The notes under the pieces are model-generated. The model was given only the letters and a program-made list of their open reading frames with translations, made no database searches and was not told the DNA's origin. Shown here one piece after another: positions 1-49,949 of a DNA stretch of 49,949 nt; the first letter of the stretch is position 1; every line of letters begins with the position of its first letter. Source of the stretch: a bacterium (GTDB lineage: Bacteria > Auribacterota > Tritonobacteria > UBA1439); contig JAQUPF010000016.1 in NCBI GenBank assembly GCA_028716845.1, positions 1 through 49,949 on the forward strand, given 5' to 3'. The position numbers and the translations under genes were made by a program.

Positions 1-525
1 CCGCGCCGGGGAAGAGGCAGGCGGTCCTCCTCGTGGCGCCGCGATAGAGGAGGAAGAGGCCGAGGGTGAAGAGGCATGAAAGCTGATGAGCTCGAAGGCA
101 ATCCTGCTGAAATGGATGTGCCAGGCGCTCACGGCCAGCATGAGGGCGGCGAGCACCCCCTCGCGGGGGGTGAACAGCTCCCTGAAGAGGAGGAAGGTGA
201 ACCACACGGTGAGGATCCCGAAGAGGGCGGCGGGGAGCCGCGTGGAGAACTCGTCGAGGCCGAGGAGGGCGACCGCCGGGACGGCGCAGTAGATATAGAC
301 GGGATTCTTGTACTCGCCGAATGCCCTGAAGAAGAGGGGGAACCGCTCGCCGTGCTCGTCCCTCCCCGTCCGGGAGACGGTCCAGGCGTTGTACCCGATG
401 GATGCCTCGTCGCAGAAGAAGCCCTGCGGGAAATCGCGCAGCCCCGCCAGCCGGAGCGCCGCCGCGAGGAGGAGGACGAGGATGAGAATCGCCGCGAGCG
501 CGCCTGCCCGCCTCGTCCCGGTCAT
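1..525 (-). CDS. ArnT-like GT-C membrane glycosyltransferase, N-terminal part, with probable frameshift
   Basis: The first ~145 residues read cleanly as a GT-C (PMT_2/ArnT-like) integral membrane glycosyltransferase. They comprise a first membrane helix, then a loop with GFFCDEASIGYNAW, where the DE pair is the acidic catalytic motif of the family, then TGRDEHGERFPLFFRAFGEYK, and further helices (about residues 75-140). Such enzymes transfer sugar from a polyprenyl-phosphate donor on the outer face of the membrane. The start ATG overlaps the TGA of the upstream GT-C/NHL gene (ATGA, 522-525), so the two are translationally coupled. Near positions 72-90 the frame changes: beyond FELISF the original frame becomes Ser/Pro-rich, while the adjacent frame gives the membrane-like CLFTLGLFLLYRGATRR. 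One base therefore appears to be lost here. The gene is also cut by the window edge. Confidence 0.75.
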   Translation of the reverse strand, partial: MTGTRRAGALAAILILVLLLAAALRLAGLRDFPQGFFCDEASIGYNAWTVSRTGRDEHGERFPLFFRAFGEYKNPVYIYCAVPAVALLGLDEFSTRLPAALFGILTVWFTFLLFRELFTPREGVLAALMLAVSAWHIHFSRIAFELISFHASSPSASSSSIAAPRGGPPASSPAR

Positions 526-2948
526 CTCCCCTCCCCCGCGAAGTCGCGCACGGGGAAGCGCCGCACCATGTGGTTCCGGCAGTCAGCGACGTACAGCGCC
601 TCACCGCCCTTCGCCACGGCGATCCCCATCGGGAAGGAGAGGAGCGGGGCCGCCCCCTCCCGGGGCGCGAGGACGCCCGTCAGGCGGCCCTCCGCCGCGT
701 ACCTGAGGACGCGGTGCCCCGTCGGGTCGGTGAGGTAGATGTCGCCGCCGGCCGCCGCGATGTACGGCTCGTTGAAAACCGCCGCCGCCCAGCCGTCCAC
801 GGGGAACCCGCCGGCGAGGTTCCCCTCCCGGTCGAGGATCCGCACCCGCCGGTTCCCGGCGTCCGCCACGTAGATGTTCCCCCCGTCGTCGATCGCGATC
901 CCCGTCGGGCAGTCGAACTCCCCCTCCCCGCTCCCCTTCCGCCCGATCGTCTTCAGCAGCCTCCCGTCGGCCGACAGCAGCTTCACGACGCCGTTCCCCG
1001 TGTCGGCCACCCAGACGCGCCCCTCCGCGTCGACCGCGATGCCGCGCGGCGCGAAGAAGCCGCCCTCGAACTGGTCGAGGTACTTCCCGTCCGGATCGAA
1101 GGCCTGGACGCGGTGGTTGAACGTGTCCGCGACGTACACCCGCCCGTCCGGGGCCGCCGCGACGCCGCACGGGTCCCTGAACAGGCCCGGGTACTCCCCC
1201 TCCTCCCCCCACGAGGTCACGAAGAAGCCGTCGGCGTCGAACTTCTGGATCCGGTGGTTCCTGAAATCGGCGACGTAGACGTTCCCGGCCGCGTCGGTCG
1301 CGATCCCCCGCGGCTCGTCGAACTGGCCCGCCGCATCACCCCGGCCGCCGGGGAGCAACCGGGCCCCTTCAGTGCCCTGCAAAGGCCGTCGCTGCTTCCT
1401 GAGAGGGGCGCCGCCCCCCCTGACGCTATACGACGTAACCACGCCGCGTCTCCCCTGCCACACCCTCTTTTCAATATTCCGATCGGCGACCTGATGCGCG
1501 GAGAGGAACGGCGGCGGACGGTCTCCCTCGGCGACGATGGCGACCGGCCGATCATGTGATATGTCTGATGCCAATTCAGGATCCATTCTATTACCACCCC
1601 TGTGGATGTATCTTATCTGCGGCCGCCCCCTGGTCAGATATCGCACCGCATCCCTTCCCCATCCTTCAACGATATATACCTTTTCATTCTCCGGAAGGCA
1701 CGCAAGCGCCGCATCCGCGACGGTCCTTGGTATGGATAGATCCATGATGAACAACCCGTCGGTCGGAATAACCCAAAACAGGTGGCGCGCCTCGCCGACG
1801 AGAAACAGGCCCATGAACACGAACGCCGCAAGGCGTATCATCACGCGCGGGAACAGCGGGGAGGCGACATCATGAAGCAGTTTCATCCCGCACAGCGTGA
1901 TGAATATCACCAGCGGGAAAAGCGCGTAATGATACTTGATGTTAGGACCTCCGGGCGCGAGTAACATAACCGCGAGCGCCCAGGAAAGAAGCACCACCTG
2001 GGGGAATCCGAAACGGATCCTCCATTTCCAGAGGACATTGCCCGCGCCAAGGGCAAAAAACGGAGCGAGCAGCAATGACAGCGTCTGCCTGTTGTATGCG
2101 GAATGCATCACCTCGACGAGAAAATCCCCTCCTCTGGTGTAGCACAACGGCAGCAGGAACGAATACAGGAGATGCCAGAGGTAATGCCGGAAGGTGAATT
2201 TCCCGCCCAAGACATAACTTCCCCTGAAAAGCACGCTGCGCAGAGGGGTGCGGCTCATCGCGAGAAGGGCATAGGTCGCGGCGCCCGTCATCAGCAGGCT
2301 CATGAAGGCGTACTTCAATGTTCCCCTGCCGCGGCGGTGGAGGGACCATACGATCAGAGTCGCATACAATGCCGGCACGATGAACTTGAAAGAGGTATAC
2401 GTCATCACTGCAAGAACCGAGACGAGGGAAAGACAGGAAGCGTGCCTGACAGCCCTGGCCCTGCCGCCTTTCCCCTCCATCAAACGCAACATGAGCCAGA
2501 GCATCAGGCAGGTCCAGAGTATCGAGATTCCGTTCCGTGTGAGCACACGATTGAAGAAAACAGCATAGGAAGATCCGCCCAGCACGAGCGCCCCCAGGAA
2601 CGCAAACCATGGATCGCGGAAATGCGCCATGACGAGAAGGAAGAAGACAAGGCATGCGCCCCCGTAACAACATGCATAGAAGATGCGGATAAAGATCGGG
2701 GCATCGCCAAACAGGCGTCCGAGGAAATGGTTCACATAGGGGACGAGGGATTCGACCAGATCGACATTGCCCCCGCGATATGAGGGTGCGAAAAAGCGGA
2801 AATGGTCTATAGGGAGATCGCGGGCCTGAAGAAGCTCTACCGCTTCGTCATTGATCGTTCCCCCCGGCAACAGGTCGTAAAACGCCAGGGAAAATACCAT
2901 GCAGATGAAGAAGAGCAAGATGCCGATCGGCAGTAATGATCGTTTCAC
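522..2948 (-). CDS. GT-C membrane glycosyltransferase fused to C-terminal NHL beta-propeller (chimeric)
   Basis: This is an 808-residue protein. Residues 1-~520 form a multi-pass GT-C type glycosyltransferase: a signal-anchor helix, an acidic NDEA motif at 33-36, and many hydrophobic helices up to a VIFITLCGMKLL-type helix. Residues ~540-805 are about six NHL repeats (GQFDEPRGIA, GNVYVADFRNHRIQ, GRVYVADTFNHRVQ and so on), predicted extracytoplasmic. The start is GTG at 2948, with GAGGA five bases upstream. The N-terminal two thirds (about 1440-2948) is visibly less GC-rich than its neighbours, whereas the NHL part is nucleotide-identical over 785 bp to the end of the giant gene at 3201-8318. 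The likely role is membrane-surface sugar transfer; the substrate is unknown. The gene looks like the product of insertion plus duplication or gene conversion. Confidence 0.8.
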   Translation of the reverse strand: MKRSLLPIGILLFFICMVFSLAFYDLLPGGTINDEAVELLQARDLPIDHFRFFAPSYRGGNVDLVESLVPYVNHFLGRLFGDAPIFIRIFYACCYGGACLVFFLLVMAHFRDPWFAFLGALVLGGSSYAVFFNRVLTRNGISILWTCLMLWLMLRLMEGKGGRARAVRHASCLSLVSVLAVMTYTSFKFIVPALYATLIVWSLHRRGRGTLKYAFMSLLMTGAATYALLAMSRTPLRSVLFRGSYVLGGKFTFRHYLWHLLYSFLLPLCYTRGGDFLVEVMHSAYNRQTLSLLLAPFFALGAGNVLWKWRIRFGFPQVVLLSWALAVMLLAPGGPNIKYHYALFPLVIFITLCGMKLLHDVASPLFPRVMIRLAAFVFMGLFLVGEARHLFWVIPTDGLFIMDLSIPRTVADAALACLPENEKVYIVEGWGRDAVRYLTRGRPQIRYIHRGGNRMDPELASDISHDRPVAIVAEGDRPPPFLSAHQVADRNIEKRVWQGRRGVVTSYSVRGGGAPLRKQRRPLQGTEGARLLPGGRGDAAGQFDEPRGIATDAAGNVYVADFRNHRIQKFDADGFFVTSWGEEGEYPGLFRDPCGVAAAPDGRVYVADTFNHRVQAFDPDGKYLDQFEGGFFAPRGIAVDAEGRVWVADTGNGVVKLLSADGRLLKTIGRKGSGEGEFDCPTGIAIDDGGNIYVADAGNRRVRILDREGNLAGGFPVDGWAAAVFNEPYIAAAGGDIYLTDPTGHRVLRYAAEGRLTGVLAPREGAAPLLSFPMGIAVAKGGEALYVADCRNHMVRRFPVRDFAGEGR
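544..1328 (-). repeat. 785-bp exact direct repeat, copy 1 (NHL propeller)
   Basis: This copy is identical to 3226-4010 at a constant offset of 2682. The encoded NHL sequence and the translations of the overlapping non-coding frames match residue for residue, which requires nucleotide identity. Sequence diverges immediately outside both ends. Confidence 0.95.
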
Positions 2949-3200
2949 CGCGTCCTCGCATCAACCGATTCATCCTCAGCCAGCGACGCCGGCCTGGAGA
3001 TACTTACGGGCAAGCCCATGGCATGTGGCGAAGCAGCCACGCAGAATTTCATGCAATGCGGCACGTTGCGCATTTATTCCTCTTCCTCGGCCATACAATC
3101 CCGTTTCCACACTGCCAGTATGCCATATCGCCGCCTCGTCATTCATCCACGGACAGGCCCGTGGAATTCCACCCCTTCGTGACCGTCAAACAACGGGGTG
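2949..3200. other. Non-coding AT-richer spacer between the two NHL genes
   Basis: No gene is seen here. The base composition resembles the low-GC part of the gene at 522-2948, not the flanking operon. It holds one hairpin (3146-3165, 7-bp stem TCCACGG/CCGTGGA with a 6-nt loop) just downstream of the giant gene, with no T-run. It appears to have arrived with the inserted segment. Confidence 0.5.
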
Positions 3201-6200
3201 CTATTGCGAGGGGGGGGAGTTCCAATCGCGCACGGGGAAGCGCCGCACCATGTGGTTCCGGCAGTCAGCGACGTACAGCGCCTCACCGCCCTTCGCCACG
3301 GCGATCCCCATCGGGAAGGAGAGGAGCGGGGCCGCCCCCTCCCGGGGCGCGAGGACGCCCGTCAGGCGGCCCTCCGCCGCGTACCTGAGGACGCGGTGCC
3401 CCGTCGGGTCGGTGAGGTAGATGTCGCCGCCGGCCGCCGCGATGTACGGCTCGTTGAAAACCGCCGCCGCCCAGCCGTCCACGGGGAACCCGCCGGCGAG
3501 GTTCCCCTCCCGGTCGAGGATCCGCACCCGCCGGTTCCCGGCGTCCGCCACGTAGATGTTCCCCCCGTCGTCGATCGCGATCCCCGTCGGGCAGTCGAAC
3601 TCCCCCTCCCCGCTCCCCTTCCGCCCGATCGTCTTCAGCAGCCTCCCGTCGGCCGACAGCAGCTTCACGACGCCGTTCCCCGTGTCGGCCACCCAGACGC
3701 GCCCCTCCGCGTCGACCGCGATGCCGCGCGGCGCGAAGAAGCCGCCCTCGAACTGGTCGAGGTACTTCCCGTCCGGATCGAAGGCCTGGACGCGGTGGTT
3801 GAACGTGTCCGCGACGTACACCCGCCCGTCCGGGGCCGCCGCGACGCCGCACGGGTCCCTGAACAGGCCCGGGTACTCCCCCTCCTCCCCCCACGAGGTC
3901 ACGAAGAAGCCGTCGGCGTCGAACTTCTGGATCCGGTGGTTCCTGAAATCGGCGACGTAGACGTTCCCGGCCGCGTCGGTCGCGATCCCCCGCGGCTCGT
4001 CGAACTGGCCGGGCCCCTCCCCCCGCCCTCCCTGGAGGATCGAGACGCGCGGCGGCGGCGGGCGCTCGCCGGCCTCGGCGGCGGGGGCGGCGGCGGCGCC
4101 CCCGAAGGGCCGGGTCGCGTAGACGGTCACCTGTCCGCACCGGAAGACGGGCCGGAAGAGCCCGTCGAGGAGGTCGAACTTCGCGAGCTCCTCGGGCCGG
4201 TAGCGCTTCCGCTCGGTGTGGCCGACGAAAACGAGCCGGATGTCGTACTTGGCGATGAGCGCGGCGAGCTCGACCGGGTCCGCGGAGCGATAGAATTTGA
4301 AGACGTCCTTCCGCCGCTCCTCCCCGCGCCGGTAGCCGCGCTGGTCCACGTGGCTCCACCAGCCGAGGACGGTGGGGAGGCCCGTGTTGGAGCTGACCCT
4401 CCCGAACTCGTAGAGGTAGTCGGCGCCGGTGTCCTCCATGATGACCGGCTGGCCCGCGACCGCCTCGTTCAGCCAGCGGATCGCGGCGTACTCGCCGGGG
4501 AGCCGCTCGCGCAGCCAGGCGAGGCCGTCGAGCGTGGGCCGGGCGAGGAGCCGAGGGAACAGGCGCCCGAGGAGGGCGGAGCGGGGCGGCGCGAGCGAGA
4601 CGCGGGGATAGGTGTCGTCGCCGATGGTCCGCGCACGCGGCCCCATGACCGTGAAGACGAGGGAGGACGCGGCCAGGAGCGCGAGGGCGGCGCGCCAGGC
4701 GCACCGCCCCGCGGCGGCCGGGGCGGCGCGCCGCCCCGCCGGGCGGGCGAAGAGCCGGGCGAGGAACGGGGCGGCGGCGATCGAGAAGAAGAACCATGCG
4801 GCGATGTAGAACTTGAAGACCGTGTTGAACCGCTTGTAGGGCCCCTCGCCGTAGAAGTCGCGGATGTGGGCGAGCTCGCAGAAGACGACGACGGCGAGGC
4901 CGCAGAGGGCGAGGGCGATCGCCCAGGCGGTCCGGCGGTCCCGCCGGCGCGCGGCGAGGACGAGGGCGCCGGGGAGGAGGAGCAGGAGCGTCGCCGAGAG
5001 CGTCGCGTAGTCCCTCGTCCCCTTCAGCGCGAAGATCGCCCAGGGCAGGAGCGCCGCGGCCGCGAGGGCCGCACCGGCGGCGACCCGCCGCCCGCCGCCC
5101 CGCGCGATCTCCGCTGCGAGGAAGCTCGCGATGATGAAGAGGAAGAGGCCGAAGAAGCGGATGAACGCCTGGAGCGGCGTCGTGAGATCGCCGACGAGGC
5201 CGAGCCCCATCCCCTCCCTCCCGAAGAAGGCGAAGAGCGGGGCGTAGGCGGCGAGGGACAGGGCGGCGAGCGCGGCGGCGGGCGCGAGCGTCCGCACGGC
5301 GAGGCGCGGGAGCAGCCCCGGCGCCCCCTCGAGGCGGACCGCCGAGAGGAGGCAGCGGACGATCCGCGCCCGGAGGCCGCAGTCCCACCAGACCGAGTGC
5401 GAGGAGAGCGGGCGGCCGGCGCCGCGCGCCGCGTCGTTCAGGAGCAGCGAGAGGCCGATGACGCCGAGGTAGACGGGGAAGTCCCACGTGTTCGTCGGGA
5501 CGGTCATCCCGAGGACCACCGCCGCGAGGAGCAGCGCGCACACCCCCCGCGGCCCGCCGCCGAACGCCCCGAGGCCGGGCCGCGGCGCGAGGGCGAGGTT
5601 CAGGGCGATCGCGAGGAGGAGCACCGAGAACGGCATCGCGATCACGTGCGCGTGGAGGTCGACGAAGATGAAGCTCCAGAGCGGGAACTCGTGGACCGTC
5701 CTCGGGATGACCTCGTGCGCGCAGCGGAAGAAACGGAAGACGTGCTCGGCGTTCGTCGGCACCGCGAGCGGCAGGAGCCGGTGGAACGCCTCCCGCCAGG
5801 CGCCCATGTCCGCCAGGAGCACGAGGCCGTCGAGGTTGCCGATGAAGCACGCGGCGGCCGCCGCCGCGAGCCCCCACCGGATCCTCCCGGTGAGCGTGTG
5901 CCCGATGGAGAAGACGCCGCTCGCGACGAGGGCGGGGACGAGGCAGAAGGCGAGATTGTAGCCGACCTCGGCGGGGACGCCCGCAAGGCGCATGAGCATC
6001 GCCGCGAGGTAGTGGCCGTAGTAGTAGTAGTTGAGGTAGGTGCCCGAGGTCCACGGGTCGATCAGCGGGAAGGTTCGGCTCCGGAGGACGGAGTTGATGA
6101 ACGAGAAATCCATGGAGCTTTCGCTACAGAAGATGTCCGGGTTGAAGAGGCGGAAGAGGAGGAAGAGGAGGAAGGTGCCGAAGAAGAGGGCCTCGGCGGC

Positions 6201-8318
6201 GACGATCCCGCTCCTCCCGGCGGGCGAGAGGGGCGCGCGGGGACGGCGCGCGCAGGCGGCCGAGAGGAGCGCCACGAGGCCGGCGGCGGCGAGGATGAGC
6301 GGGCGCGAGAACGGCGCCGCCCCGATGCTCGCCGCGAGCCAGACGAGGTAGCCCGTGACCGCGACGGCGAGCGTCCGGGAGAGCGCCCAGCCGCGGTCGG
6401 CGAGGTTGCCGAGGAGCGCCCCGGCGAGCGGCGCGGCGGCGAGGCCGAGGAGCGTGACGGCGGCGAGCCAGGCGATCGTGGCCGCGGCCGCGCGGCGAGG
6501 CGGCGGGGGGGCGTCGGCCGTCACGCACGCCCCGAGCGACTCCTCCAGCGGCGCCGGGCGGTTCTCCGCGGTCGCGCCGAGGGCGTCCTCGAGGACCGGC
6601 CAGTAGTCGATCCCCGGCGACGCCGCGATGAGCCGCTCGAGGTACGCCCTCGGGAGCGGGACCGTCTTGCGGAAGACGAGCGCCTTCGGGTGGTCGTAGA
6701 CCGTGAAGCTCTCGTCGGCGAAGTCGTCGTTGAACGTCACGCCCATGAGCCGCGGATACGAGACCGCGCCCTCCTCGAGCCGGAAGCCGAGCCGGCCGCC
6801 GAAGAGGAGGCGGTAGTAGTTCGAGGTGACGGGATACTTCTCCGGCACCCGGAGGACGGAGCCGTACATCCGCTTCGTGGGGATGGCGACGGCGTCCGCC
6901 TTCTCGAGCTCCTCGGCGATGGCGCGCGCCTTGCCGCGGTCGTCCGGCCGGTAGATGTCGAGCTGGCGCACGGTGTAGATGCCGGGGGTCCCCCGCCTCG
7001 TCCCGGTCGGGAGGCCGCCGAACTCCCAGGTCTCATTGAGGATCCGCGAGCCGCGCGGGAGGTGCTCGTAGATCCAGTCCGAGGCGCGCACCCTCGGGTC
7101 CTCGCGCCCGTAGATGCGGGCGAAGGCCGCGGCGTAGAAGAGCGAGGAGGCGACGGCGATGCCGGCGACCGCGCGCACCGCGAGCCGCCCGGCCCGCCCG
7201 CGGATCCGGTCGTGGAGGAGGCAGAGGCCCTGCGCGCCGAGGAGGCAGAGGAACGGGATGAGCGGGGCGAGGTAGCGGAGGAACTTCACCCTGAACGAGA
7301 GGGTGGCGGCGCCCACGGGGACGACCCAGGCGAGCAGGAGGAGCGTCCCGCGGGAGGGCCGCCGCAGCCAGCGGGCGAGGAGGTACCCCGTCCCCGAGAG
7401 GACGGCGAGGCCGAGCGGCGGGCCCATGCAGTACGCGACGAGGTTCCGCAGCTGGTAGAACCCGCGCACGGTGTGCTCGTACTGGAGCGTCCAGGGGGGG
7501 GCCCAGTTGCCGCTGACCATGTTCTTCTGCTCCCGGAGCTGCCGCATGAACTCGGCGTGGTCGAGGAGGAAGAACGGCTCGCAGACGAGGAAGACGCCCG
7601 CCGCCGCGAGGAGCGACGCGAGGGCCGTCCCCAATCGGCGGGCCGGTCGGATCGCCCCGCCTCGCGGGCGGGCGGCGGCGTGGGCGACGAGGATCGGGAC
7701 GACGAGCGGCGCGGCGCTCGCCTTCGTCGCCATGGCGAGCCCCGCGAGGAGCCCCGCGAGGAGGGAGTGGCGGATCCGCCCCTCCCCCATGACGAGGGCG
7801 CAGGCCCAGAGGGTCGCGGTGACGAGGGAGGCGAGCATCACGTCCACGGTCAGGAAGTGCGACAGCTGGACGTGGAAGACCGTGAAGGCGAAGAAGAGGG
7901 AGGCGAGGGCGCCGGCGCGCGCCCCGTACAGCCGGCGGCCGAGAAGGAAGACGAGCAGGATGGTGATCGTGTCGAAGAAGGCGGACCAGGCGCGGCCGAC
8001 GGTGAAGAGGTCGCTCCCCCGGAGGAGCCGGTGCGTCGAGCGGATGAGGTAGAGGGGGAGCGAGCCGTAGGCGAAGAATCGGGGGTTGAAGGCGTCGATC
8101 CGCTCCCGGAGGGTCGGCCGCTCGCCGCGGGCGATCCGGGCGGCGAGGCCGGCGGCCTGCCGGTCGATGTCGCCGATGGCGTAGGAGATCCTCGCCTCGT
8201 CCGGGTGGAAGAGGTGGTGCGGCCTCCCCCAGTCGGACCGGTGGAACCGCAGCCCGGCGCCGAGGACGAGGGCGGCGGCGAGGGCGGCGAGCCACGCCCT
8301 CCGCGTCGTCCCGCTCAA
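3201..8318 (-). CDS. Giant GT-C glycosyltransferase / DUF2298 / NHL fusion protein
   Basis: This protein of about 1705 residues has three modules. Residues 1-~640 are an ArnT/PMT-like GT-C glycosyltransferase with a DE motif in HPDEARISYAIGD (~38-50). Residues ~745-1400 are a DUF2298 (Chlor_Arch_YYY-type) membrane domain, with MDFSFINSVLRS, DPWTSGTYLNYYYYGHY, FVDLHAHVIAMP, NTWDFPVYLG and FNTVFKFYIAAWFFF. Residues ~1440-1700 are an NHL beta-propeller. The TTG start at 8318 is chosen because it overlaps the TGA of the GT2 gene and has GAGGGG about 8 nt upstream; a GTG at 8327 is an alternative. Protein function is unproven. The context suggests use of the polyprenyl-phosphate sugar made by the upstream GT2. 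The C-terminus after the 785-bp repeat (DWNSPPSQ) differs from the other copy and probably is not ancestral. Confidence 0.85.
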   Translation of the reverse strand: MSGTTRRAWLAALAAALVLGAGLRFHRSDWGRPHHLFHPDEARISYAIGDIDRQAAGLAARIARGERPTLRERIDAFNPRFFAYGSLPLYLIRSTHRLLRGSDLFTVGRAWSAFFDTITILLVFLLGRRLYGARAGALASLFFAFTVFHVQLSHFLTVDVMLASLVTATLWACALVMGEGRIRHSLLAGLLAGLAMATKASAAPLVVPILVAHAAARPRGGAIRPARRLGTALASLLAAAGVFLVCEPFFLLDHAEFMRQLREQKNMVSGNWAPPWTLQYEHTVRGFYQLRNLVAYCMGPPLGLAVLSGTGYLLARWLRRPSRGTLLLLAWVVPVGAATLSFRVKFLRYLAPLIPFLCLLGAQGLCLLHDRIRGRAGRLAVRAVAGIAVASSLFYAAAFARIYGREDPRVRASDWIYEHLPRGSRILNETWEFGGLPTGTRRGTPGIYTVRQLDIYRPDDRGKARAIAEELEKADAVAIPTKRMYGSVLRVPEKYPVTSNYYRLLFGGRLGFRLEEGAVSYPRLMGVTFNDDFADESFTVYDHPKALVFRKTVPLPRAYLERLIAASPGIDYWPVLEDALGATAENRPAPLEESLGACVTADAPPPPRRAAAATIAWLAAVTLLGLAAAPLAGALLGNLADRGWALSRTLAVAVTGYLVWLAASIGAAPFSRPLILAAAGLVALLSAACARRPRAPLSPAGRSGIVAAEALFFGTFLLFLLFRLFNPDIFCSESSMDFSFINSVLRSRTFPLIDPWTSGTYLNYYYYGHYLAAMLMRLAGVPAEVGYNLAFCLVPALVASGVFSIGHTLTGRIRWGLAAAAAACFIGNLDGLVLLADMGAWREAFHRLLPLAVPTNAEHVFRFFRCAHEVIPRTVHEFPLWSFIFVDLHAHVIAMPFSVLLLAIALNLALAPRPGLGAFGGGPRGVCALLLAAVVLGMTVPTNTWDFPVYLGVIGLSLLLNDAARGAGRPLSSHSVWWDCGLRARIVRCLLSAVRLEGAPGLLPRLAVRTLAPAAALAALSLAAYAPLFAFFGREGMGLGLVGDLTTPLQAFIRFFGLFLFIIASFLAAEIARGGGRRVAAGAALAAAALLPWAIFALKGTRDYATLSATLLLLLPGALVLAARRRDRRTAWAIALALCGLAVVVFCELAHIRDFYGEGPYKRFNTVFKFYIAAWFFFSIAAAPFLARLFARPAGRRAAPAAAGRCAWRAALALLAASSLVFTVMGPRARTIGDDTYPRVSLAPPRSALLGRLFPRLLARPTLDGLAWLRERLPGEYAAIRWLNEAVAGQPVIMEDTGADYLYEFGRVSSNTGLPTVLGWWSHVDQRGYRRGEERRKDVFKFYRSADPVELAALIAKYDIRLVFVGHTERKRYRPEELAKFDLLDGLFRPVFRCGQVTVYATRPFGGAAAAPAAEAGERPPPPRVSILQGGRGEGPGQFDEPRGIATDAAGNVYVADFRNHRIQKFDADGFFVTSWGEEGEYPGLFRDPCGVAAAPDGRVYVADTFNHRVQAFDPDGKYLDQFEGGFFAPRGIAVDAEGRVWVADTGNGVVKLLSADGRLLKTIGRKGSGEGEFDCPTGIAIDDGGNIYVADAGNRRVRILDREGNLAGGFPVDGWAAAVFNEPYIAAAGGDIYLTDPTGHRVLRYAAEGRLTGVLAPREGAAPLLSFPMGIAVAKGGEALYVADCRNHMVRRFPVRDWNSPPSQ
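3226..4010 (-). repeat. 785-bp exact direct repeat, copy 2 (NHL propeller)
   Basis: This is the second copy of the segment at 544-1328, encoding the NHL tail of the giant DUF2298 protein. The two copies bracket the 1329-3225 segment, which carries the AT-richer glycosyltransferase domain. Confidence 0.95.
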
Positions 8319-9067
8319 TCGTACCACCCCCTCAGGTCGTACAGCCGTATCCGGAGGACGTCGAGGAACATCCGGTACGGGTCCGCGGCGACGCGCACGC
8401 GGCTGCTCGGCGAGTCGGACCAGGTCACCGGCACCTCGGCGACGCGGTAGCCGAGCCGGCGCGCGAGGTAGAGCGCCTCGACGTCGAAGCTGAACCGCTC
8501 GATCCGCTGCCGCCGGAAGAGGTCCTTCGCCGCCGCGGCCCTGAACAGCTTGAAGCCGCACTGGGTGTCGGAGAAGCCGCGAAGGGCGACGAGCCGCACG
8601 ATCCCGTTGAAGATCCTCCCCATGAGCTCCCGGTGCCAGGGCTGCCGGATGCGGATGTCGGCCCCCGGGACCGCCCGCGAGCCGATGGCGATGTCGAAGC
8701 CGCCGCGGAGGACCGGCTCGAGGAGCCGCTCGACGTCCTCGATCGGCGCGGAGAGGTCCGCGTCGGAGAAGAGGATGCAGTCACCGCGCGCCTCATCGAC
8801 GCCGTGCCGCACCGAGTAGCCCTTGCCGCGGTTGCCGGGGTTGGAGGCGAGGCGCACGCGCGGGTCGCGGCCGGCGAACGCGCGGCAGAGGGACGCGGTC
8901 CCGTCGGTCGAGCCGTCGTCGACGACGATCACCTCCCAGCCGTACGCCTGCCGGGAGAGGTAGGCGCAGACGCGCTCGAGCGTTTCGCCGAGCCGCTCCT
9001 CCTCGTTGTACGCCGGGATGACGACGGAGATGAACGGCGCCTGCCCGCCTTTGCCTTGTGCGGTCAT
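8315..9067 (-). CDS. GT2 polyprenyl-phosphate glycosyltransferase (DPM1/Alg5-like)
   Basis: This 250-residue GT-A fold glycosyltransferase has FISVVIPAYNEEERL at the N-terminus, VVDDGSTDG (~48-56) for nucleotide binding, the DxD motif in FSDADLS (Asp102/Asp104), and GSRAVPGADIR and DTQCGFKLFR, which are typical of dolichyl- or undecaprenyl-phosphate mannosyl/glucosyl transferases. It lacks C-terminal membrane helices, so it resembles soluble or peripheral family members. It would load a sugar from a nucleotide-sugar onto a polyprenyl phosphate at the inner membrane face, supplying the neighbouring GT-C enzymes. The start ATG overlaps the upstream gene's TGA (ATGA), and its own TGA overlaps the TTG start of the giant gene, so it is translationally coupled on both sides. 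The exact sugar cannot be read from the sequence. Confidence 0.92.
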   Translation of the reverse strand: MTAQGKGGQAPFISVVIPAYNEEERLGETLERVCAYLSRQAYGWEVIVVDDGSTDGTASLCRAFAGRDPRVRLASNPGNRGKGYSVRHGVDEARGDCILFSDADLSAPIEDVERLLEPVLRGGFDIAIGSRAVPGADIRIRQPWHRELMGRIFNGIVRLVALRGFSDTQCGFKLFRAAAAKDLFRRQRIERFSFDVEALYLARRLGYRVAEVPVTWSDSPSSRVRVAADPYRMFLDVLRIRLYDLRGWYD

Positions 9068-11238
9068 GCCCCCCCTCCCCGCCCCTCCCCGCCGACCGCG
9101 TAGATGCGGACGTCGCCGCCCGCGTACGCGGTCCGGTACTCGCGCGCGAACGCCGCGAGCCCCGCCGGCGAGTACTTCTTCTTCTCGAGCGCGCCGACGT
9201 AGACGTACCGGACGGCGTGCCTGTCGAGCAGGTGCGCCACGTCGCGCTTCCGCGGCGCGTCGTAGATCCGCTTGATCTCCTCCGTCCGCTCCATGATGAG
9301 CCGCCAGCTCCAGTCACGCCAGAGCGACTCCTGGTTCCCCCAGCCGAGGACGGTCGGCCGGCCCCCGAACGTCGCCACGCGGCCGAAGAAGCTGTACGGG
9401 TCGCCGGTCGCCTCGAGGACCACCGCCCCGGGGGAAACGTTCCGGCGCACCCACATGATCGCCGCATACTCGTCCGGATGCCGGTGCCTGATGTAGGCCA
9501 TCCCGTCGAGCGTCGGCAGGTACGGCGAGGGGGAACCCCGCCCTCCCCGGAACCGCCCGCAGCGGTGCCAGGTGCCGAGCACCGGGTAGATGAGGGAGGC
9601 CGCCACGAGCGCGGCGAGCGCCGAGACCCAGGCCGCCCTCCACGCCCCCCGGAGCGCCCCGGTCACGGCGGCGGTCCCGGCGGCGAAGACGACCGAGAGG
9701 AGGATCCATGCCGTGAAGTAGAACTTGAAGACGGTGTTCTGCCGCTGGAGCCGCTCCGAGTAGAAGTCCTTCAGGTAGAACAGCTCGCAGCCGAGAAAGA
9801 TTCCCGCGCAGAGGAGGACGAGGATCAGGGCGAACGTCCGCCGGGGCGGCGAGGAGCCGGGGGCGGCGAGGAGCGCCGCCGCGGCCGCGAGGGCCCCGAG
9901 CGAGACGCCGGCCACGGCGCTCCCCGTCGCCGCCCAGCCGGCGGCGACACCCGCCGCGGCGAGGAGGAGCGAGACGGCGGCCCGCCCGCGGCGGCGCGCC
10001 TCCGCCGCGAGGAAACTCGCGGCGACGAAGCAGCCGAGGCCGTTGACGGTGAGGAAAGCGGGGAGCCGGGAGCGGCGGGCGGCGTCCACGAGCCGGATGT
10101 CGATCCCCGCGGCCGGCTCGAAGCGGAGCCGGAACGGGAGGAGGACGGCCACGCACAGCGCGGCGGCGAGCGCGCCCCAACGGACCCACGCCCCCGGCGG
10201 CGATGCGCCCGCCCGGGCGGCGCAGACGGCGGCCGCGGCGAGGAGCGCGGCGTAGAGCGGCAGGTCCCACGTGTTGAACATGAAGACCGTCCCGAGCGCG
10301 AGGCCGGTGAAGAGGCCGAGCGGGAGGAGGCCGGCGGGGAGCCGCCGCGACGCGCCGCCCTCCCCGCCCGCCGAGAGGATCGCGAGCGCCGCCGCGAGGA
10401 GCAGGAAGGCGAACGGCATGAACATGTAGTGCGGGTGGAGATCGCCGAGGAGGAAGCTGAAGAGCGGGAACTCGTGGATCGTGCCCGGGATGATCTCGCG
10501 GGAACCGCGGGCGAACATCTCGACCCACCAGTCCCGTCCCCCGAGCCCTCCCCCGAGCGCCCGGGCGAAGGCGCCGAGGTTGCCCAGGCCGAGGAGGAAG
10601 AGCGGCGCGAGGAGGGCGGCGCCGTACCGCTCCGTCAGGTTGTACCCCATGCTGAAGGCGGCGAGGCCGGCGAGCGGCACGACGGTCGCAACCGCGAGGT
10701 TGAAACCGGTCTCCGGGGCCGCGCCCGCCAGGCGCACGAGGGCGGCGAAGACGACGTAGCCGAAGTAGTAGTAGTTGACGGGGCTGCCGGCGAACCAGAG
10801 GTCCTGCGGCGGCATCCGGCCGTCCGCGAGGACCGCGTGGAGGAACATCATGTCCGCCTCCTTCTCCGCGACGGTGATGTCGGGCTTGTACGCCTGGATC
10901 AGGAGGGCGGCGGCGAAGAGGGCGAGGAAGAACGCCTGCTCGAAGAGGAGGAGGCGCTTCCGGCGGGCGATGAAGTCGCGCATCCCGGCGGCATGGAGCC
11001 GCCAGATGACCGCGCCGGCGAGGGCGTACAGGACGAGGAAGGAGGCGATCGAGGGGGTGTCGAGGGGGAAGAGGCCGAGGCTCGAGGCGAGCCAGGCGGC
11101 GTACGAAACGACGAGAAGGCCCGCCAGGCGTGCGAGGCCGATGCCGCGGTCGGGCAGGCCGCGGAACAGGGCGAAGCAGAGCGGCCAGCTCGCAAGCCCC
11201 AGGATCTCGATCGCCACAAGCCAGCGAAGGATCGTCAT
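9064..11238 (-). CDS. DUF2298 (Chlor_Arch_YYY) multi-pass membrane protein
   Basis: This 724-residue integral membrane protein is a stand-alone DUF2298 member. Diagnostic stretches are ADMMFLHAVL (~129), DLWFAGSPVNYYYFG (146-160), FPLFSFLLGDLHPHYMF (~265), FNTWDLPLYA and NTVFKFYFTAWILLS. A C-terminal soluble part contains IRHRHPDEYAAIMWVRRN and VRYVYVGALEKKKYSP. It is the first gene of the glycosylation operon, starting with ATG at 11238 and ending in an ATGA overlap with the GT2 gene. The family has a GT-C-like topology, and its members are often next to or fused with GT-C enzymes, as here. The biochemical activity is unknown and I do not assign one. Confidence 0.88.
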   Translation of the reverse strand: MTILRWLVAIEILGLASWPLCFALFRGLPDRGIGLARLAGLLVVSYAAWLASSLGLFPLDTPSIASFLVLYALAGAVIWRLHAAGMRDFIARRKRLLLFEQAFFLALFAAALLIQAYKPDITVAEKEADMMFLHAVLADGRMPPQDLWFAGSPVNYYYFGYVVFAALVRLAGAAPETGFNLAVATVVPLAGLAAFSMGYNLTERYGAALLAPLFLLGLGNLGAFARALGGGLGGRDWWVEMFARGSREIIPGTIHEFPLFSFLLGDLHPHYMFMPFAFLLLAAALAILSAGGEGGASRRLPAGLLPLGLFTGLALGTVFMFNTWDLPLYAALLAAAAVCAARAGASPPGAWVRWGALAAALCVAVLLPFRLRFEPAAGIDIRLVDAARRSRLPAFLTVNGLGCFVAASFLAAEARRRGRAAVSLLLAAAGVAAGWAATGSAVAGVSLGALAAAAALLAAPGSSPPRRTFALILVLLCAGIFLGCELFYLKDFYSERLQRQNTVFKFYFTAWILLSVVFAAGTAAVTGALRGAWRAAWVSALAALVAASLIYPVLGTWHRCGRFRGGRGSPSPYLPTLDGMAYIRHRHPDEYAAIMWVRRNVSPGAVVLEATGDPYSFFGRVATFGGRPTVLGWGNQESLWRDWSWRLIMERTEEIKRIYDAPRKRDVAHLLDRHAVRYVYVGALEKKKYSPAGLAAFAREYRTAYAGGDVRIYAVGGEGRGGGA

Positions 11239-11424
11239 GGAAGAGACACGCGCGCGCCAGCATTGTCTCCCAGATCACACCGCCAGTCAAGGTCGCCCGG
11301 CGGACGTGTCCCGGCGGAGGATGCGACCCGCGGATGGTCTCCGGGAATGGACGGCGAACGCGCGGCGCGGCGGCCGGGTGGCCGAAAGAGGGCGATGACG
11401 GGAGCATGATCCCGCATGCGGAGT

Positions 11425-11444
11425 GTCATCCGGGATCGGATGAC
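11425..11444 (-). terminator. Hairpin just downstream of the sulfatase-like gene
   Basis: A perfect 8-bp stem (GTCATCCG/CGGATGAC) with a GGAT loop lies about 10 bp after the stop of the gene at 11455-12990. There is no T-tract, so it is only a possible transcription end or mRNA 3' stabiliser. The rest of the 11239-11454 gap shows no gene. Confidence 0.35.
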
Positions 11445-11454
11445 CCCGCGTCAT

Positions 11455-12990
11455 CTACTGGATATAGCCGAGCGCCTTGAGGAAATCGGTCGTCTTCGCA
11501 TCGAGCGTGATCGTCTCCCCCGAAACATCACGCAGCATTCTCGCCTTCTGCTCGTCGATCTTGTTGTGGTGACGCAGGAGCGAGCGGAGATCGGAGACGA
11601 TGTCGGGCTTTTCCGAGGAGAGATCGACCTTCTCCCCTGGATCCTCAAGCAGATCATGGAGCCGGACAATCTCGACGACTTCCTCTTCATCCTCCGACCT
11701 GTCCAGCCGAAGCATGCGGGCGATCGAACGGAGAATTCCACGGCGCCTCCTCTCGATGCCGAAATAGGCATGATTCTCCTCAAAGGGACGGAGGATCACC
11801 AGCTTGTAGCGCTCGGTTCGCATAAAATCCTGGGCCCACGGATCGCCTCCGTATTCGTAGGATCGTATCTGCCGCCCCTTCCCGCGGATGAGGGAGCGCA
11901 TACTCCTGCCTTCGAACGACGGGGGCACGGGGAGTTCCAGCATGTCGAGCACGGTGGGTGCGAGATCAATGAGGGACACAAGGGCGTCCACACGGCGGCC
12001 GCGGGGCACGCCGTAGCCCCGCATGATGAGCGGCACCCGGGCAACCGTTTCGAACGGCTTGTTGTGCTCGAAATACCAGTCATGTTCCCCGAGGGACTCC
12101 CCGTGGTCGGTGGAGATGATCATGATCGTTCGACGGCGCATATCGGTTGCATCCAGATGCCGGGTTATCCTCCGGATCTGATCATTGACGAATCGTATCT
12201 CCCCGTCATATTGCGACACGTAGTGGTCCACATCGTGCGGCCGGCGCATGTGCCGTGCCGTATTTTCATATATGAATCCGAATAAGAACGGGGTGGGGCT
12301 TATCGGCGCCCATGCGCCGGTTCTGTAGAGACCGTCGTCCTCGAACATATCGTCATAGGGGGGCGGGGGTGTATAGGGGTAATGCGGATTCACATAGTGG
12401 ATCCAGGCGAATACCCTCTTCCCCATGTTCTTGTCAAGCCACGCGATGAGGTCGTCGGTGGCGGCGGCATCCCCCAGATGGTGGAGCTCGGGACTGTGAC
12501 CGTGGCCGGCGGAATAGGAGTTGTCGAAGTACCGGAAGCCTCGGTCGAGGCCCTGGCCCTCCGCGCCCACCCACTGATGATTGACGAACGCCGCGGTCTC
12601 GAAACCCCCGCCCTGCACGAGTTCCGCAAGCAGGGGCAACCGGGGGGGGAGTTTTTTGTCGACCAGCATCACCTTGTGGACTCGCGGATGGGTCGAGGTC
12701 ATCAGGGAGGGCAAAGAGGGCATGGTCCACAAACCGGGGGTGACGGCGTTTTCGAAGAGAACCCCCTCCGAAGCGAGACGGTCGATGTCGGGGCTGGTGG
12801 CGCGCAGATACCCGTAGCAGCCGAGGTGATCCGCGCGCATGGAATCCGCCGTGATCAGGATCACGTTGGGCCTGAACGTGCGCCAGTCCCGGATCCGGGC
12901 ATGCGCGATCAGGAGGGCGGCCATGCAGGCGGCGGCAATCGCGTAGAGGCGGACGGCGCGGCGCAGTCTTCCTCGGAGAAGTCTCATCAT
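11455..12990 (-). CDS. Sulfatase-fold (alkaline phosphatase superfamily) membrane-anchored hydrolase/transferase
   Basis: This 511-residue protein has an N-terminal membrane anchor (~12-30) followed by a sulfatase-fold domain. The metal ligand Asp lies in NVILITADSMRADHLGCYGY (Asp49), and the second metal site is TDHGESLGEHDWYFEHN. At the nucleophile position, where true sulfatases have the Cys/Ser-X-Pro-X-Arg formylglycine motif, this protein has Thr89 in LWTMPSLPS and no Arg. Thr at this position is known from phosphoglycerol and phosphoethanolamine transferases, so a phospho-transfer or phosphodiesterase activity on envelope glycans is more likely than sulfate ester hydrolysis. The gene lies between the GT-C cluster and the polysaccharide cluster and is transcribed divergently from the next radical SAM gene. 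The start is ATG at 12990, with an alternative ATG at 12987. Confidence 0.85.
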   Translation of the reverse strand: MMRLLRGRLRRAVRLYAIAAACMAALLIAHARIRDWRTFRPNVILITADSMRADHLGCYGYLRATSPDIDRLASEGVLFENAVTPGLWTMPSLPSLMTSTHPRVHKVMLVDKKLPPRLPLLAELVQGGGFETAAFVNHQWVGAEGQGLDRGFRYFDNSYSAGHGHSPELHHLGDAAATDDLIAWLDKNMGKRVFAWIHYVNPHYPYTPPPPYDDMFEDDGLYRTGAWAPISPTPFLFGFIYENTARHMRRPHDVDHYVSQYDGEIRFVNDQIRRITRHLDATDMRRRTIMIISTDHGESLGEHDWYFEHNKPFETVARVPLIMRGYGVPRGRRVDALVSLIDLAPTVLDMLELPVPPSFEGRSMRSLIRGKGRQIRSYEYGGDPWAQDFMRTERYKLVILRPFEENHAYFGIERRRRGILRSIARMLRLDRSEDEEEVVEIVRLHDLLEDPGEKVDLSSEKPDIVSDLRSLLRHHNKIDEQKARMLRDVSGETITLDAKTTDFLKALGYIQ

Positions 12991-13174
12991 GGCATTACCC
13001 GCGGCGGGCGGGCCGCTGCTGGCATTCCCTTGAACGGGCGCGGATGATCGCGGCGCGATTGATTGCTTTTCGCACCTTCATGTTACAACATCCCTCCGTC
13101 CGTCACAAGCCGATAATCCGCCCCTCCGCAATCCGCCTATACAACGCCGCGCCGTTGGTGCATAATCCTTGGCC

Positions 13175-14605
13175 ATGAAGGTGTTCCTCGGCAATCCCCC
13201 CTGGCGCAAGCCGGGCTTCTATGGCGTGCGGGCGGGCTCCCGCTGGCCCCACTTCGAGCACGAGTCGAGCCGCTACATGCCGTTCCCGTTCGGCCTCGCC
13301 TACGCGGCGGCGGTCCTCGAGCGCGACGGCTTCGAGGTGGCGCTCGTCGACGGCGTCGCCGAACGCATCGGCGACGAGGAGTACCTCGCCCGCCTGCGCG
13401 ATTTCTCACCCGACCTCGTCATCCACGAAATCTCCACGATCTCCATCGCGCAGGACATGCGCGTCATCGACCTGGTCCGGAGGGCCATGGGCGGGCGGCC
13501 CCGCGTCGCCGTCTGCGGCCTCCACGTCCACGCCTTCTCCCCGGCGTTCCTCGATGAGCACCGGCAGATCGACTTCTCGCTTATCGGCGAGTACGAGATG
13601 ACCGCCCTCGAGCTCGCCCGCTGCCTCGCCGCCGGCGGCGATCCGTCCCCGATCGCGGGCCTCGTCTTCCGCGGCGCCGACGGCGCCGCCCGCGCGAACC
13701 CGCGCCGGCCGCTCCTCCGCGACCTCGACTCCCTCCCGTGGCCCGCGCGCCGCCACCTGCCGATGACGAACTACTGCGACACCCCGGGCGGGATCCCCGA
13801 GCCGAGCGTCCAGATGTGGGCGAGCCGCGGCTGCCCGTTCCGCTGCACCTTCTGCGCCTGGCCGCAGATCGTCTACGGGAGCCACGACTACCGGGCGCGC
13901 GACCCGGTGAAGGTCGCCGAGGAGATGGAGCAGCTCGTGAAAGAGGCGGGCTTCCGATCGGTCTATTTCGACGACGATACCTTCAACATCGGAAAGCCCC
14001 GCATCCTCGCCCTCTGCGCGGAGATCAGGCGGCGCGGCATCGCCGTCCCCTGGGCGATCATGGCGCGGGCCGACCTGATGGACGAGGAGATGCTCCGGGC
14101 GCTCAAGGGGGCCGGCCTCCACGCCCTCAAGTACGGCGTCGAGTCGGTCGACCAGGAGATCCTCGACCGGTGCGGCAAGCAGATGGACATCCGGAGGACC
14201 GAGGCGATGATCCGGGCGACGCGCCGCCTCGGCATCCTCTACCACCTCACCTTCACCTTCGGCCTCCCCGGCGAGACGCGGGAGTCGATCCGGCGGAGCG
14301 TGGACTGGTGCCTCCGGATGGACCCCGACACCGTCCAGTTCTCCCTCACCACCCCGTTCCCCGGCAGCCGCTTCTACGAGGAGATGGCGCGCGAGGGGCG
14401 GATCGTCTGCAGGGACTGGGAGAAGTACGACGGCTACTTCCACTGCGTGGTGAACACCGAGCGGCTGAGCGCCCGCGAACTCGAGGAGGAGCGGAACGCC
14501 GCCGTCCGCAGGTGGAATGCGCATGCCGCCGGCAGGCGGGAGGGGCGGCGCGGGCCGCTCGCCTGGGTCCTCCGCGCCCTCAAGAAGGCGACGGCACGCT
14601 CCTAG
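13175..14605 (+). CDS. B12-binding-domain radical SAM protein
   Basis: This 476-residue protein has an N-terminal cobalamin-binding Rossmann-like domain (KVFLGNPPW to ~150, with GLAYAAAVLERDGFEVALVD) and a radical SAM TIM-barrel. The [4Fe-4S] cysteine motif is CPFRCTFC within MWASRGCPFRCTFCAWPQ (~218-232). GVESVDQEILDRCGKQ and FTFGLPGETRESIRRSVDWC are typical of the BchE/MiaB-like B12-radical SAM group. The ATG at 13175 is preferred over TTG at 13169 because homologous proteins start at this beta strand. A CATAAT box sits only 9 bp upstream of the ATG, too close for a normal leader. Substrate is unknown; methylation or rearrangement of a lipid or glycan is plausible in this neighbourhood. The gene is convergent with the next gene, with a 30-bp gap. 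Confidence 0.9.
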   Translation: MKVFLGNPPWRKPGFYGVRAGSRWPHFEHESSRYMPFPFGLAYAAAVLERDGFEVALVDGVAERIGDEEYLARLRDFSPDLVIHEISTISIAQDMRVIDLVRRAMGGRPRVAVCGLHVHAFSPAFLDEHRQIDFSLIGEYEMTALELARCLAAGGDPSPIAGLVFRGADGAARANPRRPLLRDLDSLPWPARRHLPMTNYCDTPGGIPEPSVQMWASRGCPFRCTFCAWPQIVYGSHDYRARDPVKVAEEMEQLVKEAGFRSVYFDDDTFNIGKPRILALCAEIRRRGIAVPWAIMARADLMDEEMLRALKGAGLHALKYGVESVDQEILDRCGKQMDIRRTEAMIRATRRLGILYHLTFTFGLPGETRESIRRSVDWCLRMDPDTVQFSLTTPFPGSRFYEEMAREGRIVCRDWEKYDGYFHCVVNTERLSARELEEERNAAVRRWNAHAAGRREGRRGPLAWVLRALKKATARS

Positions 14606-14635
14606 CGCCGCCGCCTTTGCGCGCGACCTCCCTCC

Positions 14636-15487
14636 CTATCTCCTCCTGGCGCAGGCGATGACATTCTTATGCGGCACCCCGCTGCGCCGGTATTCCCGCA
14701 CAAAATGATCCGACCAGATGAAGCCCGCCCGGTCAAGGATCGCCTGCAGCGTGGCCTCCGTGAAGAAGTGGAAATGATCCCTGTCCCCGAAATCATGCAG
14801 GAGCGGGGTCTCGATGATAATCAGGCCGCCCGGCCCGGCCATTCTCCGCAACATTCGCAGCACGCGCAACGGATCGGCGAGGTGCTCTATCACATGCGAC
14901 ATGACGATCAGATGGAACGTCTTGCAGGGAAACCAAAAATCCTCAATCATGCCCTGCAGAATGCGTAATCCGCGCGCGCGTCCCTCGCGCACCATATCCG
15001 CACCGATCTCAACCCCCACGACCTCCCACCCCCGCCGGGCGAGCAGTTCAATCTGCCTCCCCTCGGCGCACCCGACCTCCAGCGCACGCCTCCCGGGACC
15101 GGCAACCGCCTCGAAGCCGGGGAGGAACCGATCGAAAATTTCGTTCCTGTCGTTCTCCCATGCGTCATCCCATGTCCGCCCGTCGGCGCACCCGAAGAAC
15201 GCCCTGCGCTGCTCGATATACCCCTCCACGTACCTGTCGTGCAGCCGCCGGCGGGTCGGTATGTCCTTGGCAAACACCATCGCGCAAACGTCGCAGCGTG
15301 CATAGGTGTAATGGTAGCTCCTCCCATGATCCCTGATTCGATAGCTGCCGCAGACGGGGCACGACAGCCCGAGGAACTGCCGTTTGATCAGGCGGTAATC
15401 CTCCAGCAGGAGGGCGCCCCACGCCGGGCGGCGGCGGGCGCATGGAACCTCGTCGGGACGGCGCACCGGATCAATCTCAGCACACAT
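14636..15487 (-). CDS. SAM-dependent methyltransferase with N-terminal zinc ribbon
   Basis: In this 283-residue protein, residues ~40-70 carry a CxxC...CxxC zinc-ribbon-like pair (CPVCGS and CDVCAMVF). The class I methyltransferase core follows: motif I ALEVGCAEGRQ, VVGVEIGADMV, LIVMSHVIEHLADP and PGGLIIIETP. Proteins of this type are common in surface-polysaccharide clusters, where they methylate a terminal sugar or act on an exported glycan. It is the last gene of the minus-strand polysaccharide operon, 48 bp after the GT4 gene. GC content falls somewhat from here to about 16700, as often seen in envelope loci that exchange horizontally. Confidence 0.88.
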   Translation of the reverse strand: MCAEIDPVRRPDEVPCARRRPAWGALLLEDYRLIKRQFLGLSCPVCGSYRIRDHGRSYHYTYARCDVCAMVFAKDIPTRRRLHDRYVEGYIEQRRAFFGCADGRTWDDAWENDRNEIFDRFLPGFEAVAGPGRRALEVGCAEGRQIELLARRGWEVVGVEIGADMVREGRARGLRILQGMIEDFWFPCKTFHLIVMSHVIEHLADPLRVLRMLRRMAGPGGLIIIETPLLHDFGDRDHFHFFTEATLQAILDRAGFIWSDHFVREYRRSGVPHKNVIACARRR

Positions 15488-15535
15488 GCGGCATGTTCCC
15501 GGGCACGCGACGGGTCCCGCCTTGTGCAGGGGCGG

Positions 15536-16675
15536 TCATCCGCGCACCCTCCGTTCCGCGACGTATGTGATGACCTTCACCAGTTCGTCACCCATCGCGC
15601 GGTGACAGTACCTTTCCGCGACCTTCTCGCGCGCCTGCGCCCCCATTCGCTCTCTGAGCGCCGGGTCCTCCACAAGCAGCCGCAGTCCAGAGATGAATTC
15701 ATCACGCCCTGATGCCAGGAAACCCTCCACACCGTCGTTGATGATGGCACGGACCTCGCCGAATCTGCTTGCAACGGTGGGGATTCCCATCGCCATATAT
15801 TCGAAGAGCTTGGTCGGACTCTTGCACTTCATCCATTCGGCATTCTCCCGGTCCGGAATGAGCGGGAGGAGGCCGATGTGCACGCGCTCGAGGGATTCTG
15901 GCATGCGGTCCGGCTCTATCCATCCCGGGAACTCCACCCCCCCGATCCCCTCGCTGCCCGCGTACTCCCGCACCCTCCCCATCCATGCCCCGTCCCCGGC
16001 GATGATGAAGCGCAGCGTAGGATGGAGCCGCCGCACCATCGAGTAGCAGTCGAGGGCGAAGCACAGGTTCTCATACAGCACCTTCCCCCAGACCTTCCCG
16101 TTCCACATGATCGTCAGGGGAGAGTCCGGCGGCCGGCGCTTTCTCTTGAATCGGTCCGCGTCGACCCCCGTGGAAATGAGGAACGAGGAGGCGTTGTACG
16201 AACGCATCAGGGCGAGGAGAGGCGAGGTGGAGGCCACGCAGGCGTCCGCCCGCCGTGCGACCGCGGCGGTGATCGGCTCCATCCCCGTCGCGCCGAAGAG
16301 CGCCCTGTTGAGGAAATCCCTCCCGAAAAACGGCGAGCGGTCGAGATCCCAGTCATCGTAGTCCAGGATGAACCGATTGATGCCGAGCCGCTTGAGGAGG
16401 AAGGGTGCCGCGGCATGCCAGTGCGCCTTCTGCGTGTAGAGGATCGCATCCCGCATCGGGAAGAGCCGCGCGAGGGCCCTTCCGGTCTGGATGCATTTCT
16501 CCCGGTCGCCGAGGCGAAGCATCCCGTCATCCTTCACCCACGGTGAGAAGTTCTCCTGGAAGGTGAGCACCTCGGCGTCGAAGCCCCGCCCCCGGAGAAT
16601 GGCGGCGAAGTTGTAACAACGGACCCTGGAATAGGCCATCTGCCTGCCGTGGATGGAGATGAAGACAACCTTCAT
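15536..16675 (-). CDS. GT4-family glycosyltransferase
   Basis: This 379-residue GT-B fold enzyme has an N-terminal half starting MKVVFISIHGRQMAYSRVR and a C-terminal nucleotide-sugar domain. The latter contains LTIMWNGKVWGK, FIIAGDGAWMGR, VEFPGWIEPDRMPE and the GT4-type SPTKLFEYMAMGIPTVAS, whose Glu contacts the donor. The start ATG at 16675 is chosen because the upstream in-frame sequence merely overlaps the previous gene's end. Role: cytoplasmic addition of a sugar to the growing surface polysaccharide. It sits 13 bp after the SPASM radical SAM gene and 48 bp before the methyltransferase, clearly in one operon. Donor and acceptor are unknown. Confidence 0.9.
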   Translation of the reverse strand: MKVVFISIHGRQMAYSRVRCYNFAAILRGRGFDAEVLTFQENFSPWVKDDGMLRLGDREKCIQTGRALARLFPMRDAILYTQKAHWHAAAPFLLKRLGINRFILDYDDWDLDRSPFFGRDFLNRALFGATGMEPITAAVARRADACVASTSPLLALMRSYNASSFLISTGVDADRFKRKRRPPDSPLTIMWNGKVWGKVLYENLCFALDCYSMVRRLHPTLRFIIAGDGAWMGRVREYAGSEGIGGVEFPGWIEPDRMPESLERVHIGLLPLIPDRENAEWMKCKSPTKLFEYMAMGIPTVASRFGEVRAIINDGVEGFLASGRDEFISGLRLLVEDPALRERMGAQAREKVAERYCHRAMGDELVKVITYVAERRVRG

Positions 16676-16688
16676 GCTGACTCTATGA

Positions 16689-17891
16689 TCAGCCGGCACG
16701 CCTCCCCGGCCCTCTCCGCGCCGCCGGGTCATTCAGATACCCGGCATAGCGCCTATGGATGGACGTATTGAGGCACCAGTTGTCGCAGATCCTCGCGCAG
16801 GCGATCCTCGCAAAATAGCGGTCGGATTTCGGCAGCCGCAGGGCCCGCTCCCTGAACCCGTCGTAGCGCCGTGAAAACCATATCCGGCTGAAACGCTCCT
16901 CAAAGATATTGCCGAGCGGATTCCTGTCCGCCTTGCAGCACGGCACCACGTTCCCGTTCGCGAGGACCCTGCAGGCCGCCCACCCGATGTAGCAGGGGAT
17001 CGTGTCGATGACGTCCGAGTGGTAGATCCCCTCGGCGGCACGGCTGTTCCGCAGCTTGGAGAGGACATCGTCGAAGATCACGATGTTCCCCTGGTGCTCC
17101 CCGAGCACGGGGGCATGCTCCTTCCGTGTCTCCTCCATGGTTCGGACGACCGCCTGTATCTGCTCCCCCGTGAGCAGGAGCCCCCGCAAGTTCGCCGATT
17201 CGACATCCGTGGTCTGCCACCAGATGTTGTTGACGCCGATCTCCGCCGCCAGCCGGACCGCGTTCCCGATGTCCTCATAATTGAGGGCGGATATGACGTA
17301 GGCAATGATGAGCTCGGGCTCCGCAGGGGCATGCCGGGCGCCCGCGAACAGCCGCATCAGATCCACTACCTTGGCGAAGGTCTCCTCCGTCGCCCCGGGA
17401 TGTGTCGCCGCGTACACCGCGGGAGACCCGGCCCAGAGGTTGACGCAGAGCTGGCTCAGCATCCCCCCGGCGATGCGACGCACCATCTCACCGGTCGCCG
17501 CCGTCAGATTCGTCATGAGAAGAACCTCGAGCCCCCTCGCCGAGGTGTGCTCCAGGATGCGGACGATATCCCTGTGGAGGAGCGGGTCACCGCCCCCGCT
17601 GTAGATGATCTTCCGGACCCCCATCGAGGCGGCCTCGTCGATGAGGGCGCGGACCCGTTCGAAGGGCAGTTCGTGGGCGCCGTCCCAGTGCGGGAGGACC
17701 TCGTCGGGGCGGAGGAGCGGCGAGCGGTGCCAGCAGGAGATGCACCGCAGCGTGCACCTGTTCGTAAGGTCGATGTAAAGCTCCTCGGGGCCGCAAAACG
17801 CCCGCGAGCCGTGGCGGATACCGCGGAGGATTGGATCCGTCCCGCGGGGCGCCGCCAGCAGCCTCCGCAACATGCCGCGCACTTTTCCCAT
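16689..17891 (-). CDS. Radical SAM/SPASM domain protein
   Basis: In this 400-residue protein, residues ~40-260 hold the radical SAM core with the cluster motif CTLRCISC in DLTNRCTLRCISCWHRSP, and IIYSGGGDPLLH as the GGE-like strand. A C-terminal SPASM-type region has cysteines in CYIGWAACRVLANGNVVPCC and CARICDNWC, likely binding auxiliary Fe-S clusters. SPASM proteins modify peptides or, in polysaccharide loci, sugar-related substrates; the substrate is not evident. The start ATG at 17891 is 41 bp after the stop of the ABC ATPase gene; the in-frame sequence upstream overlaps that gene in another frame and is not coding. It is followed 13 bp later by the GT4 gene. Confidence 0.88.
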   Translation of the reverse strand: MGKVRGMLRRLLAAPRGTDPILRGIRHGSRAFCGPEELYIDLTNRCTLRCISCWHRSPLLRPDEVLPHWDGAHELPFERVRALIDEAASMGVRKIIYSGGGDPLLHRDIVRILEHTSARGLEVLLMTNLTAATGEMVRRIAGGMLSQLCVNLWAGSPAVYAATHPGATEETFAKVVDLMRLFAGARHAPAEPELIIAYVISALNYEDIGNAVRLAAEIGVNNIWWQTTDVESANLRGLLLTGEQIQAVVRTMEETRKEHAPVLGEHQGNIVIFDDVLSKLRNSRAAEGIYHSDVIDTIPCYIGWAACRVLANGNVVPCCKADRNPLGNIFEERFSRIWFSRRYDGFRERALRLPKSDRYFARIACARICDNWCLNTSIHRRYAGYLNDPAARRGPGRRAG

Positions 17892-17932
17892 GGCAGACCC
17901 CGCAGCGTGCGGAACCAGGCGGATCGCCGCCC

Positions 17933-20254
17933 TCAGAGCCACTCGTCCGGCGAGAACGAGAGGACGGTGAGGCTGTGCTTGGGGAAGAGCACCCGCAGAC
18001 ATCCCGTGCCGGTGTCCGTGCTCTCCGCGACCGTCCTCGTCGACTCGATGCAGCGCACGTTCCAGGGATCGTGGGGCTGATTGCTCGCGTCGAAGAACGG
18101 GCCGGTGAGGACCTTGCTGACGACCTGGACCGGCGCGTAGTTCTTGAGGAGCACCTCCGCGCCGATCTCCTGGAAAAGGTGCCTGTTGACGACGAAGACC
18201 GAGAGCTTCGTCCCCTCCTCGTTCCTCGCCGCGATCACGTCGAGATACGGCACGCCCTCCATCGCGGGGATGACGCCGACGGGGCTGGTGGAGAAGGTAT
18301 CGGCGCGCACCGCCGTCTCGACCAGGCACTTCCCCGCGAGCATACAGTACAGCCGCTGCACGTACGCCTGCGGGTGGAGCAGCGGTTCCTGCCCCCCCGT
18401 CTCCCAGAGCGAGGAGTAGAGGGTGTGCATGATGGAGTAGCGGTGCGCGTGCGTGACGCGCGGCTCCCTGATGAAGAGGTTGAGGAGCATCGCCTCATAG
18501 AGGGCGGCGCCGAGGGTCTTGTTCTGCCGCCAGTTCTCGTCGGTGTCGCGCCTCCCCTTCACCTGGCGGGTGCGGTGGAGGAAGCCGGGCACGAAATCGA
18601 ACAGCACGCCGTACTGGCTCGCGGCGATCCGGACGCGCTCCGGGCAGTGCGCGGCGAGATGCGACTTCACGATCTCCATGTTGTTCGCGACGTAGATTGG
18701 CGCCGCCATCAGGGCGGCATAGGTCTCGTCCCAGTCCGGCGTGCGGTCGTCCGGCGTCACGTTGAGCACGGGGGCGGCGCTGTTGTGCACCGCGAGGAAG
18801 TCGATGCGATCCCCGAGCGCCCCCAGGACCACCGCGTTCCAGTCGGGGCGACGGTACCGCGTGAAGACGCCGCTGTCGCAGCAGCCGATGGCCCCCACGC
18901 GCGCCTCCGGATCGGCCGCCCTGACCCGCTCGATGAACGTCGCCGCCTTCTCCGCGTACTGTTCCGGCGAGAAGGGGAACTCGACGCCGAGCGGATGGAA
19001 GTCGTCGTAGTACAACTCGTGCCCGAGTTCCCACTGCAGGCCGCGCAGGCCCCGCTCCGCGTAGTGCCGCACCCACGCCTCGGCCTCCTCCGCCGTGCCC
19101 GTTCCGACGTTCAGGGAGATGAACGGCTCGGCGCCGGCGGCGGCGCACATGGAGAGGAACTCGTCGGGGCCGAAGTAGGGGTACGCGTCCGGGTTGCCGG
19201 GATAGCCGCAGCGCTGGGGCCTGCGCGCATCCCCGACGGCCTCGTGCCAGTGGAAGAAATCCGTCTGCACGCTGCCGGGATACCGCAGGGACCTGATCGA
19301 ATACGGGAGGAGGTGGCGCAGGACATCCGGCAGGACGCGGCGGTTCTTCCTGTCCCAGAAATAGAATCCCTCGTTGAGCCAGTCGAGATTCGATCCGAAC
19401 AGGCCGGCGGGCACGCGCCGCACGACGCGGTCCGCGTCGACCTCTATCCGCGCGAGGCCCACCTTCTCCGTCTCGAGCCGCCGGCCGGCGGCGCCGGTCT
19501 TCAGCGGCATGTGCTGGAACTTCTCCTTGTACCGCTCCCGATATTTCGAGAGGACGACGTCCGTCGTGTCGAACTCCTCGATGCGGCCGTGCTCGAACCA
19601 GAGGACCCTGCTGCAGAGCGCCTCGATTCGCTCGAGGGCGTGGGAGACGAAGACGATGGTCTTCTTCTCGTCCTCGTAGAACGTCTTCATCGTGTTGTAG
19701 CATTTCGTCTGGAATTCCATGTCGCCGACCGCGAGGATCTCGTCGATGAGGAGCACGTCGAACGGGACGGTGATGGCGATGGCGAAGCCGAGCCGCATGT
19801 TCATCCCGGACGAGTACGTCGCGATCTTGGCGTTGATGAATTTCCCCAGCCCCGCGTACTCGACGATCTCCCCGTAGATCCTGTCGATGTGCGCCTTCGG
19901 GAGGCCGAGGATGGATCCGTTGAGGTAGATGTTCTCCTGCCCCGTGAGATCGAACTGGAAACCGGCGCCGAGCGAGAGGAGCGAGGAGATCCTCCCGTTG
20001 ACCCGGACGGACCCCATGGTGGGCGCCGTGACGCCCGCCAGCACGCTCAGGAGCGTACTCTTCCCGGAGCCGTTCGGCCCGATCACGCCGATGCACTCCC
20101 CCTCCTCCAGCTCGAACTCGACCTCCCGCATCGCCCAGAATTCCTGCGGCCGCCCCTGCGAGATGAGGAACGGCATGATGTTCCGCACGAGCGCCGGCTT
20201 CTCGAAGTAGACGCGGTATTGCTTGCTGACGTTCTGGACCGAGACGGTTTTCAT
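17933..20254 (-). CDS. Wzt-type polysaccharide ABC exporter ATPase fused to a GH51-like domain
   Basis: This is a 773-residue protein. Residues 1-~245 are a Wzt/TagH-type ABC ATPase: Walker A GPNGSGKST (59-67), the Wzt-style signature YSSGM (147-151), Walker B VLLIDEILAVGD (167-178) and the H-loop VSHAL (~His205). From ~280 onward, instead of the usual Wzt beta-sandwich, there is a GH51/clan-A arabinofuranosidase-like region: LRYPGSVQTDFFHW (~323), FGPDEFLSMCAAAGAEPFIS (~361), LQWELGHE (acid/base position Glu413), then a C-terminal beta-rich part. The expected nucleophile Glu (EW/EY motif) appears as Gln547 in IAASQYGV, and the Asn before the acid/base is His. A catalytically weak or dead, glycan-recognising module is therefore likely. 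The gene starts 3 bp after the permease stop. Confidence 0.87.
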   Translation of the reverse strand: MKTVSVQNVSKQYRVYFEKPALVRNIMPFLISQGRPQEFWAMREVEFELEEGECIGVIGPNGSGKSTLLSVLAGVTAPTMGSVRVNGRISSLLSLGAGFQFDLTGQENIYLNGSILGLPKAHIDRIYGEIVEYAGLGKFINAKIATYSSGMNMRLGFAIAITVPFDVLLIDEILAVGDMEFQTKCYNTMKTFYEDEKKTIVFVSHALERIEALCSRVLWFEHGRIEEFDTTDVVLSKYRERYKEKFQHMPLKTGAAGRRLETEKVGLARIEVDADRVVRRVPAGLFGSNLDWLNEGFYFWDRKNRRVLPDVLRHLLPYSIRSLRYPGSVQTDFFHWHEAVGDARRPQRCGYPGNPDAYPYFGPDEFLSMCAAAGAEPFISLNVGTGTAEEAEAWVRHYAERGLRGLQWELGHELYYDDFHPLGVEFPFSPEQYAEKAATFIERVRAADPEARVGAIGCCDSGVFTRYRRPDWNAVVLGALGDRIDFLAVHNSAAPVLNVTPDDRTPDWDETYAALMAAPIYVANNMEIVKSHLAAHCPERVRIAASQYGVLFDFVPGFLHRTRQVKGRRDTDENWRQNKTLGAALYEAMLLNLFIREPRVTHAHRYSIMHTLYSSLWETGGQEPLLHPQAYVQRLYCMLAGKCLVETAVRADTFSTSPVGVIPAMEGVPYLDVIAARNEEGTKLSVFVVNRHLFQEIGAEVLLKNYAPVQVVSKVLTGPFFDASNQPHDPWNVRCIESTRTVAESTDTGTGCLRVLFPKHSLTVLSFSPDEWL

Positions 20255-20257
20255 GCC

Positions 20258-21082
20258 CTAAATGAGATCGATGAGCTCGTGCTCCTTCCTCGCAAACAGG
20301 CTGTAGGAGATGTAGAGGACCACGACGCTGAACGCCGTCGTCTGTGCCACCAGGAGTGACGTCGGGTAGAAGGCCTTCGTCGTCGCGTCGTTGAGGAGCA
20401 CGATCCGGTACATGGCGAAGAGATCGTAGACGGGATTGAGCATGAACAGCCTGGTCATCCATCCGACCCCCGCCTTCGCGACGTCATCGATTCCGTAGAA
20501 CACCCCCGAAAGGTAGAAGGTCAGCATGAGGACGATCTCGACGACGTAGCGCACGTCGCGGAAATACACCTGGAGGTGCGAGGTGAGGAGGGCGAGCCCG
20601 ACCGCGAACAGGAAGGTGATGAGGACGATCCCGGGGAGCAGGAACACGGTGAGCGGGAAGAGGGGATACTGCCCCTTCGCCATGTTGTAGAAGAGGACGA
20701 ACAGGACGATGACGATGAGCGAGAGGATGAAGTTGATCAGGTTGGAGAGGACGAGGGAGATCGGCACGATCTCGCGGGGAAAATACACCTTCTTCAGGAT
20801 GCCGGCGTTGTCGATGATCGAGCAGGTCGCCCCCATCACGCTCATGTTGATGAACTGCCAGACGAAGAGCGCGGTCACGATCGAGAGCGGCGGCGTCGGC
20901 CTCCTGAACAGGAACGAGAAGATGAACCAGAAGACGAGCGCCATGCAGAGCGGCACGAAGAACGCCCAGAGGAAGCCGAGAAAGGCGTACTTGTACTGGA
21001 TCTTGAGGTTCTTGAGCGCGAGATGGATGAGGAGCTCCCTGTACACGGTGAGGAGCGCCGCGATCCTCCGGATAATCTTCAC
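20258..21082 (-). CDS. Wzm-type polysaccharide ABC exporter permease
   Basis: This 274-residue ABC-2 type permease has six predicted membrane helices. The N-terminal LALKNLKIQYKYAFLGFLWA is typical of Wzm/TagG/KpsM proteins, and further family stretches are NAGILKKVYFPREIVP and VYFRDVRYVVEIVLMLTFYLSGVFY. With the adjacent Wzt-type ATPase it would export a lipid-linked glycan across the inner membrane. Its GTG start at 21082 overlaps the TGA of the upstream radical SAM gene (GTGA), indicating translational coupling. An ATG at 21086 lies in another frame and is not used. The stop is separated by 3 bp from the ATPase start. Confidence 0.93.
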   Translation of the reverse strand: MKIIRRIAALLTVYRELLIHLALKNLKIQYKYAFLGFLWAFFVPLCMALVFWFIFSFLFRRPTPPLSIVTALFVWQFINMSVMGATCSIIDNAGILKKVYFPREIVPISLVLSNLINFILSLIVIVLFVLFYNMAKGQYPLFPLTVFLLPGIVLITFLFAVGLALLTSHLQVYFRDVRYVVEIVLMLTFYLSGVFYGIDDVAKAGVGWMTRLFMLNPVYDLFAMYRIVLLNDATTKAFYPTSLLVAQTTAFSVVVLYISYSLFARKEHELIDLI

Positions 21083-22851
21083 GCATCCCCCCCCTTGGCG
21101 CCCGATCCGCCCCCCGGACGGCGCCGCGCGCGCGCCCCGCGCAGAAACGACAGGATGGATGCCGCCCGCGACGGACGGGGGTCGGGCTGCATCATTATAG
21201 GGATTTCATCCGGTTTTGCAACTTCCATGATGGGGGGCGCGCCGCGATCCGCGTCCGCCGCGGAGACGATGAGCCCCACCTGCCCGAGGACGAGGCAGGC
21301 CAGGGCGCCGAAGCGGATCGCATCCTTCCGGCTCAGCCCCTGTCGCCGCATGGCCCGCGCGCAGATGTCCATCACGGTCCTCCTCCCGTCGCAGGACCGC
21401 CAGAAGAGATCGAGGAAATCACGCAGGCGCGTGAGGACCTCCCGCTGTCGCGCGACGGGGACCGAGCGGTTGAAATCGCCCCAGAGGACGACCTGCGCCG
21501 CGAAGTTGCAGAGACGGTAGTGGTACTCCCCCATCTCCGCGGCGTTTCGCGCCGGCACGTCGCCGAGGAGGGATCGCGGCACGAAGTTGATCTCGTGGTG
21601 GTGATACTGCTCCCATCCCTCGGCGAGCACCTCCCCGAGGGAGGGGGCCTGCGCGTGGAGCTCCGTCCCGGGGTGGGCGGTGGAGAACTGGCCGACGTAG
21701 AGGGGGAACGGGAACATGTGGAAGTGCTCGTACCAGGGAAGGCCCGCGATCAGGTCGTCGATGAAGCGCGCCTGGCGGTAGTAGCCGGTGATCGTCTCCC
21801 CCGGGTTGAACGCCATAAAGGTGAAGAGGGGGCTCATGCCGTGCGCCTTGTGGAGCCGGGCCACCTCCCGGATGAGGCGGAGGTCCTCGTCCTTGTGGAT
21901 CGCGGCGAAGGTGTCCGGGTTCGCGCTCTCGATGCCGACCTCGAGGCCGATGCAGCCCGCCTCCCGCAGGAGGCCCATCAGGTCGCCGTTCCGGGCGACG
22001 TGCGAGGCGCGCGTGAGCCCCGTCCACCGGATGCGGAGCCGCTCCTCCACGATGAGGCGGCAGAGCCGCTCGATGTGCCGCCGGTCGAGCATGAGGTTGT
22101 CGTCCCAGAAATGGAACTGGTCGATCCCGAGCGCGGCGATCGAGGCCTTGATCTCGCCGAGGATGTTCTCTGGGCTCCGCCACCGGACGCGGCGCTTCCA
22201 CATGAGCGGCGATCCGCAGTAGGTGCAGCCGTACGGGCACCCCCGCGAGCCGATGATCGGGAGCCGCCGCCCGCCCACGACGTGGAGCGGCGAGTCGTAC
22301 CGCTCCATGTCGAACAGGTCCCAGGCCGGGAACGGAACGGCGTCGAGGTCCTCGATGAAGTCCCGCGGCGGCATGCGTCGCACCTCCCCCCCCTCGCGCA
22401 GGGCGAGGCCGGGGATCTCCTCCGGGCGCGGCGACCCCCCGAGGCGGTGGCGGAGGATGTCGCAGAGCGTCTCCTCCCCCTCGTTGAGGACGCAGAGATC
22501 GGCCGTCTCGAGCGCCTCCGCGGGGAAGATCGTCGGGTGGACGCCGCCGTGGACGATCATCGCGCGGGGGACCGCCCGCCTGATCCCGGCCGATATGGCG
22601 CGCGCGGCGGGCGCCTGGCAGGTCCAGTAGCCGATCCCGACCACGGTCCGCTCGCCCGCGAGCCGCGCGGCGGCCTCCACGACCGCCGCGACCGGCAGAT
22701 TGTGCGCCTGCCCGTCGATGACGCGGATGGAGAGGCCGGGGAGGCGCTCCCGCGCGCGGGCGGCGAGGTAGGCGAGGCCGAGCGGGAAGACCTTCTTGTG
22801 GCGCTCGTTGGCGGGGAGCGGCGGCTGGACGAGGACGAGATCGGCGCTCAT
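21079..22851 (-). CDS. B12-binding-domain radical SAM protein
   Basis: This 590-residue protein has an N-terminal B12-binding-like domain (ADLVLVQPPLPANERHKK, FPLGLAYLAARARE, IVHGGVHPTIFPAEAL). The radical SAM domain has the cluster motif CPYGCTYC in IGSRGCPYGCTYCGSPLMW (~200-215), HFWDDNLMLD and EVGIESANPDTFAAIHK. A C-terminal helical region follows, with a final disordered Arg/Gly-rich tail. The architecture is close to that of the radical SAM protein at 13175-14605. It sits directly upstream of, and overlaps, the ABC permease gene (GTGA), and 55 bp downstream of the DUF6485 gene, which ties it to envelope glycan synthesis. The reaction is not identifiable from sequence. Confidence 0.9.
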   Translation of the reverse strand: MSADLVLVQPPLPANERHKKVFPLGLAYLAARARERLPGLSIRVIDGQAHNLPVAAVVEAAARLAGERTVVGIGYWTCQAPAARAISAGIRRAVPRAMIVHGGVHPTIFPAEALETADLCVLNEGEETLCDILRHRLGGSPRPEEIPGLALREGGEVRRMPPRDFIEDLDAVPFPAWDLFDMERYDSPLHVVGGRRLPIIGSRGCPYGCTYCGSPLMWKRRVRWRSPENILGEIKASIAALGIDQFHFWDDNLMLDRRHIERLCRLIVEERLRIRWTGLTRASHVARNGDLMGLLREAGCIGLEVGIESANPDTFAAIHKDEDLRLIREVARLHKAHGMSPLFTFMAFNPGETITGYYRQARFIDDLIAGLPWYEHFHMFPFPLYVGQFSTAHPGTELHAQAPSLGEVLAEGWEQYHHHEINFVPRSLLGDVPARNAAEMGEYHYRLCNFAAQVVLWGDFNRSVPVARQREVLTRLRDFLDLFWRSCDGRRTVMDICARAMRRQGLSRKDAIRFGALACLVLGQVGLIVSAADADRGAPPIMEVAKPDEIPIMMQPDPRPSRAASILSFLRGARARRRPGGGSGAKGGDA

Positions 22852-22906
22852 GGCCGGCGGGCGGAGTCGGCGGGGCGGCGCCCCGGTCGGGGCGGCCCGG
22901 CCTCCC

Positions 22907-23116
22907 CTACCACCATCTCCCCCTCTCCCGGTACGTCTGCACGAAGCGCTCCACGCTCCGGTCGTAGGTCCGCTCGATGTCCGGCGGGAACAGGCACCCG
23001 GGCAGCTCCCCCGCCCGCCAGTGGGACGCGAGGCAGTCGCAGCAGACGCCCTTCCGGGCGCACGGCTCGTAGCTGCAGGTGCAGATCCCCCTGTTCCGAT
23101 CGATCTTGCATTCCAC
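22907..23116 (-). CDS. DUF6485 family small cysteine-rich protein
   Basis: This is a 69-residue protein starting with GTG at 23116 (GGGGGA a few bases upstream). It begins MECKIDRNRGICTCSY and contains seven cysteines, including EPCARKGVCCDCL, then LPGCLFPPDIERTYDRSVERF. The pattern matches DUF6485, a family of small, probably metal-binding cytosolic proteins of unknown function found in anaerobes. It lies between the HD-GYP gene (27 bp) and the radical SAM gene (55 bp) in the same direction, so it is probably co-transcribed. No function can be assigned. Confidence 0.8.
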   Translation of the reverse strand: MECKIDRNRGICTCSYEPCARKGVCCDCLASHWRAGELPGCLFPPDIERTYDRSVERFVQTYRERGRWW

Positions 23117-23143
23117 GGTGCATCCCCCCTTCGCGCGCGGCGC

Positions 23144-24214
23144 CTATCCCGGCAGCGTGAACGTGCGGACCTTGAGCCATTCCTCCAGGGGCACGCGCAT
23201 GAACTCCTCCACGACGCGCGGGTCGAACTGCGTCCCCGCGCAGCGCCGGATCTCCTGGGCGGCCTCCTCGAAGGAGATGCCGCGGCGGTAGGGACGGTCG
23301 ATGGTGATGGTGTCGAACGCGTCGACCACGAAGAAGATGCGCGCCGAGAGGGGGATATGCTCCGCCTTGAGCCCCCCCGGGTACCCCGATCCGTCGTACT
23401 GCTCGTGGTGGCGGAGGACGATCTCGAGGGCGGGCTGGAGGAAGTCGATCTCCTTCAGGATGTTGTAGCCGATGACCGGGTGCGTCCGCATGAGCTCCCA
23501 CTCCTGCTCCGTGAGGTCGCCGGGCTTGAGGAGGATGCTGTCGGGGATGCCGAGCTTGCCGATGTCGTGCAGGAGCGCCCCCTTCGCGATGCACTCGAGC
23601 CGCTTCCCCTTGAGCCCCATCTTCTTGGCGAGCATGAGCGCGTACATGCTCACCCGCTGCGAGTGGTTGCCGGTCTCGTGCTCGCGGGCGTCGAGGGAGG
23701 CCACGAGCGCCTGGAGCGTCATGTCGTAGGAGTGCTTGAGCTGCTGGAGCGTCTTCCGGAGGTCGTTCGTCCGCTCCTCCACGAGGAGCTCGAGGGTGCG
23801 CTGGTATTCACTGTTCTCGATGACGAGGCGCCGCTTCTCGAGCACCTTGCCGACCGCGACGGCCAGTTCCTTGAGGTTGATCGGCTTGACGATGTAGTCG
23901 TCGGCGCCCTGCGTCAGGCAGTTGACCGCGCTCTGCGTCTCGTCGATGGCGGTGAGCATGATGATGCCGGTCTCCGGCCAGCGCTGCTTCACCTGATGGA
24001 GGAGCCAGAAGCCGCTCCGGCCGGGCATGTTGATGTCGCTGATGATGACCGCCGCGGCGGCGGTCTCCATCCGGGCGACGGCCGCGAGGGAATCAGGCGC
24101 CGCATGGCAGGAGTAGCCGTGCAGGGCGAGCCCCCGCGCGATGATGTCGCGGACGGTGGGCTCGTCGTCCACCACCATGATCGTCCTGTTGTCGAGCAGC
24201 GGTGATCGGATCAC
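23144..24214 (-). CDS. Response regulator with HD-GYP output domain
   Basis: This 356-residue protein has an N-terminal receiver domain (1-~125) with the acidic pair in MVVDDEPTVRD, the phosphoacceptor Asp in IISDINMPGRSG and the conserved Lys in IVKPINLKE. A short coiled-coil linker (~125-165) follows, and then an HD-GYP domain with HETGNHSQRV, ALLHDIGKLGIPD and HHEQYDGSGYPGGL. HD-GYP proteins hydrolyse cyclic di-GMP (some act on cGAMP), here under control of a phosphorelay whose kinase is not in the window. The start is GTG at 24214. It is the first gene behind the promoter at 24241-24269 and precedes the polysaccharide-export operon, so it may link c-di-GMP signalling to surface glycan production. 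Confidence 0.93.
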   Translation of the reverse strand: MIRSPLLDNRTIMVVDDEPTVRDIIARGLALHGYSCHAAPDSLAAVARMETAAAAVIISDINMPGRSGFWLLHQVKQRWPETGIIMLTAIDETQSAVNCLTQGADDYIVKPINLKELAVAVGKVLEKRRLVIENSEYQRTLELLVEERTNDLRKTLQQLKHSYDMTLQALVASLDAREHETGNHSQRVSMYALMLAKKMGLKGKRLECIAKGALLHDIGKLGIPDSILLKPGDLTEQEWELMRTHPVIGYNILKEIDFLQPALEIVLRHHEQYDGSGYPGGLKAEHIPLSARIFFVVDAFDTITIDRPYRRGISFEEAAQEIRRCAGTQFDPRVVEEFMRVPLEEWLKVRTFTLPG

Positions 24215-24240
24215 GGGCGATTCCCCGGGCGGCGGAGATT

Positions 24241-24269
24241 AGTATAATACGGGATCGCCGCCGGTTCAA
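24241..24269 (-). promoter_or_regulatory. Sigma70-type promoter for HD-GYP/polysaccharide operon
   Basis: On the minus strand TTGAAC (24264-24269) is followed after exactly 17 bp by TATACT (24241-24246), 27 bp before the GTG start of the HD-GYP gene. This is the best-matching promoter in the window. Confidence 0.7.
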
Positions 24270-24304
24270 CTCCTCCCGAATTCTCCTTCCGGGAAACAGA
24301 TCAA

Positions 24305-24585
24305 GATGTTCGCCGCAGAGGACACAGAGGCCACAGAGCATTCGACACAATCAACGATTATCCGCGGCAGGAGCCATTTCCTCCGTGTTCTCTGTGATCT
24401 CCGTGGCTCAATCAATCCGCGTGTATACGCGTGCATCCGCGGCAAGAACACTATCGGATCTGCGGCGAAGCACCATCTTCCACCGCGTCTCCTCCGAGAT
24501 GCGAAATTCGAGATACGAACGGCGCGCCGCGGCTCCGCAATCAGTGATCATCCGTAATGATCCGTGAAGATCCGTGGCGCGTGGT
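24305..24585. repeat. Degenerate intergenic repeat patch 1
   Basis: This 381-bp gap (24215-24595) contains no gene. It is made of repeat text: AGAGGACACAGAGGCCACAG, then CTCCGTGTTCTCTGTGATC, a CGAGATACGAACGGCG unit, and a closing GATCCGTGAAGATCCGTGG unit. The same units recur in the other intergenic patches. Confidence 0.75.
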
Positions 24586-24595
24586 TCCTTGCCGT

Positions 24596-26410
24596 TCAGC
24601 GGCGGGGGCGCCCCCCCTCCCGGAGGCGCGCCTTCACCGCCCGCGCCGCCGCCGCGCTCGAGAGCGCCCCCTCGACCGCATCGAGCGGGGCGGACCGTAT
24701 CCCGCTCACGGAGCCGAAGGCGGCGAGCAGCCTCGCCTTCCGCCGGGGCCCGATCCCCGGGATGCCGTCGAGCGCGGACCCGCGGAGGGCCTTCCCCCGC
24801 ATCCGCCGGTGCGAGCGGACGGCGAAGCGGTGCGCCTCGTCGCGGACCCGCGCGAGCAGGAGGGAGGCGGGATCCCCCGGCCGGAGGGGGACGGGGTTCG
24901 CCCTCCCCGACCGGTAGACTCGGTCGGGCACCTTCCGCCCGCCTGCCTCCCGCTCCTTCGCCACGGCGATGACGCTCACCCCCTGCACCCCCGCCCCGGC
25001 GACGGCCCGTTCCGCCGCCGCGAGCTGCCCCCTGCCGCCGTCGACGACGAGGAAGTCGGGCACCCCCCACTCCCGGTGCCCCTCGCGGAACCGGCGCGAG
25101 AGCACCTCGTGGATCATCCGGCAGTCGTCGGCGGCGGCGGAGCCCCTGATGCGGAACCGCCGGTAGCCGTCCGGGCGCGGCGCGGCGTCGAGGAAGGCGA
25201 CGACGGCGCCCGCGGCGGCCGCCCCGCCCGTGTGGGAGACATCCACGCATTCGATCCGGCGCGGGAGGCGGGGGAGCCGGAACCGCGCGCGGATCGCCTC
25301 GAGCGCCGCCTCCTCCCCCTCCGCCGGCCGGGACCGGTGGACCGCCTCGGCGTTCGCAGCGGCCATCCGGACGAGGTCCCGCCTCGCGCCGCGCCGGGGG
25401 ACGACGAGGCGCGCCCGCCCGCCCCGCGCCTCGGAGAGGAGCCGCTCGACCGCCTCCCGGTCCTCCGGCATCGCCGGCACGAGGACCTCGGGCGGAACGG
25501 AGGCCCCGCCCGGGTAATGCCGGAGGAGGACCTCCCGCACGACGGCGCCGTCCGCCGCCGCCTCCCCCTCCCACCGCGACGCCGCGCTGCCGATGAGCCG
25601 GCCGCCGCGCACGCAGAGAACCGCCGCCGCGCCGCGCCCCCCCTCGCGGTGTATGCCGACCGCGTCCCTGTCGGCGCCGTCGGGCAGGACGCACCGCTGC
25701 CGCTCGAGGGCCCCGCCGATCGCGGCGATGGCGTCGCGGATCCGGCCCGCCCGCTCGTAGCGGAGCGCCGCCGCGTGCCGCTCCATCTCGGCCCTGAGGC
25801 CGTCGAGCAGCTTTCCCGCGCGACCCGAGAGGAAGAGGGCGGCGCGCCGGACGCGCTCGCGGTACGCCCGCCCGCTGATGAGGCCGCGGCAGGGGGCCGG
25901 GCACCGTCCGATCTGGTGCTTCAGGCAGGGCCGCGTCCTTCGCCGCGCCTCCGCGAGGGGGCAGTCGCGGAGCGGGAACGTCCGCTGGAGGAAGCGCGCC
26001 ATCCTGAGCGCCGCGGACGCCGACAGGTACGGGCCGAAATAGCGGGCGCCGTCCCGCCGGGGCTCGCGCGCGACCTCGAGGCGCGGCCACGGCTCGTGCA
26101 CCGTCAGGCGGATGTAGGCGCGCGCCCCCGCCCCCTCGAGGCGGATGTTGAAGCGCGGCCGGCGCTCCCTGATGAGCGTTCCCTCCAGGAGCAGCGCCTC
26201 CCGCTCCGTTCCGGTGACGATGAATTCGACCGCCTCGGCGCGGGGGGCGAAGGCGGCGGCGAAGGCCCCCCCCCGCCGCCGGAAGTGCGCCGCCACGCGC
26301 CGCCGGATGTCGAGCGCCTTGCCGACGTAGAGGACCTCCCCCGCGGCGGTCTTGACGATGTAGACCCCCGGCCCGGCGGGGAGCCTGCGGATATCCTCGC
26401 GCGTGATCAT
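24596..26410 (-). CDS. uvrC: UvrABC system protein C (excinuclease subunit)
   Basis: This 604-residue UvrC makes the dual incisions in nucleotide excision repair. The N-terminal GIY-YIG nuclease domain has [22 protein letters not shown] (~11-32). A cysteine region [13 protein letters not shown] (~170) follows, then a UVR motif ([15 protein letters not shown]), the RNase H-like endonuclease core ([37 protein letters not shown]) and a C-terminal helix-hairpin-helix pair ([20 protein letters not shown]). The ATG at 26410 overlaps the uvrB stop (ATGA), so the two subunits are co-translated. Length is typical of the family. Confidence 0.97.
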
Positions 26411-28479
26411 GGGCGCCGTTTGGGGTTCCTCCGCCGCGGCTTCCCCGCAGTCGAACCGGGCGGCCGGCGCGGAGAGGGGGCCGACGCCCCGTCCCGCGCC
26501 TCGAGCTCCGCCCTCTCGAGTTCGAACAGCCGGTCCCGCAGCGCCGCCGCGTCCTCGTAGTCGAACCGGGCGGCCGCATCGAGCATCCGCTTCCGCACGG
26601 CGGCGATCTCCCGGCGGAGGGCGGCGGGGTCCCGGAGGGGCGCGGGCGCCTCCGGGACGGGGACGTAGTCGGACTCGCAGATCCTGCCGATGACGTCGTG
26701 CACCGCCTTCCGCACCGTCCGCGGCGTGATCCGGTGCGCCCTGTTGTAGGCGAGCTGGACGTCGCGTCGGCGCGCCGACTCCCGCACCGCCGCCTCGATT
26801 GACCGCGTCGGCGCGTCCGCGTACAGGATGGCGCGCCCGCGGACGTTCCGCGCGGCCCGCCCGCAGGTCTGGATGAGCGCGGTCTCCGATCGGAGGAACC
26901 CCTCCTTGTCGGCGTCGAGGACCGCGACGAGCGAGACCTCCGGCAGGTCGAGCCCCTCCCGGAGCAGGTTGATGCCGACGAGGACGTCGAACGCGCCCCG
27001 GCGGAGGTCGCGCAGGATCTCCATCCGCTCGATGGTGCCGATGTCGGCGTGGAGGTAGCGGACCCGCACGCCGAGCTCGCCGAGGTAGTCGGCCATCTCC
27101 TCCGCCGTCCGCTTCGTGAGCGTCGTGACGAGCACGCGCTCGTGCCGGCCGACCGTCTCCCTGATCTCGCCGACGAGGTCGTCCACCTGGTGCCGCGCGG
27201 GGCGCACGACGATCTCCGGGTCCGCGAGGCCGGTGGGGCGGACCACCTGCTCGACGATCCGCCCGCCGCTCTCCGCGCGCTCGTACGGGCCGGGGGTGGC
27301 GGAGACGAAGACGACCCGCCGGGCGATGAGCTCGAACTCCTCGAACATGAGCGGGCGGTTGTCGAGCGCCGAGGGGAGGCGGAAGCCGTACTCGACGAGC
27401 GTCTCCTTCCGGGAGCGGTCGCCGCGGTACATCGCCCGGAGCTGCGGCACCGTCACGTGGCTCTCGTCGATGAAGATGAGGCAGTCGTCCGGGAAGTAGC
27501 TCAGGAGCGTCGCCGGCGGCTGCCCCGGCCGCCGGCCGTCGAGGTGCCGCGAATAGTTCTCGATCCCCGTGCAGAAGCCGAACTCGGCGAGCATCTCGAG
27601 GTCGTACTCGGTGCGCTGCCGCTGCCGCTGCGCCTCGACGATCCTCCCCGCGGCCTCGAGCGCCCCGCACCGCTCCTCGAGCTCGGCGCGGATCCCCTCT
27701 CGGGCCCGCCGCAGCCGGTCCTCCGGCGTGACGTAGTGGCTCGCCGGGTAGATCGCCGCGGCGTCGAGCGACCGCACGGCGGCCCCCCGGAGCGGGTCGA
27801 TCTCCGAGACCGACTCGACGCGGTCGCCGAGGAAGCCGACCCGGACGGCGCGCTCCTCCTCGTGGGCCGGGAAGATCTCGACGGTGTCGCCGCGGACGCG
27901 GAACGTCCCCCGGTGGAAATCGAAGTCGCCGCGCGCGTACTGGATCCGCACGAGGGCGCGGAGGAGGTCGTCCCGGTCGAGCGCCATCCCCCGCTCGATC
28001 CGGACGTTCATCCGGCGGTACTCCTCGGGGACGCCGAGGCCGTAGATGGCGGAGACGCTCGCGACGATGACGACGTCCTCCCGCTCCGAGAGCATGGCCG
28101 TGGCCTCGTGCCGGAGCATGTCGATGCGCTCGTTGATCGCGGTGTCCTTCTCGATGTAGGTGTCGGTCTGCGGGATGTACGCCTCCGGCTGGTAGTAGTC
28201 GTAGTAGCTCACGAAGAAGCCGACGGCGTTCCCGGGGAAGAGCGTCTTGAACTCCGAGAAGAGCTGGCCGGCGAGCGTCTTGTTGTGCGCGAGGACGAGG
28301 GCCGGCAGCCCGACGCGGGCGATGACGTTCGCCATCGTGAAGGTCTTCCCCGAGCCGGTCACGCCGAGGAGCGTCTGGCGGCGGAAGCCGCGGCGCACCC
28401 CGTCGACGAGGGCGTCGATCGCCTGCGGCTGGTCGCCGCACGGCCGCATATCGGAGACGATCCTGAACGCTGGCTTCAT
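26407..28479 (-). CDS. uvrB: UvrABC system protein B (excinuclease subunit)
   Basis: This 690-residue UvrB is the DNA-damage-verifying helicase-like subunit of excision repair. It has Walker A GVTGSGKT (~39-46), the beta-hairpin Tyr cluster in [24 protein letters not shown] in [12 protein letters not shown], helicase motifs in [30 protein letters not shown] and QTCGRAARN, and the C-terminal UVR domain ([18 protein letters not shown]). The C-terminal tail is unusually Pro/Arg-rich. The start ATG at 28479 lies 8 bp after the upstream small membrane protein's stop. No uvrA is in the window. Confidence 0.97.
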
Positions 28480-28487
28480 GCCGGTCT

Positions 28488-28745
28488 TCAGATCCGGTCG
28501 AGGAGCAGGCAGAGGGACGCGACGAGGGCGAGGACGGACCCGGCGAACGCGAGCAGGGCCCTCGCCTGCGCGGCCGTCCCCTGGAGGTTCAGGACATGGG
28601 CGGCCACGAAGGGGCTCGCGACCGCCGCCGCCCAGAGGAGGAGGGCGAGGGCGGCCACGACGAGCAGGCGCGCCGCCCGCGCGTGCCACGGCCTCCGGAA
28701 CCGCCCCCCCCGCATGCCGCCTCCCACTCCCCGCCGCATCGTCAT
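28488..28745 (-). CDS. Small two-helix membrane protein of unknown function
   Basis: This 85-residue protein has a basic, Gly/Arg-rich N-terminus ([16 protein letters not shown]) followed by two hydrophobic helices (~28-50 and ~62-82). It starts 3 bp after the propeller/TPR gene stop and ends 8 bp before uvrB, consistent with a real gene in this tightly spaced run. I do not recognise the family. An alternative start is the internal Met at residue 11. Confidence 0.55.
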
Positions 28746-28748
28746 TCC

Positions 28749-30467
28749 CTATTCCCGCAGCCCCTCCAGCATCTCCCGCGCCGCCGGGTCGCCCGGCCGC
28801 AGCTCGAGGACGCGGCGGAGGTGGGCGCGGGCGCCGGCGAAATCGAGCCGCGTGACCGCGAGCTCCGCCATGCAGAGGAGGGCGTCCGGGTCGTCCGGGC
28901 GGAGGGCGCGTGCGCGCCCGAACTCCTCGCCGGCGGCGTCCGTCTTCCCCTGCGTGAGGAACACCCTCCCCGCGTTGAGGTACGCCGCCGGGTCGCGCGG
29001 ATCGATCGCCTTCGCGTGGCCGAACTCCGCGAGCGCCTCCGAGAGGCGCCCCGACCGGGCGAGGGCGCGGCCGAAGGCGTTCCGGTAGGCGGCCGACCGC
29101 GGCTCGAGCTGCACCGCGAGCCGGTACTCCCGGTCGGCGGCGCGGATCTCGCCGAGCCCCTCGTACCCCCGCGCGAGCTCGAGCCGGGCCGGCGCCGAAT
29201 CCTCCCGCGCCTCGAGCAGCCCCTTGCAGACGACGACCGCGTCCCGGTACCGGCCGTCGGCGATGAAGCCGCGCACGCGCCCGAGCGCGGCCTCGAGCTG
29301 CTCGTCCGTCACCTCGGGAGCGGTCCGCTCCGCCTTCGGCCGCGGGCGGCGCGGGCCGAGGGCGAAGAAGACGTTGGTACCCGAGCCGACGTAGACCATG
29401 CCGCCGGAGAATGCCGGCGGCGAGAGCGTCCTCCCCGCGACGGCCGCCTTCCACGCCTGCCCGCCGTCCCGCGCGCGGATGCCGTGGATGACGCCGCCCT
29501 CGACCGCCGCGACCGCGAGTTCGCCGTCGACGGCCGGCGGGCCCGCCACCGCTCCGTCCGCCCTGAACCGCCAGCGGAGCGCGCCGTCGTCCGCCCCCCA
29601 GCCGTACACGGAGCCGTCGGCCGATCCCGCGATCACCAGGCCGCCCGCGACCGTGGAGGCGACCGACACCTCCCGCCGCGCCTTCGCCTTCCAGAGCGCG
29701 GCGCCGCTCGCGGCGTCCAGGCAGTGCACCGTCCCGTCGACGCAGCCGACGAACACCCTCCCGCCCGCCGCGACCGGCGAGGCGCGCACCGGGCTCTTCA
29801 GGTCGCGCCGCCAGCGCTCCGCCCCGCCTTCGGCGTCGAGGCAGTAGACGCGCCCGTCCTCGCTGCCGCAGAACACCACCCCGCCCTCGACCGCCGGCGC
29901 CGACGGGATGTCGCCCCTCGCGGCGAAATCCCAGAGCCGCCGCCCGCTCTCCGCGTTGAGGCAGTCGAGCCGCCGGTCCATCCTCCCCACGTAGATCCGC
30001 CCGCCCATGACGGCCGCGGCGGCGAGGACGCGCTCCGGGTAGCGCCGCCGCCAGACCTCCGCGCCGGTCGAGGCGTCGAGGCAGTAGAGGAGGCCGCGCT
30101 CCTCGACGCGGACCTCGTCATGGTATTCGACGAGGCCGATGTCGCTCGAGGCGACGTACACCCTGCCGGCGGCGACGGCGGGCGGCGACATCCCCCGGTG
30201 CCGGGCGCCGAACCGCCACTCCTCGTGGCCCGTCGCTGCATCGAGGCAGGCGATCGTCCCGTCCCCGGCGCTCACGTACACCCTGCCGGCGGCGACGAGG
30301 GGGGCGACCGCGATCGGGCCCCTCGCCCTGTACCGCCAGACGACCTCGACCGCCGCCGGCGTCCCGCCGCCGTCCGCCGCGCCGGCGGGCGCCGGCCACG
30401 CGAGGAGGAGCGCGGCCGCCGCGATGCGGCCGTGCCTCCGCGCGCCTTCTCCCATGACGGTTCTCAT
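28749..30467 (-). CDS. PQQ-like (WD40-like) beta-propeller protein with C-terminal TPR repeats
   Basis: This protein of about 572 residues has a signal-peptide-like N-terminus ([17 protein letters not shown]) and then about eight propeller blades of the PQQ type. These recur as [30 protein letters not shown] and [16 protein letters not shown], with Trp docking motifs such as [14 protein letters not shown] and GGAERWR. Three to four TPR units follow (~430-570), with [20 protein letters not shown]-like and [16 protein letters not shown] spacing. It is probably periplasmic or outer-surface and structural or scaffolding, like BamB-type propellers. There is no dehydrogenase domain. The ATG at 30467 is chosen; ATG at 30455 with GAGAA upstream is also possible. 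It lies 19 bp after rsmB. Confidence 0.8.
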
Positions 30468-30486
30468 ATCCGAAGATCCCACCTGA

Positions 30487-31851
30487 TCAGGCGCGCGATA
30501 CGAGGAGGGCGGCGTACCCGCCGTCGCAGCCGTCCCTGTGGGGAAGGAAGAGCATCTCCCCTTCGAGGCCGAACGCCTCCTTCTCGAGGAGGAAGCGCCG
30601 CACGACCTCCTCGTTCTCCTCGGGCTCGATGCTGCACGTGCTGTAGAGCACCGTCCCCCCCGGCCGGACGACCGCCGCCGCCGCCACGAGGAGGGCGGCC
30701 TGCCGGTCTGCGAGCCGCGCGATGTCGGCCTGCCCCAGCCGCCACCGGGCCTCGGGCCTCCGCCGCAGGACGCCGGTGTTGGAGCAGGGGGCGTCCACGA
30801 CGGCACGGTCCGCCGTGCCCGGTCCGACGATCGCGGCCGCCCGCAGGGCGTCGCCGACCGTGACCTTCACCGAGCGGAGGCCGAGGCGCGCGGCGGAGCG
30901 GCGGATGGCATCCGCCTTTCCCGGGCTGCGCTCGACGCAGACGACCTCCCCGCCGTCGCCCATCGACTCGGCGATCCCCGTGGCCTTCCCGCCAGGCCCC
31001 GCGCAGAGGTCCGCGACCCGCTCCCCCGGCCGCGCGCCGAGGAGATCCACGACGCGCATCCCGGCGACATCCTGCACCTGGAAGAGCCCCTCCCGGAACG
31101 CGGCGAGATCGCCGATCGGCCCGGGGAGGTCCCCGATATCCGCCGCGAGCCGGTGGCCGGGGTTCGGCGCGGCGGCGACCCCCTCCCCGGCGAGCCGCGC
31201 CACGAGGCCGTCCCGGTCGCACCGGAGCGCGTTCGCCCGGACGGTGACGCGCGGCGTCTCGTTGTTCGCCGCGCAGAGCGCCTCGGTCTCCCGCTCGCCC
31301 CACCGCCCGATCCACCGCTCCACGAGCCACGGCGGATGGGAGTGGACCGCGGCGATGCGCGCCGCGGGCGTTCCCCCGGCCGCCGCGGCGAGCGCGGCGC
31401 GCCCCCGCCGCTGCACCTCGCGCAGCACGGCGTTCACGAACGCCTCGGAGCCGCGCGGGCCGTGCCGCCGGGCGAGCTCGACCGATTCGCTCACCGCCGC
31501 GTACGCCGGGACACGGTCGAGGAAGAGGAGCTGGTACGCCCCCAGCCGGAGGATGTCGCGGAGGCCCGCCGAGACGGCCTCCATCCTCCTGCCGGCGCAC
31601 GCCTCGATCACCCGGTCGAGCGTCCCCCGGCGCCGCAGGCAGCCGAAGGCGAGCTCCGTGGCGAGGCGCCGCTCCGCAAGGGGACACGCGCGTCCGACGA
31701 ATTCCCCGTCGAGCAGCCCGCCCGCGAACAGGCCGCCGCGCATCGCGCGGCGGAGGACCCGCAGCGCGATCCCGCGCGCGGTCCCCGCGGGGGACCCCCC
31801 GGCGGCGCGCCTCAGCCGAGGCGCCCGCCCTCGAGCCCCGGCCGCCCGCAC
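30487..31851 (-). CDS. rsmB: 16S rRNA (cytosine-967-C5)-methyltransferase RsmB
   Basis: The N-terminal NusB-like domain (TARGIALRVLRR, RRLATELAFGCLRRRGTLD) binds rRNA. The C-terminal methyltransferase domain has motif I DLCAGPGGKATGIAE, the motif IV catalytic DAPCSNTGVLRRRPEARW and the motif VI nucleophile YSTCSIEPEENEEVV. It forms m5C967 in 16S rRNA. The start is uncertain: the domain requires the TARGIALRV strand, and no ATG precedes it closely. GTG at 31851, overlapping the end of fmt by 40 nt, is the nearest reasonable start. The fmt-rsmB order is the common bacterial arrangement. Gene identity is secure; the N-terminus is not. Confidence 0.92.
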   Translation of the reverse strand: MRAAGARGRAPRLRRAAGGSPAGTARGIALRVLRRAMRGGLFAGGLLDGEFVGRACPLAERRLATELAFGCLRRRGTLDRVIEACAGRRMEAVSAGLRDILRLGAYQLLFLDRVPAYAAVSESVELARRHGPRGSEAFVNAVLREVQRRGRAALAAAAGGTPAARIAAVHSHPPWLVERWIGRWGERETEALCAANNETPRVTVRANALRCDRDGLVARLAGEGVAAAPNPGHRLAADIGDLPGPIGDLAAFREGLFQVQDVAGMRVVDLLGARPGERVADLCAGPGGKATGIAESMGDGGEVVCVERSPGKADAIRRSAARLGLRSVKVTVGDALRAAAIVGPGTADRAVVDAPCSNTGVLRRRPEARWRLGQADIARLADRQAALLVAAAAVVRPGGTVLYSTCSIEPEENEEVVRRFLLEKEAFGLEGEMLFLPHRDGCDGGYAALLVSRA

Positions 31852-32750
31852 AGGAAGGCGCCGGCGTCCACCGGACGCTTCCCCTCGACCTGCACCACGC
31901 GCACGACCACGCATCCCTCACCCGCCCCGACGCGGATCCCGTCGCGCCGGCACTCGACGATGCCCCCGGGCTTCCCGCCCGCGCCCGCGGACGCCTCCGC
32001 CCGCAGGATCTTCACGAGCGCCTTCCCGCCGTCCCGCGGCACGTACGTGTACGCGCCCGGCCAGGGGTTGAAGGCGCGTATCCGGAGGACGATCTCGCGC
32101 GCCGGCATCCGCCAGTCGATGAGGCCGTCGGTCTTCCGCAGCCGGGGGGCGTACGTGGCGGCCTCCTCGTCCTGCGCCGACCGCTCCGCCGCGCCCCGAT
32201 CGATCACGTCGACGGCCTCCGCCAGGAGCCGGCCCCCGATCTCCGCGAGCTTCGACGAGAGGCTGCCGCCGGTGTCGCCGGGGAGGATCGGCAGCCGCTC
32301 CCGGGCGATGATGTCCCCCGCGTCGACGCGATCGCAGAGATGGGCGACCGTCACCCCCGTCTCCGCATCGCCGGAGAGGATGGCGTACTGCACGGGGGAG
32401 GCACCGCGCCACCTCGGGAGGAGCGACGGGTGGAGATTGATCGTCCCCCGCGGCGGCATCTCCCAGAGCGGCCGCGGGAGGAACGCCCCGTAGGCGACGA
32501 CCGCGACCAGGTCGGGGGCGATGCGCCGCGCCGCCGACATGAACGACGGGTCCGCGAGCGAGCGGGGCGTGAGGACGGGGAGGCCCAGTTCGACGGCCCG
32601 CGCCTTGACCGGCGTCGGGGAGACGATGAGCCTCCTTCCCTTCGGCCGGTCCTCCCGCGTGACGACGCCGCAGACCTCGTGGCCGGCGTCGACGAGCGCC
32701 TCGAGGGACGGCAGCGCGAACGCCGGCGTCCCCATGAACAGTATCCTCAC
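31812..32750 (-). CDS. fmt: Methionyl-tRNA formyltransferase
   Basis: This 312-residue Fmt formylates initiator Met-tRNA with 10-formyl-THF. The N-terminal formyltransferase fold begins RILFMGTPAFALPSLEAL. The catalytic triad is Asn105/His107 in GTINLHPSLLPRWRGASPV and Asp143 in DRVDAGDII. The C-terminal OB-fold tRNA-binding domain includes IRAFNPWPGAYTY and VDAGAFLCG. The GTG start at 32750 has GGAGG upstream. The 3' end overlaps rsmB. The partner def gene is in the window (35189-35704) but is separated by three unrelated genes, unlike the usual adjacent def-fmt pair. Confidence 0.96.
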   Translation of the reverse strand: MRILFMGTPAFALPSLEALVDAGHEVCGVVTREDRPKGRRLIVSPTPVKARAVELGLPVLTPRSLADPSFMSAARRIAPDLVAVVAYGAFLPRPLWEMPPRGTINLHPSLLPRWRGASPVQYAILSGDAETGVTVAHLCDRVDAGDIIARERLPILPGDTGGSLSSKLAEIGGRLLAEAVDVIDRGAAERSAQDEEAATYAPRLRKTDGLIDWRMPAREIVLRIRAFNPWPGAYTYVPRDGGKALVKILRAEASAGAGGKPGGIVECRRDGIRVGAGEGCVVVRVVQVEGKRPVDAGAFLCGRPGLEGGRLG

Positions 32751-32774
32751 CCCGCCTCCCCCGCCGCGGATTCA

Positions 32775-32960
32775 ATGAACCGATTCACCGCTGATTGCCA
32801 CTGATCATCACGGATTCGCGCGGATCATAGATCATTCATTCCGCCACGGAGATCACGTGGCAACTGTTCGTCGTGCCGCTCCGAAGTGTTCACATTCAGT
32901 CCCGGGCTTCCCCATTTCGCTGCAGTTGCTCTCTGTGCCCTCTGTGTTCTCCGTGGCGAG
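32775..32960. repeat. Degenerate intergenic repeat patch 2
   Basis: This patch lies in the 221-bp gap between fmt and the DUF192 gene. It holds CACTGATCATCACGGATTC-type units and a CTCTGTGCCCTCTGTGTTC then CTCCGTGGC unit matching patch 1. No gene is seen. Confidence 0.7.
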
Positions 32961-32971
32961 GAGTTCCCCGT

Positions 32972-33433
32972 TCATATGCGATCTGCAATGTGTATGTCAC
33001 GCGGGAGCTCGACCCGGTCCCCCACCCCCACGCCGTTCCGCTCGAACCAGCCCCTGTTCATCTCCAGCGCGAACTGCGCGGGTGTCTCGGAGCAGTGCCG
33101 CGTGCCGGCATCGTGCGGGCGCATCCGCTCGACCTGCGTGATCCTGCCGCCCGCGTCCATGAAGGCGATGTCGAGCGGCAGGCGCGTGTTCTTCATCCAG
33201 AAGCAGAGCGTTTGCGGGGAGTCGTAGACGAAGAGCATCCCCTCGTCCTCGCCGAGCCGCCGCCTGAACATCAGCCCCCGCGCCTGCTCGTGCGGCCGCC
33301 GGGCGACCTCGACCCTCGCCGCCTTTCCCCCCGCCGTGAGCGTCGCCCGCTCCAGCGGCAGCGGCGAGGGATCGCCGGAGCAGGAGAGGAGCGCCGCCGC
33401 GATCGGCGCGAGGGCGGCCATCCTACGCGGCAC
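32972..33433 (-). CDS. DUF192 family lipoprotein
   Basis: This 153-residue protein has an N-terminal lipoprotein signal (AALAPIAAALLSC, with Cys at about residue 18), so it should be lipid-anchored outside the cytoplasm. The body is DUF192: ARRPHEQARGLMFRRRLGEDEGMLFVYDSPQTLCFWMKNTRLPLDIAFMDAGG is present as consecutive family motifs, here quoted in part as GLMFRRRL, FWMKNTRLPLDIAF and ALEMNRGWFERNGV. Function of the family is unknown. The GTG at 33433 is chosen for its GGAGG-like site and 11-nt overlap with the upstream gene; ATG at 33421 is the alternative. Confidence 0.85.
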   Translation of the reverse strand: MPRRMAALAPIAAALLSCSGDPSPLPLERATLTAGGKAARVEVARRPHEQARGLMFRRRLGEDEGMLFVYDSPQTLCFWMKNTRLPLDIAFMDAGGRITQVERMRPHDAGTRHCSETPAQFALEMNRGWFERNGVGVGDRVELPRDIHIADRI

Positions 33434-34190
33434 GCTCTTCCCTCCCCGCGGCGAACAGCGCGGCGACGAGAAACGAGAGATGGATCGAGGCGCAGGCGGC
33501 GACGGCGACGAGCGGCCTGAGCCAGATGCCGAAGATGAGGAGGAGGAAGAGGGCGAAGAGCGAGAGCGCGGCGGCGTAGATGCTCATCTGGAACACCTGC
33601 CGGTATGAGTAGGCGGCGCCCCGGAGGAGGGCGATCCCCTCGCCGAGGAGGGCGCCCGCGGCCGACTGGAGGAGGAGGCCGAAGAGCAGGGCGGCGTAGG
33701 TGCCCGCGGCGAAGAGGGCGAGCATCCGTCTCCTGACGATGAGGCCGTCGAAGAAGGCGGCGTCCATGACGAAATCCCGCTTCCGGGCGTAGCTCCAGGA
33801 GAGGACGGCGTCGCCCAGCTTCACCACGACGCCCGTCCTCGCGACGAGCGCCCCCGCGGCGTATTCCGCGCCCACCCGCTCCGTCCCGCCCGTCGTGTCG
33901 ATGATGATGGCGCCCTTCTCGCCGTCGCCGATCGTCCGCTCGACGAGGAACGGCTGGGCGACCTCCGCGGACGCCTCCCCGTCCCGCACCGTGACGACGG
34001 GCAGGTTGTCCCGGCACCATCGCCACAGGCCGTTGAGGAAGTAGACGTTCAGGCAGACGACCAGCGCGGCGACCGTCCCGCAGACGGCGGTGACCTTCAG
34101 CAGGTAGCGGAACGCCGGCCCGAACGGACGGAGCGCCACCTCGGCGTAGAAGCCGAGGTCGGACGCGCTCCGCCACAGCTCCCTCAGCAT
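33423..34190 (-). CDS. DUF1189 family membrane protein
   Basis: This 255-residue membrane protein has a first helix at ~32-55, an extracytoplasmic domain (~56-150) with IIIDTTGGTERVG and GVVVKLGDAVLSW, then several helices (~155-245). The N-terminal WRSASDLGFYAEVALRPFG and the IDTTG segment match DUF1189, a family of unknown function common in Firmicutes and candidate phyla. The ATG at 34190 is 12 bp downstream of the galE stop in the same direction, and the 3' end overlaps the DUF192 gene, so galE, DUF1189 and DUF192 are likely co-transcribed. Confidence 0.75.
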   Translation of the reverse strand: MLRELWRSASDLGFYAEVALRPFGPAFRYLLKVTAVCGTVAALVVCLNVYFLNGLWRWCRDNLPVVTVRDGEASAEVAQPFLVERTIGDGEKGAIIIDTTGGTERVGAEYAAGALVARTGVVVKLGDAVLSWSYARKRDFVMDAAFFDGLIVRRRMLALFAAGTYAALLFGLLLQSAAGALLGEGIALLRGAAYSYRQVFQMSIYAAALSLFALFLLLIFGIWLRPLVAVAACASIHLSFLVAALFAAGREERAA

Positions 34191-34202
34191 GGGGTCAACC
34201 CT

Positions 34203-35188
<986 letters not shown>

Positions 35189-35192
<4 letters not shown>

Positions 35193-35704
35193 CTGTGCTC
35201 CCCCCTCCTGCTCCTCGCGCGGAGCCGCCGCAGGCCGGCGGCCATGAGGGCGCGGCGCGCGACGCCGACCCTGTCCGGGATGAGGATGCCGTCGAGGTGA
35301 TCGATCTCGTGCTGGACCGCCTGCGCCGTCACACCGGTCGCCCGCATGGTCTTCCGGGAGCCTCCGAGCGTGCCATACTCCACCGTGACCTCGACCGCCC
35401 GTTCGACGGGAGCCGTGATGCCGGGCAGGCTCAGGCACCCCTCCTCCATCGCGATCGTCTCGCCGAGCCGGATGATCACCGGGTCGACGAGGATGATCTT
35501 GCCGCTCCCCTCGTGGCGGACGTCCATGACGGCGAGCCGGAGCGGCACCCCCACCTGCGGGGCGGCGAGGCCGAGCCCCTCGTGGTAGTACATCGTCTCG
35601 AGCATGTTCTCCGCCAGGCGCCTGATCTCCGGCGTGACCCCCCCGACCTCCTCCGCCTTCCCGTGGAGGACCTTGTTCCCGTACAGGACGATATTCAGCA
35701 GCAT
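35189..35704 (-). CDS. def: Peptide deformylase
   Basis: This 171-residue metalloenzyme removes the N-formyl group from nascent proteins. It has motif I GLGLAAPQ (43-50), motif II EGCLS (88-92, Cys90 metal ligand) and motif III HEIDH (132-136, two His ligands and catalytic Glu133). The ATG at 35704, with GGGAG about 10 nt upstream, gives the standard N-terminus (LNIVLYGNKVLH). An in-frame ATG at 35746 would add 14 residues containing a CGKC pair; this is unusual for the family but cannot be excluded. It overlaps galE (GTGA). Confidence 0.95.
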
Positions 35705-35794
35705 CGCCGCGCTCCCTTTCCGGCATTTTCCGCATAAATATACCATGTCTCCCTCCCTTCGTACATCGGCGGGGGCACGTGCCATCACGCGCCC

Positions 35795-36060
35795 CGCACC
35801 ACGGATCTCCACGGATTCCCGTGCGGCTCTTCGTTCGTATCTCGTATTTCGCATCTTGCAAGGTCCTCAGCAGAACCCGTTTCCTCGCCGCGGAATTCAC
35901 GCTGATGAGCGCAGATCGAACAAGGGCAAAGAGGCGGAAGCTGCTTGAATGCGCGTCTTGTCTGCGATGATCTGCGGCGAAAGCGATTATTCTTCCCGCT
36001 GCCGTCAGATTCGTGCAGATCCGCAATGATCCGTGGAAATCCGTGGTTGATTGCTGCTTC
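35795..36060. repeat. Degenerate intergenic repeat patch 3
   Basis: This patch is in the 445-bp gap between def and the CoA-transferase gene (35705-36149). It opens with ACCACGGATCTCCACGGATT, carries a TTCGTATCTCGTATTTCGC unit shared with patches 1 and 6, and closes with CCGTGGAAATCCGTGG. Apart from the promoter at 36088 and the possible def leader, I see no gene in this gap. Confidence 0.75.
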
Positions 36061-36087
36061 CTGGCCGCCGCGGCGACACTATTTAGG

Positions 36088-36116
36088 TTGCGAACCGGCA
36101 CGGCCTGGTCCATAAT
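36088..36116 (+). promoter_or_regulatory. Sigma70-type promoter for the CoA-transferase gene
   Basis: TTGCGA (36088-36093), a 17-bp spacer and CATAAT (36111-36116) lie 33 bp before the ATG, immediately after repeat patch 3. Confidence 0.6.
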
Positions 36117-36149
36117 CCACCCGCAGTCGGGCCGCCGGAGGCGGATGGC

Positions 36150-37337
36150 ATGATGAAACCACTCGATGGGATACGGGTCCTCGACCTGAGCAGGCTGCTC
36201 GCCGGCCCGTTCTGCACGATGCTGCTCGCCGACATGGGGGCGGACGTCATCAAGGTCGAGCGGCCCGGAACGGGCGACGACACGAGGGCCTTCGGCCCGC
36301 CGTTCCAGGAGGGGGAGAGCGCCTATTTCCTAAGCATCAATCGGGGGAAGCGGAGCGCCACGCTCGACCTCAAGTCGGAGCGGGGCAGGGAGGCCCTGCG
36401 GCGCATGGTCGAGCGCGCCGATGTCCTCGTCGAGAACTTCAGGCCGGGCGCGATCAAGCGGCTCGGCTTCGACTACGAGAACGCGTCCCGGATCAACCCG
36501 CGCATCATCCTCGCCTCCGTCTCCGGCTTCGGCCAGACGGGCCCCTGGGCCTCGAAGCCGGGGTACGACCTCGCCGTCCAGGGGCTCGGCGGCATCATGA
36601 GCCTCACCGGCGAGCCGGACGGCCCCCCCTGCAAGGTCGGCGTCTCGCAGGCCGACCTCATCGCGGGGCTGTACGCGGCCGAGGGGATCCTGCTGGCGCT
36701 CATCGCCCGCGGGCGGACGGGGAAGGGGCAGCTCGTCGACGTCGGCATGCTCGACTGCCAGCTGTCGCTCCTCACCTTCCAGGCGGGCCTCTACTTCATG
36801 ACGGGCGTCTCGCCCGTCCGCATGGGCAACCGGCACCCGACCATCTGCCCCTACGAGACATTCCGCGCCGCCGACCGGTACATCACCATCGCCGTCGGGA
36901 ACGACGCCCTCTGGGGGAAGTTCTGCGCGCTCCTCGGCCTCGACGACCTCCGCGACCACCCCGACTTCCGGACGAACCCGGAGCGGGTGAAGAACAGGGG
37001 CCGCCTCGTCCCCCGCATCGGGGAGAAGATCGCGCGCCGCGACAGCGCCCACTGGATCCGGCTCTTTGAAGAGGCAGGCATACCCGCCGGCCCCATCCTC
37101 TCCGTCGAGGAGGCGCTCACCAACCCGCAATCGACCGTCCGTGAGATGGTCCTCACCACCGATCACCCGAAGGTCGGCCCCCTCCGCTCCATCGGCATCC
37201 CCGTGAAGCTCTCCGGGACGCCCGGCGGCGTCTCCTCCCCTCCCCCCCTCCTCGGCGAGCACACCGAGGAGGTCCTGCGGGAAATCGGCTACTCCGCCGC
37301 CGAGATCGGGTCGATGCGCGCCGACGGCGTCATCTGA
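36150..37337 (+). CDS. Class III (CaiB/BaiF/FRC) acyl-CoA transferase
   Basis: This 395-residue family III CoA-transferase moves CoA between carboxylic acids through an aspartyl-CoA anhydride. It has [22 protein letters not shown] at the N-terminus, the nucleotide-binding [26 protein letters not shown], and the catalytic Asp169 in [14 protein letters not shown]. The start is ATG 36150 with GGAGG 8 nt upstream (ATG 36153 is an alternative). The donor and acceptor are not readable, but the following methylmalonyl-CoA mutase genes make succinyl-, propionyl- or methylmalonyl-CoA chemistry likely. It may activate a short acid at the expense of succinyl-CoA. Confidence 0.92.
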
Positions 37338-37371
37338 CCGTCCGGGCGCCCGCCGCGGCACAAGGCACTCC

Positions 37372-37425
37372 GCACCACGGATCCCCACCGATTATCGACG
37401 GATTCACACGGATCAAATGCAGCCG
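37372..37425. repeat. Degenerate intergenic repeat patch 4
   Basis: This short patch opens with CACCACGGATCCCCACCG and runs to GACGGATTCACACGGATC. It sits between the CoA-transferase and the mutase genes, directly followed by the perfect palindrome at 37441. Confidence 0.7.
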
Positions 37426-37440
37426 AATGCCGAACGTCCA

Positions 37441-37478
37441 AGTGAATCTCCCCGCCCCAAACGGCGGGGAGATTCACT
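37441..37478. promoter_or_regulatory. Perfect 16-bp inverted repeat upstream of the mutase gene
   Basis: AGTGAATCTCCCCGCC (37441-37456) and its exact reverse complement (37463-37478) are separated by CCAAAC. It lies 41 bp before a TATAAT box. No T-run follows, so it could be an operator, an mRNA hairpin or a small repeat element rather than a classical terminator. Confidence 0.55.
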
Positions 37479-37518
37479 GCGGCGCACTTTTCAGGGCCGC
37501 GCCGTCCCCCCCCTCGTG

Positions 37519-37524
37519 TATAAT
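37519..37524 (+). promoter_or_regulatory. -10 box for methylmalonyl-CoA mutase gene
   Basis: A consensus TATAAT lies 16 bp before the ATG at 37541 and just before GGAGG. There is no recognisable -35 at 17 bp, so an activator may be needed, or the box may be fortuitous. Confidence 0.4.
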
Positions 37525-37540
37525 GGCGGCGGAGGCGCGC

Positions 37541-39208
37541 ATGGGCGGCTCTATCTCCGATGCGAAAGAGAAGTGGCGCGAGGGGGCGCTGCGGCGGGCG
37601 ATCGGGAAGATCGGCGAACGGAGGGCGGCGTTCGACACCTCCTCCGGCATTCCCCTCGACGTCCTCTACGCGCCGTCCGACCTGCCGGATTTCGACTACC
37701 TCCGCGACGTCGGCTTCCCCGGCGAATTCCCCTTCACGAGGGGGGTGCAGCCGACCATGTACCGGAGCCGCCTCTGGACGATGCGCCAGTACGCCGGCTT
37801 CGGGAGCGCCGAGGAGTCGAACGAGCGCTACCGGTACCTCCTCGAGCACGGCCAGACGGGGCTCTCCGTCGCCTTCGACCTCCCCACCCAGATCGGCTAC
37901 GACAGCGATCACCCGATGGCCGAGGGGGAGGTCGGGAAGGTCGGCGTCGCGATCGATTCGCTCGCGGACATGGAGACCCTCTTCCGCGGCATCCCGCTCG
38001 ACCGGATCAGCACCTCGATGACCATCAACGCCACCGCGGCGGTCCTCACGGCGATGTACGTCGCCGTCGCCGAGAAGGGGGGCGCGGGCCGGAGGGGGCT
38101 CCGGGGGACGATCCAGAACGACATCCTGAAGGAGTACGTCGCCCGGGGCACCTACATCTTCCCGCCCGGCCCCTCGATGCGGATCGTCACCGACATCATC
38201 TCGTTCTGCACCGCGGAGATGCCGCGCTGGAACGGCATCAGCGTGAGCGGCTACCACATCCGCGAGGCCGGGGCGACCGCCGTCCAGGAGCTCGCCTTCA
38301 CCCTCGCCGACGGCATCGCCTACGTCCAGGCCGCCATCGACGCGGGGCTCGCCGTGGACGCCTTCGCCCCCCGCATCTCCTTCTTCTTCAACGCCCACAG
38401 CAACCTGTTCGAGGAGGTCGCGAAGTTCCGCGCCGCCCGTCGGATGTGGGCGCGCCTCATGCGGGACCGGTTCGGCGCGAGGGACCCCCGCTCCCTCGCC
38501 CTCCGCTTCCACGCCCAGACCGGCGGCTCGACCCTCACCGCCCGGCAGCAGGACAACAACATCGCGCGGGTCACGATCCAGGCCCTCGCCGCCGTCCTCG
38601 GCGGCGCGCAGAGCCTCCACACGAACTCGCGCGACGAGGCGCTCTGCCTCCCCACGGAGGATTCGGTGCGCACCGCGCTCCGCACCCAGCAGATCATCGC
38701 TGAGGAAAGCGGCGCGGCCGACACGGTCGACCCGCTCGGCGGCGCCCCCTTCGTCGAGTGGCTCACCGCGAGGGTCGAGGAGGAGGCCGCCGCCCTGATC
38801 CGGAAGATCGACGCCATCGGCGGGATGCGGCGGGCGATCGAGAGCGGCTTCGTCCAGCGGGAGATCCAGGCGAGCGCCTACGAGTACCAGCGGGCGGTCG
38901 AGGCACGGACGCGGATCGTCGTCGGCCTCAACGAGTACGTCGTGGAGGAGGAGTCCCGCGGCGAGCTCCTGCGCGTCAGGCCCGAGGTCGAGGAGGGGCA
39001 GCGTGCGCGGCTCGCGGGGGTCAGGGCGGCGCGGGACGGCGCGGGGGTCGAGCGGACGCTCGGCCTCGTCGAGCGGGCGGCGCGCGGGACGGACAACCTG
39101 ATGCCGCCGATCATCGACGCCGTGAAGGCGTACGCGACCGTGGGCGAGATCTGCGACCGGCTGCGGGTCGTCTTCGGCGAGCACCGCCCCGAGACCGGCA
39201 TATGCTGA
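37541..39208 (+). CDS. Methylmalonyl-CoA mutase, large (catalytic) subunit
   Basis: This 555-residue catalytic TIM-barrel chain converts (R)-methylmalonyl-CoA and succinyl-CoA into each other with adenosylcobalamin. Key stretches are [30 protein letters not shown], here quoted as TMRQYAGFG, whose Tyr contacts the substrate carboxylate in methylmalonyl enzymes, then [49 protein letters not shown] and [13 protein letters not shown]. The B12-binding domain is absent and is supplied by the separate gene at 39407. The start ATG at 37541 has GGAGG 5 nt upstream; an in-frame upstream extension would translate the palindrome and is rejected. Confidence 0.95.
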
Positions 39209-39231
39209 GCCGCCGAGGAAGGCAGCGGACA

Positions 39232-39372
39232 ATGCACCCATTACCACGGATAATCACGGATCATCGACGGATTCACACGGATCCAACTGCAGCCGAAAGT
39301 TGAAAGACAAAGGCCGAGCGGTAACATCATGGATCTTCGATAATCCGTGGAAATCCGCGGTATAGCAGCGGC
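39232..39372. repeat. Degenerate intergenic repeat patch 5 with inverted ends
   Basis: This patch begins ACCACGGATAATCACGGATC and ends AATCCGTGGAAATCCGCGGT, an imperfect inverted repeat. The internal text ACACGGATCCAACTGCAGCCG matches the end of patch 4 closely. No gene is seen in this gap. Confidence 0.7.
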
Positions 39373-39406
39373 GTCCCATGCCGCTCCTCGGCATTGTGAG
39401 GGGGAG

Positions 39407-39799
39407 ATGAAGAAGCCGATACGGGTGCTCATCGCCAAGCCGGGCCTCGACGGTCACGACCGCGGGGCGATCGTCGTCGCCCACGCCCTCCGGGACGCCG
39501 GCTTCGAGGTCATCTACACCGGCATCCGCCAGACGCCCGAGCAGATCGCCGCGACGGCGGTGCAGGAGGACGTTCGCGCGGTCGGCCTGAGCTGCCTCTC
39601 CGGCGCCCACCTGCGGCTCTTCCCGCGCGTGGTGGAGATCCTTCGGGAGAAGGGCGCGGGCGACATCCTCGTCTTCGGCGGCGGCATCGTGCCCGAGGAG
39701 GACATCCCCCGCCTGAAGGAGGCCGGCATCGCCGCCGTTTTCGGGCCCGGCACGATGACCGCGGAGATCATCGATTATCTTCGAAGATCAATCACATGA
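39407..39799 (+). CDS. Methylmalonyl-CoA mutase, small (cobalamin-binding) subunit
   Basis: This 130-residue B12-binding domain has the DxHxxG motif in [10 protein letters not shown] (His17 is the lower axial cobalt ligand), the Ser/Leu strand LSCLSGAHL, and the nucleotide-tail pocket [12 protein letters not shown]. It pairs with the catalytic chain encoded immediately upstream to form the two-subunit mutase seen in archaea and many anaerobes. The ATG at 39407, with GGGGAG just before it, is preferred to an in-frame ATG at 39347 that lies inside repeat patch 5. Confidence 0.94.
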
Positions 39800-39870
39800 C
39801 CGGAGATTCCGGATGAGCCCATTATCCTTCTCCTTTTCAACCGGAGGATTGATTCCATAGGACCCTCCAC

Positions 39871-39889
39871 GCCCGCCTCGAAGGCGGGC
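39871..39889 (+). promoter_or_regulatory. GC-rich hairpin upstream of meaB
   Basis: A perfect 8-bp stem GCCCGCCT/AGGCGGGC with a CGA loop ends 19 bp before the meaB ATG. It could end the mutase transcript (no T-run) or mask the meaB translation start, which has no clear ribosome-binding site. Confidence 0.4.
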
Positions 39890-39908
39890 TTCCGGGACGA
39901 TCATCGTC

Positions 39909-40838
39909 ATGGGACTTGCCGCTGCCATAGCGAACGGCGACGCGCGGGCCGCGAGCCGCCTCCTCTCCTGGATCGAGGACGGCGACCGCCGCGCCGCGGC
40001 CGAGCTGAAGGAGCTCTACCGCCTTCCCGCCCCCTCCTCCGTCCTCGGCCTGACGGGGCCGCCGGGCGCCGGCAAGAGCACGATCGCCGACGCGCTCGTC
40101 GGGCGGTACCGCGCGCGCGGCGAGCGGGTGGGCGTCCTGGCCGTTGATCCGTCGAGCCCGATCAGCGGCGGGGCGGTGCTCGGCGACCGCATCCGGATGC
40201 AGCGGCACGCGACGGACGGCGGCGTCTTCATCCGGAGCATGGCGAGCCGCAGCTGGCCGGGGGGGCTGAGCCGGGCGGCGGCCGACGCGGTGCGCGTCCT
40301 CGCGGCGCACGGGTGCCGGACGGTCATCGTGGAAACCGTCGGCACCGGCCAGGGCGAGGTGGACGTGACGCGGATCGCCGACACCGTCGTCCTCGTCTGC
40401 ACGCCGGCGGCGGGCGACAAGATCCAGGCGATCAAGGCGGGGGTGCTGGAGATCGCCGACATCGTCGCCCTGAACAAGGACGACCTCCCGGACGCCGACG
40501 TCGCGGCCCGGTCGATCGAGACGGCGTTTCGGATGCGTCCGCCGGGCGGCTGGCGCGTCCCCCTCGTCCGGACGAGGGCGCGGGACGGCGAGGGAATCGG
40601 GGGGCTCGCGTCGGCGATCGAGCGGCACGGACGGTTCATCGCCGGGGGAGGCATCCTCGGTCGAAAGCGGCTCGCGAACGCCGCGCACCACCTCCGCTCG
40701 ATCGTGCGGGAACGGCTCCTCGAGAAGATCGCCGCCCGCCTGCCGGACGACCGGGAGATGGAGCGCCGCGCGGCGCGCCTCCTCGACGGCTCGATCGATC
40801 CCTATTCACTGGCGGAGGAAATCATCGAGTCGCTCTGA
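39909..40838 (+). CDS. meaB: MeaB/ArgK-type G3E GTPase, methylmalonyl-CoA mutase chaperone
   Basis: This 309-residue P-loop GTPase protects and reloads the B12 cofactor of methylmalonyl-CoA mutase. It has Walker A GLTGPPGAGKSTIAD (GPPGAGKS at 50-57), VLAVDPSSPISGGAVLGDRIRM (switch region), VETVGTGQGEVDV (G3 region, where most relatives have GVGQSE) and the base-recognition NKDD in ADIVALNKDDLP. The C-terminal helical dimerisation segment ends at the normal length. Its position directly after the mutase subunits supports the assignment. It is the only gene in this run not separated from its predecessor by a repeat patch. Confidence 0.95.
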   Translation: MGLAAAIANGDARAASRLLSWIEDGDRRAAAELKELYRLPAPSSVLGLTGPPGAGKSTIADALVGRYRARGERVGVLAVDPSSPISGGAVLGDRIRMQRHATDGGVFIRSMASRSWPGGLSRAAADAVRVLAAHGCRTVIVETVGTGQGEVDVTRIADTVVLVCTPAAGDKIQAIKAGVLEIADIVALNKDDLPDADVAARSIETAFRMRPPGGWRVPLVRTRARDGEGIGGLASAIERHGRFIAGGGILGRKRLANAAHHLRSIVRERLLEKIAARLPDDREMERRAARLLDGSIDPYSLAEEIIESL

Positions 40839-40869
40839 ACCCCCGCCCCTCGGGCGGCCCATGGACAAT

Positions 40870-41025
40870 GGAATCCTCACCACGGATTGCCACGGATCAT
40901 TGACGGCTATTCACGGATCGAGGAGCGGCAGTTCGTCGTTCGCATCTCGTATTTCGCGCCTCGCTGCATTTTGATCCGTGGTGATCAGCAATAATCCGCG
41001 TCCATCCGTGGTAGATTAGTGCATC
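40870..41025. repeat. Degenerate intergenic repeat patch 6 with inverted ends
   Basis: This patch opens CACCACGGATTGCCACGGATC and closes with GATCCGTGGTGATCAGCAAT and TCCATCCGTGGTAG. The centre carries the TTCGCATCTCGTATTTCGC unit found in patches 1 and 3. Opening and closing arms are imperfect inverted repeats. Confidence 0.75.
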
Positions 41026-41068
41026 ACGCGCGGGATGCGGGCTGTGGCGAGAGAGGAGGTTCACCGGG

Positions 41069-41470
41069 ATGATCAGGAAGATCGACCACATCGGGATCGC
41101 CGTGACGAGCATCGGCGAGGTGCTGCCCCTCTACACGGAGATCCTCGGCCTCCCCCACCTCGGCACCGAGGAGGTGCCGGAGCAGAAGGTGCGCGTCGCG
41201 ATGGTGAAGGCCGGCGAGGTGAAGATCGAGCTCCTCGAGGCGCTCACGCCCGACAGCCCGATCGCGAAGTTCATCCGGGAACGCGGGGAGGGGATCCACC
41301 ACATCGCCCTGCGGACGGACGACATCAGGGGGGCGCTCGCCCGCCTCAAGGCCGCCGGCCTGCGCCTCATCCACGAGGAGCCGGGGACGCGCGGCGGCGA
41401 GTACGCGATCGCCTTCATCCACCCCCGCTCGACCCGCCGCGTCCTCATCGAACTCTGCGAGCGCTCCTGA
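41069..41470 (+). CDS. mce: Methylmalonyl-CoA epimerase
   Basis: This 133-residue glyoxalase/VOC-fold protein interconverts (S)- and (R)-methylmalonyl-CoA. Metal ligands are His7 in KIDHIGIAV, His84 region in GIHHIALRTDD and the C-terminal Glu in VLIELCE. Other family features are LPHLGTEEVPEQKVRVAM and VKIELLEALTPDSPIAKFI. A GAGGAGG site lies about 10 nt upstream of the ATG. Together with the mutase and MeaB it completes the succinyl-CoA/methylmalonyl-CoA section of the pathway. Confidence 0.95.
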   Translation: MIRKIDHIGIAVTSIGEVLPLYTEILGLPHLGTEEVPEQKVRVAMVKAGEVKIELLEALTPDSPIAKFIRERGEGIHHIALRTDDIRGALARLKAAGLRLIHEEPGTRGGEYAIAFIHPRSTRRVLIELCERS

Positions 41471-41507
41471 GCGGCGGCCCCCCGCATCCGCTCGGTCATC
41501 ATGCGCC

Positions 41508-41620
41508 GCTCACCGCGGTTCTCCACTGATCATTGACGGACATGCGCGGATTGTTCCCCCGCAATATCCGCGCTGATCCGTGATCATCCGTGTTCATCCG
41601 CGGTGGATTGGTGCTTCTAA
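41508..41620. repeat. Degenerate intergenic repeat patch 7 with inverted ends
   Basis: The left arm CTCACCGCGGTTCTCCACTG and right arm GTGTTCATCCGCGGTGGATT form an imperfect long hairpin, with GATCATTGACGG and CCGTGATCATCCG between them. This is the clearest example of the palindromic layout. The remaining gap up to 41721 has only a weak TAGGAT box (41690-41695). Confidence 0.7.
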
Positions 41621-41721
41621 TCCGCGGCTGAAAACAACGCGGGTGCACGGCGGCCCGCCAATCCGCTGGACTGCCGGACCCGGCTCCGGTAGGATAGTGC
41701 GTCCCGAAAGGGGGGGCTCGA

Positions 41722-43575
41722 ATGCCATACGGGTTCTGGGGGAGGATGCTGACCGTCGATCTGACGACGGGCGCGCTCGGCGAGCTGTCCGTGCGCGAGG
41801 ATGACGCGAGGAACTATTTCCTCGGGAGCGGCCTCGCGGCGAGGATCCTCTCCGACGGCCTGGACGTCGCCCGCGACCCGCTCGATCCCGCGAGCCCGCT
41901 CCTCTTCATCCGGGGCCTCATGAACGGCATCACGCTCCCCGGCTGCAGCAAGTTCAACGTCTGCGCCCGCTCGCCGCTCACCGGCATCTGGGGGGAGTCG
42001 GCGGCGGGGGGCCATTTCCACCAGCAGTTCACCGCGACCGGCTGGGACGGCGTCCTCTTCACCGGCGCCTCGCCGGGGCCGGTGTACCTGTGGATCGATG
42101 ACGACACGGCCGAGCTTCGCGACGCCTCCCGCCTCTGGGGCCTCGACACCTTCGAGACCGAGGAACGGCTGAAGGCCGAGACGGGCGGGAAGGCAATCGT
42201 CGCCTGCATCGGCCCCGCCGGCGAGCGGGGCGTGAAGTTCGCCTCCATCATGTTCGACGGGATCGTCGCGCGCGCCGCGGGGCGCTGCGGGATGGGGACC
42301 GTGATGGGGTCGAAGCGGCTGAAGGCGGTCGTCGTCCGCGGGACGAGGAAACTCCCGCTCGCCGACCCCGAGGGGCTCAAGGGGGAGCTGAAGGGGCAGA
42401 TCCCCGTCATGATGGAGGCGACGAAGGGTCTGCGGGATTTCTCGACGGCGGGCGGGATCGAGGCGGTCGAGCTCCACGGCGACCTCCCGATCAGGAACTG
42501 GTACCTGGGATCATGGAGAGAGGCGACGCGCAAGATCGCCGGCCAGGCGTTCATCCCGAAGACGCTCGACCGCCACTACGCCTGCTACGGCTGCCCCATC
42601 CGCTGTGCGAAGATCATCCGGGTGGACGCGGGCCCGTACGCGCCGCTCCACGGCCACGCCCCCGAGTACGAGACGCTCGCCGGCTTCGGGGCGATGTGCC
42701 TCGTCGACGACTACGAGGCCATCATGGCGGCGAACGAGCGCTGCAACCGCCTCGGCATGGACACCATCTCCTGCTCCGCGGCCGTCGCCTTCGCCATCGA
42801 GTGCGCCGACCGGGGCGCCGTCGGCCCGGCCGAGACGGGCGGCACCGCCCTCTCGTGGGGCAACGGCCCGGCGGTGGTCGAGCTCGTCTCCCGCATCGGC
42901 GCCCGGGACGGGGAGTTCGCCTCGCTCCTCGGCGAGGGCGTGCGGGCGGCCTCGGAGCGGATCGGGAAGGGTTCCGCCGGGTGGGCGGTCCACACGAAGG
43001 GGCTCGAATACGCCTACCACGACCCCCGCGCCTTCACCTCCATGGCGGCGAACTACGCCACCGCGAACCGCGGCGCCTGCCACCTCGAGGCGCTCTCCTA
43101 CTTCCTCGGACGCGGCATCCCGCTCGCCGACATGGGCTACACGACCCCGCCCGACCCGCACTCGAACGAGGGAAAGGGGAGGATCTGCTACGACACCCAG
43201 AACTACCAGGGCCTCTTCAACCCGCTCGGCCTCTGCAAATTCCTCTTCCTCGCCCGCGTCGGCCCGCGCTGGATCAGCGGCTGGCTCAACCGGATCACCG
43301 GATGGGACACGACGATGGAGGAGATCCTCCGCACCTCCGAGCGCCTCATCAACCTGAAGCGGATGTACAACGTCCGGCTCGGCGTCCGCCGGAAGGACGA
43401 CATCCTCCCGCCGCGCCTCGCGACGCACGCCCGCCCCGACGGCGGCGCCGCCGGCGTCCTCCCGGACCTGGAGAGGATGCGCGCCGAGCTCTACGCCCTC
43501 CGCGGCTGGGACGCCGACGGCGTCCCCACCCCCGAAACCCTCGCCCGCCTCGGCCTCGAGCCGCTCACCTCCTGA
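41722..43575 (+). CDS. Aldehyde ferredoxin oxidoreductase (tungsten/molybdenum)
   Basis: This 617-residue AOR-family enzyme oxidises aldehydes to acids, or reduces acids, with ferredoxin. The N-terminal domain (YGFWGRMLTVDLTTGALGEL, NYFLGSGLAARIL, GESAAGGHFHQQF) binds the pterin cofactor. Iron-sulfur ligands are in CYGCPIRC (~288-295), with a further Cys in LGLCKFLF (~505). EYETLAGFGAMCLVDD and DTISCSAAVAFAIE are family signatures. A GGGGGGG run lies 6 nt before the ATG. Substrate is not predictable. Its place after the methylmalonyl-CoA genes may point to oxidation of a short-chain aldehyde or reductive acid metabolism. Confidence 0.95.
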   Translation: MPYGFWGRMLTVDLTTGALGELSVREDDARNYFLGSGLAARILSDGLDVARDPLDPASPLLFIRGLMNGITLPGCSKFNVCARSPLTGIWGESAAGGHFHQQFTATGWDGVLFTGASPGPVYLWIDDDTAELRDASRLWGLDTFETEERLKAETGGKAIVACIGPAGERGVKFASIMFDGIVARAAGRCGMGTVMGSKRLKAVVVRGTRKLPLADPEGLKGELKGQIPVMMEATKGLRDFSTAGGIEAVELHGDLPIRNWYLGSWREATRKIAGQAFIPKTLDRHYACYGCPIRCAKIIRVDAGPYAPLHGHAPEYETLAGFGAMCLVDDYEAIMAANERCNRLGMDTISCSAAVAFAIECADRGAVGPAETGGTALSWGNGPAVVELVSRIGARDGEFASLLGEGVRAASERIGKGSAGWAVHTKGLEYAYHDPRAFTSMAANYATANRGACHLEALSYFLGRGIPLADMGYTTPPDPHSNEGKGRICYDTQNYQGLFNPLGLCKFLFLARVGPRWISGWLNRITGWDTTMEEILRTSERLINLKRMYNVRLGVRRKDDILPPRLATHARPDGGAAGVLPDLERMRAELYALRGWDADGVPTPETLARLGLEPLTS

Positions 43576-43595
43576 TCCGCCGCGGGGACGCAATG

Positions 43596-43640
43596 AACCC
43601 CGCACCACTGATCCGCGGTAGCTTCTTCCATTTGATGCGC
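43596..43640. repeat. Short remnant of intergenic repeat (patch 8)
   Basis: CGCACCACTGATCCGCGGTAG resembles fused end arms of the larger patches. It lies in the 109-bp gap before the NCS1 gene. TTGCGC (43648) and a weak TACCAT could be its promoter. Confidence 0.45.
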
Positions 43641-43684
43641 GGCGGATTGCGCCCGGCCGCGGGGCTGTGGTACCATCCGGCGCC

Positions 43685-44992
43685 ATGGCGCGCGTCGATC
43701 CGGACTATCCGCTCAGGCCCGTCCCCCCCGGGGCGCGGAAGGGACTCGCCTCGATCACCGTCGTCCTCCTCGGCTTCACCTTCTTCTACGCAACGATGTA
43801 CGCCGGCGCCCGGGTCGGCTCGTCGTTCCGGTACTGGCCCGACCTCTACCTCGTCCTCGCCACGGGAAGCGTCATCCTGGGCGTCTACGTCGCCGCCCTC
43901 TCCGCCCTCGGCGCGCGGACCGGGCTGACGACGGTGCTCCTCGCCCGCTCAACCTTCGGCGAGTGGGGCTCGAAGGCGACCGACGTCATCCTCGGCGGCA
44001 CGCAGCTCGGCTGGTTCGGCGTCACGGTCGCCCTGATGGCGAAGCCGTTCACGGCGTGGCTCCACGAGGCGGGGATCATCCAGGCCGGCTGGGACAACCG
44101 CGCCATGATGGTCTCGGTCTGCCTCCTCTGGGCGTTCTGCCACAGCCTCACGGCGTACTACGGCTACCGCGGCATGGAGGCCCTCTCCTTCGTCGCCGTC
44201 CCCCTCATCCTCGTCCTCGGCTGCCTCATGGCGGCGCGGGCGTTCGCCGACGCCGGCGCCGCCTTCGGGGGGATGGCGCGGATCCCCGTCACGGGCGCGC
44301 TCGGCTTCGGCAGCGCCATGACGCTGATCGTGGGGACATTCGCGAGCGGCGGGACGCAGGCGCCCAACTGGGCGCGCTTCGCCCGGTCGCCCCGCGCGGC
44401 GTTCTGGGCGAGCATCATCTCCTTCCTCGTCGGGAACGGCCTCATGCTCTGGTTCGGCGCCGTCGGCGGGAACGTCTACAACCAGCCGGACTTCGCCGAG
44501 GTGCTCAAGATCCAGGGCTTCCTGGGCCTCGGCCTCCTCCTCCTCGTCCTGAACGTCTGGACGACGAACGACAACGCCGCCTACGCCTTCAGCGTCGCGG
44601 CGGCGAACATGTTCCGCCTCCCGCGGAAGCGGCCGTTCATCATCGTCTGCGGCGCGGTCGGGTTCCTCGTCGCCATCAGCGGCGCCTACGACATCGTCTA
44701 CGCGTGGATGGCGGCGATGGGCATCCTCATCCCCCCCGTCGGCGGCGCGATCCTCGGCGACTATCTCCTGGCCCGGCGGGGCGACCCGCCGCGGCCGGAG
44801 GAGGGCCGCGACGCGCGATTCCGGCCGGCGGGGATCATCGGCTTCCTCCTCGGCGTCGGGGCGGCGTACGCGAGCGAGCGGGGCGGCGTCCCGATCCCGC
44901 CGCTGAACGGCATCGTCGTGAGCGCCCTCTCGACCGCCCTCCTCCACCGGCGCTTCGCGGGGTCCGGCACGGGGGCGCACGCGGAGGCGTGA
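43685..44992 (+). CDS. NCS1-family nucleobase/cytosine-type permease
   Basis: This 435-residue permease has about 12 predicted membrane helices. NCS1/CodB features are TLVLLARSTFGEWGS-like and TQLGWFGVTVALMAKPF segments in the first half, FASGGTQAPNWARFARSPR in the middle loop, and NVWTTNDNAAYAFSVAAANMF, which is characteristic of cytosine/purine symporters. It would import a nucleobase or related compound such as allantoin or hydantoin. The ATG at 43685 (MARVDPDYPLRPVP) matches the usual short cytosolic N-terminus; GTG at 43667 is an alternative. It is convergent with the glutamate-synthase-like gene, with an 18-bp gap. Its closeness to fdrA/DUF1116 genes suggests purine-type nitrogen use. 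Confidence 0.9.
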   Translation: MARVDPDYPLRPVPPGARKGLASITVVLLGFTFFYATMYAGARVGSSFRYWPDLYLVLATGSVILGVYVAALSALGARTGLTTVLLARSTFGEWGSKATDVILGGTQLGWFGVTVALMAKPFTAWLHEAGIIQAGWDNRAMMVSVCLLWAFCHSLTAYYGYRGMEALSFVAVPLILVLGCLMAARAFADAGAAFGGMARIPVTGALGFGSAMTLIVGTFASGGTQAPNWARFARSPRAAFWASIISFLVGNGLMLWFGAVGGNVYNQPDFAEVLKIQGFLGLGLLLLVLNVWTTNDNAAYAFSVAAANMFRLPRKRPFIIVCGAVGFLVAISGAYDIVYAWMAAMGILIPPVGGAILGDYLLARRGDPPRPEEGRDARFRPAGIIGFLLGVGAAYASERGGVPIPPLNGIVVSALSTALLHRRFAGSGTGAHAEA

Positions 44993-45010
44993 GGCGCGGC
45001 GACGGGCGGA

Positions 45011-46597
45011 TCAGAACTCGAGGATGTCCCTGAACGCCCGCCGCCCGTACTCGTGGATCATCGGGATCCCCGTCACCTCCCGCGCGAGCGGGGTGAGCGA
45101 GGCGAGGTCGCCGCGGTCGATGAGGTTCAGCCGGAACTTCCGGCAGCCGGCGACGAGCTGCTGGAGGCCCACCTTGAGCCGGTCGAAGTAGGTGTAGACG
45201 CCGACGGCCGTCCACGGGAGATCCCTCCCGACGGCGTCCGCGTAGCGCGCCCGCAGTTCCGTGAGCGTAATGAAGAACTTCTCCGGGTCGTCGCCGTACC
45301 GCTCCCTGAAGGCGGCGGGGAGGTCCTCCGCCTCGGCGAGTTTGATGAAGTAATCGGCCTTCATCGCCGCCGTGATCGGGGCGCGGGCCATCGCCACGCC
45401 CTTCACGACGGGCCCGTCCCCGTCGTTGCTCATCGCGATCGCCTTGAAGATCTGGGTCTCGTTGACGAAGCCGCCGGCGATGACGATGTCGGGAACGTAC
45501 CTCCCCCGCTCCCGGAGGATCCGCACCCCCTCCAGGACGATCGCCTCGAGGTAGAGGGTCGGCGTCGAGCAGTCCTGCATCATCGGCACGGGGGACATCC
45601 CCGTCCCTCCCCCCCCGCCGTCGAGCGTGAGGAGATCGACGCGGGCCTGCGAGGCGCACTTGAGGATGAAGGCGATCGCGGCCGGGTTCGGCGCGCCGGT
45701 CTTGAGGAACACCTTCCTCGCCCCCATGTCGCGGAGCCGCTCGACGTCCTCGACGAACGGCGCCGCCTCCGGCATGCCGATCCGGGAATGCCGCTCGAAG
45801 GAGTCGAAGACGCCCTGCCGGAACGCCTCCTCGACCGCCGGGTCCTCCGGGTCGGGGATGACGATGTAGCCGCGGCGCTTGAGCATGGCCGCCTTCTCGA
45901 TCGTCGAGATCCGGACCTCGCCGCCGATGTTCTTCGCCCCCTGCCCCCACTTCCGCTCGATGATCTCCACGCCGAGTTCCCTGACGGCGTACCGGTCGAC
46001 GCCCGCGCGCTGGTCCTCGACGTTCGTCTGGACGCCGATCCCGCCGTGCTCGCCGTCCCAGAACGACCGGTAATGGTCCACCCTGAAGCGGAGGGCGGGC
46101 GAGTCCGCGACCCGGCCGTCCGGGTCGAACCGCGCCTCGTCGTCCATGCCGCAGACGTTCTCGCCGATGATGTCCACGACGCCGGCGGCGGCCGCCCCCA
46201 TGGAGAGCCCCAGCCAGTTGCGCCTCGCCACGTCCGTCGAGCCGAGGCCGGGGATGATGACGGGCAGCCGTACCTTCACGCCGCCGATCGTCTGCGCCAC
46301 GTCCGCGTTCGGGAAGAGCGCCCGGTCCGGATCCTCCTCGACCCCCTCCGCCCCCCGCACCTCGACCATGATCTGGAGATCGCGCCAGTTGAGGCCGTAA
46401 TCCTTGTTCGAGGCGGCGGTGGACTCCCCGTACCGCTCCGGCTCCGGGTAGAGCACCTCCCTGCCGCGGAAGGCGCTCTTGCCCACCTCGCAGAGCGTCC
46501 GGCACTCGCGGATGCAGATCGGGCACATCCCGCTCAAGGGGCTGGGGTCCCGCACCCGGAGGCTCGTGCCCGTCGTCGAGCGCGCGTTCTCTTTCAT
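45011..46597 (-). CDS. FMN-binding glutamate synthase-like protein (archaeal-type GltB2 domain)
   Basis: This 528-residue protein consists of the FMN/Fe-S synthase domain of glutamate synthase without the glutaminase domain. The N-terminal Cys cluster is C25PIC28-x3-C32-x3-C36. Core motifs are LPVIIPGLGSTDVARRNWLG, GGIGVQTNVEDQRAGVDRYA, ERKWGQGAKNIGGEV, LLTLDGGGGGTGMSPVPMM and VIAGGFVNETQIFKAIAM. The classic GOGAT-type GGTGASP is here GGTGMSP. Family members are used for ammonia-dependent glutamate formation or related alpha-amine chemistry, so an amination role next to a nitrogen-catabolic fdrA cluster is reasonable. ATG at 46597 with GGAG about 12 nt upstream. Confidence 0.88.
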   Translation of the reverse strand: MKENARSTTGTSLRVRDPSPLSGMCPICIRECRTLCEVGKSAFRGREVLYPEPERYGESTAASNKDYGLNWRDLQIMVEVRGAEGVEEDPDRALFPNADVAQTIGGVKVRLPVIIPGLGSTDVARRNWLGLSMGAAAAGVVDIIGENVCGMDDEARFDPDGRVADSPALRFRVDHYRSFWDGEHGGIGVQTNVEDQRAGVDRYAVRELGVEIIERKWGQGAKNIGGEVRISTIEKAAMLKRRGYIVIPDPEDPAVEEAFRQGVFDSFERHSRIGMPEAAPFVEDVERLRDMGARKVFLKTGAPNPAAIAFILKCASQARVDLLTLDGGGGGTGMSPVPMMQDCSTPTLYLEAIVLEGVRILRERGRYVPDIVIAGGFVNETQIFKAIAMSNDGDGPVVKGVAMARAPITAAMKADYFIKLAEAEDLPAAFRERYGDDPEKFFITLTELRARYADAVGRDLPWTAVGVYTYFDRLKVGLQQLVAGCRKFRLNLIDRGDLASLTPLAREVTGIPMIHEYGRRAFRDILEF

Positions 46598-46629
46598 GTG
46601 TCGGCTCGTCTCCGAATGTGAATTTCCGT

Positions 46630-46635
46630 ATTATA
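46630..46635 (-). promoter_or_regulatory. -10 box for the glutamate synthase-like gene
   Basis: TATAAT on the minus strand lies 32 bp before the ATG. No convincing -35 is present at 16-18 bp. Confidence 0.45.
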
Positions 46636-46644
46636 GCATACTGC

Positions 46645-46835
46645 GCCACTCAATCCGCGCCCATCCCCGATCATCCGCGGAAGGAACCATATCCTCCGCA
46701 TGTTTCGCGGCTGCGGCATGTTCCCCGCGAATCCGCGTTTGCAACTCTTTCTTCCCGGGCTGCGGTTTCACCCGCGAATATCCGTGCGGTTGTCCGTGAT
46801 GATCCGTGAACATCCGTGGTGGATTCGTTCATTGA
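46645..46835. repeat. Degenerate intergenic repeat patch 9
   Basis: This patch occupies most of the 325-bp divergent gap (46598-46922). It includes CCCGATCATCCGCGGAAGG, a Cys-rich-looking but non-coding middle, and GTGATGATCCGTGAACATCC then GTGGTGGATTC at the right end. Apart from the two promoters no gene is seen. Confidence 0.7.
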
Positions 46836-46862
46836 GACCGCCGCCCGCGCCGCAGTTGCCGC

Positions 46863-46892
46863 TTGCCGGCACCGGCGCCGGTTTCCTATACT
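46863..46892 (+). promoter_or_regulatory. Sigma70-type promoter for fdrA operon
   Basis: TTGCCG (46863-46868), an 18-bp spacer and TATACT (46887-46892) lie 30 bp before the fdrA ATG. Confidence 0.55.
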
Positions 46893-46922
46893 ACGCGCGG
46901 CGTTCCCCGACCGGAGCAGGGC

Positions 46923-48437
46923 ATGCTGCGAAACATCGTCGTGCACAACCGGTACGTCGACTCGGTCATGCTCATGGCCCTCGCCGCGAAGGCACGGGAG
47001 GCGACCGGCGCCGAGGAGGTCTCCGCGATGATGGGGACCGACGCGAACAAGGCCCTCCTCGAACAGGTCTCCCTCCTCGACGACGGGGGGAGGGGCGCCG
47101 GGGCGATGGACATCATCATCGCCGTCCGGGCGGATGACGCCGACGCCGTCCGGAAGGCGGCCTCTGCGGTCGAGGAGCTGCTCGGCCGGCGGCCGGCGGA
47201 GGCCGCCGAGGCCGAGGCGGCCCCCCGCTCGCTCGAGGGCGCCCTGGCCCGCCTGCCGGACGCGAGGCTCCTCTTCATCTCGCTCCCCGGCGCCTACGCC
47301 CGCCGCGAGGCGGAGGCGGCGCTCGACCGCGGCCTCCACGTCCTCATCTTCAGCGACAACGTCCCGCTCGAGGACGAGATCGCGCTGAAAGAGAAGGGCC
47401 GACGCCTCGGCCTCATCGTCATGGGGCCCGACTGCGGCACCGCCGTCATCGGCGGCGTCGCCCTGGGCTTCGCGAACGTCCTCCGCCGCGGCCCCGTCGG
47501 GATCATCGGGGCGTCGGGCACCGGCATCCAGGAGGTGAGCTGCCTCCTCTCGAACGCCGGCGCCGGCGTCAGCCAGGCGATCGGCCTCGGCGGGCGCGAC
47601 CTGCGGGAGGAGGTCGGCGGCACCGGCATGCTCATGGCGATCGACGCGCTCGAGGCGGACGCCGCCACCGGGCGCATCGTCCTCATCTCCAAGCCGCCCG
47701 CCCCCGCCGTCGCGGCGCGCGTCCTCGACCGGGCGAAGGCCTGCCGCACGCCGGTCATCGTCAACTTCCTGAACGGCGATCCGGCCGAGGCGGAGCGGCG
47801 CGGACTCCCGTTCTCGCCGACGCTCGAGGGGGCGGCGGTCGCCGCCCTCGCCTCCCTGCGCGGGGTGGCCGCCGTGCCAGCCGCGCTCGCCGAGGCCGCC
47901 CGCGCGGCGCGCGGGGCGCGCGCGGACGGGCAGCGCTTCATCCGCGGCCTCTTCTCCGGCGGCACCCTCTGCGACGAGGCGCTCCTCGTCCTCCGGGAGT
48001 CCGTGGGCGACTGTCGCTCCAACATCCCGCTCACGCCCGACATGAAACTGGAGGACGCGCGGCGGAGCGAGGGGAACTGCCTCTTGGACCTCGGCGACGA
48101 CGAGTTCACCCGCGGCCGCCCGCACCCGATGATCGACTTCACCCTCCGCCGCGAGCGGATCGTCGAGGAGGCGCGGGACCCGGCGACCGCCGTCATCCTC
48201 CTCGACGTCGTCCTCGGCTACGGGGCGCACCCCGATCCCGCGCGCGAGCTCGTCCCCGCCATCGAGGAGGCGAGGCGCGCGGCCGGCAGGCCGATCGCGA
48301 CGGTCGCCTCCGTCACGGGGACCGACGGCGACCCCCAGGGCCGCGCCCGCCAGAAGGCGGCGCTCGAGGCGGCGGGCGTCATCGTCGCGGGGTCGAACGC
48401 CCAGGCGGCCCGCATCGCCGGGGGCATCGTCGCCTGA
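46923..48437 (+). CDS. fdrA: FdrA family protein (acyl-CoA synthetase-like; oxamate carbamoyltransferase component)
   Basis: This 504-residue protein begins LRNIVVHNRYVDSVMLMALA and contains succinyl-CoA-synthetase-like elements: VMGPDCGTAVIGGVALGFAN (CoA-ligase strand), IIGASGTGIQEVSCLLSNAG, and IGLGGRDLREEVGGTGMLMA, a region equivalent to the ligase alpha chain. The C-terminal beta-like part has HPMIDFTLRRERI and VVLGYGAHPDPA. FdrA (AllF) acts with the DUF1116 (AllG) and DUF2877 (AllH) proteins in oxamate carbamoyl transfer during allantoin breakdown. That role is assigned here by family and by the following DUF1116 gene. ATG at 46923 with GGAG 9 nt upstream is preferred over the upstream in-frame Met. 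Confidence 0.92.
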   Translation: MLRNIVVHNRYVDSVMLMALAAKAREATGAEEVSAMMGTDANKALLEQVSLLDDGGRGAGAMDIIIAVRADDADAVRKAASAVEELLGRRPAEAAEAEAAPRSLEGALARLPDARLLFISLPGAYARREAEAALDRGLHVLIFSDNVPLEDEIALKEKGRRLGLIVMGPDCGTAVIGGVALGFANVLRRGPVGIIGASGTGIQEVSCLLSNAGAGVSQAIGLGGRDLREEVGGTGMLMAIDALEADAATGRIVLISKPPAPAVAARVLDRAKACRTPVIVNFLNGDPAEAERRGLPFSPTLEGAAVAALASLRGVAAVPAALAEAARAARGARADGQRFIRGLFSGGTLCDEALLVLRESVGDCRSNIPLTPDMKLEDARRSEGNCLLDLGDDEFTRGRPHPMIDFTLRRERIVEEARDPATAVILLDVVLGYGAHPDPARELVPAIEEARRAAGRPIATVASVTGTDGDPQGRARQKAALEAAGVIVAGSNAQAARIAGGIVA

Positions 48438-48470
48438 GGCGGGGCGAGGGGTGAGGGGGCGCACGGGACA

Positions 48471-49911
48471 ATGACCGAGAACCGGATCCGCGAGCTGTGG
48501 GATGGAGGCCTCCGGGTCGTCAGCATGGGCCTCCGGTCCTTCACCGACGCGATCGCCGCCCAGGGGGCGGGCGTCATCCACGTGGACTGGCGCCCGCCCG
48601 CCGGCGGCGATCCGCGTGCGCTCGCCGCGCTCGACGCCCTCCGCCCCATCGCGGAGAAGATCCGGAAGGCGAACGATGACGCCCTCGCCATGCTGACCGG
48701 CGCCCAGCCGGTCCTCGTCGACCTCCGGCCCGCCCGGGAGGTCATCCCCGGCATGGACGAGGAGACCATCCTCCACGCCGGCCCGCCGGTCTCATGGGAG
48801 GCGATGTGCGGCCCCGTCAGGGGCGCCGTCATCGGCGCCCTCGTCTACGAGGGAAGGGCGGCCACGCCGGATGAGGCGGCGCGGCTCGCCGCGGGCGGCG
48901 GCGTCCGCTTTTCTCCCTGCCACCACCACGGCGCCGTCGGGCCGATGGCGGGCGTCATCTCCCCCTCGATGTGGGTCTTCTGCGTCCGCAACGCGACGCA
49001 CGGCAACACCGCCTTCGCCACGCTCAACGAGGGTCTCGGCAAGGTCCTCCGGTTCGGCGCCTTCGACCCGCCGGTCATCGAGCGCCTGAAATGGATGGAG
49101 GCGACGCTCGCCCCGGCGCTCGCCGCCGCCGTCCGCCTCTCCGGCGGCATCGGCCTGAAGACCATCATGGCCCAGGCGCTCCTCATGGGCGACGAGTGCC
49201 ACAACCGGAACGCAGCCGCGACCGGCCTGCTTCTCAGGACCCTCACCCCGCACCTCCTCGACGCCGACGTCGACCGCGCGACCGTCGCGGACGTCTTCCG
49301 CTTCGTGAGCGGCAACGACCATTTCTTCCTCAATCTCTCCATGGCCGCCTGCAAGTCGAGCGTGGACCCCATGAAGGGGCTCCGGTACTGCACGCTCATG
49401 TGCGCGATGGCCCGGAACGGCACCGAGATCGGCGTCCGCGTCGCGGGGCTCGGCGACCGCTGGTTCACCGCGCCCGCGGGCGAGGTGCGGGGGCTCTTCT
49501 TCCCCGGCTACACGGCGGTCGACGCCTGCCGCGACCTCGGCGACAGCACCATCACCGAGACCGCCTCGATCGGCGGGTTCGCCATGGCGGGCGCCCCTGC
49601 CATCGTGAAGTTCGTGGGCGGCGTCCCCGCCGACGCGGTCCGCTTCACGAGGGAGATGTACGAGATCTGCTGGGGTGAGAACGGCTCCTTCCAGATGCCG
49701 GCGCTCGACTTCAGGGGGACGCCGGCGGGCGTGGACATCCGGAAGGTGGTGGAGACCGGCATCACTCCCGTCATCAACACCGGCGTCGCCCACCGGGAGC
49801 CGGGGATCGGCCAGATCGGGGCAGGGGCTGCTCAGGGCCGACATGCGCTGCTTCCGGGACGCGCTCGAGGCGTTCGCCGAGACGTGCGCCTCCGCGGGGG
49901 CCGCCCCGTGA
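48471..49911 (+). CDS. DUF1116 (YlbE/AllG-like) protein, with a one-base frameshift near its end
   Basis: This is a protein of about 479 residues once corrected. Family stretches are LWDGGLRVVSMGLRSFTDAI, FSPCHHHGAVGPMAGVISPS, CVRNATHGNTAFATLNEGLG, GLKTIMAQALLMGDECHNRN and PVINTGVAHREPGIGQIGAG. DUF1116 proteins are the AllG partner of FdrA in oxamate carbamoyltransferase. At the four-G run 49824-49827 the reading frame shifts by one. The original frame becomes Arg-rich with no stop before the window end, while the adjacent frame continues as GLLRADMRCFRDALEAFAET and stops at TGA 49911, as expected for the family. The span has one base more than a multiple of three. This is either a sequencing error in the homopolymer or a recent mutation. 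Confidence 0.88.
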
Positions 49912-49949
49912 CGGGCCGCGACTGGCGCGCCCTCGCGCGCGACCGGGAG
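49908..49949 (+). CDS. Start of a further gene in the fdrA operon (truncated by window end)
   Basis: A GTG at 49908 overlaps the DUF1116 stop (GTGA) and opens a frame reading MTGRDWRALARDRE to the window end. Overlaps of this type are used repeatedly in this genome. The position would suit the third oxamate carbamoyltransferase component (DUF2877/AllH) or a carbamate kinase, but 14 residues are too few to decide. Confidence 0.4.
   Translation, partial: MTGRDWRALARDRE

Follow-up and report, generated by a model that had tools for sequence, protein, structure and literature searches.

To our knowledge, the choice of glycan by ABC exporters has been described for a single kind of tail, the Wzt jelly-roll, which reads a methyl, phosphate or Kdo cap. 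In Aquifex aeolicus, the O-antigen cap is bound between the Wzt tail and the hinge helix of the nucleotide-binding domain (NBD), Tyr233 of this helix contacts the polysaccharide, and ATP binding moves the tail, upon which the chain is released (PMC9445017). Tails of this type act as a checkpoint that completed chains have to pass (PMC11231755). The gene described here encodes a protein that resembles the CBM-dependent Wzm/Wzt O-antigen exporters of E. coli O9a, Raoultella terrigena and A. aeolicus in its NBD family, in having an adjacent Wzm and in carrying a C-terminal domain after the hinge helix, and the position of the sugar-contacting hinge tyrosine is kept (PMC9445017). It differs from them in the tail itself, which in the CBM-dependent exporters is a jelly-roll of ~130–150 residues and here is a GH51 unit of 500 residues with no match to PF14524 (Wzt_C) at E values up to 1 in the Pfam scan. 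The tail shares with the GH51 α-L-arabinofuranosidases (3s2c, 3ug3/3ug4 and 1pz3) its fold over residues 264–770, the acid/base Glu and the equivalents of Arg324 and His490, but it is joined to an ABC ATPase, has Gln at the nucleophile position and His in place of the Asn before the acid/base residue, and several of its subsite residues are replaced. Catalytically dead glycosidase barrels also occur in membrane transporters in the SLC3 ancillary proteins (4F2hc and rBAT), inactive GH13-like barrels on amino-acid transporters, although these belong to another GH family and another kind of transporter, lie on the external side, and act in trafficking rather than in substrate choice.

The window analyzed is the whole 49,949-nucleotide stretch that forms positions 1 to 49,949 of contig JAQUPF010000016.1 (assembly GCA_028716845.1). 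The wzt-GH51 fusion gene is a single ORF of 773 codons on its minus strand, with no internal stop, a start ATG at 20254 and a stop codon at 17933–17935 (Table 1). Three bases separate the wzm stop from this ATG, as read in the sequence at the junction. Third-codon-position GC is 0.93–1.0 alike in the NBD, the linker, the barrel and the C-terminal sandwich, so the frame is coding throughout. The initial annotation, which had recorded a fusion at this position with a frame continuous through the junction, was correct on both points, and the strand, which it had not given, is minus. Pfam matches cover both halves of the protein, with PF00005 (ABC_tran) at residues 43–173 (4.8e-18) and PF06964 (Alpha-L-AF_C) at residues 575–761 (9.6e-07, above the gathering score).

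Table 1. Features of the fusion gene and its neighbors, in window coordinates
Feature	Position	Strand	Evidence
Wzt-GH51 fusion gene, 773 aa	17933..20254	-	uniform codon periodicity; full-length in five other genomes
Wzt/TagH-type ABC nucleotide-binding domain, residues 1–246, including hinge helix 231–246 with Y238	19517..20254	-	PF00005; TarH/Wzt matches
Linker, 20 residues, 247–266	19457..19516	-	low pLDDT; unaligned and variable among fusions; coding periodicity kept
GH51-type (β/α)8 barrel, ~residues 267–640	18335..19456	-	phmmer, model strands, structural Z, Foldseek
GH51 C-terminal β-sandwich, ~residues 641–773	17936..18334	-	PF06964 match overlapping barrel end; all-β in model
H412-E413 (GH51 Asn and acid/base Glu positions)	19016..19021	-	both invariant in six fusions
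Q547, codon CAG (GH51 nucleophile Glu position)	18614..18616	-	Q/D/E/E/E/F across six fusions
Wzm (ABC-2 permease)	20258..21082	-	PF01061 1.9e-13; adjacent ortholog in all relatives
B12-binding radical SAM enzyme	21079..22851	-	PF02310 and PF04055; 51–66% identical orthologs adjoin wzm in relatives
Radical SAM/SPASM enzyme, start approximate	16689..17891	-	PF04055 and PF13186; ortholog in 5/5 relatives' loci
GT4-type glycosyltransferase	15536..16732	-	PF13692/PF00534; ortholog in 5/5 relatives' loci and homologous loci of other phyla
Class I SAM methyltransferase, downstream	14636..15487	-	PF13489

The most similar NBDs among solved structures are those of the TagH/TarH wall teichoic acid exporters (6jbh and 7dd0), which match residues 1–246 at 1.3e-58 and 7.3e-58, followed by A. 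aeolicus Wzt at 1.8e-55. The fusion nonetheless differs from TagH/TarH in its C-terminal part and its PVC-group host, and it scores 217.7 of 538 bits and 197 of 320 bits against the NCBIfam TagH models, which places it below the TagH equivalog level. The Walker A, signature, Walker B and H-loop residues are invariant in all six fusions known to us (see below), as is Y238, which aligns with residue 233 of A. aeolicus Wzt. From these matches the N-terminal half is a Wzt-type polysaccharide-export ATPase, as had been annotated, encoded beside an ABC-2 permease, with the export of a glycan itself being predicted.

The C-terminal half was compared with solved proteins by sequence and by model. The GH51 part alone (from residue 252) matches solved GH51 arabinofuranosidases at 3.8e-26 (phmmer). 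AlphaFold2, run on an alignment of four sequences from which the viral GH51s (two loci) were left out, gave a model of the separate domain with a pLDDT of 73.4 and a pTM of 0.83, in which a (β/α)8 barrel with eight barrel strands is followed by a β-sandwich; the full-length model is of modest confidence (pLDDT 60.2, pTM 0.57) and carries no information on the placement of the barrel relative to the transporter. In structure comparison GH51 arabinofuranosidases rank first (Z 28–30, rmsd 3.0–3.9 over 421–443 aligned residues), and a Foldseek search with the domain model returned 3s2c at 2.9e-31. By both routes the C-terminal half is a complete GH51 glycosidase unit, with a TIM barrel and a C-terminal β-sandwich modeled over residues 267–770, so that the domain first described as GH51-like is a GH51-type TIM barrel proper.

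The minus-strand genes run in the order B12-binding radical SAM enzyme, wzm, wzt-GH51, radical SAM/SPASM enzyme, GT4 glycosyltransferase, methyltransferase. Orthologs of the first five lie beside the fusion in four related genomes (G001, G002, G003 and G005), and in a fifth (G006) the B12-radical SAM ortholog sits on another contig. No ortholog of the downstream methyltransferase was found in the relatives' loci. Three genomes from outside the phylum (G085, G230 and G362) have a homologous export locus with the same gene set, at identities of 45–51% for the B12-radical SAM enzyme (the frame of which is cut in G362), 41–43% for Wzm, 46–48% for the Wzt NBD and 43–45% for the glycosyltransferase, yet their Wzt ends in a tail of ~230 residues that shows no sequence relationship to GH51; Pfam and the PDB gave no match for the G085 tail. 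The nine other Wzts scanned all carry a PF14524 tail, one of them being encoded in the window's own genome, which has one further Wzt of this type (two ordinary ATPases, L002 and L003, on contigs C2 and C1). With these two beside the fusion, the organism appears to have several glycan exporters with different readers. Since different tails stand at the same place in homologous loci, the stretch after the hinge helix is an exchangeable slot in this exporter family, occupied by Wzt_C, by the unnamed ~230-residue tail or, here, by GH51.

In related exporters the place of the GH51 domain is taken by Wzt_C or another tail, which makes substrate recognition the best reading of the domain's function. 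We propose, with a probability of about 0.57, that the GH51 unit is a recruited glycan-recognition domain of a Wzm/Wzt exporter, the pocket of which would read the chain and gate its export. The gene product would then be the ATPase subunit of an exporter for a lipid-linked glycan, with a complete GH51 unit facing the cytoplasm in the recognition slot normally taken by a small β-sandwich. The pocket at the end of the barrel is predicted to bind the terminal sugar or a terminal motif of the finished chain beside the hinge helix (Y238), and the unit would pass the chain on to the Wzm channel and let go of it when ATP binds, by analogy only with A. aeolicus WzmWzt. The bound glycan should stay uncut in the window organism, where the nucleophile is Gln. 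We infer that the exported glycan is bound in the pocket, that it is not hydrolyzed there and that its binding gates export. The initial annotation had suggested either recognition or length sensing; the slot position favors the former, and no evidence was found for the latter.

The catalytic positions were examined in a MAFFT alignment of the six fusions with 15 free-standing GH51 proteins, which is unambiguous around the motifs. Glu occupies the nucleophile column in all 15 free-standing GH51s, whereas the fusions have Gln (Q547 in the window), Asp (P0005), Phe (P0008) or Glu (P0006, P0007 and P0009). The acid/base Glu (E413) is present in every fusion and in all free-standing proteins aligned, and the residue preceding it is Asn in 15/15 free-standing proteins versus His in 6/6 fusions. 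In the models Q547 lies at the end of barrel strand 7 and E413 at the end of strand 4. The motifs named in the initial annotation are thus where it put them (R324 in LRYPGS, FGPDEF at 361–366, H412-E413 and Q547), and its reading of a Glu-to-Gln change at the nucleophile and of His-Glu for Asn-Glu is borne out by both alignment and models; Glu stands at only one of the two catalytic positions in the window.

Both catalytic Glu residues are kept in three of the six fusions, so catalysis may be ancestral and, in those three, a present function. An exporter-tethered enzyme, active as a glycosidase or transglycosidase, which would trim, edit or uncap the lipid-linked chain before export as a form of proof-reading, would account for these members and for the invariance of E413. 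The His-Glu pair is no obstacle to it, as other clan-A families allow catalysis with this pair (GH26 enzymes use it) and the pair alone need not abolish activity. The difficulty lies with the nucleophile, the loss of which would demand an unusual mechanism. Gln, Asp and Phe each occur at a tip of their own in the tree and all free-standing relatives have Glu, so the simplest history is one of three independent losses, and neither Phe nor Gln is able to act as a nucleophile. In a GH51 enzyme the nucleophile mutation E296A (Glu to Ala) lowered activity ~1600-fold (PMC4939007), which implies that the Gln form should bind without useful turnover. Repeated independent loss also suggests that catalysis is not needed, and we regard the tethered enzyme as an unlikely explanation. 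Q547 is read from one assembly, and all six fusion sequences apparently come from metagenome assemblies, but with Asp and Phe in other fusions a chance base error is an unlikely explanation of the nucleophile pattern. The domain is thus presumed from its sequence to be catalytically dead in the window organism and possibly still active in relatives; the earlier label of inactivated suits the window organism (Gln) and at least one relative (Phe) and does not extend to the family, half of which keeps both Glu residues.

The GH51 pocket residues R324, W336, N382, E413 and H490 are invariant in the fusions. The substrate of clan-A enzymes sits where the barrel strands have their C-terminal ends; 12 of the 32 positions there are invariant, versus 4 of the 32 at the N-terminal ends (random windows, p = 0.006), in a post hoc test that was built after the pattern had been seen and uses six sequences only. 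The enrichment indicates a constraint on the rim of the pocket that does not extend to the nucleophile; in our reading, the pocket was kept for binding once cutting was no longer needed, though the Glu-Glu members may still be enzymes. Other residues stand in every fusion in place of the Asn that follows RYPGG, the Tyr at two residues beyond His490 and the Trp that follows the nucleophile; with these arabinofuranosidase subsite residues gone, the ligand is not readable from the sequence. The barrel might instead be a scaffold that reads no glycan and serves in dimerization of the two Wzt subunits or in docking of the neighboring glycosyltransferase or radical SAM enzymes. Oligomers are common among GH51 enzymes, the enzyme gene neighborhood is conserved, many of the 71 residues of the domain that are invariant among the six fusions lie outside the strand ends, and there may be conserved surface patches outside the pocket. 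Against a scaffold stand the excess of invariants at the pocket end and the retention of the five pocket residues, and we find this explanation, too, improbable.

The full-length fusion is present in six of the seven genomes of the class (the Tritonobacteria lineage of Ca. Auribacterota, PVC group, a small class with uncultured members), namely the window's and G001, G002, G003, G005 and G006, and is common to one family and its sister family. In the seventh (G004) the contig ends inside the orthologous wzm, so the assembly just lacks the gene that follows. The other five fusions all have PF00005 and PF06964 matches, the latter just under the gathering score in P0009, and the fused GH51 domains form one clade (support 100/100). 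The loss of the nucleophile and the faster evolution of the GH51 half (~38% identity between genera versus 62–70% for the ATPase half) could be taken to mean that the fused glycosidase is decaying baggage without function in the window organism, but each of the six genomes has the domain at full length and in an intact frame, at 37–41% identity to that of the window in the other five and with its 71 invariant residues, which makes decay a very improbable account. An assembly or frame artefact joining two genes can be dismissed, even though the assembly that contains the window is fragmented (36 contigs), as the same join recurs in five other genome assemblies and codon periodicity is even across it.

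The initial annotation had called for a search for further ABC-GH51 fusions. Five were found in addition to that of the window, all in the same class; an A2 profile search of 384 genomes across Bacteria returned these six as its only full-length strong matches. An ABC or NBD domain was absent from the ~60 GH51 reading frames fetched outside the class (from the rest of the phylum and the 384 genomes), and a GH51 tail was not found among the long Wzt frames (up to 820 aa) retrieved from beyond the class, which instead contain coiled coils, parts resembling Wzt_C, repeats of the unnamed tail, or read-through from upstream. A second, catalytic GH51 was not found in the window's genome, where the fusion is the single GH51 match. 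The phylogeny places the free-standing source of the fused domain only weakly, the nearest rows being L021/L048 (support 86/71). These two (L048:667–2760, from G020 of the same phylum, and L021) are divergent GH51-type proteins with E-Y/E-F in place of E-W at the nucleophile and an intact Asn-Glu.

The fusion adds a variant to the CBM-type Wzt exporters, one with a GH51 unit as its tail. No description of a Wzt-glycosidase fusion was found in the literature searched; specialist surveys of Wzt tails may mention one. If glycan recognition is indeed its role, the GH51 barrel would be a second, structurally unrelated glycan reader, with a deep pocket and an ancestry that points to the kind of sugar held. 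The fusion also shows the Wzt tail to be an exchangeable slot. We consider the odds about even that the substrate-recognition domain of this ABC polysaccharide exporter arose by conversion of an entire glycosidase, that the enzyme pocket became the reader of the glycan terminus, its nucleophile being discarded several times independently, and that this is a general route from enzyme to export checkpoint. Orthologs with and without both catalytic Glu residues would allow a direct test of such a conversion within one transporter.

Other Wzt tails were seen in the course of this comparison. The un-annotated ~230-residue tail (GLSGYTSMRSFVKWYDS...) of L126:9994–11421 (G085), L141:4733–6160 (G230) and L142:2935–4347 (G362) is possibly another unrecognized glycan-reading domain. 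Two further Wzt-like ATPases (L133:1804–3888 and L135:1074–2966) have tails of 380–470 residues that resemble, by eye, two copies of this ~230-residue domain. In G261 (L130:2505–4964) the Wzt tail runs past a Wzt_C-like part for ~400 more residues, in which a nucleotidyltransferase-like motif, GSLSTLDYTPYSDLD, was noted by eye.

Several other genes of the window were noted as well. A sulfatase-family protein (11455–12990, minus strand; PF00884, 4.1e-46) is encoded near the glycan locus and was not found in the relatives' loci. A minus-strand ORF at 13406–14524 was rejected as a gene, since third-position GC and homology put the true gene on the plus strand (13169–14605). The latter encodes a second B12-binding radical SAM enzyme with HpnJ/BchE-like scores below cut-off and a 51% identical homolog in the G085 export locus. 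A large protein encoded at 9064–11238 on the minus strand matches the TIGR03662 chlor_Arch_YYY domain (1.6e-145, above cut-off).
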